Source: Sandaracinus amylolyticus
GTDB taxonomy: Bacteria; Myxococcota_A; Polyangia; Polyangiales; Sandaracinaceae
Direction: 5' to 3'
NCBI RefSeq assembly: GCF_000737325.1
Contig: NZ_CP011125.1
Location: forward strand, 5,642,001 to 5,706,000
Length of the DNA: 64,000 nucleotides
Made by a program: the position numbers and the translations under genes. Positions 1 to 64,000 of this stretch are shown in pieces; within the stretch, counting starts at the first letter, position 1, and each line of letters begins with the position of its first letter. The notes beneath the pieces were generated by a model. It saw only the letters and a program-made list of their open reading frames with translations. It ran no database searches and was not told the DNA's origin.

Positions 1-369
1 GACGACCTCGCGATGAACGCGATCGGGACGAGCCGCGTGACGATGATCCTCGCCGACGGAGACACGTTCACGCTCGCGCCGCGCGCCGATGCGTCGGGCG
101 TCGTCGATGCGCTCGCGATCGGCGCGCTCGACGACGACGAGCAGGTCGACGTCGCGGTGATCGTCGGCACCGCGGTGTACCCCTACGTGCTCGGCGATCC
201 GCGCGTGCCGGGCGGGGCGCTGATCGGACGGCCGGGCGTCGCGCTGGACGGCGAAGGACGCGACGTCGTGATCGGTGATCTCGACGGAGACGCGCTTCCG
301 GACCTCGTCGTGATCGGCGAAGCGAGCGGCGGACACGAAGTGCGCGTCGTGCCCGGCGCGTGCCCGTGA
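1..369 (+). CDS. FG-GAP/VCBS repeat protein, C-terminal end (5' truncated by window)
   Basis: Only the last 122 residues are present; the frame is open from base 1, so the true start lies upstream. Two beta-propeller blade motifs are visible, IGALDDDEQVDVAVI and IGDLDGDALPDLVVI, the second with the Asp-rich calcium-binding loop typical of FG-GAP/VCBS repeats. Such repeats form extracellular or surface-exposed propellers in secreted myxobacterial proteins. The chain ends shortly after the second blade (..RVVPGACP), with no membrane anchor or sorting tail. The substrate or partner cannot be told from this fragment. It converges on the DUF4340 gene and shares a bidirectional hairpin terminator with it. 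Confidence 0.75.
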   Translation, partial: DDLAMNAIGTSRVTMILADGDTFTLAPRADASGVVDALAIGALDDDEQVDVAVIVGTAVYPYVLGDPRVPGGALIGRPGVALDGEGRDVVIGDLDGDALPDLVVIGEASGGHEVRVVPGACP

Positions 370-375
370 CGAGGA

Positions 376-417
376 AAACGCGAACGGCGCGCCGACTCTC
401 GTCGTGCGCGCCGTTCG
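376..417. terminator. Bidirectional hairpin terminator
   Basis: Perfect 12-bp inverted repeat, 381-392 against 406-417 (CGAACGGCGCGC and its complement), between two convergent genes. On the minus strand the stem is followed directly by CGTTTTCC, a short U tract, so it best fits termination of the DUF4340/ABC operon; it also sits 12 bases after the stop of the plus-strand gene. Confidence 0.7.
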
Positions 418-442
418 TCGGGCGATCGATGACGTGGCCCGG

Positions 443-1720
443 TCAGGGCCCGGCACCGCCTCCGAGGCCCTGCTGCTCGAGCTGGCGACGGATCTGCTCC
501 ATCACCTCGGGCGGGAGCTGCGCGCCGCCACCTTCACCGCCCGGCATCGGCATCGGCATGCCCTCGCCGGGCGCGCCCTCGCCTTCGCCCGGCGGGGTCG
601 CGGGCGCGCTCTCCGTGAACGACGTCGCAGTCGGGCTCACGCGCTCGCCGAGGAACCGGCTGATCACGTAGATCGTCGGCTCGCCCTCGCGCTGCGCGTA
701 GAAGTCGTGCCGCTCCGCGTTCGCCTCGTTGCCGAGGATCACGGTGAACGTCTGCGGGCCCTCGTCGCCCTCGCCGCGCGTCGTGAGCGTCACGCGCGCC
801 GCATCGGGGCCGAGCCCCGCGCTCTCGGGCGTCACGTCGGGCCCTGCGAAGTCGGCCGCGCGCATGCGCGCGAGGCTCGCGACCATGCTGCGCACCTTGC
901 TCGCCTGGAAGCCCTCGATCGCCGTGAGCGGCGCCGGCGCGGCGGGCTCGGGCGGAGGACGACGTCCGGCCGGCGGCGTCTCGGGCGCCGCGGGCGCCGG
1001 CGGGACGTACGAGATCTCCGCCTGCCGCCACTCGCCGAGCGTGGGCTGCGCGGGGGCCTCACCCTCGCCCTCCGGCGCGGCGGGCGCCGCGGCGGGCGCG
1101 CGATCGAAGCGGAACGTGCCGTTCGGCCCGCGCCACGCGACCTCGGTCACGTCGTCGGCCTCGACGTTCAGGATCGCGCGGTCACGCCAGTCGCGCAGCT
1201 CCTTGTTGAACGCGAACTTGATCGAGCCGCGCACCGAGACGACGCGCTCCTCGCCCTCGAGCCGCACCATCGTGTTGCCCGAGCGGTACGCGCCGATCCA
1301 GAGGTCCGCGAGCGCGTTCCCGTCCGCGCCGCGCGCGACCACGCGCACGCCGTGCGCGGGATCGACCTCGAGGCGCTCGTGGAACTCGGGGTTCGACGCC
1401 GCGACGCCCGCGACCTCCATCTCGTCGAGCTTGTCGAGCGCCGTCGAGACCGCGCTCTGATCCGCGATGACCTCGATCGGCTGCGTGACGAACCACTGCT
1501 CTTCGCGGCGCTCGAGGCGGATCGTCTGACCCTCCGCCTCGGGCCGCGTGATCTCGATCACCGAGATCTGATCGCGCGACAGATCCGGGAACCCGCGCGC
1601 CTGCTGCGTCTCGCGCACCGGCGTGTCCCCGGTGCGCACGCCCCACGCCCAGATCGCGAGACCGCCGACTGCGATCAGCAGAAGGCCCGCGATGGGCAGC
1701 CTGTTCTTGTGCCAGTCCAT
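443..1720 (-). CDS. DUF4340 domain protein, last gene of Gld-like ABC operon
   Basis: 425 residues. One N-terminal membrane segment (about residues 8-28) is followed by a large periplasmic part of the DUF4340 type and a Pro/Gly/Glu-rich C-terminal tail (from about 365). An internal Ala/Pro-rich stretch (about 215-260) looks like a linker. DUF4340 proteins commonly lie beside GldG-like ABC auxiliary proteins, as here: the gene starts 12 bases after the GldG-like gene and is the fourth of the operon 5283 to 443. The role is not established; a periplasmic partner of the ABC complex is the natural inference. ATG start at 1720. Confidence 0.75.
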   Translation of the reverse strand: MDWHKNRLPIAGLLLIAVGGLAIWAWGVRTGDTPVRETQQARGFPDLSRDQISVIEITRPEAEGQTIRLERREEQWFVTQPIEVIADQSAVSTALDKLDEMEVAGVAASNPEFHERLEVDPAHGVRVVARGADGNALADLWIGAYRSGNTMVRLEGEERVVSVRGSIKFAFNKELRDWRDRAILNVEADDVTEVAWRGPNGTFRFDRAPAAAPAAPEGEGEAPAQPTLGEWRQAEISYVPPAPAAPETPPAGRRPPPEPAAPAPLTAIEGFQASKVRSMVASLARMRAADFAGPDVTPESAGLGPDAARVTLTTRGEGDEGPQTFTVILGNEANAERHDFYAQREGEPTIYVISRFLGERVSPTATSFTESAPATPPGEGEGAPGEGMPMPMPGGEGGGAQLPPEVMEQIRRQLEQQGLGGGAGP

Positions 1721-1732
1721 CGTGTCTGCGCC

Positions 1733-3505
1733 TCAGAGCTTCAGGGTGGCCTTCTTGCGCTGGCGCATCTGCCAGCGGATCAGACCGAACGCCGCGACCG
1801 CGAGCGGGATCGCGAACGTGTTGCCCCACTTGAAGAGGTTCTTGCGCTGATCCCACGCGCGCACCGCGGCCTGACGACGCTCGAGCGCGTCCTGCGCGCC
1901 CGCCTCGTCTTGCCCCTCGAACGCCGTCATCGCGTCCTCGGTCGCCTCGGTCACGCCGCGCGGAACGTCGAGCGCGGGCTCCTCGATCGACTTCGCGCGC
2001 ACCGCGATCAGATCGCTGTCCTGCGCGAGCCAGTCGATCGCGTTCAGCGGCAGCGCCATCGCGCCCGCGAGCTGCGCGTCCTCGACGCGCTCCGCCGGCG
2101 GCAAGAACTCGTCGCGGAGGATCGTCGAGGTGCCGATCACGAAGAGACGCACCTCGCTCTCGCTGCGCTCCGGCGACTCGATCGAGGCAGCCTCGCCCTC
2201 GCCCGCGCTGCCCGCGAACGCGCTCGGGAGGGTCGCGGTGACCGCGACGGAGAGCGTGTGCGGTCCGTCGAAGCCCGAGACCTCCCACTCGCGCGGCTGG
2301 CGAATGCGGAGATTGACGTCGTCGCCCGAGAGCGACCACGACTCCTCGCTCGAGCGCAACAGCGTCGTGCCCTCCGCCTCGCGGAAGCGATCGAGCGTCT
2401 CGATCCCCGACGTGAAGAAGAGCTGCGCCTGGTCGAGGCGGAAGAGCACCGGGTGGCTCGCCTGCTCCTCGGTGATCGGCACCGTCGGCGCGGGCGGGTA
2501 CGGCACCGGGATCGCGAAGCCGAGCGGCGTGCGCAGCGGGACCGTGCCGCAGCGCGCGTCGGCGATGATGTTCTCCTGCATGCGCACGCCGTACGCCTCG
2601 AGCAGGCGGTTGATCCCGCTGTTCGTCGGCTGCGCCTGGATGTCGGGGCCCGCGTCGGTCGCGACCTTCATCGAGCCGCCGAACACGCCGAGGCTGCCGC
2701 CGCGCATCACGAACTGATCGATGCGGCGGAGCTCGACGTCGCTGAGCTCGCTCTGCGGATCGACGATCAGCAGCGCCTTGATGTTGCGGTCGATCTCCTG
2801 CGACGCGTCGACCTCGCGGATCGTGTACGTCGGGAGCATTCGCTGCAGCGTCGCGAGGCCCTTCGTCGGCGTCGGGCTCTCGTGGCCCGAGAGCACGCCG
2901 ATCGCGATGTCCTCGCCGGTCAGCTGCTTGATCGCCATCGTGATGGCGTACTCGAGGCCCGTCGTGTCCTGCGGGAGCGACGCGATGACGTGGCGGTCAC
3001 CGACGTACTCGAACACGAGGCCGCGGTAGCCCTCCATGACCGCGACGCGGTCCGACTCGAGGCGCTGGTGCTGCATGAGGCGCACGCCCGCGCGCTCCGC
3101 CTCCTCGCGCTCCTCTTCGTCGTCCGGATGCACCACGCGCACTTGCACGTGCCCGTTCGACGCGGCCTCGTACTCCGCGAGGATGTCGCGGACGTAGCGC
3201 TCCTGCGCGTTGAACGGAGGCGGCAGATCCGGCGTGAAGTACGCGGTGATCGTCAGCGTGTCGTCGAGCTCGCGCGCGACGCGGCGCGATCCCTCGGACA
3301 GCGTGAACACGCGATCGCGCGTCGCGTCGACGCGCGCGAAGAAGGAGAGGAACCCCAGCAGGTTCAGCGCGATCAGGATGCCCGCGACGATCGCGAGGAA
3401 GCCGAGCGACTCGGCGCGCTGGCGGCTCGCCTGGCTGCGCGCCGGCGTGCGCTTGGCGGCTTCGCTCTTCTCGGGAGCCTTCTTGGTCTCGTTCTCGTTG
3501 GCCAT
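1733..3505 (-). CDS. GldG-like ABC transporter auxiliary protein
   Basis: 590 residues. A Lys/Ala/Arg-rich cytoplasmic N-terminus leads into a membrane helix (about 33-55), a long periplasmic region of the ABC_transp_aux (GldG) type, and a C-terminal membrane helix (about 565-582) with a basic tail. Known family: GldG works with GldA (ATPase) and GldF (permease) in Bacteroidota gliding, but proteobacterial and myxobacterial homologues are mostly uncharacterised. It starts 3 bases after the permease stop. The periplasmic part may bind a carbohydrate or peptide ligand, but I see no motif that settles this. ATG at 3505. Confidence 0.8.
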   Translation of the reverse strand: MANENETKKAPEKSEAAKRTPARSQASRQRAESLGFLAIVAGILIALNLLGFLSFFARVDATRDRVFTLSEGSRRVARELDDTLTITAYFTPDLPPPFNAQERYVRDILAEYEAASNGHVQVRVVHPDDEEEREEAERAGVRLMQHQRLESDRVAVMEGYRGLVFEYVGDRHVIASLPQDTTGLEYAITMAIKQLTGEDIAIGVLSGHESPTPTKGLATLQRMLPTYTIREVDASQEIDRNIKALLIVDPQSELSDVELRRIDQFVMRGGSLGVFGGSMKVATDAGPDIQAQPTNSGINRLLEAYGVRMQENIIADARCGTVPLRTPLGFAIPVPYPPAPTVPITEEQASHPVLFRLDQAQLFFTSGIETLDRFREAEGTTLLRSSEESWSLSGDDVNLRIRQPREWEVSGFDGPHTLSVAVTATLPSAFAGSAGEGEAASIESPERSESEVRLFVIGTSTILRDEFLPPAERVEDAQLAGAMALPLNAIDWLAQDSDLIAVRAKSIEEPALDVPRGVTEATEDAMTAFEGQDEAGAQDALERRQAAVRAWDQRKNLFKWGNTFAIPLAVAAFGLIRWQMRQRKKATLKL

Positions 3506-3508
3506 GGC

Positions 3509-4222
3509 TCAGCTCCAGCGGCGGCTCTCGAGCGCCCGGAACGCGAGCATCAAGAAGATGGTCGCGAAGGAGACGAAGTAGATGACGTCGCGCGTGTCGA
3601 TCACGCCGCGGCCCATGCTCTCGCGGTGGAAGTCGAACGTGATCCATTCGAGGAACGACGCGAAGCTCCCCGACCAGAGCGGCAGGTAGAAGCCGAGCAC
3701 CGTCATGAAGAGGAACACGAACGTCGCGACGAAGAACGCGACGAGCTGGTTCTCGGTGAAGCTCGACGCGGCGATGCCGAGCGCGATCATCGCGCAGCCC
3801 TGCAGGAAGAGCCCGAGGTAGCCGGTCGCGACCTGACCCCAGTCGAGCGAGCCGAGCTGCGCGACGCTGATCGGATAGGGCAGCGAGCAGAGCAGGAGCA
3901 CCGCGAGCAGCCCGACCGCGCCGAGGAACTTGCCGAGGATCACCTCGGACTCGCGCACCGGCATCGTGATGAGCAGCTCGAGCGTGCCGCTGCGACGCTC
4001 GTCGGCGAGCAGGCCCATCGTGATCGCGGGCGCTCCGACGATGAGCATCCAGCTCATGAACCGGAACATCTCGCGCACCGACGCGCGGTTCATCAGGAAG
4101 AACGGCTCCCAGAAGAGGAAGCCGACGATGAGCAGCGAGAGCGCGATCACGATGTACGCGACCGGCCCGTTGAAATACGCGCGGAACTGACGGCCCGCGA
4201 TGGTGAGCGTGTTCTGCATCAC
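3509..4222 (-). CDS. GldF-like ABC-2 permease
   Basis: 237 residues, about six membrane-spanning segments, matching the ABC-2 permease family and the size of GldF. The motif ADERRSGTLELL (about residues 73-84) is the cytoplasmic ABC-2 signature E-R-x-x-G-T-L-E. The GTG at 4220-4222 overlaps the stop of the ATPase gene in a GTGA; an ATG directly after it (4217-4219) is an equally good start, and either implies translational coupling. It forms the channel for the ATPase upstream and the GldG-like protein downstream. Confidence 0.85.
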   Translation of the reverse strand: MMQNTLTIAGRQFRAYFNGPVAYIVIALSLLIVGFLFWEPFFLMNRASVREMFRFMSWMLIVGAPAITMGLLADERRSGTLELLITMPVRESEVILGKFLGAVGLLAVLLLCSLPYPISVAQLGSLDWGQVATGYLGLFLQGCAMIALGIAASSFTENQLVAFFVATFVFLFMTVLGFYLPLWSGSFASFLEWITFDFHRESMGRGVIDTRDVIYFVSFATIFLMLAFRALESRRWS

Positions 4223-5283
4223 GCGTTCTCCTTCGACTCGGCGCGGTCCGAGGGCTCTTCGTCCTCGTCCTCCTCCTCGTCGTCTTCGTCTTCGTCGCCG
4301 GCAGCGAGCGCGCTGTCCTCGCCGAGCGTGAGGTCGCGGAAGACCTGCTCGAGGTTCTCGCCGCGCGTGCGCAGCTCGAGGAGCACGAGGCCCTTCTCGA
4401 CCGCGGCGCGGAACAGCTCGGCGCGCAGATCCTCGGAGGTGCGCGACACGATCTCGAGCGCGGTGGCCTTCGTGTCGTCGGTCTTCGTCTCGCGCACCGT
4501 CTCGACGCCCGGCAGCGAGCGGAACGCGCCGATGACGTCACCCGCGTCGCGATAGCCCTTCGCCGCGTTCGCGCTCGCCTTGTCCACGTGGACGACGTAG
4601 CGGTTGCGGCCACGGCTCGTGAGCGCGGCGGGCGTGTCGTCCGCGACGATCTTGCCCTTCGCGATGATCAGCACGCGCTGGCAGGTGACCTGCACCTCCG
4701 CGAGGTTGTGCGTGCTGAGGATGACCGTGCGCTCCTTGCCGATCTCGCGGATGAGATCGCGGATCTCGAGCGCCTGGTTCGGGTCGAGGCCCGACATCGG
4801 CTCGTCGAGGATCAGGATCGGCGGCTCGTGCACGAGCGACTGCGCGATACCGACGCGCTGGCGGTAGCCCTTCGAGAGCTGGCGGATCTCCTTGGCGATG
4901 ACGTCGCCGAGGTGCGTCTGCTCGACGGCCTTCTTGATGCGCTTGCGGGCCGCGTCGCCCTTGAGGCCGCGCATCTGCGCCATGAACTCGAGGTACTCGA
5001 GCACGAGCATCTCGGTGTAGAGAGGCGTGCTCTCGGGCAGGTATCCGATGGACGCGCGCACACCGAGCGGGTCCTCCCAGATGTCGTGCCCGTTGATCGA
5101 CGCCGTGCCTTCGGTCGGCGCGATGAAGCACGTCAGGATCTTCATCGTCGTCGACTTCCCGGCGCCGTTCGGGCCGAGGAAGCCGAGGACCTCTCCCTTG
5201 CGCACTTCGAAGCTCGCGTTGTCGAGCGCGCGCTGCGGCCCGTAGCGCTTCGTCAGGTTCCGGGCCTCGATCATCACGTCCAT
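4219..5283 (-). CDS. GldA-like ABC transporter ATP-binding protein
   Basis: 354 residues. Walker A GPNGAGKST at 37-45, signature LSKGYRQRVG, Walker B ILILDEP and the switch histidine in STHN are all intact, so an active ATPase is expected. The last 35 or so residues are an unusual Asp/Glu tail. First gene of a four-gene operon with a GldF permease, GldG-like protein and DUF4340 protein. A GAGG element lies 9 bases before the ATG at 5283. Substrate unknown; the family includes gliding (GldA), antibiotic and polysaccharide exporters. Confidence 0.9.
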   Translation of the reverse strand: MDVMIEARNLTKRYGPQRALDNASFEVRKGEVLGFLGPNGAGKSTTMKILTCFIAPTEGTASINGHDIWEDPLGVRASIGYLPESTPLYTEMLVLEYLEFMAQMRGLKGDAARKRIKKAVEQTHLGDVIAKEIRQLSKGYRQRVGIAQSLVHEPPILILDEPMSGLDPNQALEIRDLIREIGKERTVILSTHNLAEVQVTCQRVLIIAKGKIVADDTPAALTSRGRNRYVVHVDKASANAAKGYRDAGDVIGAFRSLPGVETVRETKTDDTKATALEIVSRTSEDLRAELFRAAVEKGLVLLELRTRGENLEQVFRDLTLGEDSALAAGDEDEDDEEEDEDEEPSDRAESKENA

Positions 5284-5358
5284 GCTCTGCCGCCTCGTTG
5301 GGGTGGGCTGGGGCTCGCAGGGTTCTCGCTGGGAAACCGGGGGCTCCGGCGGGCGCGG

Positions 5359-5386
5359 ACGATAGCCGCTGCCCTTGACGTGTCAA
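5359..5386 (-). promoter_or_regulatory. Sigma-70-like promoter of the Gld-like ABC operon
   Basis: On the minus strand TTGACA (complement of 5381-5386) is followed after 16 bases by TATCGT (complement of 5359-5364), about 75 bases before the ABC ATPase start. The -35 box overlaps the palindrome TTGACGTGTCAA (5375-5386), which could be an operator. Confidence 0.6.
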
Positions 5387-5450
5387 TTCCCGAGCCGAGC
5401 GCGCGCGGGAACGCGGTGGCCGCGGGATTATTCCGGGTCGGGGGCGAGGG

Positions 5451-5472
5451 CCGGGTCGCTTTCCGGACCCGG
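5451..5472 (-). terminator. Possible terminator of extensin-like gene
   Basis: Seven-base perfect stem CCGGGTC/GACCCGG with an eight-base loop, 5 bases past the stop of the minus-strand gene. There is no U tract, so intrinsic termination is uncertain. Confidence 0.35.
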
Positions 5473-5477
5473 ACCCG

Positions 5478-6233
5478 TCAGTGCACGAAGCTCCAGTCGA
5501 CGCCGGGTCTCACCTCGAGGTGGACGTGGTTCGCGTGCGCGTCGTCGTGGTGCGGGGTGAGCACGACCTGAAACAGATCGTGCTGCACCGCCGCGCACAC
5601 CGCGGCGCGCATGCGCGCCGTGCCGTCGTCGTCGCCCTCGTGGCTCGTGCAGGGATCGACGCCGCGCGCGCGATCGAGCCACGCGTCGAGCACCGGCAGG
5701 CGTCGCCCGTCCTCGAGCACGAACGCGAGCGCGTCGATCGCGAGCGCATGCGCGTGGCCCGACACGCGACCTCTCCCTCCGACGCGCGCGCCGGGTCGGT
5801 AGATCGACACGTGCTCGATCCGCGCGACACCCTGCGCGCGCAGGTCGGGCGCCCACGCGAGCAGCGCGACCGCGAGGCGACAGTCGATCACCGAGTGCAC
5901 GCCCTCGTCGGGCGTGATGCGCACTCCGTCGAGCGGCCCCGCGAGACGGATCGGATGCTCGACCCCGCTCGCGTCGCTCGCCGCGACCGACTCGAACGCG
6001 ACGCCGGCCCCGCGCAGCGCCGACTCGCACGCCGAGCGATCCAGCGCTCCGATCGCGCGCCCCCGTCCCGCGATCGCCGCGGCGCGGCGCGCGCCGCTCG
6101 GCGGCAGCAGCACGGTGCCGCAGTCCTCGTCGATGCCGTCGGCCTCGAGCTCGCGCGGCAACGGCACGTCGTCGGTCACCCAGCCGGCCAGGAGGAGCAG
6201 CGCGAGCAGCGAGGCGGTCAGACGGCGCGTCAT
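5478..6233 (-). CDS. Extensin-like C-terminal family protein, probably secreted
   Basis: 251 residues with a hydrophobic signal-like N-terminus (about 5-18). The body matches the extensin-like C-terminal family: a Cys residue before an LPPSG stretch, SGHAHALAIDALAFVLEDG and the C-terminal HANHVHLEVRPG. The His/Asp pattern resembles M15-type zinc peptidases acting on peptidoglycan, so a cell-wall role is plausible, but the enzymatic activity of this family is not established. ATG at 6233 is chosen because the hydrophobic leader follows it directly. Divergent from the MopE-repeat gene; the downstream ABC operon has its own promoter. Confidence 0.75.
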   Translation of the reverse strand: MTRRLTASLLALLLLAGWVTDDVPLPRELEADGIDEDCGTVLLPPSGARRAAAIAGRGRAIGALDRSACESALRGAGVAFESVAASDASGVEHPIRLAGPLDGVRITPDEGVHSVIDCRLAVALLAWAPDLRAQGVARIEHVSIYRPGARVGGRGRVSGHAHALAIDALAFVLEDGRRLPVLDAWLDRARGVDPCTSHEGDDDGTARMRAAVCAAVQHDLFQVVLTPHHDDAHANHVHLEVRPGVDWSFVH

Positions 6234-6285
6234 CTCGGAGCGAATGGTCGGATCGCCGAACGACGATGGCGAAGAAAACGGCGGC

Positions 6286-6313
6286 GCGCTTCGCGAACCG
6301 CTTATCGAAGCGC
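6286..6313. promoter_or_regulatory. Inverted repeat in divergent intergenic region
   Basis: Perfect 8-bp arms GCGCTTCG (6286-6293) and CGAAGCGC (6306-6313) separated by 12 bases, between the divergent extensin-like and MopE-repeat genes. It could be an operator for either. A TAGAAT -10-like element for the plus-strand gene lies at 6398-6403. Confidence 0.3.
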
Positions 6314-6428
6314 GACGGAACCCACGGGACGCGGCCACTCCGCAGACCGGGCGTCGGTGCGCGCAGACGACGCTCACGGTCCGGCGGGCGTCCCCGGTAG
6401 AATCGTCGCGGGTCCAGGGAGGTCGCAG

Positions 6429-9400
6429 ATGTCCGTTCGCAGTGCTCGTCTTCACTTCGTCGCGTCGATCGCATCGATGCTCGTCGTCGCGGGATGTGGG
6501 CGGAGCGAGCTCGATCTGTTCCGTGATGGCGGCGGCATCGCTCCGAACGACGGGGGCGGCATGGACGCGGCCGTCGACGCGGGCGACGCCGGCGAGGACC
6601 CCGGCGACGCGGGCGACGGCGGCCACGTGATCGACGACGGAGGCGACGCCGGAGACGCGGCGCCCGACGGGGGCGACGGCGGCGTCTGCAACTTCGACGA
6701 GGACTGCGACGACGACCTCTTCTGCAACGGTCAGGAGCGCTGCCGCAGCGGCGTGTGCGTGCGCGGCGCGGCGCCGGCCTGCGCGGACAGCGTCAGCTGC
6801 ACGAACGACCGCTGCGTCGAAGCGACGCGCAGCTGCGAGTCGATCCCCGATCCGTCGCGCTGCGACGCCGGAGAGATCTGCAATCCGATGGCCGGCTGCA
6901 TCGTGATGCCGTGCGCGACGGACGCGAACTGTCAGGACGGCTCGTTCTGCAACGGCGCGGAGCGCTGCGTCGGCGGACGCTGCGCGCCGGGCGCGCGCGT
7001 CGCGTGCGACGACGGCGTCGACTGCACGCTCGACGAGTGCAGCGAGATGCTCGACCGCTGCACCACGACGCCGCGTGACGTGCTCTGCGACGACTCGCGC
7101 TTCTGCAACGGCGCGGAGACCTGCTCGCCGATGGGCTGCGTGCGCAGCCCGGCTCCGCGCTGCGACGACGGCAACGCGTGCACGATCGACCGCTGCGACG
7201 AGTCGGTGCGCGCGTGCACGACGACGCCGCGCGACGACGACGGCGACGGCGTGCCCGCCGTGAGCTGCGGCGGCGGCGACTGCGACGACCGCAACCCGCG
7301 CGTGCGCCCCGGCGTGCCCGAGCTCTGCCGCGACCGGATCGACAACGACTGCGACGGCGCGCTCGACTGCGACGACGCGACGTGCGCGATGACCGCGGAG
7401 TGCCTCACCTGCGTCCCGCGCGGCCCGCGCGAGGTCGCGTGTCGCGACATGGTCGACGACGACTGCGACGGCCGGGTGGACTGCCTCGATCCGGAGTGCG
7501 CGGCTCGCCCCGAGTGCCGCATGTGCACGCGCCGCGAGGCGCGCTGCGACGACGGTCTCGACGAGGACTGCGACATGCGCATCGACTGCGACGACGCCGA
7601 CTGCGCGCGCAGCCCCGACTGCGTGTGCGCGTCGCGCGAGAGCGCCTGCGCCGACGGCCTCGACGACGACTGCGACGGTCGCGTCGACTGCGACGACAGC
7701 GAGTGCGCCGCCGATCCGGCGTGCCGCATGTGCACTCCGCGCGAGGTCTTCTGCGACGACGGGAACGACGACGACTGCGACGCTCGCCTCGACTGCGCCG
7801 ACACCGACTGCGCGCGCTCGCCGCTCTGCTGCACGCCGCGTCCCGAGCAGTGCACCGGCGCGACGGACGACGACTGCGACGGTCGCGTCGACTGCGACGA
7901 TCCGGACTGCACGACGAGCCCGAGCTGCTGCCGGCCGCGCGCCGAGATCTGCACCAACGCGGTCGACGACGACTGCGACGGTCTCGCCGACTGCAGCGAC
8001 TCGGTCTCGTGCGGTCGCGATCCCGCGTGCCGCATGTGCTTCCCCGAGCTCTGCCGCGGCGGCGCCGACGAGGACTGCGACAACCGCTTCGACTGCGACG
8101 ATCCCGACTGCTTCGCAGATCCGATCTGCGCGGTGTGCACGCCCCGCCCCGAGCGCTGCACCGGCGGCGTCGACGACGACTGCGATGGTCGCACCGACTG
8201 CGCCGACACCGACTGCGCGCGCGACCCCGCGTGCAGCACGTGCATCCCGCGGCCCGAGATCTGCGGCGACGGCGCCGATCAGGACTGCGACCTGCGCGTC
8301 GACTGCGACGACTCCGACTGCGCGCTCGACCCCGCGTGCCGCGTCTGCGTGCCCGAGGTGTGCACGAACGGCGGTGACGACGACTGCGATGGTCGCGCCG
8401 ACTGCTCGGACTCCGACTGCCGCGCCGCGCCGACCTGCGTGAGCTGCACGCGCGAGGCGTGCGAGAACGGCGCGGACGACGACTGCGACATGCGCGTCGA
8501 CTGCGACGACTCGGACTGCGCGCGCAGCCCCGCCTGCCTGACGTGCGCGCCGAGCGAGACCTGCCGAAACGGGCGCGACGACGACTGCGACGGTGACGCC
8601 GACTGCGACGACAGCGAGTGCTCGGGACAGCCGATCTGCTCGTTCTGTCTGCCGATCGAGATCTGCGGGACCGGCGTCGACGAGGACTGCGATCGTCTCG
8701 TCGACTGCGACGACCCGCAGTGCGCGCGTGATCCTTCGTGTCAGCCGGGCTGCGTCGCGGAGGCGTGTCGCAACGGGCGCGACGACGACTGCGACGGATC
8801 GTTCGACTGCGACGATCCCGACTGCGCGGGACAGCCGCTCTGCCTCGTGTGCCTGCCCTTCGAGATCTGCAACAGCGGCTTCGACGAGGACTGCGACGCG
8901 CTGAGGGACTGCGACGATCCCGACTGCGAGTTCGAGCCGGGATGCGGCGCGTGCACCGGCTTCGAGGACCAGTGCACGAACCGCTTCGACGAGGACTGCG
9001 ACGGGCGCACCGACTGCGCGGATCCCGACTGCCAGATCGATCCGTCGTGCTGCGTGCCCACCGGCGCCGAGCAGTGCGGCAACGGTGTCGACGACGACTG
9101 CAACGGCGCGCCCGACTGCGCGGACCTCGCGTGCTCGAGCGATCCGGCGTGCTGCGTGTTCCAGGGCCCGGAGCAGTGCGGCACCGGGATCGACGAGGAC
9201 TGCAACGGTCGCATCGACTGCGACGATCCCCTCTGCGCCGGCACGCCGATGTGCTGCGTGCCCACCGGGCGCGAGCGCTGCACGGGCGGCGTCGACGAAG
9301 ACTGCGACGGCCTCGTCGACTGCGGCGATCGCGAGTGCGCGACGTCGCCGGTCTGCGCGCTGCGCGACGCCGGGATCCCGCCGCCGCCGCGCGATGCCGG

Positions 9401-9752
9401 AGCGCGCGATGCCGGTGCGGTGTGCACGCCGGTCGAGGGCACGATCGCGATGTGCACCAACGGGCGCGACGACGACTGCGACGGCGCGGCGGACTGCGCG
9501 GACGGCGACTGCTCGCCCTTCCCCGACCTCGGCGAGTGCTGCAACGGCGCCGATGACAACGGCAACGGCCTGTCCGACGAGTTCGCGTGCGGCTGCTCGT
9601 CGAACGCGGAGTGCAGCGGCATCAACGTGTGCTGGGCGGACACGCTGGGGCTCTGCGGGCCGCGCTGCTCGCTGATCGGCGGAGACGAGTTCTGCGCGCA
9701 GATCGATCCGGGGCTGCGCTGCTCGGCTGCGACCGGGACGTGCACGTTCTGA
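6429..9752 (+). CDS. Giant Cys/Asp-rich lipoprotein with MopE-like metal-binding repeats
   Basis: 1107 residues. N-terminal lipoprotein signal with lipobox VVAGC (Cys23), then an Asp/Gly/Ala linker (about 38-85), several Cys-rich D-x-x-C-N-G modules (to about 290), and a long array of roughly 33-residue repeats with core D-D-C-D-G-x-x-D-C-D-D-x-x-C. The first copy is the fuller MopE-type motif DCDDRNPRVRPGVPE. MopE-like motifs bind copper or calcium in known members; here they suggest a rigid, disulfide-rich, cation-binding surface stalk. A GGGAGG element precedes the ATG at 6429. No enzymatic domain is visible. The protease gene 88 bases downstream carries one copy of the same motif. Confidence 0.85.
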   Translation: MSVRSARLHFVASIASMLVVAGCGRSELDLFRDGGGIAPNDGGGMDAAVDAGDAGEDPGDAGDGGHVIDDGGDAGDAAPDGGDGGVCNFDEDCDDDLFCNGQERCRSGVCVRGAAPACADSVSCTNDRCVEATRSCESIPDPSRCDAGEICNPMAGCIVMPCATDANCQDGSFCNGAERCVGGRCAPGARVACDDGVDCTLDECSEMLDRCTTTPRDVLCDDSRFCNGAETCSPMGCVRSPAPRCDDGNACTIDRCDESVRACTTTPRDDDGDGVPAVSCGGGDCDDRNPRVRPGVPELCRDRIDNDCDGALDCDDATCAMTAECLTCVPRGPREVACRDMVDDDCDGRVDCLDPECAARPECRMCTRREARCDDGLDEDCDMRIDCDDADCARSPDCVCASRESACADGLDDDCDGRVDCDDSECAADPACRMCTPREVFCDDGNDDDCDARLDCADTDCARSPLCCTPRPEQCTGATDDDCDGRVDCDDPDCTTSPSCCRPRAEICTNAVDDDCDGLADCSDSVSCGRDPACRMCFPELCRGGADEDCDNRFDCDDPDCFADPICAVCTPRPERCTGGVDDDCDGRTDCADTDCARDPACSTCIPRPEICGDGADQDCDLRVDCDDSDCALDPACRVCVPEVCTNGGDDDCDGRADCSDSDCRAAPTCVSCTREACENGADDDCDMRVDCDDSDCARSPACLTCAPSETCRNGRDDDCDGDADCDDSECSGQPICSFCLPIEICGTGVDEDCDRLVDCDDPQCARDPSCQPGCVAEACRNGRDDDCDGSFDCDDPDCAGQPLCLVCLPFEICNSGFDEDCDALRDCDDPDCEFEPGCGACTGFEDQCTNRFDEDCDGRTDCADPDCQIDPSCCVPTGAEQCGNGVDDDCNGAPDCADLACSSDPACCVFQGPEQCGTGIDEDCNGRIDCDDPLCAGTPMCCVPTGRERCTGGVDEDCDGLVDCGDRECATSPVCALRDAGIPPPPRDAGARDAGAVCTPVEGTIAMCTNGRDDDCDGAADCADGDCSPFPDLGECCNGADDNGNGLSDEFACGCSSNAECSGINVCWADTLGLCGPRCSLIGGDEFCAQIDPGLRCSAATGTCTF
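7330..9510 (+). repeat. Tandem array of about 21 MopE-like coding repeats (about 95-100 bp each)
   Basis: Inside the giant lipoprotein gene I count 21 copies of the D-C-D/N-x-x-x-D-C module, most separated by a short spacer such as C-x-P-R-x-E-x-C. Copies differ by substitution at the DNA level rather than being identical, so the array looks old and under selection. The last copy is set off by an Asp/Ala/Pro linker (about 9365-9430). Confidence 0.8.
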
Positions 9753-9839
9753 AGACGTGACCTCGCGCACGCGCGCCGCGCGTGAATGGGTATTCAGCGC
9801 GGGATCGCTCCAGTAGCGTCCGACGCCCGGAGGCTTCTC

Positions 9840-10925
<1,086 letters not shown>

Positions 10926-11655
10926 TCCGTGCAGCGCCGACACCGAGTGCGCGTCGTTGCGGTGCGAGGGCGGCGTGTGCGCGACGCCGTGCCGCGGGGA
11001 CTCGGTCGCGTGCCCCGCGGTCGAGGTGTGCAGCGCGGATGCGGGGAGCTGCGGCGTGTGCGTGGCGCCGAGCGCGCGTCCCAGCGGGCGCGGGCGCGGC
11101 GAGCCGTGCGAGCTCGCGAGCGAGTGCTCGACGTTCGGCTGCGGTGAGGTCGACGGCGCCGATCAGTGCACCGCGATCTGCGTCGGCGACGGGGACTGCG
11201 GGCGCGGCATGCGCTGCGTCGAGGGCTACTGCGCGCGCGGCGAGCGCGCCGGGCCCTTCGGCACGTGCCGCGGCGACGCCGACTGCAACGACGCCCGCTG
11301 CCTCGCGCGCGACACCGGCGAGCGCTTCTGCGCGCGGCGCTGCACCGACGCGGTGTCGTGCCCGGGCGGCACCTGCGCCGACGTCGACGGCGAGATGCGC
11401 TGCATCCCGAGCGCGCCGGTCCTCGGCGAAGCGTGCGACGGGAGCGTCGCGTGCGCGCAGGGCCAGTGCATCGACGGCGCGTGCACCGCGACGTGCGGCG
11501 GCGCGAGCACGTGCCCGGTCGGGCACGACTGCGTGCGCGAGGGCGACGCGACCTTGTGTCGTCCGCGCCCGAGCAGCTCCGGCGGGTGCAGCGTCGCGAG
11601 CGCGGGCTCGCCCGGCGTGCTCGTGCTGCTCGCGATGGTGGCGGTGGTGACGATC

Positions 11656-11672
11656 GCGCGCCGAAGGCGCGC
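11656..11672. terminator. Hairpin inside the coding end, possible terminator between abutting genes
   Basis: Perfect 7-bp stem GCGCGCC-GAA-GGCGCGC just before the stop at 11674-11676. The convergent stops touch (TGATCA), leaving no room for a normal terminator. No U tract is seen. Confidence 0.3.
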
Positions 11673-11676
11673 GTGA

Positions 11677-12342
11677 TCACTCGACGCGCATCACGACGGC
11701 GCCCGCGCCGACGCCCGCCTGTCCCGCGGGATCCGTCAGCACGCTCGCGATCACCGCGGGCGCGGTGCGCGGATCCGCCTGCAGCACCGAGACGACCTGC
11801 GAGATCGCGCGCATCGAGAACGCGCTCACCGAGCCCATCATCAAGAGATCGCCCGGCTCGAGCACGACGTGGCAGTGGCTCACCGCGGAGCGAAGCACGC
11901 CGCCCGAGGGCTCCTCGCGCGGCGTGAGGCGCTGCGGCTTGCCGCGTCGATGCAGGTACGCGCGCGTCGGGCCCGCGCTCACGACGTGGAGATCGCCGTG
12001 CTCGACCACCAGCGCGACGAACGACGCGTCGGGGAGCGAGCGCTCGACCAGCTGCTCGCAAAGCTCGGCGAGCGACGCGCGCGCGCGCTCCGCGCAGTGC
12101 AGCGCGCGCCCCGCGCCGGTGAGCCCGGCCGGGGGCGGGCCCTGCTTCGTGCGCGTCTCGTCGAGCCCGCGCTCGAAGCCCACGAGGATCGCGCTCGTCG
12201 CCATCGGCCAGCTCCGCGGGAGCCCGAGACCGGTCGCGACCGCATACGCGCGGCCGCCCTCGAACCGCGTCCCGGCGTGGCGCGAGATCTCGCCCTCGCG
12301 CACCGTCGTCCGCGTGATGCTGATGTGCGACTCGGTCCTCAT
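11677..12342 (-). CDS. PP2C/SpoIIE-like phosphatase-fold protein, probably degenerate
   Basis: 221 residues, cytoplasmic. It has the overall run of a PP2C (PPM) phosphatase: VATGLGLPRSWPMA near the start, a helical middle, then HGDLHVVSAGPTRAYLHRRG and a later MGSVSAF where active enzymes have GD-D-x-x and DG. The usual metal-binding aspartates (DGxGG near the N-terminus, DG late) appear replaced, so catalysis is doubtful and a binding or regulatory role is possible. It begins 24 bases after the ABC permease and is probably the last gene of the operon starting at 16410. A TAGGAT -10-like element 13 bases before the ATG could give a separate short-leader transcript. Confidence 0.5.
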   Translation of the reverse strand: MRTESHISITRTTVREGEISRHAGTRFEGGRAYAVATGLGLPRSWPMATSAILVGFERGLDETRTKQGPPPAGLTGAGRALHCAERARASLAELCEQLVERSLPDASFVALVVEHGDLHVVSAGPTRAYLHRRGKPQRLTPREEPSGGVLRSAVSHCHVVLEPGDLLMMGSVSAFSMRAISQVVSVLQADPRTAPAVIASVLTDPAGQAGVGAGAVVMRVE

Positions 12343-12366
12343 CGAGACGCGCGCGATCCTACACGA

Positions 12367-13155
12367 TCACGCCTTCCCGAACCCGAGCTCCGACGTGCGC
12401 ACGACGACCGACGCGACCGCGAGGTAGAGCAGCGTCACGACCGCGATGACCGTCGCGCAGATCCACGTGTCGACGTCGGGCACGCTCTCCGCGCCCCACC
12501 CGCTTCGCTCGAAGCCCGCGAGCTCCGAGGCGAAGTGGTTCATCGAGACGAGCCGCGCGAGGCCGGGCAGCCACGAGAAGCCGTACTCGATGACGGCGAG
12601 GTGCAGGGTCGCGAGCAAGCCGCCGGCCTCGACGACGAGCGAGCCCCAGAGGAGACACAGCGCCGAGTAACAGAGCGCGAGCAGCGAGAGCGCACCGATC
12701 ATGCGCAGCGTGTCGGGCAGCTCGTCGATCATCGGCGTGGGATCGGTCGCGAAGGACGCGACGTGGATCACGAGCACGCCACCCGCGAGCAGCAGGATGC
12801 TCAGCCCGGCGCCGGTGAAGAACTTGCCGAGCGTGATCGCGATGCGTCCCGCAGGGCGCAGCGTGAGGTACGGCAGCGTGCGGTTCTCGACCTCTTCCGC
12901 GATCGCGCCCGCCGTGAACAGGAACGGCAGGAGGAACACGAGCATGTTGAGGAAACCCACGCGCACCGCGGCCTCGACGACGCGCTCCGGCTCCTCGGGC
13001 TCGAGCAGGTAGCGCACGGCGACTGCGGCGACGACGACGAGCACCACCGCGGCAGCGCCGAGGCGCACCTTGCGACCGCGCAGGAGGCGCTTCCACGAGA
13101 GGCGCAGCGACGCCGCGAGCGCGCTCGCGAAGTCGGGGACCGGCGGAGCGCTCAC
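12367..13155 (-). CDS. ABC-2 type permease
   Basis: 262 residues. About six membrane segments and the cytoplasmic ABC-2 signature EEVENRTLPYLTLRP (about 85-99). GTG start at 13153-13155 overlaps the stop of the ATPase gene in a GTGA, so the two are translationally coupled. With the other permease (14213-15112) it can form a heterodimeric channel for the ATPase between them. The substrate is unknown. Confidence 0.8.
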   Translation of the reverse strand: MSAPPVPDFASALAASLRLSWKRLLRGRKVRLGAAAVVLVVVAAVAVRYLLEPEEPERVVEAAVRVGFLNMLVFLLPFLFTAGAIAEEVENRTLPYLTLRPAGRIAITLGKFFTGAGLSILLLAGGVLVIHVASFATDPTPMIDELPDTLRMIGALSLLALCYSALCLLWGSLVVEAGGLLATLHLAVIEYGFSWLPGLARLVSMNHFASELAGFERSGWGAESVPDVDTWICATVIAVVTLLYLAVASVVVRTSELGFGKA

Positions 13156-14216
13156 GCGCGTGCTCCCTTCTTCTTCGTGTCGCGCGCGCCGGGCGACAGC
13201 GCGGCTTGGTAGGGCTTCGCCGATCCGCTCGCCGCGTCGGAGCCGGTGCCCGCCATGCGGCCGCTGCGCTCGACGAGATAGTGGAACAGCGCCTCGAGCG
13301 ACGCGTCGGGGCTCGTCAGCGAGCGCACCGTGAACCCGCCCTCGACGATCATCTTCGCGATCACCGAGTACGTCTCGTCGGGCTTGCGCGTCTCGAGCTC
13401 GACCTCGGTCGACGAGGGGAACGAGATGCCGAGCACGCCTTCTCCTTCCGGCGATGCGAGCACCGCGGCCGCGAGATCGCGCGGACGATCGCAGTCGACG
13501 CGCACGTGGTGCGGGTGCTCCTCGAGGAGGTCGCGGATCTCGTGCACCTTGCCCTGCGCGACGAGCTGACCGCGCGCGATGAGCAACACCTGCTCGGTGA
13601 GCGCCTCGACCTCGACCAGCACGTGCGTCGAGAAGAGCACCACGGCGCCCGCGTTCGCGCGGATGCGGACCTGATCGAGGATGACGTGGCGCGACGTCGG
13701 ATCGGTGCCGGTGAGCGGCTCGTCGAGGAGCAGCACGTCGGGGTCGTGCACCACCGACTGCGCGAGCTTCGCGCGCTGGCGCATGCCGCGGCTGTAGCCG
13801 CCCATCTTGCGCTCCATCGCCTTGTCGAGGCCGAAGTCGGTGAGCGCCTTCACCGCGCGATCGCGCGCGTCCTTGCGCGAGTAGCCGGACAGCTCGGCCA
13901 TCGCGGTGACGAACTCGAGCGCGGTGAGCTCGTCGTAGAGCGCGTCGGCCTCGGGGCAGAGCCCGATGCGGCGCAGCACCTCGGGGTTCGCGAACGGCGC
14001 GTCACCGCAGACGCGGATCTGACCGAGGCTCGGCTTCGAGAGCCCGGCGCACAGGCGCATGAACGTGGTCTTGCCCGAGCCGTTCGGGCCGAGCAGGCCC
14101 CACACGCCGGGCTTCAGCTGGAGGCTGACGTCCTGCAGCGCGGTGACCTTGCCGTACCACTTCGAGACGCCGATCGCCTGGATGCTGGCCTGCGACGAGG
14201 CTGCAGCGGCGGTCAC
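13152..14216 (-). CDS. ABC transporter ATP-binding protein
   Basis: 354 residues. Walker A GPNGSGKTT at 43-51, signature YSRGMRQRAKLAQ, Walker B VLLLDEPLTGTDP and switch His in FSTHV are intact. The C-terminal 110 residues form the extra domain often found in ABC-2 type exporters, and a basic tail DTKKKGARA closes the chain. The GTG start at 14214-14216 overlaps the preceding permease stop (GTGA), and its own stop overlaps the next permease start the same way, giving a permease-ATPase-permease cassette. Confidence 0.9.
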   Translation of the reverse strand: MTAAAASSQASIQAIGVSKWYGKVTALQDVSLQLKPGVWGLLGPNGSGKTTFMRLCAGLSKPSLGQIRVCGDAPFANPEVLRRIGLCPEADALYDELTALEFVTAMAELSGYSRKDARDRAVKALTDFGLDKAMERKMGGYSRGMRQRAKLAQSVVHDPDVLLLDEPLTGTDPTSRHVILDQVRIRANAGAVVLFSTHVLVEVEALTEQVLLIARGQLVAQGKVHEIRDLLEEHPHHVRVDCDRPRDLAAAVLASPEGEGVLGISFPSSTEVELETRKPDETYSVIAKMIVEGGFTVRSLTSPDASLEALFHYLVERSGRMAGTGSDAASGSAKPYQAALSPGARDTKKKGARA

Positions 14217-15112
14217 GTGATCACCTCCTGCGCGCGCAGGCGATGCAGCGCGAGCGCACCGAGCCCGACGACCATCACGGCGAGCGCGCCCGCGGCGTGG
14301 AACCACTCGAGCGCGCTGGGATCGTCGATCTTGAAGAGCGCGTCGCGCACCGTGCCGAGCATCGCGGTGAACGAGCCGAGGTAGAGCCAGGGGAAGCCCT
14401 CCTCGCGACCGCTCGCGCGCGAGACGACGTCGACCACGCCCGCGATCACGTGGGGCACGACGAACACCGTGAGCCACGTCGAGATCGTGAGCGCGCGGCT
14501 CGCGCTGAGCGACGAGACCGCGACCGACGCGATCGACATCACGATCGCGAGCAGGAGCGAGAACACCAGCGCCGGGAGCAGGAGCGCCACCGTGTCGAGC
14601 GCCTCTTCGCGCGGCCCGAACGCGGCGAGCGCGACGCAGTAGAGGAAGGCGGGCACGAACGCGATGGCGAACACCCAGGTCGCGATCGCGGAGACGCGAC
14701 CCGCGAGGTACGTCTCGGGCGTGACCGGCTTCGCGAAGTAGAACTGGAACGCGCGATGGGTGCGGTCGTGCGCGATCGCGCCGGCGCCGGCGCCGACGGT
14801 CACGAGGCTGACGAAGAACCAGGTCTCGAGCCCGAAGAGGCTGCTCAGCGCGCGCGACTCGTCGGCGAAGAGGTGCACGATCGGCGGGAGCTGATCGCGC
14901 GCCTCGGGCGGGACCGCCTCCATCGCGGAGTTCGCGGCCCACGAGCCGATCACGAAGCCGATGACCGGCAGCCACGCGGTGAACGCGGCGAGCTTCACGA
15001 GCCACGACGCCCACGCGCGACCGAGGCCGTATCGGAACAGGACCCAGACCGCGTTCGACGGTGGCAGTCGTGGACCGTCGTACGGGCGGTAACCGAGGTC
15101 CCGGATCGTCAT
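14213..15112 (-). CDS. ABC-2 type permease
   Basis: 299 residues, about six membrane helices. The N-terminus has RDLGYRPYDG, a tag seen in a group of bacterial ABC permeases; AHDRTHRAFQFYFAKPV (about 125-141) is the ABC-2 cytoplasmic signature. It starts 39 bases after the DUF962 gene and is coupled to the ATPase that follows. Substrate unknown. Confidence 0.8.
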   Translation of the reverse strand: MTIRDLGYRPYDGPRLPPSNAVWVLFRYGLGRAWASWLVKLAAFTAWLPVIGFVIGSWAANSAMEAVPPEARDQLPPIVHLFADESRALSSLFGLETWFFVSLVTVGAGAGAIAHDRTHRAFQFYFAKPVTPETYLAGRVSAIATWVFAIAFVPAFLYCVALAAFGPREEALDTVALLLPALVFSLLLAIVMSIASVAVSSLSASRALTISTWLTVFVVPHVIAGVVDVVSRASGREEGFPWLYLGSFTAMLGTVRDALFKIDDPSALEWFHAAGALAVMVVGLGALALHRLRAQEVIT

Positions 15113-15151
15113 GCGCGGCGCACATTACCCGCTCGCCCCACGCGAGCAAGA

Positions 15152-15598
15152 TCAGTTGCTGCCGACGTCGTAGTCGTCCCAGTCGTCGCGCGGCTGCTCT
15201 TCGACGACCTGGAGGTGCACCTCGAGGCGCCCGCCGACCTCGAGCGCGAACATGATCCAGTTGCCGATGCCCGCGAGGATCGGGCGGCCGAAGGTGAGCG
15301 GTCGGTTGCGCTCCACGACCCAGTGGCCTGCGAACGCCAGCCCGTAGCCGACGAGGAGACCGAGCAGCACCGGCCACCACGCCCCGAGCGCGATCGCGAG
15401 CCCTGCGCCGGCGATGCACGACCACGAGCCCGCGTGATGCAGGCGTCGCGTCCACGGGCGCCGGTGGTGCCACAGGTAGATCGGCCAGAACGCCGGCAGC
15501 TCGCGGAGGATCGGCAGGCGCGCGACGAGCGGCGGCAGCGTGAGCAGCTCCTCGGCACGACGCGGCGGCGCGACGGTCGTGATGGCGTGCGCGCTCAT
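15152..15598 (-). CDS. DUF962 (Mpo1-like) membrane protein
   Basis: 148 residues with two or three membrane segments (about 54-90) and the family motifs H-H-x-G-S-W and GHWVVERNRPLTF followed by a helix and a charged tail. Yeast Mpo1 of this family is an iron-dependent dioxygenase in fatty acid alpha-oxidation, with conserved histidines; whether this bacterial member has that activity is unknown. Its ATG overlaps the stop of the gene before it (ATGA). Confidence 0.7.
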   Translation of the reverse strand: MSAHAITTVAPPRRAEELLTLPPLVARLPILRELPAFWPIYLWHHRRPWTRRLHHAGSWSCIAGAGLAIALGAWWPVLLGLLVGYGLAFAGHWVVERNRPLTFGRPILAGIGNWIMFALEVGGRLEVHLQVVEEQPRDDWDDYDVGSN

Positions 15599-16410
15599 CG
15601 CGACCTCGTGATCGCGCGCGCGACGGCGCGCCCGTGGCGCAGGCCCATACGATCGCACTCCGTGTGCGCGCCCGCGAAGAGCTCGCTGCCGAACACGCCC
15701 TCGCGGATCCAACGCATCGCGATCGGACCGAGATAGAACGCGGCGCCGAGCGCGCGCGGCGCGACACGACCGTGGAGCGCCGCGTGGAACCCGACCACGA
15801 AGTTCGCCCAGTAGTGATAGGTGTCGCCGGGCGCATCTCCGTCGCCCGCGACCGACGGCGCGAACGGTGCGATCCACGACGCGTCGCGCAGCCGCTCGTC
15901 CCACTCGAGGCTCCCGAGCGCGCGCGCGTCACGATCACGCGCGACGAGGCGCATCACCGCGTGCAGCAGGATCGCCGCTGCGAACGTGCGCCCTGCGGTG
16001 TGCTCCAGCGCGATCGCGAGCTGCTCGTCGATCGTGAGCGCGCGGCCTTGCGCGCACAGTGCGCGCCGGAGCGCGTGCACCTCGTCACGCGGGAAGAGCT
16101 CCGCGGGGAACGGGCCCTCGTAGTCGTCGACGAACGAGACGAGCGCGCTGTAGAGGCGGCGCGAGGGCGGCCCCTCGGACGCGTCGAGCCACGGGAGCGC
16201 GTCGTACGGCGCGCTACCCGGCGCACGCGTCACCAGCGCGACGAGCGCTCGCTCGAGCGCGATCTCGCCGGCGTTGAAGCGCTCCGCATCCGCGCGGCGC
16301 GCCTCGATCCACGCCATGTACTCGCGCCATCGTGGCATCGGCGGTGAGGACGCGACGCCCCAGGTCGCGCGCGCGGCGGTGATCGTGTCGTGAGCGAGCG
16401 TGGTCTGCAT
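15595..16410 (-). CDS. Uncharacterised protein, first gene of the operon beside the Clp-like genes
   Basis: 271 residues, soluble, no signal peptide or membrane helix. I do not recognise the family. It is mostly helical and has a conserved-looking central stretch GDTYHYWANFVVGFHAA (about 206-222) and a C-terminal DRMGLRHGRAVARA. ATG at 16410 is the first reasonable start. It overlaps the DUF962 gene by four bases and is divergent from the three Clp-like ATPase genes across 138 bases, so the two operons could share control. Confidence 0.6.
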   Translation of the reverse strand: MQTTLAHDTITAARATWGVASSPPMPRWREYMAWIEARRADAERFNAGEIALERALVALVTRAPGSAPYDALPWLDASEGPPSRRLYSALVSFVDDYEGPFPAELFPRDEVHALRRALCAQGRALTIDEQLAIALEHTAGRTFAAAILLHAVMRLVARDRDARALGSLEWDERLRDASWIAPFAPSVAGDGDAPGDTYHYWANFVVGFHAALHGRVAPRALGAAFYLGPIAMRWIREGVFGSELFAGAHTECDRMGLRHGRAVARAITRSR

Positions 16411-16533
16411 CGGTCTCCAGTGTTGCGTCGGGGATCGCGACGACCTCGCGCGATCCGGTGAGCCGTCGAGCGCCCGCGACGAGCGGGCCCGATCGCGGCA
16501 CGAACGGGAGGCACGTGCGCGCGCATTCCCGCG

Positions 16534-16539
16534 TACGAT
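16534..16539 (+). promoter_or_regulatory. -10-like element of the Clp-like operon, possible leaderless start
   Basis: TACGAT lies 9 bases before the GTG start at 16549. No Shine-Dalgarno sequence is seen in between and no good -35 box upstream. If used, transcription would begin at or next to the start codon. The 138-base divergent region holds no other clear element. Confidence 0.35.
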
Positions 16540-16548
16540 GCGACCACC

Positions 16549-19500
16549 GTGAGCGAGGGATCGAACGACGTCCGAGGCGCGCGAGAGCTCGACTCCCTCG
16601 CGTTGGTGCAGGCGCTCCCAGGAGGACGCGCGTTGGTGCGCTCGCCGGTCGAGCCCGGCGCGATCGCGTTCGAGCGCGAGAGCGAAGCGATCGAGGAGCT
16701 GCGCCTCTTCCTCGCCGCGACGCTCGCGCGGGCACGCAGCGCGGAGCACGTGGCCCGTCACGCGCTGCCGATCGCGACCACACTGCACGCGGTCCGCGCG
16801 GAGCTGCGCGATCCGTCGCTCCCGCGCCGCATCCAGCGTGCGATCCCGATCGACGTGCCGTGCGTCGTCGTGCCGACCGGCCCCGACCGCGAGGGCGCGC
16901 GTGATGCGTGGCTGCTCTTCCCGACGCTCGCCGCCGCAGGCTGGGTCGCCGCGCACGAGGACGTGGAGGTCGTCGCGAAGCGCGAGGCCGCGCGGCTGCT
17001 CGCCGCGCTCGCCCCGACGCCGGATGCGCGACGCGCGCTGATCGGCGTCGCGGGGCACGCGCTCGAGCCGATGCGCGTGCCGCTCGAGGCGAGCAGCGAC
17101 GCGACGAGCGCCGCCGAGCGCAAGCGCCGCGCGCAGAACGAAGCGCGCAAGCGCGCCGACGATCTGCTGCGCACCGTCGCGCGACCGCTCCATCGCGAGC
17201 TCCCCGAGGACGCACCGCCCGTGCTCGGTCGCGATCGCGAGATCGCGATGCTGACCGCGCTCTGCGCGACGCCGGAGACCGCGCGCGTGGCGATCGTCGG
17301 CGCGCCGCTCGTCGGCAAGAGCGCGGTGGTGCATGCGTGGATCCGCCGCGAGCGCGCGGCGGGGCGGGCGCCGCGCGTGTACCAGACGTCGGCGGCGCAG
17401 CTCGTCGCGGGGATGAGCTTCCTCGGGCAGTGGCAGGAGCGACTGCGCCGTGTGATCGACGCGGCGGAGACGCTCTCCGCGTTCCTCTACTTCGACGATC
17501 TCGGTGACCTCCTCGCCGATCGCGCCGAGGGCAGCGTCGACCTCGTGTCGTCGCTCAAGAGCTGGATCGAGCAGGGGCGACTGCGCTTGCTCGGTGAGCT
17601 CTCGGACGACGCAGCCGATCGGCTGGAGACGCGACAGCCGGGCTTCGCGTCGCTGCTCCACCGCGTGCGCGTCGCCCCGCTCGAGCGTGCGAGCACCGAG
17701 CGCGCGCTCGACGCCGCGGTCGCATGGTCGCGCGCGCACGCCCCGGGCCGCGCCGTGCCCGACGACGCAGGACGCGTCGCGATCCTCGATCTCGCGGAGC
17801 GCTTCCTCCCGTACCAGCCCTTCCCGGGCAAGGCGCTGCGGCTGCTCGATGAGATCCGCGCCGCCGAGGAGTCCGAGGCGCGCGCCGATCGTGCTGCGCC
17901 GATCGACGCGGCGCGGGTGTTCCGCGCGTTCTCGCTCGCGAGCGGCGTGCCCGAGGCGCTGCTGCGCCCGGACCGACGACTCGACGCGAGCGAGCTCCGC
18001 GCGTCGTTCGCAGCGCGCATCGCCGGGCAGGACGAGGCGGTGCGCCGGGTCGTCGACACGCTCTGCGTCGTGAAGGCGGATCTCGCGCCGGGCGACAAGC
18101 CGCTCGCGACGTTCCTCTTCGTCGGACCGACCGGCGTGGGCAAGACCGAGCTCGCGCGCACGCTCGCGGCGCACCTGTTCGGATCGCCGGATCGCCTGCT
18201 GCGGCTCGACATGAGCGAGTACGCCGATCCGAGCGCGGCGATGCGACTGATCGGCGCGGAAGGCGGCGACGGACTGCTCACGCGCGCGGTGCGACAGCAG
18301 CCGTTCTGCGTCGTCCTGCTCGACGAGATCGAGAAGGCGCATCCGTCGGTGTTCGATCTCCTGCTGCAGGTCACGGGCGAGGGTCGGCTCACCGATGGGC
18401 GCGGTCGCATCGCGTACTTCCACGACGCGATCGTCGTGATGACGAGCAACCTCGGCGCGACGCATCGCGCGGCGTCGATCGGCATCGGTGCGCGCGACGT
18501 GCCCGACGACGAGCACTACCTGCGCGCCGTCGAGCGCGCGTTCCGGCCCGAGCTCGTGAACCGCATCGATCGCATCGTGCCGCTGCACCCGCTCGGAACG
18601 ATCGAGATGCGCCAGGTCGTGCGGCTGCTCCTCGCGCGCATCGAGCAGCGGCGCGGCCTCGTCGAGCACGGGATCGCGCTCGTGGTGAGCGACGCCGCCG
18701 CCGATCGTCTCGCGGTCGCGGGGACGAGCGAGCACTACGGCGCGCGCGCGCTGCGACGTCACGTCGAGGACACGCTCGTCGCGCCCGCCGCGCATCTGCT
18801 CGCGCGGCTCGGGGACCGCGCGCGCAACGCGGTGGTGCGCGTGCGGAACGAGGACGAGCCGGCGACGAAGGCGCCACCGCTGGTGCGCGTCGCGATCGAC
18901 GATCTCGTGATCGAGATCGAGCGCGGCGAGGGCCGAACCGGCCGTCGCGACGTCGTCGAGCTCGAGGCGATCACCGAGGTGCGTCGCCGCGCTCAGGCAT
19001 GGCTCGCGGCGCCGGCGTTCACCGACGTGCGCGCGCGCGTCGAGCTGCTCGTCTCCGAGATGTCGTGGGGCGACGTCGACGAGCGCGACCGTCGTCGCGG
19101 GGACGTCCCGGCGCGCGAGATCGGGACGCTGCGCACCGAGCACCATCGCCTCGCCGATCCCAGCGATCGGGTGATCACGCAGATGCGCGAGCTCGAGTCG
19201 ATCGAGGAGCTCGCGCTCACGTCGGTGCTCGCCGGGCGCGGCGCGGAGAGCTTGCTCGCGGACGCGCGAGCGAGCGAGTGGGCGCTGCGGCGCGCGCTGG
19301 GACGCGTGTTCGTCGCGCCGCTCCGCGCGGACTCGATCGTGCTGCTCGTCGAGGAGCGCGGCGGGCGCACGCTCGATCGCTGGCTGCTCCCGCTGCTCGA
19401 CCGCGAGAGCGAGCTCGGATGGGTGGCGCGGCTGCACCTCGAGGGCGATCGCGGCGACGAGTGGCCGGTCACGCGACGCTGGGGGCCGCCGCGCACCATC

Positions 19501-19965
19501 GATCACGCGCGCGAGCGCCTCGCGCGCGACGACCGCGCATCGACGTCGGTGATCCTCGCGGTGCGCGGGCGCGATGCGGGATCGCTCCTCGCGGCCGAAG
19601 CGGGGCTGCACCGCTGGAAGCACGGCGAGCGGCGCGAGCACCTCGCGATCACGGTGCTGCGCACCGAAGGCTCGCTCGACGACGCACACTGGCGCTCGAC
19701 GACGCTCGTGGAGCCGCGTCCTCGCGGTGAGATCCCGGCGCGCGTCGCGACGGTGCGTGACTGGGACCTCCCGACGCGCTCGCTCGCGATCGTCGACGGG
19801 CGCGAGCGGCTCGCGATCGATGCCGCGCACGGCGCGCGCGAGCTCGAGGCGATCGTCTTCGAGCACCTCTGGCGCACGGGTGGAGGTCAGCCTGCCTCCG
19901 CCGTGCGCGGTGTGCTCGACGCGCCGAGCGACGCCGAGACGCTCGACGAGGAGGAGGCGTCGTGA
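16549..19965 (+). CDS. Clp/Hsp100-like double AAA+ ATPase A with PCRF-like C-terminus
   Basis: 1138 residues. Residues 1-230 are a domain unlike Clp_N. AAA-1: P-loop GAPLVGKS (251-258), pore-loop-like GMSFLGQW, Walker B FDDL with Asp317 in place of Glu, and no arginine-finger pair. AAA-2: P-loop GPTGVGKT (526-533), Walker B LLDEIEKAHP (Asp592-Glu593), sensor-1 MTSNLG, NRID and sensor-2 GARALRR, all canonical. The AAA-2 pore loop is shortened and lacks GYVG; SIGI sits where ClpA has its ClpP-docking SIGL. Residues about 800-910 are helical, and about 920-1040 resemble the PCRF domain of release factors (AEAGLHRWK, 1016-1024), with no GGQ. There is no ClpB M-domain. First gene of a coupled three-gene operon. 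Confidence 0.85.
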   Translation: MSEGSNDVRGARELDSLALVQALPGGRALVRSPVEPGAIAFERESEAIEELRLFLAATLARARSAEHVARHALPIATTLHAVRAELRDPSLPRRIQRAIPIDVPCVVVPTGPDREGARDAWLLFPTLAAAGWVAAHEDVEVVAKREAARLLAALAPTPDARRALIGVAGHALEPMRVPLEASSDATSAAERKRRAQNEARKRADDLLRTVARPLHRELPEDAPPVLGRDREIAMLTALCATPETARVAIVGAPLVGKSAVVHAWIRRERAAGRAPRVYQTSAAQLVAGMSFLGQWQERLRRVIDAAETLSAFLYFDDLGDLLADRAEGSVDLVSSLKSWIEQGRLRLLGELSDDAADRLETRQPGFASLLHRVRVAPLERASTERALDAAVAWSRAHAPGRAVPDDAGRVAILDLAERFLPYQPFPGKALRLLDEIRAAEESEARADRAAPIDAARVFRAFSLASGVPEALLRPDRRLDASELRASFAARIAGQDEAVRRVVDTLCVVKADLAPGDKPLATFLFVGPTGVGKTELARTLAAHLFGSPDRLLRLDMSEYADPSAAMRLIGAEGGDGLLTRAVRQQPFCVVLLDEIEKAHPSVFDLLLQVTGEGRLTDGRGRIAYFHDAIVVMTSNLGATHRAASIGIGARDVPDDEHYLRAVERAFRPELVNRIDRIVPLHPLGTIEMRQVVRLLLARIEQRRGLVEHGIALVVSDAAADRLAVAGTSEHYGARALRRHVEDTLVAPAAHLLARLGDRARNAVVRVRNEDEPATKAPPLVRVAIDDLVIEIERGEGRTGRRDVVELEAITEVRRRAQAWLAAPAFTDVRARVELLVSEMSWGDVDERDRRRGDVPAREIGTLRTEHHRLADPSDRVITQMRELESIEELALTSVLAGRGAESLLADARASEWALRRALGRVFVAPLRADSIVLLVEERGGRTLDRWLLPLLDRESELGWVARLHLEGDRGDEWPVTRRWGPPRTIDHARERLARDDRASTSVILAVRGRDAGSLLAAEAGLHRWKHGERREHLAITVLRTEGSLDDAHWRSTTLVEPRPRGEIPARVATVRDWDLPTRSLAIVDGRERLAIDAAHGARELEAIVFEHLWRTGGGQPASAVRGVLDAPSDAETLDEEEAS

Positions 19966-22900
19966 GCCATCGCCTCTCGTTCCGCGTCGCGGTGTACGAA
20001 GTGCGCCACGGCGCGCACTGGGAGTGGACGACGCTGGGCGCTTCGCCGCACGTCGTGACGCGATCGGGCGCGTCCGCGCTCCGCGCGCAGCAGGCGCTCG
20101 TCGAGCGTCTTCGCGCGGTGCTCGAGGGCCTGCCCCCGGTCGAGCTCGCGCGGTTCGAGCCGGCGCGCGGCCTCGAGCTTCGACGCGTTCGCCTCGAGCT
20201 CTCGCTGAACGGCGCGCGCCTCGGTCGTCGCGCGCACGTCGGCGTGCACCCGATCGTGCTCGAGCCGCGATGGGCCACGCCCGCGGATCGCGTGACGCTC
20301 GTCTATCACCCGCTGCGTCAGCACGAGTGGTTCGCGCTCGATCCCGAGCGGCCGCTCGAGGACCAGGCGAGGCTCTTCTTCGCGTCGCGCTGGGCCGATC
20401 TGCGCGACGAGGAGCTCGAGGCGCTCACGACCGACGGCAAGGACTCGATCACCTCGATGTCGTTCTCGACGAAGGTGACGTCGCTGCTCGACGGCATCCC
20501 GGAGCGCGAGCGCGATCCCTTCGCCGATCTCGACCTCGACTCGATGGTCGATCGGCGCGGCACGAAGAAGCGCGGCGGGCTACGCGTGCTGCCGCGCATC
20601 GGCACGAACCTCACGGTGCGCGCGGCGGAGGGCACCCTCGCGATCGGCATGCCGCGCTCGCCGCACCGCGAGCAGCTGCAGCGCCTGATCTGCGCGCCGC
20701 GCAAGCAGTCGACGCTCGTCGTCGGAGCGCCCGGCGTGGGCAAGAGCACGCTCGTCGATCGCGCGATCGTCGATCTCCTCGACGCGGAGGGCTGGTCCGC
20801 GCACCGCAACCTCGATCGCGTCACCGAGGTCTGGTCGATCTCCGCGCGCCGCACGATCGCGGGCATGTCGCACCTCGGCGAGTGGGAGAAGCGCTGCATG
20901 GAGGTGCTCGCGGACTGTCGCGCGCGCCCGGTGGTGCTGCGCGTCGAGGACCTGCACACGTTCGGTCGCGCAGGGCGTCACACGGGCAGCGATCGCAGCT
21001 TCGCCGACGTGTTCCGCGGGCCGCTCGCGCGCGGCGAGATCGTGATGGTCGGCGAGGTGACGCCCGAGCAGCTCCAGCGCCTCGAGGACGACGCGCCGGG
21101 GTTCGCGGAGCTCTTCCAGCGCGTGCTGGTGCACGAGCCGCCGGTCGACGTCGTGCTGCGCATGATGTTCCACGAGGCGCGCCGCCTCGAGCACGAGCGC
21201 CGCGTGCGCTTCGCGCCCCTCGCGTACCGCGCGGTCCTCGATCTCGGCGGAGGGCTCTCGCCGGGACGCGCGTTCCCCGGCAAGGCGCTCGATCTGCTGC
21301 GCGCGGTCGGTCGCGCGCCGGAGCGCCCCGACGATCCGCCGCGCGCGGTCGGTCCGGCCGACGTCGTCGCGGAGCTCGCGCGCCGCACGGGGCTCCCCGC
21401 GTCGTTGGTCCAGCCGGATGTGCCGCTCGAGCCCGAGAGCGTCGAGGCGTTCTTCGCGCGCGACGTGATCGGCCAGCCCGCCGCGGTGCGCGCGGCGGTC
21501 GATCTCGCGATGCGCATCCGTGCCGGGCTCGTCGACCCGCGTCGTCCGTACGGCGTCTACCTCCTCACCGGTCCGACCGGCACCGGCAAGACCGAGCTCG
21601 CGCGCGCGATCGCGCGCTGGCTCTACGGCGGCGAGCAGCGCCTCGTGCGCATCGACATGGGCGAGCTCGGCCATCCCGGCGCGGTCGCACGCCTCATCGG
21701 CAACGCGTGGGACCCCGAGGGCCTGCTCACGCGGCGCGTGCGCGAGCAGCCGTTCTGCGTGGTGCTGCTCGACGAGATCGAGAAAGCGCACCCCGCGGTG
21801 CTGCAGCTCCTGCTGCAGCTGCTCGACGAAGGTCGCCTCACCGATGCCGCGGGCGTCACCGCCGACTTCACGCACACCGTCGTGGTGATGACGTCGAACC
21901 TCGGCGGTCGCACGGGCTCGGCGATCGGGTTCGATCCTTCGATGCAGGGACAGCGGCTCGACGTGCTGCGCGCGGTGCGCGAGTTCTTCCCGCCCGAGCT
22001 CTTCAACCGCATCGATCGCGTCGTGCCGTTCGATCCGCTCTCGCTCGAGGTCGCGGAGCGCGTCGCGGAGAAGGAGCTCTCGAAGCTGCTCGCGCGGCGT
22101 GGGCTCGCCGAGCGCGGCATCTACGTGTTCGCGAACGAGCGCGCCGTGACGCGGATCGCGCACGAGGCGTTCGACGTGAAGGGCGGCGCGCGCTCGGTGA
22201 AGCGCTGGCTCGAGGATCGCGTCGGCTCGTTGCTCGCGGAGGAGATCGCCGGAGGGCCGCGCGGGCGCATGCGGATCGTGCGCCTCGCCTCGGACGCGAG
22301 CGGGTTCAGCGCTCGCACCGATGCGCTGGTCGAGGCGGACCCCGTGCTCGCCGAGCACCCGATGGCCGCGCTCCTCGATCGTCCCGCGATCGAGCTCGAG
22401 CCGCTGCTGCCCGACGTGCTCGACGAGGTGCACGCGCTCGAAGAGCGCGGCGTCCTCGAGGAGCGCACGGGGACGCTGATGCAGCGACGACGCGCGCTCT
22501 CGGGCGAGGCGCGCGCGGATCTCGACGAGGTCCTTCATGCGGTCGAGCGCGTGCGTGATCGGCTCGCGGCGCTGCGCATCCGACTCGAGGGCTCGACCGA
22601 GTCCGAAGAGGACCGCTGGGAGCGATACGAGGACGAGCACGACCTCGCGGCGCCGAGCGTGCGCGCGACGAAGGCGCGACGTCGTCATCACGGTGAGCCG
22701 GGCAAGAGCGGCGACGCGCGGGTGCGCGAGCGCCCGATCGAGCGCGCCCTCGATCGCGCCGGGATGCTCGAGGTGATCACCGAGCGCGACCTGCTGCGTC
22801 GCGCGGTCGTACGCGCCGACGATCCGCGCCAGCACACCGTCGCGATCGAGCTCCTGCGCGTCGGTCGCGCGCGACGTGAGCGCAGCGCGAGCCTGCTCTC

Positions 22901-23423
22901 CGCGCTGCTCGGCGTGTACCTCGCGCCGCCGACCGATCACACCGTGATCGCGGCGCTCGTGCAGGAAGACGCGCGCATCGTGCAGCCGAGCGAGGCGCAG
23001 GGCGCGGATCACGTCGTCGTCGTCGCGAGCGGCCTGTGCATCCTCGATCGCCTCGAAGAAGAGACCGGCTGCCACGTGTGGCACTCGCTCGGCGGACACT
23101 CCGAGGTCGTGCGCGTGGCGATCACGCCGGTGCGCGCGGGCACCGATCCGCGCACGCTGCTCCGCGATCACCTCCACGCGCGACGCGCGTTCGAGCACGC
23201 GCTCGAGTCCGGCGCGTCACCGGTGCCACCGGATCCGACGGCGCTGCTCCCGGTCGTGCGGGTCCTGCGCTTCGATCCCCCGGTGCGCAGCGGTGAGAGC
23301 GCGCTCGCGGAGATCGAGGATCTGCGCCTCGCGTGGGCCGCGGCGTTCGAGGCCCGCGACATGATCACCGCGCTCTCGCGCGCGCTGCCGATCCGCGCGA
23401 GCCGCGAGGAGGCGCAACGATGA
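19962..23423 (+). CDS. Clp/Hsp100-like double AAA+ ATPase B with PCRF-like C-terminus
   Basis: 1153 residues; the GTG start overlaps the stop of gene A (GTGA). The N-terminal 230 residues are beta-rich and resemble the other two N-domains in pattern. AAA-1: P-loop GAPGVGKST (255-263), pore-loop-like GMSHLGEW, Walker B changed to VEDLHTF (Glu-Asp instead of Asp-Glu), no arginine fingers. AAA-2: GPTGTGKT (537-544), Asp604-Glu605 in LLDEIEKAHP, MTSNLGG, NRID and GARSVKR intact; GYVG pore loop absent; AIGF lies at the ClpP-loop position. A charged helical region (about 816-893) precedes a PCRF-like part (about 958-1065) containing ETGCHVWH (1034-1041), close to the ETGVHR of release factors. Probably partners with A and C in one ring or in related rings. 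Confidence 0.85.
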   Translation: MSHRLSFRVAVYEVRHGAHWEWTTLGASPHVVTRSGASALRAQQALVERLRAVLEGLPPVELARFEPARGLELRRVRLELSLNGARLGRRAHVGVHPIVLEPRWATPADRVTLVYHPLRQHEWFALDPERPLEDQARLFFASRWADLRDEELEALTTDGKDSITSMSFSTKVTSLLDGIPERERDPFADLDLDSMVDRRGTKKRGGLRVLPRIGTNLTVRAAEGTLAIGMPRSPHREQLQRLICAPRKQSTLVVGAPGVGKSTLVDRAIVDLLDAEGWSAHRNLDRVTEVWSISARRTIAGMSHLGEWEKRCMEVLADCRARPVVLRVEDLHTFGRAGRHTGSDRSFADVFRGPLARGEIVMVGEVTPEQLQRLEDDAPGFAELFQRVLVHEPPVDVVLRMMFHEARRLEHERRVRFAPLAYRAVLDLGGGLSPGRAFPGKALDLLRAVGRAPERPDDPPRAVGPADVVAELARRTGLPASLVQPDVPLEPESVEAFFARDVIGQPAAVRAAVDLAMRIRAGLVDPRRPYGVYLLTGPTGTGKTELARAIARWLYGGEQRLVRIDMGELGHPGAVARLIGNAWDPEGLLTRRVREQPFCVVLLDEIEKAHPAVLQLLLQLLDEGRLTDAAGVTADFTHTVVVMTSNLGGRTGSAIGFDPSMQGQRLDVLRAVREFFPPELFNRIDRVVPFDPLSLEVAERVAEKELSKLLARRGLAERGIYVFANERAVTRIAHEAFDVKGGARSVKRWLEDRVGSLLAEEIAGGPRGRMRIVRLASDASGFSARTDALVEADPVLAEHPMAALLDRPAIELEPLLPDVLDEVHALEERGVLEERTGTLMQRRRALSGEARADLDEVLHAVERVRDRLAALRIRLEGSTESEEDRWERYEDEHDLAAPSVRATKARRRHHGEPGKSGDARVRERPIERALDRAGMLEVITERDLLRRAVVRADDPRQHTVAIELLRVGRARRERSASLLSALLGVYLAPPTDHTVIAALVQEDARIVQPSEAQGADHVVVVASGLCILDRLEEETGCHVWHSLGGHSEVVRVAITPVRAGTDPRTLLRDHLHARRAFEHALESGASPVPPDPTALLPVVRVLRFDPPVRSGESALAEIEDLRLAWAAAFEARDMITALSRALPIRASREEAQR

Positions 23424-25693
23424 GCCGCAAGACGATGCGCCTCTGGCTCGTGTCGCACGAGGACGGCCGCAAGAGCGGCTACGCGATGCGCAGCTGGGAC
23501 AGCCTCTTCGATCAGCCCGTCCCGAGCGCATACGGCGCGACCGAGGCGGAGGTGCGCGCAGCGATCGAGCGCACGCTCGCAGCCCGCATCGCGTCGGGCG
23601 AGGACACGATCGATCGTTACCTGTGGGACGAGACATTCCACGTGAGCTCGGTGCTCGTCGACGTCGCGCCGCTCTCGTTCGTCGAGAAGCAGCCCGTCGT
23701 CGGCTCGCGCACGATCCCGCTGCGCGTCCGCTACGCGTGGAGCCGCGTCGAGAGCGGCGCGATCCGCGTGATGCTGCCGCGCCTCGGGATGTGGCTCCTG
23801 CTCGAGGATCTCGAAGGCGCGCGCGCCGCGATCCAGCACGTCGTCGCGGGGGGTCTGCTCGGCGCGGCGGGACGCGCGCTCTACGAGCTGCGCGAAGAGC
23901 CCGACGAGGTCGTGCGCGAGTGGGACCCGGAGCTCACGACGCACACCACGACCGCCGAGGACGCCGAGGTGCACCATGCGCCGCCCACGCTGCGCGCGAT
24001 CGCCGAGGATCTCACCGCGCGCGCCACCGCGGGCCGCTTGCCCCAGCTCGTCGGCGACGACCCCACGTTCGACGCGACCGTCCCCGAGCTCGATCGCGAT
24101 CGTCCGCCGTCGCTGCTGCTCGTCGGCGGCGAGGGCGTCGGCAAGACGTCGTTCGTGCAGCGCTTCGCGAAGCGTCTCGCGTCGCAGCGCCGCGGCGGCA
24201 ACAAGCGCGGTCGACCGCGCCTCTGGTCCACGTCGCGCGACCGCATCCTCGCCGGCATGACGTATCTCGGCATGTGGCAGGAGCGCTGTCTCTCGCTCGT
24301 GGAGGAGCTCGCGAGCAGCGGCGATCTGCTGCACGTGGATCGCCTGCTCGCGCTGCTCGAGCGACAGCACGACGGCTCGAGCATCGCCGAGGTGCTCGGC
24401 CCCGCGATCGTCGCCGGCGAGATCCGCGTCGTCGCGGAGTGCACCGAGAGCGAGCTCGAGGAGTGCCGGCGTCGCGCCGGCGCGCTCGTCGACGCGTTCC
24501 GCGTGGTGCGCATCGACGAGCCCTCGCGGGACGCGATGCCTGCGTTCCTCTCGCTCTACCAGCAGCGCGTCCGCGGGCCCGCGTTCCATCCCGAGGCGTG
24601 GAAGCGCCTCGTGCGTCACCTCGACGCGTACCAGCGTCACCAGCGCTTTCCGGGCAAGGGCGTGCGCTTCCTCGACTGGATGGCGCGCCACACCGCGTCG
24701 ACCGAGAGCACCGCGACGCGCGTGTACCCCAGCGACGTCTCGCGCGCGTTCGCGCGCTTCTCCGGGCTTCCGCTCGAGCTGCTCGACGACGACGTCGCGT
24801 TCGGCTCCGCGAAGATCGCCGGCGCGCTGCGCGCGCGCGTGATCGGTCAGGACGACGCGTGCGCGACCGCGGCGCGCGTCCTCGCGCGCTTCAAGGCCGG
24901 GATGAACGATCCCGAGCGCCCGCTCGGATCACTCCTGTTCGTCGGATCCACCGGCGTCGGCAAGACCGAGCTCGCGAAGCAGATCGCGCGGTTCCTCTTC
25001 GGATCCGAGGAACGGATGATCCGCGTCGACATGAGCGAGTACCTCGCGCCCGGATCGGCGCCGCGCCTGCTCGCGTCGACGCCCGGCGCGAGCAGCCTCG
25101 CCGATCGCGTGCGCAAGGAGCCGCTCTCGCTCGTGCTGCTCGACGAGATCGAGAAGGCGCACCCCGAGGTGTTCGATCTGCTGCTCGGCGTGCTCGGGGA
25201 AGGCCGTCTCACCGACTCGCTCGGGCGGCTCGTCGACTTCCGCATGAGCCTCGTCGTGATGACGTCGAACCTCGGCGCGTCCGAGCCCGTCGCGCCCGGC
25301 TTCGGCGCCGCGCTCGAGCCCGACTTCGAGCGCGCGGTGCGCAGCGCGTTCCGCCCCGAGCTCTTCAACCGCATCGATCGCGTCGTGCGCTTCCGGAACC
25401 TCGCGCACGACGACCTGCTGCGCATCGTCGATCTCGAGCTCGCGTCGGCGGCGAAGCGCACGGGGCTGGTGCGGCGCGCGATCACGCTCGACGTCGACGC
25501 TGACGCTCGCACACGCCTCGCCGAGCTCGGCTGGCATCGCGCGCGCGGCGCGCGCCCGCTCCGGCGCGTGATCGAGGAGCGCGTGGTCACGCCCATCGCG
25601 GTGCTGCTCGCGGGGGCGCCCGAGCTCCGCGATCGCACGATGCGCGTGCGCGCCGAGCGCGGCGAGATCACCGTCGCGCTCGGCGCGTCCTGA
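23420..25693 (+). CDS. Clp/Hsp100-like double AAA+ ATPase C, without PCRF-like tail
   Basis: 757 residues; the ATG overlaps the stop of gene B (ATGA). The N-terminal 210 residues carry IPLRVRYAW and RLGMWLLLEDLEGAR, matching the pattern in A and B. AAA-1: GGEGVGKT (236-243), pore-loop-like GMTYLGMW, Walker B HVDRLLAL with Arg in place of the catalytic Glu, no arginine fingers. AAA-2: GSTGVGKT (509-516), Asp575-Glu576 in LLDEIEKAHP, MTSNLGA, NRID and GARPLRR; pore loop without GYVG; PGF near the ClpP-loop position. The chain ends after the AAA-2 small domain. It shares the most architecture with the core of A and B and closes the operon; a convergent lipoprotein gene follows after 3 bases. Confidence 0.85.
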   Translation: MSRKTMRLWLVSHEDGRKSGYAMRSWDSLFDQPVPSAYGATEAEVRAAIERTLAARIASGEDTIDRYLWDETFHVSSVLVDVAPLSFVEKQPVVGSRTIPLRVRYAWSRVESGAIRVMLPRLGMWLLLEDLEGARAAIQHVVAGGLLGAAGRALYELREEPDEVVREWDPELTTHTTTAEDAEVHHAPPTLRAIAEDLTARATAGRLPQLVGDDPTFDATVPELDRDRPPSLLLVGGEGVGKTSFVQRFAKRLASQRRGGNKRGRPRLWSTSRDRILAGMTYLGMWQERCLSLVEELASSGDLLHVDRLLALLERQHDGSSIAEVLGPAIVAGEIRVVAECTESELEECRRRAGALVDAFRVVRIDEPSRDAMPAFLSLYQQRVRGPAFHPEAWKRLVRHLDAYQRHQRFPGKGVRFLDWMARHTASTESTATRVYPSDVSRAFARFSGLPLELLDDDVAFGSAKIAGALRARVIGQDDACATAARVLARFKAGMNDPERPLGSLLFVGSTGVGKTELAKQIARFLFGSEERMIRVDMSEYLAPGSAPRLLASTPGASSLADRVRKEPLSLVLLDEIEKAHPEVFDLLLGVLGEGRLTDSLGRLVDFRMSLVVMTSNLGASEPVAPGFGAALEPDFERAVRSAFRPELFNRIDRVVRFRNLAHDDLLRIVDLELASAAKRTGLVRRAITLDVDADARTRLAELGWHRARGARPLRRVIEERVVTPIAVLLAGAPELRDRTMRVRAERGEITVALGAS

Positions 25694-25696
25694 AGC

Positions 25697-26119
25697 TCAG
25701 CGATCAGCCTGGAGCACGTCGAGCTGCGCGAACAGATCGCGCGCGGTGCTCGGGTCGTCGCTGGTCACGGTGACGCGGTACACCGGTCCCCGCGGGTGCA
25801 CCGCGACCTGGGTGCGTCCGTCGGTCGCGCCGATGCGGCACGTCACGACGCGGTGCAGGTACGGCTGGTCCATGCCGGGCTCGGCGCGGACGTCGACGGC
25901 GATGCCGCGCGGATCTCGCATGAACGGCTTCGGATTGTCCGTGTAGACACGCTCCGCCGAGACCACGGTGAGCGGCGCATCGAACACCGCCGCGCTGCGC
26001 ACGCTCGGCTCGAGCTCGTCGCACGCGTTGGCGACCGTGGTCGCGCGCGACGTCTGAGCGCCGCCGCATCCGGCGGACACGAGGAGGAGCGATCCGACCA
26101 AGAGGTTTCGCAGGCGCAT
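25697..26119 (-). CDS. Small predicted lipoprotein
   Basis: 140 residues with a lipoprotein signal (LLLVSAGC, Cys18) and a mature part of about 120 residues rich in beta strands, with two further cysteines. The family is not recognised. The ATG at 26119 is preferred over an upstream GTG/ATG (to 26176) because the signal peptide follows directly. Divergent from the response regulator across 91 bases and convergent with the Clp-like operon. Confidence 0.6.
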   Translation of the reverse strand: MRLRNLLVGSLLLVSAGCGGAQTSRATTVANACDELEPSVRSAAVFDAPLTVVSAERVYTDNPKPFMRDPRGIAVDVRAEPGMDQPYLHRVVTCRIGATDGRTQVAVHPRGPVYRVTVTSDDPSTARDLFAQLDVLQADR

Positions 26120-26210
26120 GGCGCCGACCCTGGGGCTGCGACCAGCTCGCGACATGAGCAAGAACACCCAGGCCATCCCGGGAGGGACGCCCTAGGATTG
26201 GGGAGAGACC

Positions 26211-26858
26211 GTGCCCGGACGCGCGACCACGAAGCTGCTGATCGTCGACGACCAGACGATCTTCCGCGACATGCTCGTCGAATGGCTCGCCGCGCGCGAC
26301 GGCATCGAGATCGTCGGCGCGTTCTCCACGACGAACGAGGCGAGCCAGACGCTCGCGACGCGCGACGTCGACGTGCTGCTGCTCGACGTCGGTCTGCCGG
26401 GCGAGAGCGGGCTCGCGTTCCTGCGGCGGCTCGCCCCGGGTCGGCCGAAGCGCGTCGTGCTGGTCACCGCGCACGAGGAGCCGTGGGTGCTCGAGCAAGC
26501 CGTCTCGTCGCGCGCCCACGCGATCGTGATGAAGGGCGCGCCGCTCAGCGATCTCGCCACCGCGATCGATCGCGTCGTCGCGGGCGAGACCTTCTACTGT
26601 CGCCGCACGGCGGAGCTGCTGCGCCGTCACGCGGCGCGCCGCGAGCCCGCGGCCGAGCTCACCTCGCGCGAGCGCGAGATCCTCGCGCTCGTCGCCCGCG
26701 GTGCCACGTCGCGCGAGATCGCGGACGCGCTCGGCATCCGCGAGAAGACCGTGCAGAACCACCGCGCGAACCTGATGCAGAAGCTCGACATCCACGACGT
26801 CGCGAGCCTCACGCGCTTCGCGCTCGCGCACGGCCTCGTGACCGCGACCGGCAGCTGA
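26211..26858 (+). CDS. NarL/LuxR-family response regulator
   Basis: 215 residues. Receiver domain 1-125 with phospho-acceptor Asp59 (LLLDVGLPG), acidic pair Asp13-Asp14 and a Lys at 107 (MKGAP); a LuxR-type helix-turn-helix follows (about 148-208: LTSREREILALVARG, EKTVQNHRANLM). It should bind DNA when phosphorylated by the hybrid kinase whose ATG follows its stop without a gap. GTG start at 26211 with GGGAGAG 3-9 bases before it. Confidence 0.9.
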   Translation: MPGRATTKLLIVDDQTIFRDMLVEWLAARDGIEIVGAFSTTNEASQTLATRDVDVLLLDVGLPGESGLAFLRRLAPGRPKRVVLVTAHEEPWVLEQAVSSRAHAIVMKGAPLSDLATAIDRVVAGETFYCRRTAELLRRHAARREPAAELTSREREILALVARGATSREIADALGIREKTVQNHRANLMQKLDIHDVASLTRFALAHGLVTATGS

Positions 26859-28745
26859 ATGCGCGACGACGAGCCGCCCTACCGTGCGATCGCGGACTCG
26901 ACGTACGACTGGGAGACGTGGATCGACGAGCACGATCGCGTGCGATGGGTGAACCCGGCGGTGCAGCGGCTCACCGGGTACGAGCCCGACGAGTGCCTCG
27001 CGATGCCCGGGTTCCCGCTCGCGATCGTGCATCCCGACGATCGCGCGCGCGCCGCGGAGGTGCTTCGCAGCGCACGCGAGGGGCGCACCGGCAACGACGT
27101 CGAGCTGCGCATCGTGCGGAAGGACGGCAGCACGCGCTTCGTCGCGATCTCGTGGCAGCCGCTGATCGTCCCGGCGGACGGTGCGCGCCGCGGGCTCCGG
27201 ACGAGCGTGCGCGACATCCAGGAGCGAAAGATCGCGGAGGAGCGCTTGCGCGAAGCGGAGCGGCAGGCCTCGCGATCCGCACACGAGCGCGCGGAGCTGC
27301 TCGCGACGCTGAGCCACGAGCTGCGCTCGCCGCTGCAGTGCATCGCCGGGTTCGCGGAGCTCCTCGCGCGCGAGCCCCTCGACGGCGAGCGACGACGATG
27401 GCTCGAGCTGGTCTCGGTGCAGAGCGACACGCTGCTCCGCCTCGTCGAAGATCTCCTCGAGCACGCATCACCCGGGGGCCCTCCCGTGCTGCGGCGCATG
27501 AGCTTCGACCTCGCGGCGCTCGTCGAGCACGAGGTCGACGCGATGCGACCGCGCGTGCACGACGGCGTGGTGCTCGGCGCGGCGATCGACGAGCGCGCGC
27601 GCGGCACGTTCGAAGGCGATCCCGATCAGCTCCGTCGCGTCCTCGCGAACCTGCTCTCGAACGCGACGCGCTTCACGAAGCGCGGGCGCATCGACGTGCG
27701 GCTCGCGGTCGACGAGGACGAGCTCGTGCTCGAGGTGCGCGACACCGGCGTCGGCATGAGCGACGCGCTGCTCGAGCACGCGCGGGAGCCGTTCGTCCAG
27801 GGCGCGCCGGGCGCTTCGTCGCGCAGTGGCGTCGGGCTGGGCCTCGCGATCGTCGATCGGCTGCTCGACGCGATGGGCGGCACGCTCGCGCTCGAGAGCC
27901 ACGAGGGCCAGGGCACGCGCGCCGTCGTGCGCTTCCGACTGTCGCGCACGAGCGCCGCGGCGCAGCCGGGCACACCCGCGGTGGAGCACGACCCGCGCGT
28001 CGCCGACGTGCGCGTGCTCGTCGTCGACGACTCCGATCCCGCGCGCGAGCTGCTCGGCGCGATGTTCCGCACGCTCGGCGTGCACGTGGACACCGTCGAG
28101 GACGGCCGCAGCGCGCTCGAGCGCGCGCGCAGCGAGCGCTACGACCTCGTCGTCATCGACTACCACATGCCCGAGCTCGACGGCCTCGAGACCGCGCGCC
28201 TCGTGCGCGCCGAGACACACCTCGCGTCGACGCGCCCGGTGCTCGCGCTGCTCACCGCGAACGTGCTCGCGGAGCCGCGCCACGATCCGGTCGGCGCGGG
28301 GCTCGACGTCGTGCTCGTGAAGCCGCTCCGCCTCGATCACGCGCGCGGCCTGGTACGGCTCGCGATCGACGGAGCGGATCGCGCGCGCACCGTGGTCGCG
28401 CCTCCGCGGCGCGCGGGCATCGACGAGATCGATCGCGAGGTGGTGCACGATCTCGCGTCGGTGCGCGGCGCCGATGGCACCACGCTCCTCGTGCGCACCG
28501 TCGCGCGTGTCCGCGCCCACGCCGCCGACGCGATCGCGAAGATGCGCGCGTCCGAGCCGCGCGCTGGAGACGCTCACGCGCTCAAGGGCCTCGTCGCGAG
28601 CATCGGCGCGAGACGTGCCGCGGAGCGCGCCGGCGCGCTCGAGACCGCGCTGCGCGAAGGCCTCGCGCGCGAGGTGATCGAGGCGCGCATCGACGCGCTC
28701 GAGCGCGATCTCGATCGCGCGCTCACCACGCTCGACGCGATGTGA
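26859..28745 (+). CDS. Hybrid sensor histidine kinase (PAS-HisKA-HATPase-REC-Hpt)
   Basis: 628 residues, no membrane helix, so a cytoplasmic sensor. Order: PAS/PAC (about 7-125), HisKA with His153 (LSHELRSPL), HATPase_c (N box NLLSNATRF, G1 DTGVGM, G2 GVGLGLAI), receiver with Asp434 (VIDYHMPELDG), and Hpt with His573 (HALKG). The parts allow a relay His153 to Asp434 to His573 to Asp59 of the response regulator directly upstream. The PAS fold could bind a small ligand or cofactor; its signal is not evident. Confidence 0.9.
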   Translation: MRDDEPPYRAIADSTYDWETWIDEHDRVRWVNPAVQRLTGYEPDECLAMPGFPLAIVHPDDRARAAEVLRSAREGRTGNDVELRIVRKDGSTRFVAISWQPLIVPADGARRGLRTSVRDIQERKIAEERLREAERQASRSAHERAELLATLSHELRSPLQCIAGFAELLAREPLDGERRRWLELVSVQSDTLLRLVEDLLEHASPGGPPVLRRMSFDLAALVEHEVDAMRPRVHDGVVLGAAIDERARGTFEGDPDQLRRVLANLLSNATRFTKRGRIDVRLAVDEDELVLEVRDTGVGMSDALLEHAREPFVQGAPGASSRSGVGLGLAIVDRLLDAMGGTLALESHEGQGTRAVVRFRLSRTSAAAQPGTPAVEHDPRVADVRVLVVDDSDPARELLGAMFRTLGVHVDTVEDGRSALERARSERYDLVVIDYHMPELDGLETARLVRAETHLASTRPVLALLTANVLAEPRHDPVGAGLDVVLVKPLRLDHARGLVRLAIDGADRARTVVAPPRRAGIDEIDREVVHDLASVRGADGTTLLVRTVARVRAHAADAIAKMRASEPRAGDAHALKGLVASIGARRAAERAGALETALREGLAREVIEARIDALERDLDRALTTLDAM

Positions 28746-28761
28746 GCGCGCGACCGGAGCG

Positions 28762-31206
28762 TCAGCCGGTCATCATCTTCCCGAACTTCGCGTTCAGCAT
28801 CGGGTCGCTCGCGAGCTTGATCCCCCACGCCTGCGACGCCTGCATGTAGCTGCCCATGTCGAGCCCGTACTTCTTCAGCGCGCCGTTGAAGTCGCCGCCC
28901 TGCATCTGTTTCATGAGGCCGACGTAGTCCGACAGCTTCGCGAGCTTCTGGCCGGGGAACACGGTGGGATCGGCATCGCCGCCCTCCCCCGCCGCCATCG
29001 CCTGCGCCGCCGCCATCTGGTTCTGCTTCGCGCTCTCCACGTCGAACGCGCCGCCGCGGATCTGCTGCGCGACGCGCCCTTCGTGGCTGTTCGCGTCCAC
29101 GCCCGACTGCTTCAGCTGGAAGCGCGCGGTCAGATCGAAGAACCGCTTCTGCAGCGCGCCGTCCGCGTTGATCCGCTGATCCCACCCCGGCACACGCGCC
29201 GCGGCCGCGCTCATCGGCGCCGGAATCCCGAAGCGCTTGCACAACGCGGCGAGCTCCGGCTGCGCACCGCCGCCCATCGCGGCCATGATCGCGCTGCCCG
29301 CGCCGCCGCCCTGCTTCATCAGGATCGCGTCACGCAGCGCGCTCAGCTCGGCGTACTGCTCGAGCGTCAGCCCGCCGTGCTTCTCCTCCGCGAACTCGAC
29401 CTTCTGCGACTCGCACCGCAGCTTCCACTGCGCGAGCTTCTCCACCATCTCGCGCGGGTGCCCGCCGAGGTTCTTCCACACGTTGACGAGCGGGTACTCC
29501 CAGCACGTGAAGCCCTGCTGCGGGATGATCTTCTCGAGCTGCGCGAACACGCCCTCGACGTCCTCGCGCACGCTCGCGTCGTGCGCCGCGAGCCAGCCCA
29601 TCGCGACGATCGCGGCATCGCACACCCAGTCCGTCGGACCGAACGCGATCGACCACAACGTGCGCCGACGCTGGCTGCTCTCCCAGGGCGTCGCGTCGAG
29701 GTACGCGATCACCAGCGCCGCCGCGACCTGACACTTCTGCACCCAGATCAGCGGGTCGTGCCGCGGCGACGGCAGCGGCGGCGGATGCACCATCGCGCAG
29801 AGCAGCTGGTTCATCCACGCCGGCCCCATCTGCGCCGCGAGCGCCTGCGCGAGCGGCTGCCACATCGGCAGGCAGTACGGCGTCTTCGCGATCTCCGCGA
29901 TCGCCGCGTGCACGCGCGGATCGGGCGCCGGCGTGTTGGGCCGCGGCACCTTGTCGTCGAACGCCCAGAGCTGGAAGTCGACCTGCGCTTTCGGCGAGCG
30001 CGGGTCGGGCTGCTGCACGCCCTCGACCTTCGCCGCGATGCCGACCTGCATCCAGCCCTGCGCCTTCGTCCACAGCTGGAACGCCGCGAGCGCGCTCGGC
30101 GCCTCCATGTACGTCAGCGGGATGTCGATCCCGAGCCCGGTGGGCGGCGGCGGCTTCCGCGTGAGCTGCGCGATGATGTCGCGCGCGGCGTGCGCGGTGG
30201 AGTCTCCCGCGCCGGGCAGCCACGTGAAGTACGGCTTGTCGCCGAACAGATCCATCAAGAGGTCGGACGCACGCCCGTTGCCGTCGGCCATGCGCCACAG
30301 CTGCTCGCGCACGTCGGGCGCGCCGGTCTTCTTGTGCTCGGCGTACAGGATCGACGCGCTCGCCCACGCCTGCTTGCCGTCCTTCGCGAGCACGTCGCGA
30401 TACGCCGCGATCGCCTCGTCCCAGCGCGACGCGCCGAGGTACGTGTCGCCGACGTCGAGCAGCGCCGCGATCTCGTCGGGCCGCATCGAGTACGCGTGGC
30501 GGTAGTACTGCACCGCCTCGTCGACGCGCTTCGCATCGCGGAGCGCGCTCGCGAGACCGATGCACGTGTTCCAGTCGTTCTTCAGCTGGAACGCGTAGCC
30601 CGCGTACTGGATCGCCTGGTCGAAGCGCGCGACGCGCCGGAGCGCGACGCCGATCGCGAAGATGACGAACGCCTCCTGCGGGTGCGCGCCGTAGAGCGCA
30701 CCGAGCAGATCGACCGCGGCCTCGCAGTTCTTCCGGCGCGGATCGCTCTCGGAGCACGGCGCGCTCACGCTCGTCACGGCGCGCAGCACCGAGGGCACGA
30801 TGCGCCCGGTGATCACGTCGAGCGGGATCGACTGCACCACGCCCGGCTGCTGCGCCCAGTCGCGCGCCCACGCGAGGTACGCGCAGTCGGGCCGCACCGC
30901 CGCGACCTCCGCGACCGTCGCGATCGCCTCCGCGTGCTGCTTCTTCCACGCGAGCACGTAGCCGCGCGTCGCGGCGGTGATGAAGTCCGCCTTCGCCTCG
31001 TCGGGCCGCACGAACACCATCGGATCGGGCGCCTTCGACAGCACCTGATCGATCAGCGCGCGCCACTCGCGGTTCGTCGGATCGGTCGCGAGCGCCGAGC
31101 TCACGTGGAAGAGCGCCTGCGCGAGATCGCTCCGCGCCAGCGCCTGCCTCGCATGCTCGATGTTGTCGAGCGCGACGTTGCCCCCGAGCTGTCCCTCGAT
31201 CGCCAC
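28762..31206 (-). CDS. Large TPR-containing protein
   Basis: 814 residues. The start is GTG at 31204-31206, with GAGGGAGGGG just upstream. The N-terminal half has TPR helices (about 8-42, then 170-310 with ALRRVARFDQAIQYAGYAF and YLGASRWDEAIAAYRDVLA). The C-terminal half is helical, not recognised, with a Gly/Ala-rich turn (about 660-680) and a final FGKMMTG. No signal peptide, so cytoplasmic; a scaffold role is the usual inference for TPR proteins. It converges with the hybrid kinase gene and is divergent from the lipase-like gene. Confidence 0.65.
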   Translation of the reverse strand: MAIEGQLGGNVALDNIEHARQALARSDLAQALFHVSSALATDPTNREWRALIDQVLSKAPDPMVFVRPDEAKADFITAATRGYVLAWKKQHAEAIATVAEVAAVRPDCAYLAWARDWAQQPGVVQSIPLDVITGRIVPSVLRAVTSVSAPCSESDPRRKNCEAAVDLLGALYGAHPQEAFVIFAIGVALRRVARFDQAIQYAGYAFQLKNDWNTCIGLASALRDAKRVDEAVQYYRHAYSMRPDEIAALLDVGDTYLGASRWDEAIAAYRDVLAKDGKQAWASASILYAEHKKTGAPDVREQLWRMADGNGRASDLLMDLFGDKPYFTWLPGAGDSTAHAARDIIAQLTRKPPPPTGLGIDIPLTYMEAPSALAAFQLWTKAQGWMQVGIAAKVEGVQQPDPRSPKAQVDFQLWAFDDKVPRPNTPAPDPRVHAAIAEIAKTPYCLPMWQPLAQALAAQMGPAWMNQLLCAMVHPPPLPSPRHDPLIWVQKCQVAAALVIAYLDATPWESSQRRRTLWSIAFGPTDWVCDAAIVAMGWLAAHDASVREDVEGVFAQLEKIIPQQGFTCWEYPLVNVWKNLGGHPREMVEKLAQWKLRCESQKVEFAEEKHGGLTLEQYAELSALRDAILMKQGGGAGSAIMAAMGGGAQPELAALCKRFGIPAPMSAAAARVPGWDQRINADGALQKRFFDLTARFQLKQSGVDANSHEGRVAQQIRGGAFDVESAKQNQMAAAQAMAAGEGGDADPTVFPGQKLAKLSDYVGLMKQMQGGDFNGALKKYGLDMGSYMQASQAWGIKLASDPMLNAKFGKMMTG

Positions 31207-31260
31207 GGCCCCTCCCTCGTTCTCGCGCGACGAGTCTACCTGCGCGCGGTCGCGAGCACG

Positions 31261-31289
31261 TTGAGCTTTTCGCGACCGACCCGTACGCT
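31261..31289 (+). promoter_or_regulatory. Promoter of the lipase-like lipoprotein gene
   Basis: TTGAGC (31261-31266) and TACGCT (31284-31289) are separated by 17 bases. The ATG at 31298 is 8 bases beyond the -10 box with no Shine-Dalgarno sequence, so the message may be leaderless. Confidence 0.45.
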
Positions 31290-31297
31290 TTTCGCCG

Positions 31298-33349
31298 ATG
31301 GCGCGCACCGGACGTACGCTCGCGATCTTCGCCTCCGCGCTGCTCGCGTCGTGCTTCGAGGACACCTCGACGCCGATCGTCACGGACGTCGATCGCGAGG
31401 TGTTCATGGACTTCGCGTCGAGCGATCTCTACGGCGCGCCGTTCCCCGGCGAGCACCTCGTCGGCGACGACGGTGCGATCGATCTCTCGCGCGCGACGAA
31501 CCCCGTCGGCAGCACGATCGTCGATCAGATCCACGACGCGCTCGCGACCGTCGACGGCTTCGGCACGACGTCGCCGATCCACTTCCGTCTCGACGGCCCG
31601 ATCGACACGTCGCTCCTGCCGGACGCGCGCGCGAGCGTGACGTCGAGCTCGCCGATCCTGCTCCTCGACGTCGATCCCGAGTCGCCCTTCCACGGCGCGT
31701 TGCACCCGTTCCGCGCGTCGTTCGACGTCGACGCCGGTCCGTATGCGGGCCCGAACCTCCTCACGCTCCTGCCGGTGCAGGGACGCCCGCTCCGGCCGCG
31801 CACGCGCTACGCCGCCATCCTCACGCGCGCGCTGCGCGGCGACGACGATCAGCCGTTCGTCCGCGCGCCCGCGCTCGACGCGCTGCTCGCGGGCGAGACC
31901 CCGGATGGCCTCTCCGAGCGCGCGGCGAGCGCGTTCCGCGACGCGCTCGATCGGCTCCGCGAGCTCGAGACGGTCGCGCTCGACGACGTCGTCGCGCTCA
32001 CCGTGTTCCGCACCGGCGATCCGCTCGAGGTGCTGCGCCGCGCGGTCGCCGCGACCGAAGGCGCGCATGCGCCCGCGCTCGAGACCGCGTTCGAGGCGCG
32101 CGAGACCTTCGACGACTACTGCGTCTTCGAGGGCGCGATGCGCGTGCCCGTGTTCCAGCAGGGCGAGCCGCCCTTCCAGCGCGAAGGCGGCGCGTGGGCG
32201 CTCGACGACGACGGCGCGCCGGTCCGCCAGCGCGAAGAGACGGCGCGCGTGTGGATCACGATCCCGCGCACCACGATGCCCGCGGCGGGCTTCCCGACCA
32301 CGATGCTGATCCGCACCGGCGCGGGCGGAGATCGTCCGCTGGTCGATCGCGGCGCGCGCGCCGAGGAAGGCGGCCCCGCGCTCGCGCCGGGCACCGGTCC
32401 CGCGCTCGAATTCGCGCGCGCAGGGTTCGCGGGGATCAGCATCGAGGGGCCGCACGGTGGCTCGCGCAACGTGAGCGGCGGCGACGAGCAGTTCCTCGTC
32501 TTCAACATCCAGAACCCGATCGCGCTGCGCGACAACCTGCGTCAGTCGGCGCTCGAGCTGGTGCTGCTCGCGCGCGCGCTCGACACGCTCACGATCGACG
32601 CGTCGTCGTGCGAGGGCTTCGCCTCCGAGGACGGCAGCGCGCGCTTCGACACCGCGCACCTCGCGCTCTTCGGTCACTCGATGGGCGCGTCGATCGCACC
32701 GCTCGCCGCGGCGTTCGAGCCGCGCTTCGCCGCGCTCGTGCTGAGCGGCGCAGGCGCGAGCTGGATCGAGAACGTCGTGTACAAGGAGCGCCCGATCGCG
32801 ACGCGCCCGCTCGCCGAGGCGCTCCTCCGCTACACGGGGCGTCGCCAGCTCACCGAGCACGACGTGATGCTCGGCCTCCTGCAGTGGGCGGGCGAGGCCG
32901 CGGACGCGCAGGTCTACGCGCCGCTGCTCGTGCACGCGCCGGAGGTCGGCGCGCCGCGACACGTGCTGATGTTCCAGGGCATCGTGGATCGCTACATCCT
33001 GCCGCCGATCGCGAACCCGCTGTCGCTCGCGCTCGGGGTCGATCGTGCGGGCCCCGCGCTCGACGCGGACGATCCGCGCCTCGATGCGTACGACACGCTC
33101 GAGCACCTCCTGTGGCTCAGCACGCGCGGCCTCGTCGATCTCCCGGCTGCCGGCAACGTGGAGATCGACGATGCGATCGTCACCGCGGTCGTCGCGCAGC
33201 ACGCCGAGGACGGCATCGAGGACGGCCACGAGACGGCGTTCCAGACCGAGGCACCGAAGGCGCAGTACCGATGCTTCCTCCGCACGTTCGCGCGCGACGA
33301 AGCGCCGCGCGTGCCCGATCCCGGCGTGTCCGATCCTTCGTGCGAATGA
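31298..33349 (+). CDS. Lipase-like alpha/beta hydrolase lipoprotein
   Basis: 683 residues. Lipoprotein signal with LLASC (Cys19). The N-terminal region matches the bacterial virulence-factor lipase N-terminal type (PFPGEHLV, GFGTTSPIHFRLDGPID), and the second half is an alpha/beta hydrolase with nucleophile elbow GHSMG (Ser461). The acid and His of the triad are not certain; FQGIVDRYI (about 565-573) is a candidate region for the Asp. A paralogue with the same layout lies at 59944-62094. Probably anchored to the outer membrane or cell surface. The amidase gene follows after 10 bases. Confidence 0.75.
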   Translation: MARTGRTLAIFASALLASCFEDTSTPIVTDVDREVFMDFASSDLYGAPFPGEHLVGDDGAIDLSRATNPVGSTIVDQIHDALATVDGFGTTSPIHFRLDGPIDTSLLPDARASVTSSSPILLLDVDPESPFHGALHPFRASFDVDAGPYAGPNLLTLLPVQGRPLRPRTRYAAILTRALRGDDDQPFVRAPALDALLAGETPDGLSERAASAFRDALDRLRELETVALDDVVALTVFRTGDPLEVLRRAVAATEGAHAPALETAFEARETFDDYCVFEGAMRVPVFQQGEPPFQREGGAWALDDDGAPVRQREETARVWITIPRTTMPAAGFPTTMLIRTGAGGDRPLVDRGARAEEGGPALAPGTGPALEFARAGFAGISIEGPHGGSRNVSGGDEQFLVFNIQNPIALRDNLRQSALELVLLARALDTLTIDASSCEGFASEDGSARFDTAHLALFGHSMGASIAPLAAAFEPRFAALVLSGAGASWIENVVYKERPIATRPLAEALLRYTGRRQLTEHDVMLGLLQWAGEAADAQVYAPLLVHAPEVGAPRHVLMFQGIVDRYILPPIANPLSLALGVDRAGPALDADDPRLDAYDTLEHLLWLSTRGLVDLPAAGNVEIDDAIVTAVVAQHAEDGIEDGHETAFQTEAPKAQYRCFLRTFARDEAPRVPDPGVSDPSCE

Positions 33350-33359
33350 GAGCGACCGA

Positions 33360-34835
33360 GTGAACGACATCGTGATGATCGAGACCCTCCCCGCGCGCAC
33401 CGTGCGCGAAGATCCGCTGACCTGGTCCGGCACCCGCATCGCGCAGGCGATCCGCACCGGCGAGCGCACCAGCGAGGAGATCGTCGGCCTGCACCTCGCG
33501 CACATGCAGCGCGTCAACCCGCGCCTCAACGCGGTCGTGCGCGCGCGCGCCGACGACGCGCTCGCGGAGGCACGCCGCGCGGACGAGGCGCCGAAGAGCG
33601 CCGCGCTGCCGCGCTTCCACGGCGTGCCGTGCACGATCAAGGAGACGTTCGCGCTCACCGGCATGCCGCTCACGGCGGGGCTGGTCGCGCGCCGCGAGAT
33701 CGTCAGCGAGACCGACGCGGTCGCGGTGCGTCGCATGCGCGCGATGGGCGCGATCCCGCTCGGCGTGACGAACGTGTCCGAGCTCTGCATGTGGATGGAG
33801 AGCCACAACACGGTCTACGGGCGCTGCCACAACCCGTACGACGCGTCGCGTACCGTCGGCGGCAGCTCGGGCGGCGAAGGCGCGGCGATCGGCGCGGGCA
33901 TCGCGCCGTTCGGCCTCGGCGCCGACGTCGGCGGATCGATCCGCATGCCCGCGTTCTTCAACGGCGTGTTCGGCCACAAGCCGACCGGCGGGCTCGTGCC
34001 GAACGCGGGGCAGTGGCCGATCGCGCACGGTCCCGCGCTCCGCTACCTGTGCAGCGGACCGATCGCACGTCGCGCGGAGGATCTCTGGCCGCTGCTCTGC
34101 GATCTCGCGGGCCCCGATGCCGCGAGCCCGGAGTGCGTCGAGTGCGTCGCCGGCGATCCGAGCGAGGTGTCGCTCGAGGGGCTGCGGGTGCTGCACGTCG
34201 CCGACAACGGCCTCAACCGCGTGCATCGCGAGCTCGCCGCGGCACAGGAACGCGCGGCGCGTCACCTCGAGGCGCGCGGCGCGCGCGTCGAGCGCATGCG
34301 CATCCCGGCGCTCGCCGAGTCCGTCCTGATCTGGGCCGCGATGATGAGCGACGCGGGCGGCGAGGAGTTCGCGGACATGCTCTTCGGCGCGCGTCGCCCG
34401 CTCCTGCCGGAGCTCGCGCGCTTCGTCGTCGGTCGCAGCCCTCACACGCTCCCGGCGCTCGCGCTCGCGGCGCTCGAGCAGATCCCGAAGCGACTGCCGG
34501 GCGACACCTCGAAGACCGTCGCGAAGGGCCACGCGCTCAAGCGCGAGCTCGTCGAGCGCATCGGCGACGGAGTGATGCTGTATCCGTCGTACACGCGCCC
34601 CGCGCCGCGCCACAACATGCCGCTGCTCACGCCGATCGACTGGGCGTACTGCGCGGTGATCAACGTGATGGAGCTGCCGAGCACGCAGGTCCCGCTGGGC
34701 CTCGGCAGCGAGGGCCTTCCGCTCGGCTGTCAGGTCATCGGGCGTCATCGCAACGACCACGTGACCATCGCCGTGGCGCTGGAGCTCGAGCGCGCGTTCG
34801 GCGGATGGGTCCCTCCGGCGCTGCTGCGCCGCTGA
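33360..34835 (+). CDS. FAAH-like amidase (amidase signature family)
   Basis: 491 residues. The Ser-cisSer-Lys triad is intact: Lys94 (TIKET), Ser169 (GGSSGGEG) and Ser193 (DVGGSIRMP). The spacing is the same as in mammalian fatty acid amide hydrolase (142/217/241), and GGSSGGEGAAIGAG closely follows the FAAH motif. It should hydrolyse an amide; fatty acid amides or lipoamino acids are possible. No membrane helix. GTG at 33360 lies 10 bases after the lipase-like gene, which suggests co-transcription; an ATG at 33375 is a weaker alternative. Confidence 0.85.
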   Translation: MNDIVMIETLPARTVREDPLTWSGTRIAQAIRTGERTSEEIVGLHLAHMQRVNPRLNAVVRARADDALAEARRADEAPKSAALPRFHGVPCTIKETFALTGMPLTAGLVARREIVSETDAVAVRRMRAMGAIPLGVTNVSELCMWMESHNTVYGRCHNPYDASRTVGGSSGGEGAAIGAGIAPFGLGADVGGSIRMPAFFNGVFGHKPTGGLVPNAGQWPIAHGPALRYLCSGPIARRAEDLWPLLCDLAGPDAASPECVECVAGDPSEVSLEGLRVLHVADNGLNRVHRELAAAQERAARHLEARGARVERMRIPALAESVLIWAAMMSDAGGEEFADMLFGARRPLLPELARFVVGRSPHTLPALALAALEQIPKRLPGDTSKTVAKGHALKRELVERIGDGVMLYPSYTRPAPRHNMPLLTPIDWAYCAVINVMELPSTQVPLGLGSEGLPLGCQVIGRHRNDHVTIAVALELERAFGGWVPPALLRR

Positions 34836-34864
34836 GCGTCGATCTCGATGGGCGCCGGAGCAGC

Positions 34865-34902
34865 GCGCGCGCCGTACATCGGGCGCGCCGCAGCGCGTTT
34901 TT
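34865..34902 (+). terminator. Rho-independent terminator after the amidase gene
   Basis: GC stem GCGCGCC (34867-34873)/GGCGCGC (34882-34888) with an 8-base loop, then TTTTT at 34898-34902, about 30 bases after the stop. The 9-base gap before the T run makes the exact structure uncertain. Confidence 0.5.
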
Positions 34903-34963
34903 CCCGCGGATCTGCGCGGCACGGCGCTTGAGATGCGCGTCTTTCCGCTGGGGGAGATCGCAC

Positions 34964-36136
34964 ATGACGCGCGACGGACTCGCGGTGATCGGGATGCTCG
35001 CGGCGCTCGCCTCGGGATGCGATGGAGCGAGCGCGACGTACGAGCCATGCGGTGCCTACGGACAGTGCAGCGGCGGGCGCACGTGCGTCGACGGTCGATG
35101 CACGATGCCGCCCACGCCTCGCGCGGACCTCGACGGTGGCGGGGCGCGCCCCGATGCCGGGCCGTGTCGCGCGATCACCGCGGAGTCGACGGCGCGCCCG
35201 GTGCCCGTCGACATCGTCGTCGCGATCGACAACTCGGGCAGCATGTCCGAGGAAGCGGCGCAGGTGCGCACGAACATCAACACGTTCGCGTCCATCCTCG
35301 GCGCGAGCGGTCTCGACTACCGCGTCGTGCTGATCAGCCGTCCCGACGGCGAGCGCGGCGTCTGCGTGCCGGTGCCGCTCGGCTCGGGCGAGCCCGACTG
35401 CACGAGCGGCCCCGAAGGACGCCTGCTCGCGATCCACGACGCCGTCGGATCCGACGACGCGATCGATCTCGTGATCGAGCACTACCCCGACTACCGCGAC
35501 TTCCTCCGCCCGAACGCCGCGAAGGCGTTCCTCTGGATCACCGACGACGAGGCCGGGACGTTCAGCGCCGACGCCGCGCGCGACGCGCTCGCGGCGCTCG
35601 AGCCCGACGGCATGTTCGCGCGCACCATCCACAACTCGATCGTCGGCCACTACGGCGAGACGCCCGCGACGTGGGCCGACGACGCCGCCGGCGACTGCGA
35701 GTCGCTCGCCGATCCCGGCGAGACGTACATGCGCCTCACGCAGTGCCTCGACGATCGCAACGAGCCGATCGCCGACTGCATCGCGGGCCGCAGCGGCCGC
35801 GTGTGCGAGACGGACTGGAGCGCGATCTTCGACTCGATCGCGCGCGGCGTGATCGAAGGCGTGCCCGTGCCGTGCGAGTTCGCGCTTCCCGACGCACCGC
35901 CCGGCGCGGTGCTCGATCACGACGCGATCCGCGTCACCTACACCGCGGGCGATGGATCGCGACGCGAGCTCGCGCGCGCTCCGAGCGCGAGCGCGTGCGC
36001 CGCGGACGCGTGGCACTTCGACGACGCGGCGTCGCCGCGCGCGATCACGCTCTGCAGCGAGCTCTGTCGCACCGTGCAGTCCGACGCCGACGCGCGGCTC
36101 GACATCGGCTTCGGCTGCTTCCCCGCCCTGGAGTGA
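34964..36136 (+). CDS. von Willebrand factor A-domain lipoprotein
   Basis: 390 residues. Lipobox LASGC (Cys19), a Cys-rich CGAYGQCSGGRTC module (about 29-42), an Asp/Gly linker, then a VWA domain with MIDAS motif DNSGS (about 86-90) and the later acidic WITDDEAG. The C-terminal third has paired cysteines. Such myxobacterial lipoproteins are presumed metal-dependent adhesion or assembly proteins; a role here is not known. GGGGGAG lies before the ATG at 34964. Confidence 0.75.
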   Translation: MTRDGLAVIGMLAALASGCDGASATYEPCGAYGQCSGGRTCVDGRCTMPPTPRADLDGGGARPDAGPCRAITAESTARPVPVDIVVAIDNSGSMSEEAAQVRTNINTFASILGASGLDYRVVLISRPDGERGVCVPVPLGSGEPDCTSGPEGRLLAIHDAVGSDDAIDLVIEHYPDYRDFLRPNAAKAFLWITDDEAGTFSADAARDALAALEPDGMFARTIHNSIVGHYGETPATWADDAAGDCESLADPGETYMRLTQCLDDRNEPIADCIAGRSGRVCETDWSAIFDSIARGVIEGVPVPCEFALPDAPPGAVLDHDAIRVTYTAGDGSRRELARAPSASACAADAWHFDDAASPRAITLCSELCRTVQSDADARLDIGFGCFPALE

Positions 36137-36137
36137 C

Positions 36138-36935
36138 TCAGGGCTCGGTCTCCGCGGCGAGCGCGGCGAACGGATCGGGCCCCGGCTCGAGCTCGGACAG
36201 ATGCGCCGCGCCCTCGACGTCGCTGAGCTCCAGCGTGAACGGCCCGGCCTCGTGCCGCGTCGCGATGCGCGCGCCCGTCGGCAGCGTGATCCAGCCGTCC
36301 CAGCTCGCCTCGACGCCGCCGATCGGCAGCACGCTGACCCACATGCGCCACGCGCGCGGCGTCCCGTCCTCGCCGAGCAGCCACAGGTACGCATCGCCCG
36401 GCGTCACGCCGCCCGACGCATACTCCACGAGCAGCGCGCTGCGCCCCTCGACGCGCACGATCGATCGCGTCGTCCCGCGATCCCGCACCTTGTACGGCGC
36501 GATCAGCCAGAACGAGTCGTTGATCCACTGGGCCCACGCGTCGCGGATCGCACGCCGTGCCTCGTCGCCGGCCAGGCGCACGCCGCCACGCGTCGCGACC
36601 CCGTGCGACGGGTCGTCGAGATCGACGAGCACCTCGAGATCGCCCGCGCGCACACGCGCCCAGTCGCGCTCGCGATCCCACAGATGACGCGTGCCCGACG
36701 GCCCGAACGTCCACCGGATCGCGCCGGTGCGCTCCCACGCGTCGGACCGGAGCGCGCCGAGCATCTCGTCCGCGAGCAGCTCCGCCTCGTCTCCCGGGAC
36801 GCCGTGGGGACGCGGCCTATCGAGCGCGATGAACGCGCCCGTCAGCACGAGCGCGACGGTCGCGATCGCGCCGCCACACCCGAGCGCCCAGTGCCGCTTC
36901 CGACGCCCCGCCCCGACCTTCGCCGTGTCGCCCAC
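36138..36935 (-). CDS. Hypothetical single-pass membrane-anchored protein
   Basis: 265 residues: a basic N-terminus, one membrane helix (about 17-38), then a periplasmic beta-rich domain with several WxxW-like strands (WAQWINDSFWLIAPYKV). No family recognised; the middle resembles proteins that bind lipophilic ligands, but I cannot support that. GTG start at 36935. Its stop nearly touches that of the vWA gene. Confidence 0.5.
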   Translation of the reverse strand: MGDTAKVGAGRRKRHWALGCGGAIATVALVLTGAFIALDRPRPHGVPGDEAELLADEMLGALRSDAWERTGAIRWTFGPSGTRHLWDRERDWARVRAGDLEVLVDLDDPSHGVATRGGVRLAGDEARRAIRDAWAQWINDSFWLIAPYKVRDRGTTRSIVRVEGRSALLVEYASGGVTPGDAYLWLLGEDGTPRAWRMWVSVLPIGGVEASWDGWITLPTGARIATRHEAGPFTLELSDVEGAAHLSELEPGPDPFAALAAETEP

Positions 36936-36977
36936 GAGCGCGTTCTCGCGCGCCCGCGAGCGCGCGCAAGCCGCCCG

Positions 36978-38183
36978 CTACTCGAGCGCGCCTCCGTTGA
37001 TCCACCGCGCGACCTGCGCGATCGACGCCGCGTCGAGCTGCCGCGACATCCGCGGCATGACGTCGCCGCAGAGATCGACGCCCGCGAGCTTGCGCCACAG
37101 CAAGCTGCGCGTCGCGTCGCGCGGGATCACGAGCACGTTCCCGGTCTCGCAGATGCTCGGCACGTTCACGAGCTCGAGGTAGGCCTGCGTCTGCGTCGCG
37201 AGATCGAGCTGACCCGCGCGCGTTCCCGCGCTCACGTGGCACGGTCCGCAGCGCGAGCCGAACACGGTCGTGTAGATGCTCGTGAACGTCGGCGCGACCG
37301 TGCATCCGCCGGTGGGATCGCAGTACGAGCCGAGCTCGCACGCGGTGTGGACCGGCGTGACGCGACAGCCCGCGATCGCGTCGCACGCGTCGGTCGTGCA
37401 TGCGTTGCCGTCGTCGCACGCCGCCGCGTCGGGCGTGCTCGAGCACCCGGTGATCGGATCGCACACGTCGGTCGTGCACGCGACGCCGTCGTCGCACACC
37501 GCGGCCGCGGGCGTGTTCACGCACGTTCCGTCGGTGCACGCGTCCTCGGTGCACGGGACGCCGTCGTCGCACTCCGTCGCGTTCCGGCACTCGGGCGGCG
37601 GTCCGCCGTCGAGCGGGCTCGCGTCGATCGGCTCGTCGCCCGCGTCGATCGGTCCGGCGTCGTGGGGCGCGCTTGCATCGTCGGTGCCGGCGTCGTCCTG
37701 CGCGATCGAGCCATCGAGGCGCGGCGCGCTCCCGTCCCACGCGAGCAGCTCTCCGGGCGCGACCTCGATCGAGCGGCATCCCGACTCCGCACACGTCTCG
37801 CCCGCTTCGCACGTCACCGCGCGACACGACGCGAGCAGGTCGAGCCGCAGCGCGCGCGTCTGGTCCTCCACGAACACGACGCGTGCGCTCCGGCGCAGCA
37901 CTTCCGTGCTCCCGCGCAGGCCGATCACGTCGACGTCGATCGGCCCGAGCGTCGTCCGGCTCACGAGGCCGAGCGTCACCGGCAGCGGCGCGCCCGCCGC
38001 GACATCCGCGCTCGCCTCGCGCATCGCGCCCTGCCCGTCGCGCATCTCGATCCGGATCGTCTCGAGCTCGTCGGGCACGCGCAGATCCGTGTCGACGACG
38101 ATCATCAGCTCGGTCACCGGCGTCGGCGCCGCACACGACGCGAGCGCGAGCCCCAGCGCGAGGCGCATCACGCCGCGCGTCAC
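36978..38183 (-). CDS. c-type haem lipoprotein with Cys-rich repeats
   Basis: 401 residues. GTG at 38181-38183 overlaps the upstream stop (GTGA); a lipoprotein-like signal LALGLALASC follows an internal ATG at 38168. An Asp/Ala linker (about 160-190) leads to three or four D-D-G-x-x-C-T-x-D-x-C modules, then a C-terminal cytochrome-c-like part with haem motif CGPCH (312-316) and a likely Met ligand in DVMPRMS. It should carry one covalent haem c at the cell surface or periplasm. Third gene of the kinase operon. Confidence 0.7.
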   Translation of the reverse strand: MTRGVMRLALGLALASCAAPTPVTELMIVVDTDLRVPDELETIRIEMRDGQGAMREASADVAAGAPLPVTLGLVSRTTLGPIDVDVIGLRGSTEVLRRSARVVFVEDQTRALRLDLLASCRAVTCEAGETCAESGCRSIEVAPGELLAWDGSAPRLDGSIAQDDAGTDDASAPHDAGPIDAGDEPIDASPLDGGPPPECRNATECDDGVPCTEDACTDGTCVNTPAAAVCDDGVACTTDVCDPITGCSSTPDAAACDDGNACTTDACDAIAGCRVTPVHTACELGSYCDPTGGCTVAPTFTSIYTTVFGSRCGPCHVSAGTRAGQLDLATQTQAYLELVNVPSICETGNVLVIPRDATRSLLWRKLAGVDLCGDVMPRMSRQLDAASIAQVARWINGGALE

Positions 38184-39007
38184 CACTCGATCACCCCCGG
38201 CATCGCGTTCCCGATCGACGGCGCTTCTTCCCCCGACGGTGTCGTCATCACGATCGCGAGCGTCACGCCCACGCCGATCGCGACCACCGCGCCCCCCACG
38301 ATCCCGACCCACATCCACGTGTCGTCGCCGCCGCCCCGATCCGACGGCTCCGTCGTCTCGACGGGCGTCACCGCGAGCGCGGCGCGCGGCGCCTCGACGC
38401 GCTCCGCGCGCGCGGGCACGTCGAGCACGACCTCCGCTGCCTGTCCCTCTCCGACCTCGACCTGCGCGCGCGCCACGTCTTCGCCGTCGCGGATGGCGAC
38501 CGCCTCGTGCGAGCCCGGATCGAAGGGGACCGCGACCCCGATCGCCTCCGACGGCAGATCGCGCGTTCCGACACGCACCCGCACGTCGCTCGCGTCGCCC
38601 TCGACGCGCACCGTGAGCCGTCCCAGCCGCCGCGCGATGTCGGCGTGCTGCGCCTCCGCGGAGCTGCGCAGCTCGGCCGGCGTCGTGGGATCGCGCAGCA
38701 CGCGCTGGAGCGCCTCCGAGCCCTCCACGAGCAGCCCTCGATGCACGAGCGCCGACGCGAGGTTGAACGCGATCGCGGGCGCGGGACGGATCGCGTACGC
38801 GCGACGGAAGCGATCCGTCGCCTCCTCGTACGACTCGCGCCGCGCGAGCTCCACCCCTTCCTGGAAGAGCGAGCGCGCCATCGCCATGCGCTCGGGATCT
38901 TCGTCCTGCGCCCACGCGCGCGGCGTGATGGCGAGCGTCGCGATCCCGATCGCGACCGCCATCCACCGCGCGCCCGAGCGTCCCGTCGCGAACGCGCGTC
39001 GTCTCAT
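38180..39007 (-). CDS. TPR/PEGA-domain protein with C-terminal membrane helix
   Basis: 275 residues: signal-like N-terminus ending AWA (about 1-33), TPR-like helices (40-125), a PEGA-type strand domain (about 130-200; GRLTVRVEGDASDVRV), a linker and one membrane helix (about 232-252). Such proteins often sit next to Ser/Thr kinases in myxobacteria, as here: it begins on the base after the kinase stop codon and overlaps the haem protein gene. Probably exported with the bulk in the periplasm; function unknown. Confidence 0.7.
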   Translation of the reverse strand: MRRRAFATGRSGARWMAVAIGIATLAITPRAWAQDEDPERMAMARSLFQEGVELARRESYEEATDRFRRAYAIRPAPAIAFNLASALVHRGLLVEGSEALQRVLRDPTTPAELRSSAEAQHADIARRLGRLTVRVEGDASDVRVRVGTRDLPSEAIGVAVPFDPGSHEAVAIRDGEDVARAQVEVGEGQAAEVVLDVPARAERVEAPRAALAVTPVETTEPSDRGGGDDTWMWVGIVGGAVVAIGVGVTLAIVMTTPSGEEAPSIGNAMPGVIEW

Positions 39008-40618
39008 CTAGAACCCCGGATCCTCCACGAAGCCCCCCGGCGTCGTCGGGACCGACGCGCGACGGCGCGCCCGCTCCGCACGACGCCGCTCTCGCGCGGC
39101 CGACACCGACTCGGTCTCCGCCTGCGCCGCGGGCGGCTCGACGTGCGCTGGCGCTGCGGGCGCGACCTCCACGGGCGCGGGCTCCACCACCTCCGGCGCG
39201 ACGGCCGCCGGCTCCTCCACCACGATCGGCTCGCTCGGCGGCGCCGCGACCGGCGCCACCTCCACCGCACGCGGCTCGACGCTCCCCGCGCGCATCGTCG
39301 TCACCACGCCCATCGCGACGAGCGCGATCACCGCGAGCGCAGCGATCACCCACGCCACGCGCGATCCGCGCGCCGGTGCCCTTTCGCGCACCAGCGGGAA
39401 CGGCAGTGCCGTCGCGTCAGCGCGCGGCTCCGGGAGCGCTGCGACGACCTCCGGCCGCGCATCGAGCTCCGGCGGGCGCCCGTACGCATCGCCGACGATC
39501 TGCTGCAGCGCGGTCGCGATCTTCGCGGACGTCACGACCATCCGCTCGTCCGCGAGGTAGCGCTCGAGATCCTCCTGCATCTCCGCGGCGCTCGCGTAGC
39601 GATGACGCGGAGAGCGCGCGAGCGCCTTCACCAGCACGCGCGCGAGGCCCGCGGGGATCCCTGCGAACGCGTCGTCCTTCAGCGGCTCGACCGCGATCGC
39701 GCGCATCGTCGCCGCGGGCCCGTCGCGCCGGAAGATGCGCTCTCCCGTGAGCATCTCGTGCAGCACGATGCCGAGCGAGAACACGTCGGAGCGCGCGTCG
39801 ATCTTCGCGCCCGTGCACTGCTCGGGCGAGAGATACGCGAGCTTGCCGCGCACGATCGTGTGCCCGTCGGTGTCGCTCGCCGTGTCCTTCGCAGGATCGT
39901 CGCGCGTGGTCTCCAGCGACGACTGCGCGACCCCGAAGTCGAGCAGCTTCACCGTGCCGTCCCACGCGACCATCACGTTGTGCGGCGAAACGTCCTGATG
40001 GACGACCTCGAGCGCGCGCCCTCGCTCGTCGCGCGCGACGTGCGCCGAGTGCAGCGCCTCCGCGACGCTCGACGCGATCTTCGCCGCGACGTGCGGCGGG
40101 ATCCTCGTGCGCGTCTTGCGCGCGTACACGATCAGCTCGCGCACGCTCGTGCCCGCCACGAGCTCCATCGCGAGGTACGCGTGCCCGCTCTCCACGCCGA
40201 ACCGGTACACGTGGCAGACGTTCGGATGCCGCAGCCCGAGCGCGACCGCGCCCTCGCGCATGAACATCTCGGCGAAGCCCGCGTCGCGCTCGAGCGACGC
40301 GCGGATCACCTTGAGCGCGAGCAGTCGCGCCGCGCCCTCCGATCGCTCGCGCGCGAGGAACACCTCGGCCATCCCGCCGACGGCGATCCGCCCGAGCAGC
40401 TCGTACCCCGCGAAGCGTCGCAGCGTCGGAAGCTCCGGCGCGTGCTCCTCGCGCGCGCGCTCCGGCACGTCGGTCTCGATCAGGACCTCGAGCGAGTCCC
40501 GCATCCGCGGCCCCGAGCTCTCCCCATCGGCGCTCTCTGGAGAGATCGCCGCGCGTTCGGGGCTCGACCGGCGGATCACCGGTTCCTCACGACGCGCGCT
40601 CGCTGCGATCGGCTCCAC
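39008..40618 (-). CDS. Transmembrane Ser/Thr protein kinase
   Basis: 536 residues. Kinase domain about 70-335: glycine loop IAVGGMAEVF, Lys103, catalytic loop VHQDVSPHNV (Asp209, Asn214; Gln for the usual Arg of HRD), DFG Asp227. Gln for Arg in HRD and VSPHN are typical of a myxobacterial kinase group with an altered activation mode. One membrane helix at about 413-434, then a Pro/Glu/Ala-rich extracytoplasmic tail. The GTG start at 40618 has GGAGG 8 bases before it. First gene of the operon 40618-36978 with the PEGA and haem proteins. Confidence 0.85.
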   Translation of the reverse strand: MEPIAASARREEPVIRRSSPERAAISPESADGESSGPRMRDSLEVLIETDVPERAREEHAPELPTLRRFAGYELLGRIAVGGMAEVFLARERSEGAARLLALKVIRASLERDAGFAEMFMREGAVALGLRHPNVCHVYRFGVESGHAYLAMELVAGTSVRELIVYARKTRTRIPPHVAAKIASSVAEALHSAHVARDERGRALEVVHQDVSPHNVMVAWDGTVKLLDFGVAQSSLETTRDDPAKDTASDTDGHTIVRGKLAYLSPEQCTGAKIDARSDVFSLGIVLHEMLTGERIFRRDGPAATMRAIAVEPLKDDAFAGIPAGLARVLVKALARSPRHRYASAAEMQEDLERYLADERMVVTSAKIATALQQIVGDAYGRPPELDARPEVVAALPEPRADATALPFPLVRERAPARGSRVAWVIAALAVIALVAMGVVTTMRAGSVEPRAVEVAPVAAPPSEPIVVEEPAAVAPEVVEPAPVEVAPAAPAHVEPPAAQAETESVSAARERRRAERARRRASVPTTPGGFVEDPGF

Positions 40619-40639
40619 ACGTCGTGCCTCCTCTCGGCA

Positions 40640-40681
40640 AAGTTACCGGGGACCTGACCTTCGGTCGTCCAGGTTTTCCCC
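40640..40681 (-). promoter_or_regulatory. -10-like element and imperfect inverted repeat before the kinase gene
   Basis: TAACTT (complement of 40640-40645) lies about 21 bases before the kinase GTG. Directly upstream, 40648-40681 forms a nested imperfect inverted repeat (GGGGA-CCTG with CAGG-TTT-TCCCC around ACC-TTC-GGT), where the -35 and spacer would be. Candidate operator or leader structure. Confidence 0.3.
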
Positions 40682-40764
40682 TACGTGGCGCCCGCGAAGA
40701 GGCCGAAAATCTCACCAAGCTCGTGCTGCGACCCTCCCCCCGCCGCGCGTACACGACGGAACGA

Positions 40765-40796
40765 GAAAGGGCCCGGCGTCACCGCCGAGCCCCTTC
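40765..40796 (-). terminator. Rho-independent terminator of the acyl-CoA dehydrogenase gene
   Basis: Arms 40765-40778 and 40783-40796 pair at 12 of 14 positions around a 4-base loop, 23 bases after the minus-strand stop. On the minus strand the stem ends in CTTTCTCGTT, a U-rich tail. Confidence 0.65.
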
Positions 40797-40819
40797 ATGT
40801 CACCAGCCCGCGATCCCCT

Positions 40820-42661
<1,842 letters not shown>

Positions 42662-42737
42662 CTGCACCTCACTCCTAGGAAGCGTCGGCTGCCGTTCGAT
42701 GCGTTCGGGATCGGGCCGCTGGCGCGTCTCTCACGAA

Positions 42738-42755
42738 ACTGAACCGCGGCTCAGT
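42738..42755. promoter_or_regulatory. Palindromic operator candidate upstream of acyl-CoA dehydrogenase
   Basis: ACTGAACCGCGGCTCAGT matches its own complement at 16 of 18 positions, 77-94 bases before the ATG. A TTGACT -35-like box on the minus strand overlaps it. The size and symmetry suit a TetR-family regulator of fatty acid degradation, but none is encoded beside it. Confidence 0.4.
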
Positions 42756-42878
42756 CAACAGGAGTATGGGGTGCGACGCAGTGCGTCAAGCCGAAATGGG
42801 CGGGAAACGCGATGTTTTTCCGCTGTTTGCCGAGGCCCGCGGATCGCTGCGTGACGCAGGCATGAGTTGCTGACGGAG

Positions 42879-44165
42879 TCAGCTCGGCTCGGCGGCCATT
42901 CCCGCGAGCAGCACGCGCAGCAGATCGGCCCCGAGCCGTCGATATCCCTGCTCGGTGAAGTGCATGCGATCGTCGCGCTCGAGCGGCGGATCGGCCGCGA
43001 GCCAGCGCTCCACCGCGCCCGGTCCGCCCTGCCACGCGAGCACGTCGACGAACGCGCAGCCGTTCGCGTGCGCGACCCGCCGCTGCATCGCGACGAAGAG
43101 CGGCAGCGCGCCCGGGCGCTTCCACTCGCCGCGCTCACCGCGCACCTGCCGCTCCGAGGGCCCGATCACGAGGCACGACGCGCCCGGCGAGTGCCTGCGC
43201 AGCCGCTCGAGCACGTCGACGAAGTGCTGCTCGTGCTGCGCGAACGCGAGGTGGTGATCGTCGAGCTCGTTGTTGCCGTACGAGAGCGCGATCAGGTCGG
43301 GCGGGCGCGGCGCCCACAGCGCGCTCCACGTCCCCTCGTCCCAGAGCAGCTGATGGCGCGCCTTCGCGCCGGCGATCGCGAGCTGATCGACGATCACGCC
43401 CGGCCGATCGCGCTCGAGCACCACGCCGAAGACGCGCACCGGCGCGCTGCCGCGCGTGCGCAGCGAGACGCGATGCGATCCCAACGGCACCTCGATGCGC
43501 TCGATCGCAGGCGCGATCGTGTCGCTCGCAGTGTCGAGCGCGCGCGAGGGCTCACCGTCGATCTCCACCTCGAGCGCGCCGCCGCCGGGCTGGCGCAGGT
43601 ACATGATCTCGATGCGCGACGCGCTCGCGCCGTGCTCGGTCTCGACGTCGGCCCACGCGGGCTCGGTCGCCTCGAACGCCATGCCCGCGAGCCCGTAGTG
43701 CTCGACGCCCATGCGCTTGCTCGAGGGCTGCAGCATCGTCCAGCCCTCGGCGTCGGCGATGCGCACGCCCTGCTGCCAGTAGCGATCGATCGGCGGCATC
43801 GCGAGCACGAAGCCGTGGCCCGCATCGCCGAAGTGCTGCTGCAGCCGGGCGCGGATCACGCCGGTGTAGAGATCGCTCGCGGTGTGCGAGCCGCCGTAGA
43901 ACGAGAGCCGCGCGGTGTGCTCGCCGCGCGCGGCGCGCGCGAGCGCGGCATGGAGCGCGTCGAGCGCGTGACCGCTCGGGTCCTCGAGCACGAGATCGCC
44001 GGTGAGCCCGTCCGTCGGCCGATCGGGGAGATCGTCGAGCGCGGCGCGCGCGAGCTCACCCGGCGACGTGGGCGCGAGCGGCATGCTCGACCCGCGCTCG
44101 TCGGCGTCCGCGGCGCCACATCCGATCGCGAGCGCGATCAGCGGAACGACACAGCGCGCGATCAC
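42879..44165 (-). CDS. SGNH/GDSL-type hydrolase, predicted lipoprotein
   Basis: 428 residues. GTG at 44163-44165 overlaps the aroC stop (GTGA). A lipoprotein-like signal ends in AIGC (Cys16). Block I is FYGGSHTASD (Ser nucleophile), block III GNNELDD, and block V DDRMHFTEQG supplies Asp and His. The middle contains a jelly-roll-like insertion (about 140-260). It should be an esterase or acyltransferase acting on surface carbohydrate, an inference from the family. Confidence 0.75.
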   Translation of the reverse strand: MIARCVVPLIALAIGCGAADADERGSSMPLAPTSPGELARAALDDLPDRPTDGLTGDLVLEDPSGHALDALHAALARAARGEHTARLSFYGGSHTASDLYTGVIRARLQQHFGDAGHGFVLAMPPIDRYWQQGVRIADAEGWTMLQPSSKRMGVEHYGLAGMAFEATEPAWADVETEHGASASRIEIMYLRQPGGGALEVEIDGEPSRALDTASDTIAPAIERIEVPLGSHRVSLRTRGSAPVRVFGVVLERDRPGVIVDQLAIAGAKARHQLLWDEGTWSALWAPRPPDLIALSYGNNELDDHHLAFAQHEQHFVDVLERLRRHSPGASCLVIGPSERQVRGERGEWKRPGALPLFVAMQRRVAHANGCAFVDVLAWQGGPGAVERWLAADPPLERDDRMHFTEQGYRRLGADLLRVLLAGMAAEPS

Positions 44166-45304
44166 GTCGACGACGACACCCGCCGGGAGCCGGTCCAGCG
44201 CAGCCAGTGATCCGCGAGCACGATCGCGACCATCGCCTCGCCGATCGGAGGAAAGCGCGGGAGCAGACACGGGTCGTGTCGTCCCTTCGTGCGCAGCGTC
44301 GCGGCGCGTCCGTGCACGTCCGCGGTGTCCTGCTCGCGCGCGAGCGAGCTCGTCGGCTTGATCGCGGCGCGCATCACGATCGGCATCCCGCTCGAGATGC
44401 CACCGAGCATCCCGCCGTGACGGTTGCTCGCGGTGCGCAGCGTCGGCACGTCGGGCGGCGAGGTCTCGCGCGCCGCCGCGAGGAACACGTCGTTGTGCGC
44501 GCTGCCGCGCATGCGGGCGCTCGCGAACCCGCTGCCGAACTCCACGCCGAGCACCGCGGGCAACGAGAAGAGCGCCTTGCCGAGATCGGCGCGCAGCTTG
44601 TCGAAGACCGGCTCGCCGAGCCCCGCGGGCACGTTCGTCGCGACGATCTCCGACACGCCGCCGATCGAGTCGAGATCGCGGCGCACCTCGTCGATGAGCG
44701 AGACCATGCGCGCCGCCGCGTCGGGATCGGGGCAGCGCACGAGGTTCGGCGATCCATCGGGCAGCGTCTCGACCTGGGCCAGCGTGACGCTCGCCGGATC
44801 GTCGATCTTCGCGACGACGTCGCCGACCTGCTTCACGTACGCGATCACGCGACCGCCGAACGCTTCGTGGATCAGCTTCTTCGCGATCGCGCCCGCAGCG
44901 ACGCGCGCCACCGTCTCGCGCGCGCTCGAGCGACCACCGCCGCGCGGATCGCGGAAGCCGTACTTCGCGTCGTAGGTGTAGTCGGCGTGGCCGGGGCGAT
45001 AGACCTCGGCGATCGACGCGTAGTCCTTGCTGCGCTGATCGGTGTTGCGCACGAGGATCGCGATCGGCGTGCCGGTGGTGCGCCCCTCGTAGACGCCGCT
45101 CAGGATCTCCGGCTCGTCGCTCTCCATGCGCTGCGTGGTCAGCACGCTCTGGCCGGGCTTGCGGCGCGCGAGATCGGGGCGGAGATCCTCCTCGCTCAGC
45201 GCGAGACCGGGGGGACATCCGTCGACGATCACGACGTTCCCCGGTCCGTGCGACTCGCCCGCGGTGGTGACGCGGAACGCCTGTCCGAAGCTCGAGCCCG
45301 GCAT
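44162..45304 (-). CDS. aroC: Chorismate synthase
   Basis: 380 residues, the usual bacterial length. Family signatures GESHGPG near the N-terminus, RPGHADYTYDAKYGFRDPRG, GRSSARET and NRHGGMLGGISSG are all present. It converts 5-enolpyruvylshikimate-3-phosphate to chorismate using reduced FMN, the last common step of aromatic amino acid biosynthesis. No other aro gene is nearby. ATG at 45304; the SGNH hydrolase gene is coupled to its stop. Confidence 0.97.
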   Translation of the reverse strand: MPGSSFGQAFRVTTAGESHGPGNVVIVDGCPPGLALSEEDLRPDLARRKPGQSVLTTQRMESDEPEILSGVYEGRTTGTPIAILVRNTDQRSKDYASIAEVYRPGHADYTYDAKYGFRDPRGGGRSSARETVARVAAGAIAKKLIHEAFGGRVIAYVKQVGDVVAKIDDPASVTLAQVETLPDGSPNLVRCPDPDAAARMVSLIDEVRRDLDSIGGVSEIVATNVPAGLGEPVFDKLRADLGKALFSLPAVLGVEFGSGFASARMRGSAHNDVFLAAARETSPPDVPTLRTASNRHGGMLGGISSGMPIVMRAAIKPTSSLAREQDTADVHGRAATLRTKGRHDPCLLPRFPPIGEAMVAIVLADHWLRWTGSRRVSSST

Positions 45305-45332
45305 CGGCGGCGAGTCTAGAACGCGCGGCGCC

Positions 45333-45797
45333 TCAGGGCCCGCCATCCTGCGCGAGCGTCTCGAGCTCGCGCGCCGCGGTGCGCCCGCCGATCTCCACGA
45401 CGAGCGTGAGCGGCACGTCCGAGATGGACGGCGCCGTGGGCGGGAAGAGCAGGATGGGCGCGCTCGTCGCGTCGGTGTCGCTCCCGCGCAGCGGCACGTT
45501 CGACGCGTTCGTCTCCACGACGCCCGAAGGTCCGCGCAGCTCGGTGCGCTGCGCGATGCAGGCACCGAGCGCGCTCCCGACCACGCGCACGTCGACCTCG
45601 AGGTGCGTGCCGCCCTGCGTCCCGTGGATCTCCTCGACGCGCTGGATCTCGATCGCGCTCACCGCGCCCGCCGACGCGCGATCGCACGACGACATCACCG
45701 GCGGCGACGGGTTGTCGCACGAGCACGCCGCGAGCGACGTCACGACCACCGAAGCCACTCCGAGCCCCACGCCGACGGCGCACACGATCCCGCGCAC
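45333..45797 (-). CDS. Small predicted lipoprotein
   Basis: 154 residues. The hydrophobic leader ends in TSLAAC (Cys25) followed by CDNPSPP. The mature part is beta-rich with two cysteine pairs and no recognised domain. It begins the operon that continues into aroC after 28 bases, and is divergent from argS across 71 bases. Confidence 0.55.
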   Translation of the reverse strand: MRGIVCAVGVGLGVASVVVTSLAACSCDNPSPPVMSSCDRASAGAVSAIEIQRVEEIHGTQGGTHLEVDVRVVGSALGACIAQRTELRGPSGVVETNASNVPLRGSDTDATSAPILLFPPTAPSISDVPLTLVVEIGGRTAARELETLAQDGGP

Positions 45798-45868
45798 CGC
45801 GCGACGATATCGCGTCCGGCGCCCGGGATCATGCAGTCCGACGCGCTCGGTGGTAAGAACGCGCGCCT

Positions 45869-47599
45869 ATGCGGATCGAACGCTTCCTCGATGCTCTCGC
45901 CGGAAAGGCGATCGAGGACACCCTGGGCGTGAAGGCGCCCGCGATCCTGCGCCCCACGCAGGACCCGAAGCACGGCGACTACCAGGTGAACGGCGTGATG
46001 CCGCTCGCCAAGCAGCAGAAGCGTCCGCCGCGCGAGCTCGCCGAGAAGGTCGCGGAAGCACTGCGCTCGCACGAAGCGATCGCGGAGGCGACCGTCGCGG
46101 GCCCCGGGTTCCTCAACATCCGCCTCGCCGACGCGTGGATCGCGGCGCGCCTCGCGGAGTCGCTGAAGGACGCGCGCGACGGCGTGCCCGAGAGCGAGAC
46201 GAAGCAGAAGATCGTCGTCGACTACTCGAGCCCGAACATCGCGAAGCAGATGCACGTCGGCCACCTGCGCTCGACGATCATCGGCCACGCGCTGGTGCAG
46301 CTCCTTCGCTTCCAGGGCCACGAGGTCATCGGCGACAACCACCTCGGCGACTGGGGCACGCAGTACGGCTTGCTCATCGCGGGCCTGCGCGCGTTCGGCG
46401 GCGGTGACGCCGCGGTCGCGTCGCTCTCGCTCGCGCAGCTCGAGGGCATCTACGTGGAGGCGAAGAAGCGCGCGAAGGACGACGAGTCGTTCGCGGACGA
46501 GGCGCGCCGCGAGCTCGCGAAGCTGCAGTCGGGCGACGCCGCGAACCGCGCGCTCTGGGAGCGCTTCGTCGCGATCACGCGCGCCGAGAACGACAAGGTC
46601 TACGAGCGCCTCGGCGTCTCGTTCGACTGGTGGAAGGGCGAGAGCTTCTACGAGCCGATGCTCCCGGGCGTCGTCGACGAGCTGCTCGCGAAGGGCCTCG
46701 CGCGCGAGGACCAGGGCGCGATCTGCATCTTCTTCAACGAGCTCGAGAACGTCCCGAACAAGCTCGCGAAGCAGAAGACGCCGTTCCTCATCCGCAAGAA
46801 GGACGGCGCGTTCCTCTACTCGACCAGCGACATCGCGACGGTCGAGCACCGCAAGTCGCTCGGCGTCGAACGCTCGATTTACGTCGTCGACTCGCGCCAG
46901 TCGCAGCACTTCGAGCAGCTCTTCGGCGTCGTGCAGATGCTCGGCATCCAGATGCAGCTCGAGCACGTCGGCTTCGGCATGGTGCTCGGCAGCAGCGGCA
47001 CCGCGCTCGCGACGCGCGAGGGCAACGCGCTCACGCTCGCGTCGCTGCTCGACGAGGCAGAAGCGCGCGCGGCGGTCGGTGTGCGCGAGCAGGGCATCGA
47101 CATCAGCGAACAAGACATGCCGAAGGTCGCGAGGGCGGTCGGCATCGGCGCGGTGAAGTACAGCGATCTGCGCCAGAACCGGCTCAGCGACTACCAGTTC
47201 GACTTCGACAAGCTCATCGAGTTCAAGGGCAACGCCGGGCCCTATCTCCAGTACGCGGCGACGCGCGGCGGCTCGATCTTCCGCACCGGCGGGATCGATC
47301 TCGCGAGCTTCGCGCCCGCTTCGATCACGCTCACCGAGCCCGCCGAGCTCGCGCTCGCGCGCCAGCTCGCGAAGTTCGCGGACGTCGTGCACGCGGCGGC
47401 CGACACCTGCCAGCCGCACTTGCTCTGCGATCACCTCTATGCGGTCGCGAGCGACTTCAGCCGCTTCTACGAGGCGTGCCAGGTCCTGAAGAGCGAGGGC
47501 GCCACGCGCGAGTCGCGCCTCGCGCTCACCGCGATCACGTCGCGTCAGCTCCGCCGCGGCCTCACGCTGCTCGGCATCGAAGTCCTCGAGCGCATGTGA
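45869..47599 (+). CDS. argS: Arginyl-tRNA synthetase
   Basis: 576 residues, typical for bacterial ArgRS. N-terminal additional domain, class I signature HVGH in KQMHVGHLRSTIIGHA, GDNHLGDWGTQYG, and TREGNALTLASLLDEA replacing the KMSKS region as usual in ArgRS. The DALR anticodon-binding domain is at the C-terminus (YAVASDFSRFYEACQVL). It charges tRNA-Arg. ATG at 45869, 9 bases after a TAAGAA -10-like element; its stop overlaps the next gene (GTGA). Confidence 0.97.
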   Translation: MRIERFLDALAGKAIEDTLGVKAPAILRPTQDPKHGDYQVNGVMPLAKQQKRPPRELAEKVAEALRSHEAIAEATVAGPGFLNIRLADAWIAARLAESLKDARDGVPESETKQKIVVDYSSPNIAKQMHVGHLRSTIIGHALVQLLRFQGHEVIGDNHLGDWGTQYGLLIAGLRAFGGGDAAVASLSLAQLEGIYVEAKKRAKDDESFADEARRELAKLQSGDAANRALWERFVAITRAENDKVYERLGVSFDWWKGESFYEPMLPGVVDELLAKGLAREDQGAICIFFNELENVPNKLAKQKTPFLIRKKDGAFLYSTSDIATVEHRKSLGVERSIYVVDSRQSQHFEQLFGVVQMLGIQMQLEHVGFGMVLGSSGTALATREGNALTLASLLDEAEARAAVGVREQGIDISEQDMPKVARAVGIGAVKYSDLRQNRLSDYQFDFDKLIEFKGNAGPYLQYAATRGGSIFRTGGIDLASFAPASITLTEPAELALARQLAKFADVVHAAADTCQPHLLCDHLYAVASDFSRFYEACQVLKSEGATRESRLALTAITSRQLRRGLTLLGIEVLERM

Positions 47600-48738
47600 G
47601 CGAGGCTGTCGAGGGCACGGCGCGCGAAGACCGCTTCCAGCCGTTCTTCGTCACCTGCGCCGCGGGGACCGAGCTCGCGCTGAAGGACGAGCTGCGCGAG
47701 CTGCGCCTCCACAAGGTGCGCGCCGATCGCGGCGGCGCGCGCTTCGAGGGCACGATCGATCACGCGTTCCGCGCGTGCCTTCATTCGCGCATCGGCGTGC
47801 GCGTGCTGATGCCGATCGCGCGCTTCCCCGCGCCCGACGGCGAGGCGCTCTACGCCGGCACGCGCGACGTCGAATGGGAGCGCTGGCTCACGCCGCGCCA
47901 CACGCTCGCGGTCAGCGCGATCAGCAAGCAGAGCGCGCTGACCCACACCGCGTTCGTCGCGCAGAAGACGAAGGACGCGATCGTCGATCGTCTGCGCGAT
48001 CACACCGGCGCGCGGCCCAACGTCGATCGCGAGGATCCCGACGTCGCGATCTTCGTGCACATCGCGAAGGACGAAGCGTCGGTGCACCTCGACGTCTCGG
48101 GCGAGTCGCTGCACCGACGTGGATGGCGCCGCGCGATCGGCGAAGCGCCGCTCAAGGAGACGCTCGCCGCCGCGGTGCTGCGCCTCTCGGGCTGGGATCG
48201 CGAGCGCCCGCTGATCGATCCCACCTGCGGCTCGGGCACGATCCCCATCGAGGCCGACCTATGGGCGCGCGACGTCGCGCCCGGCATCGCGCGTGATCGC
48301 TTCGGCGTCGAGCGCTGGGCCAGCCACGACGCGCGCGAGCGCGCCGCGTTCCGCGCGATGCGCGACGAGGCACGCGCGAACGAGCGCCCGAGCGGCCCCG
48401 AGATCCTCGGTCTCGACGTCGATCCGCGCGCGGTCTCGCTCGCCGAGTCGAACGCGAAGCGCGCTGCGTCTCGCGCGCGTTTCCGGCGTGCTTCGCTCCG
48501 CGATCTCGCGCTCCCGCGCACGCCCACCGAGCTCGTCGCGAACCCGCCCTACGGCGTGCGCCTCGACGTGCGCGCCTTCTGGGACGAGCTCGCCGCGATC
48601 CGTCCCGCGCTCCGCGGCCACCGACTGAGCCTCTTGCTCCAGGCGCCGCCGCCCGAAGGTCTTCTCCCGGAGCCCGTCGCGTCCCACCGGCTCTTCAATG
48701 GCGCCATCGAGTGTCGCCTACTGACCTGGGAGTGCTGA
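47596..48738 (+). CDS. THUMP-domain rRNA guanine-N2 methyltransferase, RlmL-like
   Basis: 380 residues. GTG at 47596 overlaps the argS stop. The N-terminal ferredoxin-like/THUMP part (about 10-165) is followed by a Rossmann methyltransferase with DPTCGSGTIPIEA, an acidic LDVDPRAV and catalytic ANPPYG. This is the layout of the first half of RlmL (23S rRNA G2445) or of related RlmG/TrmN-type enzymes; the second RlmL methyltransferase domain (RlmK part) is missing. Probably modifies 23S rRNA. Confidence 0.85.
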   Translation: MSEAVEGTAREDRFQPFFVTCAAGTELALKDELRELRLHKVRADRGGARFEGTIDHAFRACLHSRIGVRVLMPIARFPAPDGEALYAGTRDVEWERWLTPRHTLAVSAISKQSALTHTAFVAQKTKDAIVDRLRDHTGARPNVDREDPDVAIFVHIAKDEASVHLDVSGESLHRRGWRRAIGEAPLKETLAAAVLRLSGWDRERPLIDPTCGSGTIPIEADLWARDVAPGIARDRFGVERWASHDARERAAFRAMRDEARANERPSGPEILGLDVDPRAVSLAESNAKRAASRARFRRASLRDLALPRTPTELVANPPYGVRLDVRAFWDELAAIRPALRGHRLSLLLQAPPPEGLLPEPVASHRLFNGAIECRLLTWEC

Positions 48739-48801
48739 CCCCGGACCCCACGAAACCCCACCGTTTCGACGGCCCGTGTACGCCAGGGCTGGAAACAACG
48801 T

Positions 48802-48834
48802 GTCTATAGACGAACAGTGCATTTGGGGTACACT
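48802..48834 (+). promoter_or_regulatory. Candidate promoter/operator before Ser/Thr kinase gene
   Basis: A perfect palindrome GTCTATAGAC (48802-48811) lies 17 bases before TACACT (48829-48834), which looks like a -10 box, 66 bases upstream of the ATG at 48901. The palindrome would cover the -35 position, as for an operator. Confidence 0.3.
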
Positions 48835-48900
48835 CGGCTGGACGACATCATCGGGGTCGGGGAACCCAATGACCCGTCGTCAGAGGGGGTCCTTTCCCGC

Positions 48901-50565
48901 ATGAGCGTCCCGAGCCCGAAGGACAACGCCGTCGCTCCGGAGGAGATCAGCGCTCCGCCGGCACGCACGGGGAAGACGGGCGAGACCGACCCTCTCATCG
49001 GCAAGGTCGTCTCCGATCGCTTCCGGATCCTCTCGCCCATCGCGCGCGGCGGCATGGGCGTCGTGTACAAGGCCGAGCAGGCGCCGCTCGGTCGCCTCGT
49101 CGCGATCAAGATCCTCTCGCTCAAGCACGACGAGGAGAAGGATCCCGAGTTCCGGAAGCGCTTCTTCCTCGAGGCCGCCACGGTCGCGAAGCTGACGCAC
49201 CCGAACACCGTCACGGTGTTCGACTACGGTCAGGGCGACGGCGGCATCTACTACATCGCGATGGAGCTGGTGAACGGGCGCACCCTGAAGCGCGCGCTCA
49301 CCCAAGAAGGCCCGTTCGCGGGCGACCGCGCGATCAACATCGCGAAGCAGATCTGTCGCTCGCTCCGCGAAGCGCATCGCCTCGGCGTCATCCATCGCGA
49401 CATGAAGCCGGGCAACGTGATGCTGGTCGACCGCGACGGCGAGGACTACGTCAAGGTGCTCGACTTCGGTCTCGTCAAGGAGATCGACGGTCAGAACCCC
49501 GACGAGGATCTCACGCAGGCCGGCGTGTTCATGGGCTCGCCCAAGTACATGTCGCCCGAGCAGATCCAGGGCGAGCACGTCGACGGCCGCACGGACATCT
49601 ACGCCATCGGCGTGATGCTCTACGAGATGTTGACCGGCCGCGTGCCGTTCAACCGCGAGAACCAGATGCAGATCCTGATGGATCACGTGCGCGAGCCGGT
49701 GCCGCCGATGACGGTGCCCTCCGGCAAGCCGCCGATCCCGCCGGAGCTGCAGGCGGTCGTCTTCAAGTGCCTCGAGAAGAAGGCCACCGATCGCTATCCG
49801 GACATGGAAGCGCTGCTCGTCGCGCTGAAGCAGGGCGGCGGCGATGGCCTCCACCTCACGGCGTCGCACAGCCGCGAGGTCGATCTCTCGATGTCGACCG
49901 GTGGGACGCCGATCAGCGGCGTGCACACGGTCGGTCCGCAGTCGCCGCCCGCCGGGATGCCCTCGGGCGCGCTCCCGCCCGCGCCGACGAGCGCGGCGCC
50001 CGAGGAGAAGAAGTCGAACGCGCCGATGGCGCTCGCGATCGTCGCGGTGCTCGCGGCCGTCGGCGGCATCGGAGCGTACGCGACCGGCATGATCGGTGGC
50101 GGCGCGACAGTGGACACGACGGTGCTCCCGACGCCGACGACGGGATCGCCGCCGCAGCCCGAAGCGCCGCCGACCGACGCGCTCGGCGCGGTGACGGCGC
50201 CGACGCCCCAGACCACGACGACCACGCCGCAGCCCGCGGAGCCGGTGCACACGCTGATGGTCTCGCTGCGCTCGACCCCGCCGGGTGCGACGGTCGAGAT
50301 CGCGGGCCGCGAGTACGGCCCGACGCCCGCGCAGGTCGAGCTCGTCGGTGAGCTCGCGACCGAGGGCCGCGAGCTCGAGCTCGTGTTCTCGCGGCCCGGC
50401 TTCCGACCGACGACCGTCACGCAGGTCGTGCACGGGACGTCGATGGAGGTCGAGGCGCGCCTCACGCTGATCCGTCGCCCGGGCGGCGGTGGCGGTGGTG
50501 GCGGCGGCGACGAGAGCGGCAGCGGCGACACCCGCGTCGAAGGCTACCGCGACAGCCCGTACTGA
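48901..50565 (+). CDS. Ser/Thr protein kinase with C-terminal PEGA domain
   Basis: 554 residues. Kinase about 40-305: glycine loop IARGGMGVVY, Lys70, HRDMKPGN with Asp167, DFG Asp188, and GSPKYMSPEQ activation segment, so active. A Pro/Thr-rich linker and one membrane helix (about 376-395) lead to a PEGA domain (about 450-530; LMVSLRSTPPGATVEIAG) outside the membrane and a Gly-rich tail. The PEGA part may bind cell-wall or ligand molecules. A longer frame to 48817 exists; ATG 48901 is preferred since sense starts there. Confidence 0.9.
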   Translation: MSVPSPKDNAVAPEEISAPPARTGKTGETDPLIGKVVSDRFRILSPIARGGMGVVYKAEQAPLGRLVAIKILSLKHDEEKDPEFRKRFFLEAATVAKLTHPNTVTVFDYGQGDGGIYYIAMELVNGRTLKRALTQEGPFAGDRAINIAKQICRSLREAHRLGVIHRDMKPGNVMLVDRDGEDYVKVLDFGLVKEIDGQNPDEDLTQAGVFMGSPKYMSPEQIQGEHVDGRTDIYAIGVMLYEMLTGRVPFNRENQMQILMDHVREPVPPMTVPSGKPPIPPELQAVVFKCLEKKATDRYPDMEALLVALKQGGGDGLHLTASHSREVDLSMSTGGTPISGVHTVGPQSPPAGMPSGALPPAPTSAAPEEKKSNAPMALAIVAVLAAVGGIGAYATGMIGGGATVDTTVLPTPTTGSPPQPEAPPTDALGAVTAPTPQTTTTTPQPAEPVHTLMVSLRSTPPGATVEIAGREYGPTPAQVELVGELATEGRELELVFSRPGFRPTTVTQVVHGTSMEVEARLTLIRRPGGGGGGGGGDESGSGDTRVEGYRDSPY

Positions 50566-50623
50566 CCGGGCGACGCGCTCGGCGCGCTTCCGCGGCGGTG
50601 CTCGGTCGGGTTAGATCCCGCGC

Positions 50624-51394
50624 ATGGATCTGCACGGTTCGGTCGCACTGGTCACGGGCGGCGCGTCGGGGCTCGGACGCGCCACGGTGGAGGCGCTCGC
50701 AGCGCGCGGCGCGACGGTCGCGATCGTCGATCGCGACGCCGATCGCGCGAAGGCGCTCGCCACGTCGATCGGCGGTGATCGCGCGTTCGCCGCGCCCGCC
50801 GACGTCGCAGACGGCGCCGCGATGAGCGCGGTGATCGACGGCGCCGCGTCGCGCGGTCCGCTCCGCGTCGCGGTCGCGTGCGCCGGTGTCGGCTGGGCCG
50901 CGCGCACCGTCGACAAGGACGGCAAGCCGCACGACCTCGACCTCTTCCGCAAGGTCATCGACGTGAACCTCGTCGGCACGTTCAACGTGCTGCGCCTCGC
51001 CGCCGCCGCGATGGCGAAGGCCACGCCGCTGCCCGACGGACAACGCGGCGTCATCATCGGCACCGCGTCGGTCGCGGCGTTCGAAGGACAGATCGGTCAG
51101 GTCGCGTACAGCGCGAGCAAGGGCGCGGTCGTCGCGATGACTCTGCCGGCCGCGCGCGACCTCGCGAAGGTCGGCGTGCGCGTGATGACCATCGCGCCCG
51201 GCACGTTCGACACGCCGATGCTCGCGGCGCTGCCCGAAGAAGCGCGCAAGTCGCTCGCCGCAGCGATCCCGAACCCCTCGCGCCTCGGCGATCCCACCGA
51301 GTACGCGCGCCTCGCGCTGAGCATCGTCGACAACGCGTACCTCAACGGCACGGTCATCCGCATCGACGGCGCGCTGCGCATGGCACCCAAGTGA
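50624..51394 (+). CDS. Short-chain dehydrogenase/reductase (3-hydroxyacyl-CoA dehydrogenase type)
   Basis: 256 residues, classical SDR. NAD(H)-binding TGGASGLG (11-18) and Asp at the end of the second strand (VDRDADR), favouring NAD. Catalytic Ser-Tyr-Lys in IGTASVAAFEG and AYSASKGA. The sequence resembles type-2 3-hydroxyacyl-CoA dehydrogenases (HSD17B10-like). It overlaps the LplT-PlsC fusion in a GTGA, which suggests a lipid link. TTAGAT 7 bases before the ATG suggests a leaderless message. Confidence 0.85.
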   Translation: MDLHGSVALVTGGASGLGRATVEALAARGATVAIVDRDADRAKALATSIGGDRAFAAPADVADGAAMSAVIDGAASRGPLRVAVACAGVGWAARTVDKDGKPHDLDLFRKVIDVNLVGTFNVLRLAAAAMAKATPLPDGQRGVIIGTASVAAFEGQIGQVAYSASKGAVVAMTLPAARDLAKVGVRVMTIAPGTFDTPMLAALPEEARKSLAAAIPNPSRLGDPTEYARLALSIVDNAYLNGTVIRIDGALRMAPK

Positions 51395-53268
51395 GCCAGT
51401 CCCGCCTGCTCGCCGAGAAGCGCTTCGCGCCCTTCTTCTGGACCCAGTTCCTCGGCGCGTTCAACGACAACGTCTTCAAGAACGCGCTCGTCATCCTCTT
51501 CACGCTCACGCCACCGAGCGACGTCTCGCTCTCGCGCGACGCCCTCGTGAACCTCGCGAGCGGCCTGCTCATCCTGCCCTTCTTCATCTTCTCCGCGACG
51601 GCCGGTCAGCTCGCCGAGAAGATGGAGAAGTCGCGCCTCGTGCGCTGGACGAAGCTCATGGAGATCGCGGTGATGATCGTCGCCGCGTTCGCGCTCTTCT
51701 CGGGCAGCGCGATCCTCCTGCTCGCCCTGCTCTTCATGCTCGGGCTGCAGAGCGCGATCTTCGGGCCGGTGAAGTTCGCGATCCTGCCCTCCGTGCTGCG
51801 CGAGGACGAGCTCGTCGGCGGCAACGGCCTCGTCGAGATGGGCACGTACGTCGCGATCCTCGGCGGCACGATGCTCGGCGGCGTGCTCGTCGCGCAGGCG
51901 GGCTGGGGCGTGCACGCCGTCGCGATCACGATCGTCGTCGTCGCGGTCGCGGGCTACGTCGCGAGCCGTGGCGTGCCCCAGGTCCCGTCGGCGATGCCGG
52001 GCCTGCGCATCGATCCGAACGTGCTCGTCCAGACCTGGCGCGTCATCGGGTACGCGCGCGAGAACCGCGCGGTCTGGCTCTCGGTGCTCGGCAACTCGTG
52101 GTTCTGGTTCGTCGGCGCGCTCTTCCTCGCGCAGCTCCCGGGCTTCGTCGAGGACGTGCTCCATGGCTCGCCCGAGGTCGTCACGCTCCTGCTCATCGTC
52201 TTCTCGCTCGGCGTCGGCATCGGCTCGCTGCTCTGCGAGCGCCTCAGCGGGCGCGTGATCGAGCTCGGCCTCGTCCCCTTCGGATCGATCGGCATCACGT
52301 TCTTCGCGATCGATCTCTTCCTCGCGAGCGAGTGGCACGTCGCGCCCGCCGTCGTCGAAGGCCCCTTCGCCGTGCTCGCCGACTCGAGCAACTGGCGCAT
52401 CCTCATGGACCTCGCGCTGCTCGGCGTGTTCGGCGGCTTCTACAGCGTGCCGCTCAACGCGATGATCCAGCACCGCAGCGACCCGACGAAGCGCTCGCGC
52501 ATCATCGCCGCGAACAACATCGTCAACGCGATCTTCATCGTCGGCGCGGCCGGCGTCGCGATCGTGCTGCTCGGCCTCGGCCTCACGATCCCCCAGCTCT
52601 TCCTCGCCGCGGGCGTGATGAACGCGCTCGTCGCGCTCTACATCTACACGCTGCTGCCGGAGTTCCTCTTCCGGTTCCTCGTCTGGCTGCTGATGCACAC
52701 GATGTATCGGCTCCGCGTGAAGGGCGTCGAGAAGCTCCCGAGCGAAGGCCCCGCGCTGCTCGTGTGCAACCACGTCGCGTACGTCGATGCGCTCATCCTC
52801 GCGGCCGCGTCGTCGCGCCCGATCCGCTTCGTGATGTGGTGGAAGATCTTCGAGATCCCCCTGCTCAAGTGGATGTTCGGCATCGCGCGCGCGATCCCGA
52901 TCGCGGGCCGCAAAGAGAAGCCCGAGCTCGTCGAAAAGGCGTTCGCCGAGATCGATCGCGCGCTCGCCGAGGGCGAGCTCGTCTGCATCTTCCCCGAGGG
53001 CGCGCTCACGTACACGGGCGAGCTCTCGCCGTTCCGCCCGGGCGTCGAGCGCATCGTCGCGAGCACGCCCGTGCCCGTCTTCCCGATGGCGCTCAAGGGC
53101 CTCTGGGGCAGCTGGTTCAGCCGCCGCGGCGGTCCTGCGATGGCGAAGCGCCCGCGCCGCTTCCGCTCGCAGATCGAGCTCGAGGTCGGCGACGCGATCG
53201 CGCCCGCCGACGCGACCGCGGAGCGCCTGCAGCACGCGGTGCAGACCCTCCGCGGCGACGCGCGGTAG
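51391..53268 (+). CDS. MFS lysophospholipid transporter-acyltransferase fusion (LplT-PlsC-like)
   Basis: 625 residues. Residues 1-about 425 are a 12-helix MFS domain of the LplT type (FLGAFNDNVFKNA at about 18-30); about 440-625 form a PlsC-like acyltransferase with NHVAYVD (HX4D), the glycerolipid motif and FPEGAL. E. coli Aas and the LplT transporter do the same job, with Aas adding an acyl-ACP ligase; here there is no AMP-ligase domain. It probably imports lysophospholipid across the inner membrane and re-acylates it with an acyl donor. Coupled to the SDR gene. Confidence 0.85.
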   Translation: MSQSRLLAEKRFAPFFWTQFLGAFNDNVFKNALVILFTLTPPSDVSLSRDALVNLASGLLILPFFIFSATAGQLAEKMEKSRLVRWTKLMEIAVMIVAAFALFSGSAILLLALLFMLGLQSAIFGPVKFAILPSVLREDELVGGNGLVEMGTYVAILGGTMLGGVLVAQAGWGVHAVAITIVVVAVAGYVASRGVPQVPSAMPGLRIDPNVLVQTWRVIGYARENRAVWLSVLGNSWFWFVGALFLAQLPGFVEDVLHGSPEVVTLLLIVFSLGVGIGSLLCERLSGRVIELGLVPFGSIGITFFAIDLFLASEWHVAPAVVEGPFAVLADSSNWRILMDLALLGVFGGFYSVPLNAMIQHRSDPTKRSRIIAANNIVNAIFIVGAAGVAIVLLGLGLTIPQLFLAAGVMNALVALYIYTLLPEFLFRFLVWLLMHTMYRLRVKGVEKLPSEGPALLVCNHVAYVDALILAAASSRPIRFVMWWKIFEIPLLKWMFGIARAIPIAGRKEKPELVEKAFAEIDRALAEGELVCIFPEGALTYTGELSPFRPGVERIVASTPVPVFPMALKGLWGSWFSRRGGPAMAKRPRRFRSQIELEVGDAIAPADATAERLQHAVQTLRGDAR

Positions 53269-53307
53269 ACCGGCGGGCGAGCTGATCGTTCGACGGTCTC
53301 GAGCCGC

Positions 53308-53832
53308 TCAGAAGCCCGGCGGCATCGGGCCCGGATCGGGCGGATCGAACGGTCCGCCCCCTCCGCTGCCCGGCTCCCGCGGCTCGTCGCCGCGCGGCTC
53401 GCGCCCCGGCACCGGGAAGCCCTGGTCCTCGAGCTCGTCGTTCATCTGATCGGGGTCGCCGTCCGGCGCGTCGCGCGGGCCGCACTGCAGCGTCGCGCAG
53501 ATCCACCGCTCCTCGCACACCGCCAGGCACTCCGCCGCGCACGCGGTGTCCTCGTCGTACACGCCGAACACGCCCGCTTCGCCGACGTCTTCGGGTCCGA
53601 CCGCGACCACGTACACGCGCGCATGCGCCGCGAAGAACGCGTCGACCTCGGCCTCCGGCGCGATCAGCTCGCACGTCAGATCCGCGCGCGAGCGCGCCGA
53701 GCCGCGCCGCGAGAGATCGATCGGCACCGGGTCCCCCGCCGGAAGATCCGCGCCGACGGCGTCCGCGCCCGTGCCCTGACACGCCGCGAGGAGCAGCGCG
53801 CCGACGATCATCCCTCTCCGTGTCTTCCGCAT
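53308..53832 (-). CDS. Predicted lipoprotein with Pro/Gly-rich tail
   Basis: 174 residues. Lipobox LLLAAC (Cys18), a central part with five more cysteines (AACAAECLAVCEERW pattern), and a Pro/Gly/Asp-rich C-terminus. No recognised domain. ATG at 53832 is chosen because the signal peptide follows it. Divergent from the methyltransferase gene across 118 bases. Confidence 0.55.
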   Translation of the reverse strand: MRKTRRGMIVGALLLAACQGTGADAVGADLPAGDPVPIDLSRRGSARSRADLTCELIAPEAEVDAFFAAHARVYVVAVGPEDVGEAGVFGVYDEDTACAAECLAVCEERWICATLQCGPRDAPDGDPDQMNDELEDQGFPVPGREPRGDEPREPGSGGGGPFDPPDPGPMPPGF

Positions 53833-53861
53833 GCTCGTGACGGTGCCACGCCCGATGCGCC

Positions 53862-53910
53862 AAAGACCTCGTGGAGACCGCGAAAGACCAGCGCCTGCGC
53901 GCCAAAGACC
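53862..53910. promoter_or_regulatory. Three direct repeats of AAAGACC at exact 21-base steps
   Basis: AAAGACC occurs at 53862, 53883 and 53904, each flanked by GC-rich bases, in the divergent region between the lipoprotein and the HTH-methyltransferase gene. The 21-base step places the copies on one face of the helix, as for cooperative binding of a regulator, possibly the HTH protein itself. Confidence 0.4.
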
Positions 53911-53950
53911 GCCGCGCGCACGAACGCGTGAGAGGATGGGAGGCGAGACG

Positions 53951-55369
53951 ATGCGCTCACGACGAACCCCCGATCGCGCCGGTGAAGGCGTCGAGAGCGC
54001 GCGCCCCTCGCGCCCCGGCGGTCCGAGCCAGCTCCTCGAGCTCTTCTTCGCGACCTGCGCCGAGCTCGGCGTCGAGAGCGATCGCGACGTCGCCGCGCTC
54101 GCCGGCGTCAGCGTCGAGAACGTCGCGAACTGGCGCTCCGGCGCGGTGCGCGAGCTCAAGCCCTACAAGCTCGCCGGCGTGAAGCGCGCCCTGGCGGGAC
54201 GCATCGCGCAGCTCAAGGATCGCGCGAGCCTCATGGACTCCACGGTCCACCTGAAGCTGCGCCCGCTCGAGATCGAAGAAGGCTCGAGCCCCGCAGAGCA
54301 GCAACGCAAGCTGCGCGACCGCGTCCACTACGACTACGTCGGGCACCAGTTCCTCTACGCCGAGGCGCAGGGCGCGCTCGCGTGGGAGAGCATCATCCGC
54401 TCGGGCTACGAGCAGGACTCGTGGCTGCGCGGCGTGCGCGATCAAGCGCGCCTCTGGTTCGACTCGGCGCGCGACGCGCGCGGTGGATGCCGCGGTCCGA
54501 TCGCCGAGGCGCTCGGGCTCGACTCGCGTCGCCTCCGCGGGCTCGACGTGATCAGCCTCGGCCCCGGCGAGGGCAGCAAGGAGTGCGTGCTGATCGAGGC
54601 GCTCCACGCGCTCGAGGGCAGCATCGGCCAGCCACTCCCCTGGCAGACGATGGCGCTCGTCGACGTGTCCATCTCCTTGCTGGTGCGCGCCGCGACCTCG
54701 GCGCGGAAGCTCGTCGGCGAGCGCGAGGACCTGCCCCGCACCCACGTGCTCGCGTTCTGCGCCGACTTCGAGGAGGGCCCGCTCGGCTTCGTCAATCGCC
54801 TGCCGACCGAGCGCTACGACGCCGACGCCGGGCGGCGCCTCGTCTGCGTCCTCGGCAACGTCTTCGGCAACGTGCGCGACGAGGAGCACTTCCTCCGCGA
54901 GAAGCTCGCGCGCCTCGTGCGTCCCGGCGATCTCCTCTGGCTCGAGGTCGGCCTGCGCGCCGATCCGCTCTCGAGCGATCCCCTCTACGCGCTCCTCGCG
55001 CGCACCGATCGCCAGGAGACCGCGGCCGAGACCAACCGCCGCCTGCTCCTCGAGGGCCCGTATCGCGCGTGGGAGAGCGCGCTCGGCCGCAGCCACGCGC
55101 GCGTCGAGATGCGCCTCACGCTGCGCGAGGACGACGACGCGTCGCGCATCCCCGGCTCGTGCAACTTCTGCCACGACCTCTGGCTCGTCGAAGAGCGGCG
55201 CGCGCTCACGATGCTCTACAGCCGCCGCTACGAGCTCGCCGCGCTCACCCGCTGGCTCGAGGCGCGCGGCTACCAGCTCCTGCGCCAACAGAGCGTGGCC
55301 GACAGCAAGGGACGCCCGCGCGTCGCGCACCTGCTGCTCCGCCGCACCAGCGAGCCCGAGAAGCGCTGA
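53951..55369 (+). CDS. HTH domain fused to an EgtD-like SAM methyltransferase
   Basis: 472 residues. Residues about 20-85 form a helix-turn-helix ([19 protein letters not shown]). The rest follows the EgtD (histidine-specific methyltransferase) pattern: SAM motif [13 protein letters not shown] (about 197-209), VDVSISLL where EgtD has [14 protein letters not shown] for the EgtD GSTIGN motif, and [10 protein letters not shown]. Histidine-binding residues cannot be judged. A small C-terminal part has CNFCHDLWL. Possibly a methyltransferase acting as a DNA-binding sensor. The ATG at 53951 with GGGAGGCG upstream is better than the one at 53936. Confidence 0.65.
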
Positions 55370-55518
55370 CGTCACGCGAGGAGCGACACCACGCGCGCGA
55401 TCGTCGCGAGCCCGCGCTGCGAGCGCCTCTCTTCCCCGCGCAGCGATACGACGATACCGCGGTCGCGCAGCGCGCGAGCCTTCCCTCTGGACCCTCGCTC
55501 CGCTATCCCTTCGCGGCC

Positions 55519-57078
<1,560 letters not shown>

Positions 57079-57225
57079 TCGGCCGCAGTCGCGGCGTTTC
57101 GTCTGGGTCTCGGCGAGGCCCGCGAGCGCACGGGCTCGCTGCGCTCGAGCGATGCGCGTGCGCTCTCTCGCGGGTCTCGCGCACGGCACATGCGTCCACC
57201 GTCGGCTCCGGAAGGAGCATCGACG

Positions 57226-57606
57226 ATGAAGTCTCCCGGGCATCGGAAGTGGCCCGACCACGTGGTCGCGGAGCGAACGCTGGACCAGCACCTGCGCGTC
57301 GAGATCGACGGCGAGGTGCTCGCCGACTCGCGCGACGTGATCGAGGTCGACGAGGACGGAGCCCCGCCTCGCTTCTACTTCCCGCGATCCGACGTCGTCA
57401 TGGACAAGCTCGAGCGCACCGCGACGACGACCACCTGTCCCTTCAAGGGCACCGCGCACTACTTCCGCGTGCGCACCGGCGGCAAGACGCTCGACGACGC
57501 GGTCTGGACCTACGAGGAGCCCTACGACGAGCACGCGGCGCTGAAGGACCGCGTCGCGTTCTACGAAGGCGAGATGCCGCAGATCCGCATCGAGCTCGCC
57601 CCGTAG
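57226..57606 (+). CDS. DUF427 domain protein
   Basis: 126 residues. DUF427 pattern: HVVAERTLDQHLRVEIDG, then FPRSDV, TTTCPFKGTAHYF and DAVWTYEEP. Small cytoplasmic protein; some family members are annotated as nucleotidyltransferases, but the activity is not established. ATG at 57226 has GGAAGGAG 8 bases before it; upstream ATG/GTG are less likely. It follows pccB after 147 bases with no clear link. Confidence 0.8.
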   Translation: MKSPGHRKWPDHVVAERTLDQHLRVEIDGEVLADSRDVIEVDEDGAPPRFYFPRSDVVMDKLERTATTTTCPFKGTAHYFRVRTGGKTLDDAVWTYEEPYDEHAALKDRVAFYEGEMPQIRIELAP

Positions 57607-57641
57607 CGGCGGCGCGAGCGCGCGCCCCCCGGCTCGCGTCT

Positions 57642-57925
57642 CTCGCGCGGTGCTCGTCGACCGGCGCCTCCGGTTCGCGTTTCTCGCGCGGTTTTCGTCG
57701 ACCGGCGCCTCCGGTTCGCGTTTCTCGCGCGGTTTTCGTCGACCGGCGCCTCCGGTTCGCGTTGCTCGCGGTCCGCTCCGGCGACCGGAGCTCCCGGTCG
57801 GCGTTCCTCGCGTGATCCCGAGGCGACCCGAGCCCCCGGTCGGCGTTTCGCGGTGCTCTGCTCGTCGACCGGAGCCTCCGGTCGGCGCTCGTCTCCGCAG
57901 ACGTCGCGGACCGGAGGCGGATGAC
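57642..57925. repeat. Minisatellite of about six 41-bp units, each with a stem-loop
   Basis: This fills most of the 325-base gap between the convergent DUF427 and hypothetical genes. Units begin at 57642, 57683, 57724, 57765, 57807 and 57848, with a partial seventh. The first three differ by only one or two bases; later ones are more divergent. Each unit holds a hairpin such as ACCGGCGCCTCCGGT or ACCGGAGCCTCCGGT. The unit length is not a multiple of three and there is no sensible protein. It may act as terminators or be a replication-slippage array. Confidence 0.85.
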
Positions 57926-57931
57926 CCGCGC

Positions 57932-58621
57932 TCAGGAGCCGCTCTTCTCCTCCTCGGGCTCGCCGGGGACCGGGCGCGCGGGCGGCATCTTGCGCTGGCG
58001 GGGGCGCGGCGCCGCGATGGGCTCGGGCGGCGCGACCAGCGCGTCGTACGCGCCCGGACGATCGATGAGCGACGCCTTCGCGAGGACGCGCAGGCGCGAC
58101 AGCGACTTCTGCCACTCGGGGAGCAGCGCGTCGCGCTCGGCGATCGCGACCTTCCACGCCTTGTGCGCGCGGTCGTAGGCGGGGAGCTGCGACTTCACCT
58201 TCGCGGCCAGCCGATCGACCGCGTCACACGCCACGATCACCTCACGCGGCGGCTTCTTCTTGCGAACGGCCTTGGTCAGCGCGATCGCCTCGCGCACCTC
58301 GTTGCCGTACCCGAGCTCGACGAGCTCCGACGGCGAGTGCCTCGAGAGCCCGGCGAACGGCGCGTTGCGCTTCGTGATCCCTTCGCCGACGAGCTTGTCG
58401 GCGAGCCTGGAGACCGCGGCGTCGAGCGCCTCGTCGATCGCGCCCAGCGTCGTGAGCGCGGCGCTGCGCGCGCTCGCCTTCGCGTCGCTCACGTCCTCCG
58501 CGGCGGCGAAGCGCTTGTGCTGCGCGGTGAACGCGCGCGCCGCGCCCTTCGCGCGCGCATCGAGCGGCACGCCCCCGAGCCGCTCCACGATCGCATCGCC
58601 CAGTGTCTTCTCTGCGCTCAT
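57932..58621 (-). CDS. Uncharacterised helical protein
   Basis: 229 residues, nearly all helical, soluble, with a highly basic/Pro-rich C-terminus (PRPRQRKMPPARPVPGEP). Family not recognised; the N-terminus has charged coiled-coil-like helices and the middle KAVRKKKPP. ATG at 58621. It starts 181 bases after the DUF2752 gene, with a long inverted repeat between them. Confidence 0.55.
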   Translation of the reverse strand: MSAEKTLGDAIVERLGGVPLDARAKGAARAFTAQHKRFAAAEDVSDAKASARSAALTTLGAIDEALDAAVSRLADKLVGEGITKRNAPFAGLSRHSPSELVELGYGNEVREAIALTKAVRKKKPPREVIVACDAVDRLAAKVKSQLPAYDRAHKAWKVAIAERDALLPEWQKSLSRLRVLAKASLIDRPGAYDALVAPPEPIAAPRPRQRKMPPARPVPGEPEEEKSGS

Positions 58622-58670
58622 CTGCCCTCCCCTTGGTGCGCGCGACTATCGCACGGCGGAGAGCGCGATC

Positions 58671-58793
58671 GAACGGCCGACCACGACCACGACCACGACG
58701 ACGTGGGCCCGGCCGATCGCACGACGGCGCACCACGCCGCGCCCCCGACGTGGACGTGGACGTCGTCGTGGTCGTGGTCGTGGGCGGCCGTTC
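58671..58793. repeat. 34-bp inverted repeat with one mismatch, 55-base loop
   Basis: Arms 58671-58704 and 58760-58793 are complementary except at one base and include a CAC-GAC triplet run in one arm and GTC-GTG in the other. It lies between two minus-strand genes, where it could form a large RNA hairpin ending the DUF2752 transcript or blocking read-through. Confidence 0.8.
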
Positions 58794-58802
58794 GTCCGCG
58801 CC

Positions 58803-59327
58803 TCAGTGCACGTGCGGCGCGACCAGGTGCCACGCGCGCCCGAGCATGCTCTCGCTCGGATCGATCGGGTCGGGCAGCCCACCGAGCAGCCCGCCGAGCC
58901 GCGCGACGTACAGGCCGAAGAACATCACGAGCAGCGTGCCCCACACGACGTTGGGCACGCGCACGAACACGCGGTGCTTCGGGATCCAGCCGAGCTCTTC
59001 GAGGATCGGCTTCGAGAGGAACCACGCGACGATCGGCGTCATCACCGGCGCCATCGGGTGCAGGCGCCACATCGCGGCGAAGTCGAGCTGCAGGATCGCG
59101 AGCGTCGCGCGCGTCAGGCCGCAGCCGGGGCACGGCACGCCGAACATCAGGCGCGTCGGGCAGAGCGGGAATTCGATCGCGGCGAGCAGCAAGAGCGCGA
59201 GCAGCGGCATCGCGGCGTCGAGCACGCGGCGCCACTGCGGCCTCGGAGGCAGCGGGCGCGGAACGACGACGCCCGAAGCCTCGTTCGAGGCCTCGGGCGT
59301 CTTGGTCGTGATCGCGCGATCGCTCAC
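58803..59327 (-). CDS. DUF2752 membrane protein
   Basis: 174 residues with three or four membrane helices. The family signature FGVPCPGCGLTRA (about 62-75) with CPxCGxTR is present. Members are small membrane proteins of unknown function. GTG start at 59325-59327, 13 bases after the DUF4234-like gene, so the two are probably co-transcribed. Confidence 0.8.
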   Translation of the reverse strand: MSDRAITTKTPEASNEASGVVVPRPLPPRPQWRRVLDAAMPLLALLLLAAIEFPLCPTRLMFGVPCPGCGLTRATLAILQLDFAAMWRLHPMAPVMTPIVAWFLSKPILEELGWIPKHRVFVRVPNVVWGTLLVMFFGLYVARLGGLLGGLPDPIDPSESMLGRAWHLVAPHVH

Positions 59328-59340
59328 GCGACCAGTCTGA

Positions 59341-59697
59341 TCAGAACGTGGCCGGCGCGCCGCCGCCGCCCTGCCAGATCGAGTTCATGTCCTCCTGGAT
59401 CTTCGCCCAGCCGAAGCCGCACGCGAACAGGAAGAGCAGGTAGTTCACCCAGTTGTTCTCGGCGTTCGCGACGCCCGAGCGCTGGCGCGCCTCCTGGATG
59501 TACCCGCCGAGCCGCATCAGCGCGTAGGGCGCGCAGACCCAGGCGATGAGGAGCTCGACGATCGGGTTGATGTCGTCACGGCCGAGGTAGTTCTTCAGCT
59601 CGGTGAACATCGTATAGAAGTAGTAGAGCGGCCCGAGCCCGCAGGTGAAGATCGCCACGAGCCAGACCGTCGTCGGATTCCGAACCTCGCCCTTCAT
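59341..59697 (-). CDS. DUF4234-like small membrane protein
   Basis: 118 residues. RNPTTVWLVAIFTCGLGPLYYFY at the start and YLLFLFACGFGWAKIQEDMN at the end form membrane helices around a short loop, the DUF4234 pattern. ATG at 59697 is preferred over the longer frame to 59766 because GGGAGGAG stands 7 bases before it. Function unknown; paired with the DUF2752 gene. Confidence 0.7.
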   Translation of the reverse strand: MKGEVRNPTTVWLVAIFTCGLGPLYYFYTMFTELKNYLGRDDINPIVELLIAWVCAPYALMRLGGYIQEARQRSGVANAENNWVNYLLFLFACGFGWAKIQEDMNSIWQGGGGAPATF

Positions 59698-59810
59698 CGA
59701 CACTCCTCCCGCGCGCGCCTCGCGCTTCTGGATCGACGCACTCTCCCCCGATGGAGCGGCGCCCACGATATCCGGGGCGCGACGAGAGGGTCAATCGCTC
59801 TATCCACACT

Positions 59811-59934
59811 GCCGAGCACGAGAACGTGTCAGGGCACGCGCCCCGACCGACAGGCCCGCGGTCGAGACGGCGCCCGTACGCGTTCTCGTGCACGTCCGAC
59901 GTGCTCGTCCGACGTGCTCGTGCACGTGCTCGGC
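59811..59934. repeat. Nested inverted and direct repeats between minus-strand genes
   Basis: GCACGAGAACG (59816-59826) is complementary to 59881-59891, and GCCGAGCACG (59811-59820) to 59925-59934. Two tandem copies of CCGACGTGCTCGT in between have a 12-base step. The stretch could fold into alternative hairpins after the lipase-like gene. Confidence 0.55.
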
Positions 59935-59943
59935 CGTGCGCTC

Positions 59944-62094
59944 CTACTCCGCCGGGGCGACCTCGGGTCTTCCCTCGCGCCACGTCGCGAAGAAGTGCCG
60001 CATCTGCGCCTGCGCGTCGTCGATCGGGTTCTCGAGCTCGATCGGCGGCGACTGCGCGACGAAGGGCGGCAGCGCCGGCTGCATCCAGCGCTGCGCGTCG
60101 CTGCGCGAGGTGAGCAGGCCGTGGTTCGCGTCCTCGTAGGTCACGAGCACGCGCGTGACGTCGGTGTCGCCGATCATCACGTTCTGCGAGACGGGCAGCA
60201 TGCCGACGTCGAGGTCGGTGAACGCGGGCGGCGCGCCGACGATCGGCGCGCCGACGACGCGCGCGAGGGACTCGGTCGCGACGTTCGGCACGGTCTCGTC
60301 GCCGTGCGCCATGTGCATCAGCACGTGCACCGGACGGCGCGCGAGGACCGCGGCGTGCGCCATCGAGTCGCCGCGGTCGAGCAGCGTCTGGAAGATGGCG
60401 ATGCCCGGCAGGCTGCTGACGGTCTCGGTCTGCCAGTCGATCGCGTCGAGCGAGTAGCCGTAGCGCGGCAGCAGGATCGAGAGGAACGTCGGCGCGAACG
60501 ACGGGCTCATCTCGACGAGGCGCGCGAGGTGACCGCCGGTGACCGCGAGGACCGACGCGCCGATCTCCGGCTCGTTCGCGACGAACACGGTGCCGAGGAT
60601 CCCGCCGAGCGAGACGCCGACGAACCCGAAGGGCGCGCTCGCGACGGTGAACGCGGGGCCGCCGGCGGTCGCGACCGCCTCGGCGACGCCCTCGCGCAGC
60701 ACGCGCACGAGGCCCATCAGGTCGACGACCGACTGCCGGAACACGTCGCGCGTGTAGAACGGATGGAACGGGACGAGCTCGCCCGCGTCGTCGCCGATGC
60801 CGAGGAAGTCGACGTACACGGCCTGCCCGCCGAGGTCGCCGTAGAGGTCGGCGCCCTCGCTCGCGCCGTACGCGTGGCGCGCGTCGATCGCGCCGCCGGT
60901 GGTGCGCATGCCGTGGTACGGGATGTCGATCGCGGCCACGGCGAAGCCCGCGGCGCAGAGCGTGTTGGCGACCGCGAACGCGTTGCCGCGCTGGCCGCCG
61001 AGCCCGTGCTGGAACACGACGACGGGCACCGACATCGTCGCGAGGTCGACGCCGCTCGGGAGCACGAGCGTGAACCACACGCGATCGGTGCGCTTCACGA
61101 CGAGCGCGCCCGACGCGTCGCGCGTCCAGCGGCCGTGCTGCCCGGGCGCGGGTGAGGCGAGCTCGGGGGACTCGAAGGTGCCGTCGATCACCCAGCCGAT
61201 CGCGTCGTGCGCGACGCCGCCCGGCACGTCGCCGCCGGGCAGCGGGGCGGAGGGCGCGCCGAGCAGCGCGTCGACGGCCTCGCCGGTCACGGCGCGCTCG
61301 ATCTGGATCGCGGGCGCGTCGCCGCCGCGGACGACGTCGCGCGCGTCGACGAGGTCGTCGGCGACGGTCTGCACGGTGAACACCGCGAGCGCGACGATCT
61401 CCTCGCGCGGCGTGCCCGCCATCGCGAGGCTGGCGATCACGGGCGCGTACTGATCGTAGGCCTCGGCCTCGAGCGCGTCGGTCGGGCGCGCGGTGGCGTC
61501 GCGGATGATCGCGAACTGCTCGGCCGCCTCGATCGCGGCGCCCTCGCTCGAGCGCACGCGGGTCGTCACGACCGCCGCGTAGCGCGTGCCTTCGATCAGC
61601 GGGTGGCCGTCGAGCGGCTGGAGCGAGAGGCGCTGCTCGGTCGCGTCCCAGCGGGCGACGACGGGCACGCGCTCCGACGCGGTGGGCGAGGCGGGGTCGG
61701 CGTCGACGAGGAAGACCGACGCGTCCTCGAGCAGGCTCGCGCGCGCGTCGGCGGGGAGCGATGCCGGGTCGAGCGCGCCGTCGAAGTAGAAGAAGACCGG
61801 CGAGCTGACGCCGAAGCCGTCGATCTCGTGGAGCGAGCCGCGGAGCGAGGCGATGGTCGCGGGATCGGCGCGCTCTTCGCGCGGGAACGCGCCGAGCTCG
61901 ACGTGGCCGTCGCGGAGATAGAGGTCGTCCGGGAACGGCACGGCCCCGAAGTCGATCGGGTCGCCGGCGAGCTCGAACACGGCGCGAACGCTCACGGTGC
62001 CCGGCGGGCCGGAGTCGTCACCACACGCTGCGAGAAGGATCGAGGGAGCGACGACCAAGAGGAGGCAAGCGACGAACAGCCGAAGACGAGACAT
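59944..62094 (-). CDS. Lipase-like alpha/beta hydrolase lipoprotein (second copy)
   Basis: 716 residues. Lipobox LLAAC (Cys24), a bacterial lipase N-terminal region (VPFPDDLYLRDGHVE, GFGVSSPVFFYFDG) and an alpha/beta hydrolase half with GVSLGG nucleophile elbow. HMAHGDETVPN (about 585-600) probably supplies the Asp and DANHGLL the His of the triad. It is a clear paralogue of the gene at 31298-33349, from which it differs in the elbow motif (GHSMG there). Surface or outer-membrane lipid hydrolysis is likely. Confidence 0.8.
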   Translation of the reverse strand: MSRLRLFVACLLLVVAPSILLAACGDDSGPPGTVSVRAVFELAGDPIDFGAVPFPDDLYLRDGHVELGAFPREERADPATIASLRGSLHEIDGFGVSSPVFFYFDGALDPASLPADARASLLEDASVFLVDADPASPTASERVPVVARWDATEQRLSLQPLDGHPLIEGTRYAAVVTTRVRSSEGAAIEAAEQFAIIRDATARPTDALEAEAYDQYAPVIASLAMAGTPREEIVALAVFTVQTVADDLVDARDVVRGGDAPAIQIERAVTGEAVDALLGAPSAPLPGGDVPGGVAHDAIGWVIDGTFESPELASPAPGQHGRWTRDASGALVVKRTDRVWFTLVLPSGVDLATMSVPVVVFQHGLGGQRGNAFAVANTLCAAGFAVAAIDIPYHGMRTTGGAIDARHAYGASEGADLYGDLGGQAVYVDFLGIGDDAGELVPFHPFYTRDVFRQSVVDLMGLVRVLREGVAEAVATAGGPAFTVASAPFGFVGVSLGGILGTVFVANEPEIGASVLAVTGGHLARLVEMSPSFAPTFLSILLPRYGYSLDAIDWQTETVSSLPGIAIFQTLLDRGDSMAHAAVLARRPVHVLMHMAHGDETVPNVATESLARVVGAPIVGAPPAFTDLDVGMLPVSQNVMIGDTDVTRVLVTYEDANHGLLTSRSDAQRWMQPALPPFVAQSPPIELENPIDDAQAQMRHFFATWREGRPEVAPAE

Positions 62095-62258
62095 TCGGCC
62101 TCAGGCTCCCACGCCCCACGCGCCCCATCAATCGTGAGCACGAGCAGGGTCTTCGTGCGTCCTACCCGTTTTCTCGGTGCGCCCTTCTCGCTCGCTCTCG
62201 CCCAAACCCGCCTATACACTCGCGGTCGAAACGACCGCCGCACGCCTGGGGAGGCCAC

Positions 62259-64000
<1,742 letters not shown>

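Follow-up and report, generated by a model that had tools for sequence, protein, structure and literature searches.

The A-B-C locus

Examination of a stretch of 64,000 nucleotides of Sandaracinus amylolyticus DNA (contig NZ_CP011125.1; hereafter the window) revealed three adjacent genes, A, B and C, each coding for an Hsp100/Clp-like ATPase (Table 1). All three are open frames with coding codon usage, like that of the surrounding genes, and in each product the second AAA+ module (D2) is strongly recognized (Pfam AAA_2 and ClpB_D2-small) and the first (D1) weakly. The frames, the codon signature and Pfam bear out an earlier reading of the sequence alone (the sequence-only reading), which had described three genes of these lengths, each with two AAA+ modules. 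The longest open frame of C begins at 23333, and its start in the overlap is the ATG at 23420. The GTGA and ATGA overlaps, likewise claimed in that reading, are present here and conserved in relatives: the A/B and B/C junctions in seven genomes (G000, G002, G007, G008, G015, G016 and G022) all overlap, by 1, 4 or 8 bases, and 4-base overlaps are found again in distant phyla; hence, the overlaps are not due to chance. A scan for sigma-70 promoters and terminators was uninformative in this GC-rich DNA.

Elsewhere in the window, a single frame (50878-53268) fuses a major facilitator transporter with an acyltransferase domain. Between 5300 and 11600 long frames overlap on both strands, and the codon-based gene call assigned little of that stretch.

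Table 1. Features of the A-B-C locus (coordinates refer to the window)
Feature	Coordinates	Strand	Remarks
Gene A	16549..19965	+	GTG start, 1138 aa; N-domain followed by a degenerate D1, an apparently active D2 lacking pore loop 1, and an extension at the C-terminus that resembles release factors
A N-terminal domain	16549..17163	+	Homologous to those of B (hhalign E 4.8e-8) and C (E 4.1e-6)
A D1 Walker A (GAPLVGKS)	17299..17322	+	D1 Walker B acidic pair and ARRF arginine finger degenerate
A D2 Walker A (GPTGVGKT)	18124..18147	+	Walker B LLDEIEKAH at 18316, NRID at 18559, GAR sensor 2 at 18739
A D2 pore-loop-1 site, PPGYVG deleted (RLIGAEGGDGLLT)	18244..18282	+	
A C-terminal extension	18871..19962	+	Resembles release factors by profile; E-x-G-x-H-R at 19597; GGQ domain and PxT/SPF loop both absent
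A/B overlap GTGA	19962..19965	+	4 bases
Gene B	19962..23423	+	GTG start, 1153 aa; architecture as in A
B N-terminal domain	19974..20591	+	Related to that of A and, through A, to that of C
B D2 pore-loop-1 site, PPGYVG deleted (RLIGNAWDPEGLLT)	21690..21731	+	
B C-terminal extension (region modelled)	22236..23420	+	Predicted release-factor-like fold; E-x-G-x-H at 23061
B/C overlap ATGA	23420..23423	+	4 bases
Gene C	23420..25693	+	ATG start, 757 aa; N-domain, D1, D2, without C-terminal extension
C N-terminal domain	23420..23959	+	
C D2 pore-loop-1 site, PPGYVG deleted (RLLASTPGASSLAD)	25064..25105	+	

Relationship to named families and phylogeny

The best NCBIfam matches of A, B and C are ClpB (TIGR03346; 298-333 bits against a cut-off of 1232), ClpA (TIGR02639; 294-302 against 993) and ClpV (TIGR03345; 235-269 against 885), i.e. 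at about 1/4 to 1/3 of the respective cut-offs, and Clp_N (PF02861) is not among the Pfam matches listed for the three proteins. Profile comparison with the named Clp models, suggested in the sequence-only reading as a check, therefore places them in no named family. In PADLOC, A, B and C match DolB (Dodola) and PDC-M37B at 55-89 bits, over a generic Clp-like D2 stretch only; as no named defence ATPase was matched over the greater part of its length, membership in a known anti-phage defence system was rejected.

Phylogenetic trees were computed from 92 rows (quick) and 53 rows (careful, LG+C20), and in both the canonical Clp proteins are separated from all the new proteins by a fully supported branch (100/100). 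The surmise that the three proteins might fall in one unnamed clade is thus upheld, with A, B and C as lineages within it. B groups with the divergent forms B' and B'' in one clade (99/97), and moderate support unites A with A' (83/94) and C with C' (88/93). A'' and C'' each form a well-supported clade of their own, and the trees give no support for uniting these with A and C. In the loci L158-L163, A', B' and C' are best matched by the A, B and C models respectively, by modest margins (1 bit for B' in L158). Single-gene relatives (L028:6475-9822, L030:1577-4435 and L092:8274-10988) are basal and carry a C-terminal PCRF region above the Pfam cut-off with no GGQ domain. Another basal protein lacking the D2 pore loop (L101:6225-8927, genome G308) has N-terminal HEAT repeats and no release-factor tail.

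The D1 and D2 motor modules

The D2 modules of the A, B and C classes retain Walker A (GPTGxGKT), a LLDEIEKAH-like Walker B, sensor 1, the NR-D arginine finger and the GAR sensor 2. The PPGYVG pore loop of D2 is present in none of the core sequences of the clade, as against 14 of 14 canonical proteins. In D1, Walker A is kept in nearly all members, and the Walker B glutamate and the ARRF finger are gone. The D1 pore loop has a class-specific form (GMSGLGQWQ in A, GMS(Y/H)(V/L)GDWE in B and GMxYLGMWQ in C), and its aromatic residue is retained in most B and C proteins. Accordingly, the description of A, B and C as Clp-like ATPases with two AAA+ modules stands, but they are not ordinary double-ring Clp translocases, given that the hydrolysis motifs of D1 and the gripping loop of D2 are lost. 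Judging from these motifs, D2 very probably hydrolyzes ATP and D1 very probably does not. Deletion of the D2 gripping loop speaks against processive threading of the kind seen in ClpA and ClpB, and we consider it rather likely that classical threading does not take place, though the D1 aromatic residue of most B and C proteins means that D1 might still accomplish some.

After sensor 1 of D2, at the position that in ClpA mediates ClpP docking, most A, B and C class proteins have an (I/V/L)GF-type tripeptide, (I/V/L)G(F/L). It is missing in the ClpB- and ClpV-type rows, and in several A proteins it is replaced by IGI or absent altogether. ClpP is encoded in nearly all genomes that carry A, B and C, and by eye no link was seen between its copy number and the triplet.

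Release-factor-like C-terminal extensions of A and B

A and B share a homologous extension at their C-terminus (hhalign E 2.9e-8), which had been missed in the sequence-only reading; its nature was recognized by fold for B and by profile for A. Sequence searches with the B extension against Pfam and the PDB recovered nothing, and its relationship to release factors is visible only in structural and profile-profile comparisons. An AlphaFold2 model of this extension from 37 sequences (pLDDT 88.9, pTM 0.86) was used in a Foldseek search of the PDB, which at E <= 0.001 gave 28 matches, every one of them a class I release factor (RF1, RF2 or mtRF1; best E 2.8e-6). VIA-align superimposed it on E. 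coli RF2 (1gqe) with Z 12.9 over 246 residues, and its best rows are release factors almost without exception. In hhalign comparisons with a profile of genuine RF1/RF2 proteins from these genomes, the A extension matched with E 8.3e-10 over 242 columns, the A'' extension with E 4.2e-13 and the B extension with E 1.9e-5, and the N-terminal domains, used as a negative control, did not match. With the B and B'' class profiles, which comprise fewer sequences, the match is not significant by sequence, so that B is assigned chiefly by structure and by its homology to A. A whole-genome search with Pfam PCRF, meant to collect genuine release factors, also matched two single-gene members of the clade (G008:C408 and G004:C390); these and L092 (63 bits) exceed the Pfam cut-off, at a position equivalent to the extension. 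The extensions of A and B are predicted to assume the fold of domains 1 and 2/4 of a class I release factor, from the model in the case of B and from profiles only in that of A.

C is devoid of such an extension except in some C'' members: C'' tails of 180-271 residues (L097:12148-15216 and L099:13525-16605) match the release-factor-like extension of A. Given these matches, C may have lost the extension secondarily.

The elements by which a release factor decodes and hydrolyzes are gone. The GGQ domain (Pfam RF-1) has no match in A, B or C, nor among the listed matches of the single-gene relatives, and GGQ strings are scattered in four tails only. No PxT/SPF codon loop follows the E-x-G-x-H(R) motif, and that stretch is shortened. 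The motif itself is kept in 15 of 17 A, all six A', all 13 A'' and 18 of 19 B proteins; it is found in 4 of the 13 B'' proteins and is less well kept in B' too. The stop-codon-stacking histidine of RF2 lies after the SPF loop, in the part that is missing here; an equation of it with the histidine of E-x-G-x-H was considered and dropped. In RF2 the SPF loop corresponds to residues 205-207 (PMC5378476).

The N-terminal domains

The N-terminal domains of B and C, each related to that of A, match weakly in a direct hhalign comparison (E 0.0056). A model of the B domain (19974-20687) gave no Foldseek match at E <= 0.001, and its VIA-align similarity to the HicB antitoxin (Z 8.3), along with weaker matches to double-stranded RNA-binding domains, is borderline, at the level of chance arrangements. 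As a lead only, the model points to a possible RNA-binding fold.

Joint inheritance, gene order and spread

For each of A, B and C, an orthologue alignment served to search one common set of 183 Polyangiales genomes. A gap in scores separates the orthologues in each case (A at least 934 bits, next 531; B 619 and 587; C 612 and 486), and is narrowest for B, whose lowest rows are fragments at contig ends. A is present in 42 of the 183 genomes, B in 42 and C in 40, with all three in 38. The exceptions are incomplete assemblies (G044, 64% complete; G118, 84% complete) or involve contig edges (G009, G015, G053 and G128). Fisher p-values for the co-occurrences range from 1e-38 to 3e-32, and ignore the relatedness of the genomes. 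When gene trees of A, B and C from 26 sets are compared, 16, 17 and 19 of 23 splits coincide, as compared to at most 3 in 2000 shuffles; these mirrored trees are evidence for joint inheritance and not proof of contact, as shared species history contributes to them. Since the genomes are related, both co-occurrence and mirrored trees overstate independence. Joint inheritance strongly supports the view that A, B and C constitute one obligate three-part system.

In Polyangiales genomes with the set, the usual arrangement is A-B-C on one strand, and this order is at times broken up. C lies away from a neighbouring A and B in G174, G176 and G178 and on a different contig in G042, and in G043 and G045 it is A that has moved away from B-C. 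The homologues in G037 and G032, where the three genes are all apart, are not solo proteins, as each of the two genomes carries a single A'', B'' and C'' far from one another. In G176 (L079:6457-14973 and L082:8636-11251), where C is far from A-B, a reading frame of 328 codons lies between A and B. In G119 (L087 and L091) a type-1 A-B-C set, spread over three contigs, coexists with a second array, A''-B''-C''.

The sole cross-phylum scan, of GTDB species genomes with two B-specific patterns, recovered the set from Archangium, Hyalangium, Sorangium, Minicystis, Nannocystaceae, Kofleriaceae and a Thermoanaerobaculia MAG (Acidobacteriota). The same order is found in triplets that have diverged further, in Sulfidibacter corallicola (Acidobacteriota), Verrucomicrobiota MAGs and other Myxococcota families. 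One of the Verrucomicrobiota MAGs is labelled Akkermansia muciniphila (contig L161), and this organism label is doubtful. The triplet is thus not peculiar to its host genome; absence elsewhere would, according to the sequence-only reading, have counted against it. Of the two phyla in which that reading proposed to look for a conserved order, Myxococcota shows it, as do Acidobacteriota and Verrucomicrobiota, and Planctomycetota gave no match with the two B-specific patterns.

No fourth conserved gene accompanies the triplet, as flanks are not conserved past close relatives or the genus. Recurring clusters in the flanks consist of abundant Ser/Thr kinases or reflect synteny between close genera; the response regulator and hybrid kinase found downstream in the window are common to G002 only. 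The flanking genes give no pointer to translation.

Functional implications

In light of these observations, we propose that A, B and C are obligate subunits of a single Hsp100-derived, D2-powered and non-threading machine, which its release-factor-like domains would target to the ribosome or a translation complex, and we hold this composite reading to be slightly short of evenly balanced. Inheritance as a set, unlike the equal production from which the sequence-only reading had argued for a hetero-oligomeric ring or linked rings, is visible in sequence and fits a single hetero-oligomeric machine; A, B and C would quite probably assemble into a mixed, probably hexameric ring. In this ring the D1 modules would bind nucleotide and hold the subunits together without hydrolyzing ATP, and the D2 modules of all three subunits would carry out the hydrolysis. 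The ring might then change shape and thereby remodel or dissociate a bound assembly, with no processive threading. The extensions of A and B, which retain neither the GGQ hydrolase domain nor the stop-codon loop, could act as targeting modules, and their likeliest target would be the normal binding place of release factor domains 1/2/4, namely the ribosome or a translation complex. RF2 touches the L11 stalk with its domain 1 and reaches the decoding centre with domain 2 (PMC5378476), and in view of these contacts a dead release factor could serve as a docking module. Targeting to ribosomes or translation complexes is nonetheless a tentative assignment, and less likely than not. Somewhat more doubtful still is a specific role in which the ring, docked via the catalytically dead release factor domains of A and B, would draw on ATP hydrolysis by D2 to act, without threading, on stalled or idle ribosomes, which it would remodel, rescue or take apart.

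Just as likely as ribosome targeting is exaptation of the release-factor-like domain as a structural scaffold, with the machine acting on a non-ribosomal target. Absence of the decoding loop and the GGQ hydrolase domain, poor retention of E-x-G-x-H in B'' (and B') and the weak sequence match of B-type extensions to release factors suggest that the domain may have no ribosomal role; the lack of such a domain in C and of a translation theme among the neighbouring genes agrees with this. Less expected of a mere scaffold are the retention of the fold across a very wide range of lineages and of a PCRF region above the Pfam cut-off in the single-gene relatives.

Retention of the (I/V/L)GF-type loop in most A, B and C proteins keeps open a further reading, which we think improbable: a three-subunit ClpP-dependent unfoldase that docks via these loops and whose release-factor-like domain selects substrates, such as nascent chains or ribosomal proteins. 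ClpA docks to ClpP by such a motif, and ClpB/Hsp104 is without it (PMC5540906), the same contrast as that seen between A, B and C and the ClpB/ClpV-type rows; the near-universal presence of ClpP in these genomes is likewise in its favour. Nevertheless, no member retains D2 pore loop 1, which is required for feeding substrates to ClpP, the number of ClpP copies does not appear to follow the triplet, the motif is altered or absent in several A proteins, and the large extensions come after the D2 small domain, where they might block docking.

If A, B and C each formed a homo-hexameric machine of its own, with related jobs and joint transcription only for the sake of co-regulation, this would accord with the complete D2 active site of each protein and with the homo-hexameric state usual among Clp proteins, but all-or-none presence despite dispersal of the genes, and mirrored trees, are not expected of independently useful machines, and this alternative appears a shade less probable than the ClpP-linked one. 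That A, B and C are ordinary ClpA, ClpB or ClpV paralogues with known functions can be dismissed with near certainty in spite of their best NCBIfam matches, because tree and motifs already contradict it: the cut-offs are far from reached, Clp_N is not among the listed Pfam matches, the D2 pore loop is absent, and the three proteins lie in their own clade with the host genome's canonical Clp paralogues outside it.

Comparison with known systems

Hsp100/Clp proteins of bacteria normally work as homo-hexamers that thread their substrates. A, B and C derive from Hsp100/Clp, and their composition, lost pore loop and release-factor-like domain set them apart from every named family tested. Their lineage diverges deeply and crosses phyla; it appears to require three different subunits, no longer has the gripping loop in its working ring and combines an unfoldase with the fold of a release factor. 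In the open-licence text in PMC we found no description of the triplet or of an Hsp100-release factor fusion, and earlier work may exist.

With ClpA, ClpC and ClpB the proteins share two AAA+ modules per chain and a ClpB/AAA_2-type D2 with its small domain, as well as, with ClpA and ClpC, the (I/V)GF-type loop; they differ in being three obligate paralogues, in the loss of the D1 hydrolysis motifs and D2 pore loop 1, in their N-terminal domain and in the extensions of A and B. Their resemblance to DolB (Dodola) and PDC-M37B is confined to the generic Clp-like D2 module; D1, the N-terminal domain and the release-factor-like region are unmatched, and these are different proteins. RF1/RF2 and PrfH share with the extensions the fold, a helical domain 1 with superdomain 2/4, and the E-x-G-x-H motif, whereas the extensions are without GGQ domain 3 and the PxT/SPF codon loop and are fused to an Hsp100-like ATPase.

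Torsins offer a parallel as Hsp100-derived D2-type ATPases without aromatic pore loops, for which it has been argued that they do not thread substrates (PMC5425593); however, torsins have one AAA+ module and obtain their arginine finger from LAP1/LULL1, whereas A, B and C all retain their own D2 finger. Pex1/Pex6, in which the hydrolysis motifs of D1 are lost and D2 is active (PMC9265785), is a heteromeric type II AAA+ complex, as we suppose A/B/C to be, that likewise keeps the D1 Walker A and has lost Walker B and the arginine finger. It differs in having two subunits, in belonging to the classical AAA clade, in keeping its D2 pore loops and in the absence of a release-factor-like domain. If the parts of A, B and C act as they look, they would represent a bacterial Hsp100 built for action on the translation machinery, to which the eukaryotic partnership of Cdc48 with the release-factor-like Vms1 provides a loose parallel (PMC6514570). 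More generally, they make it possible to study in a natural setting the workings of an Hsp100 ring that has no D2 pore loop.
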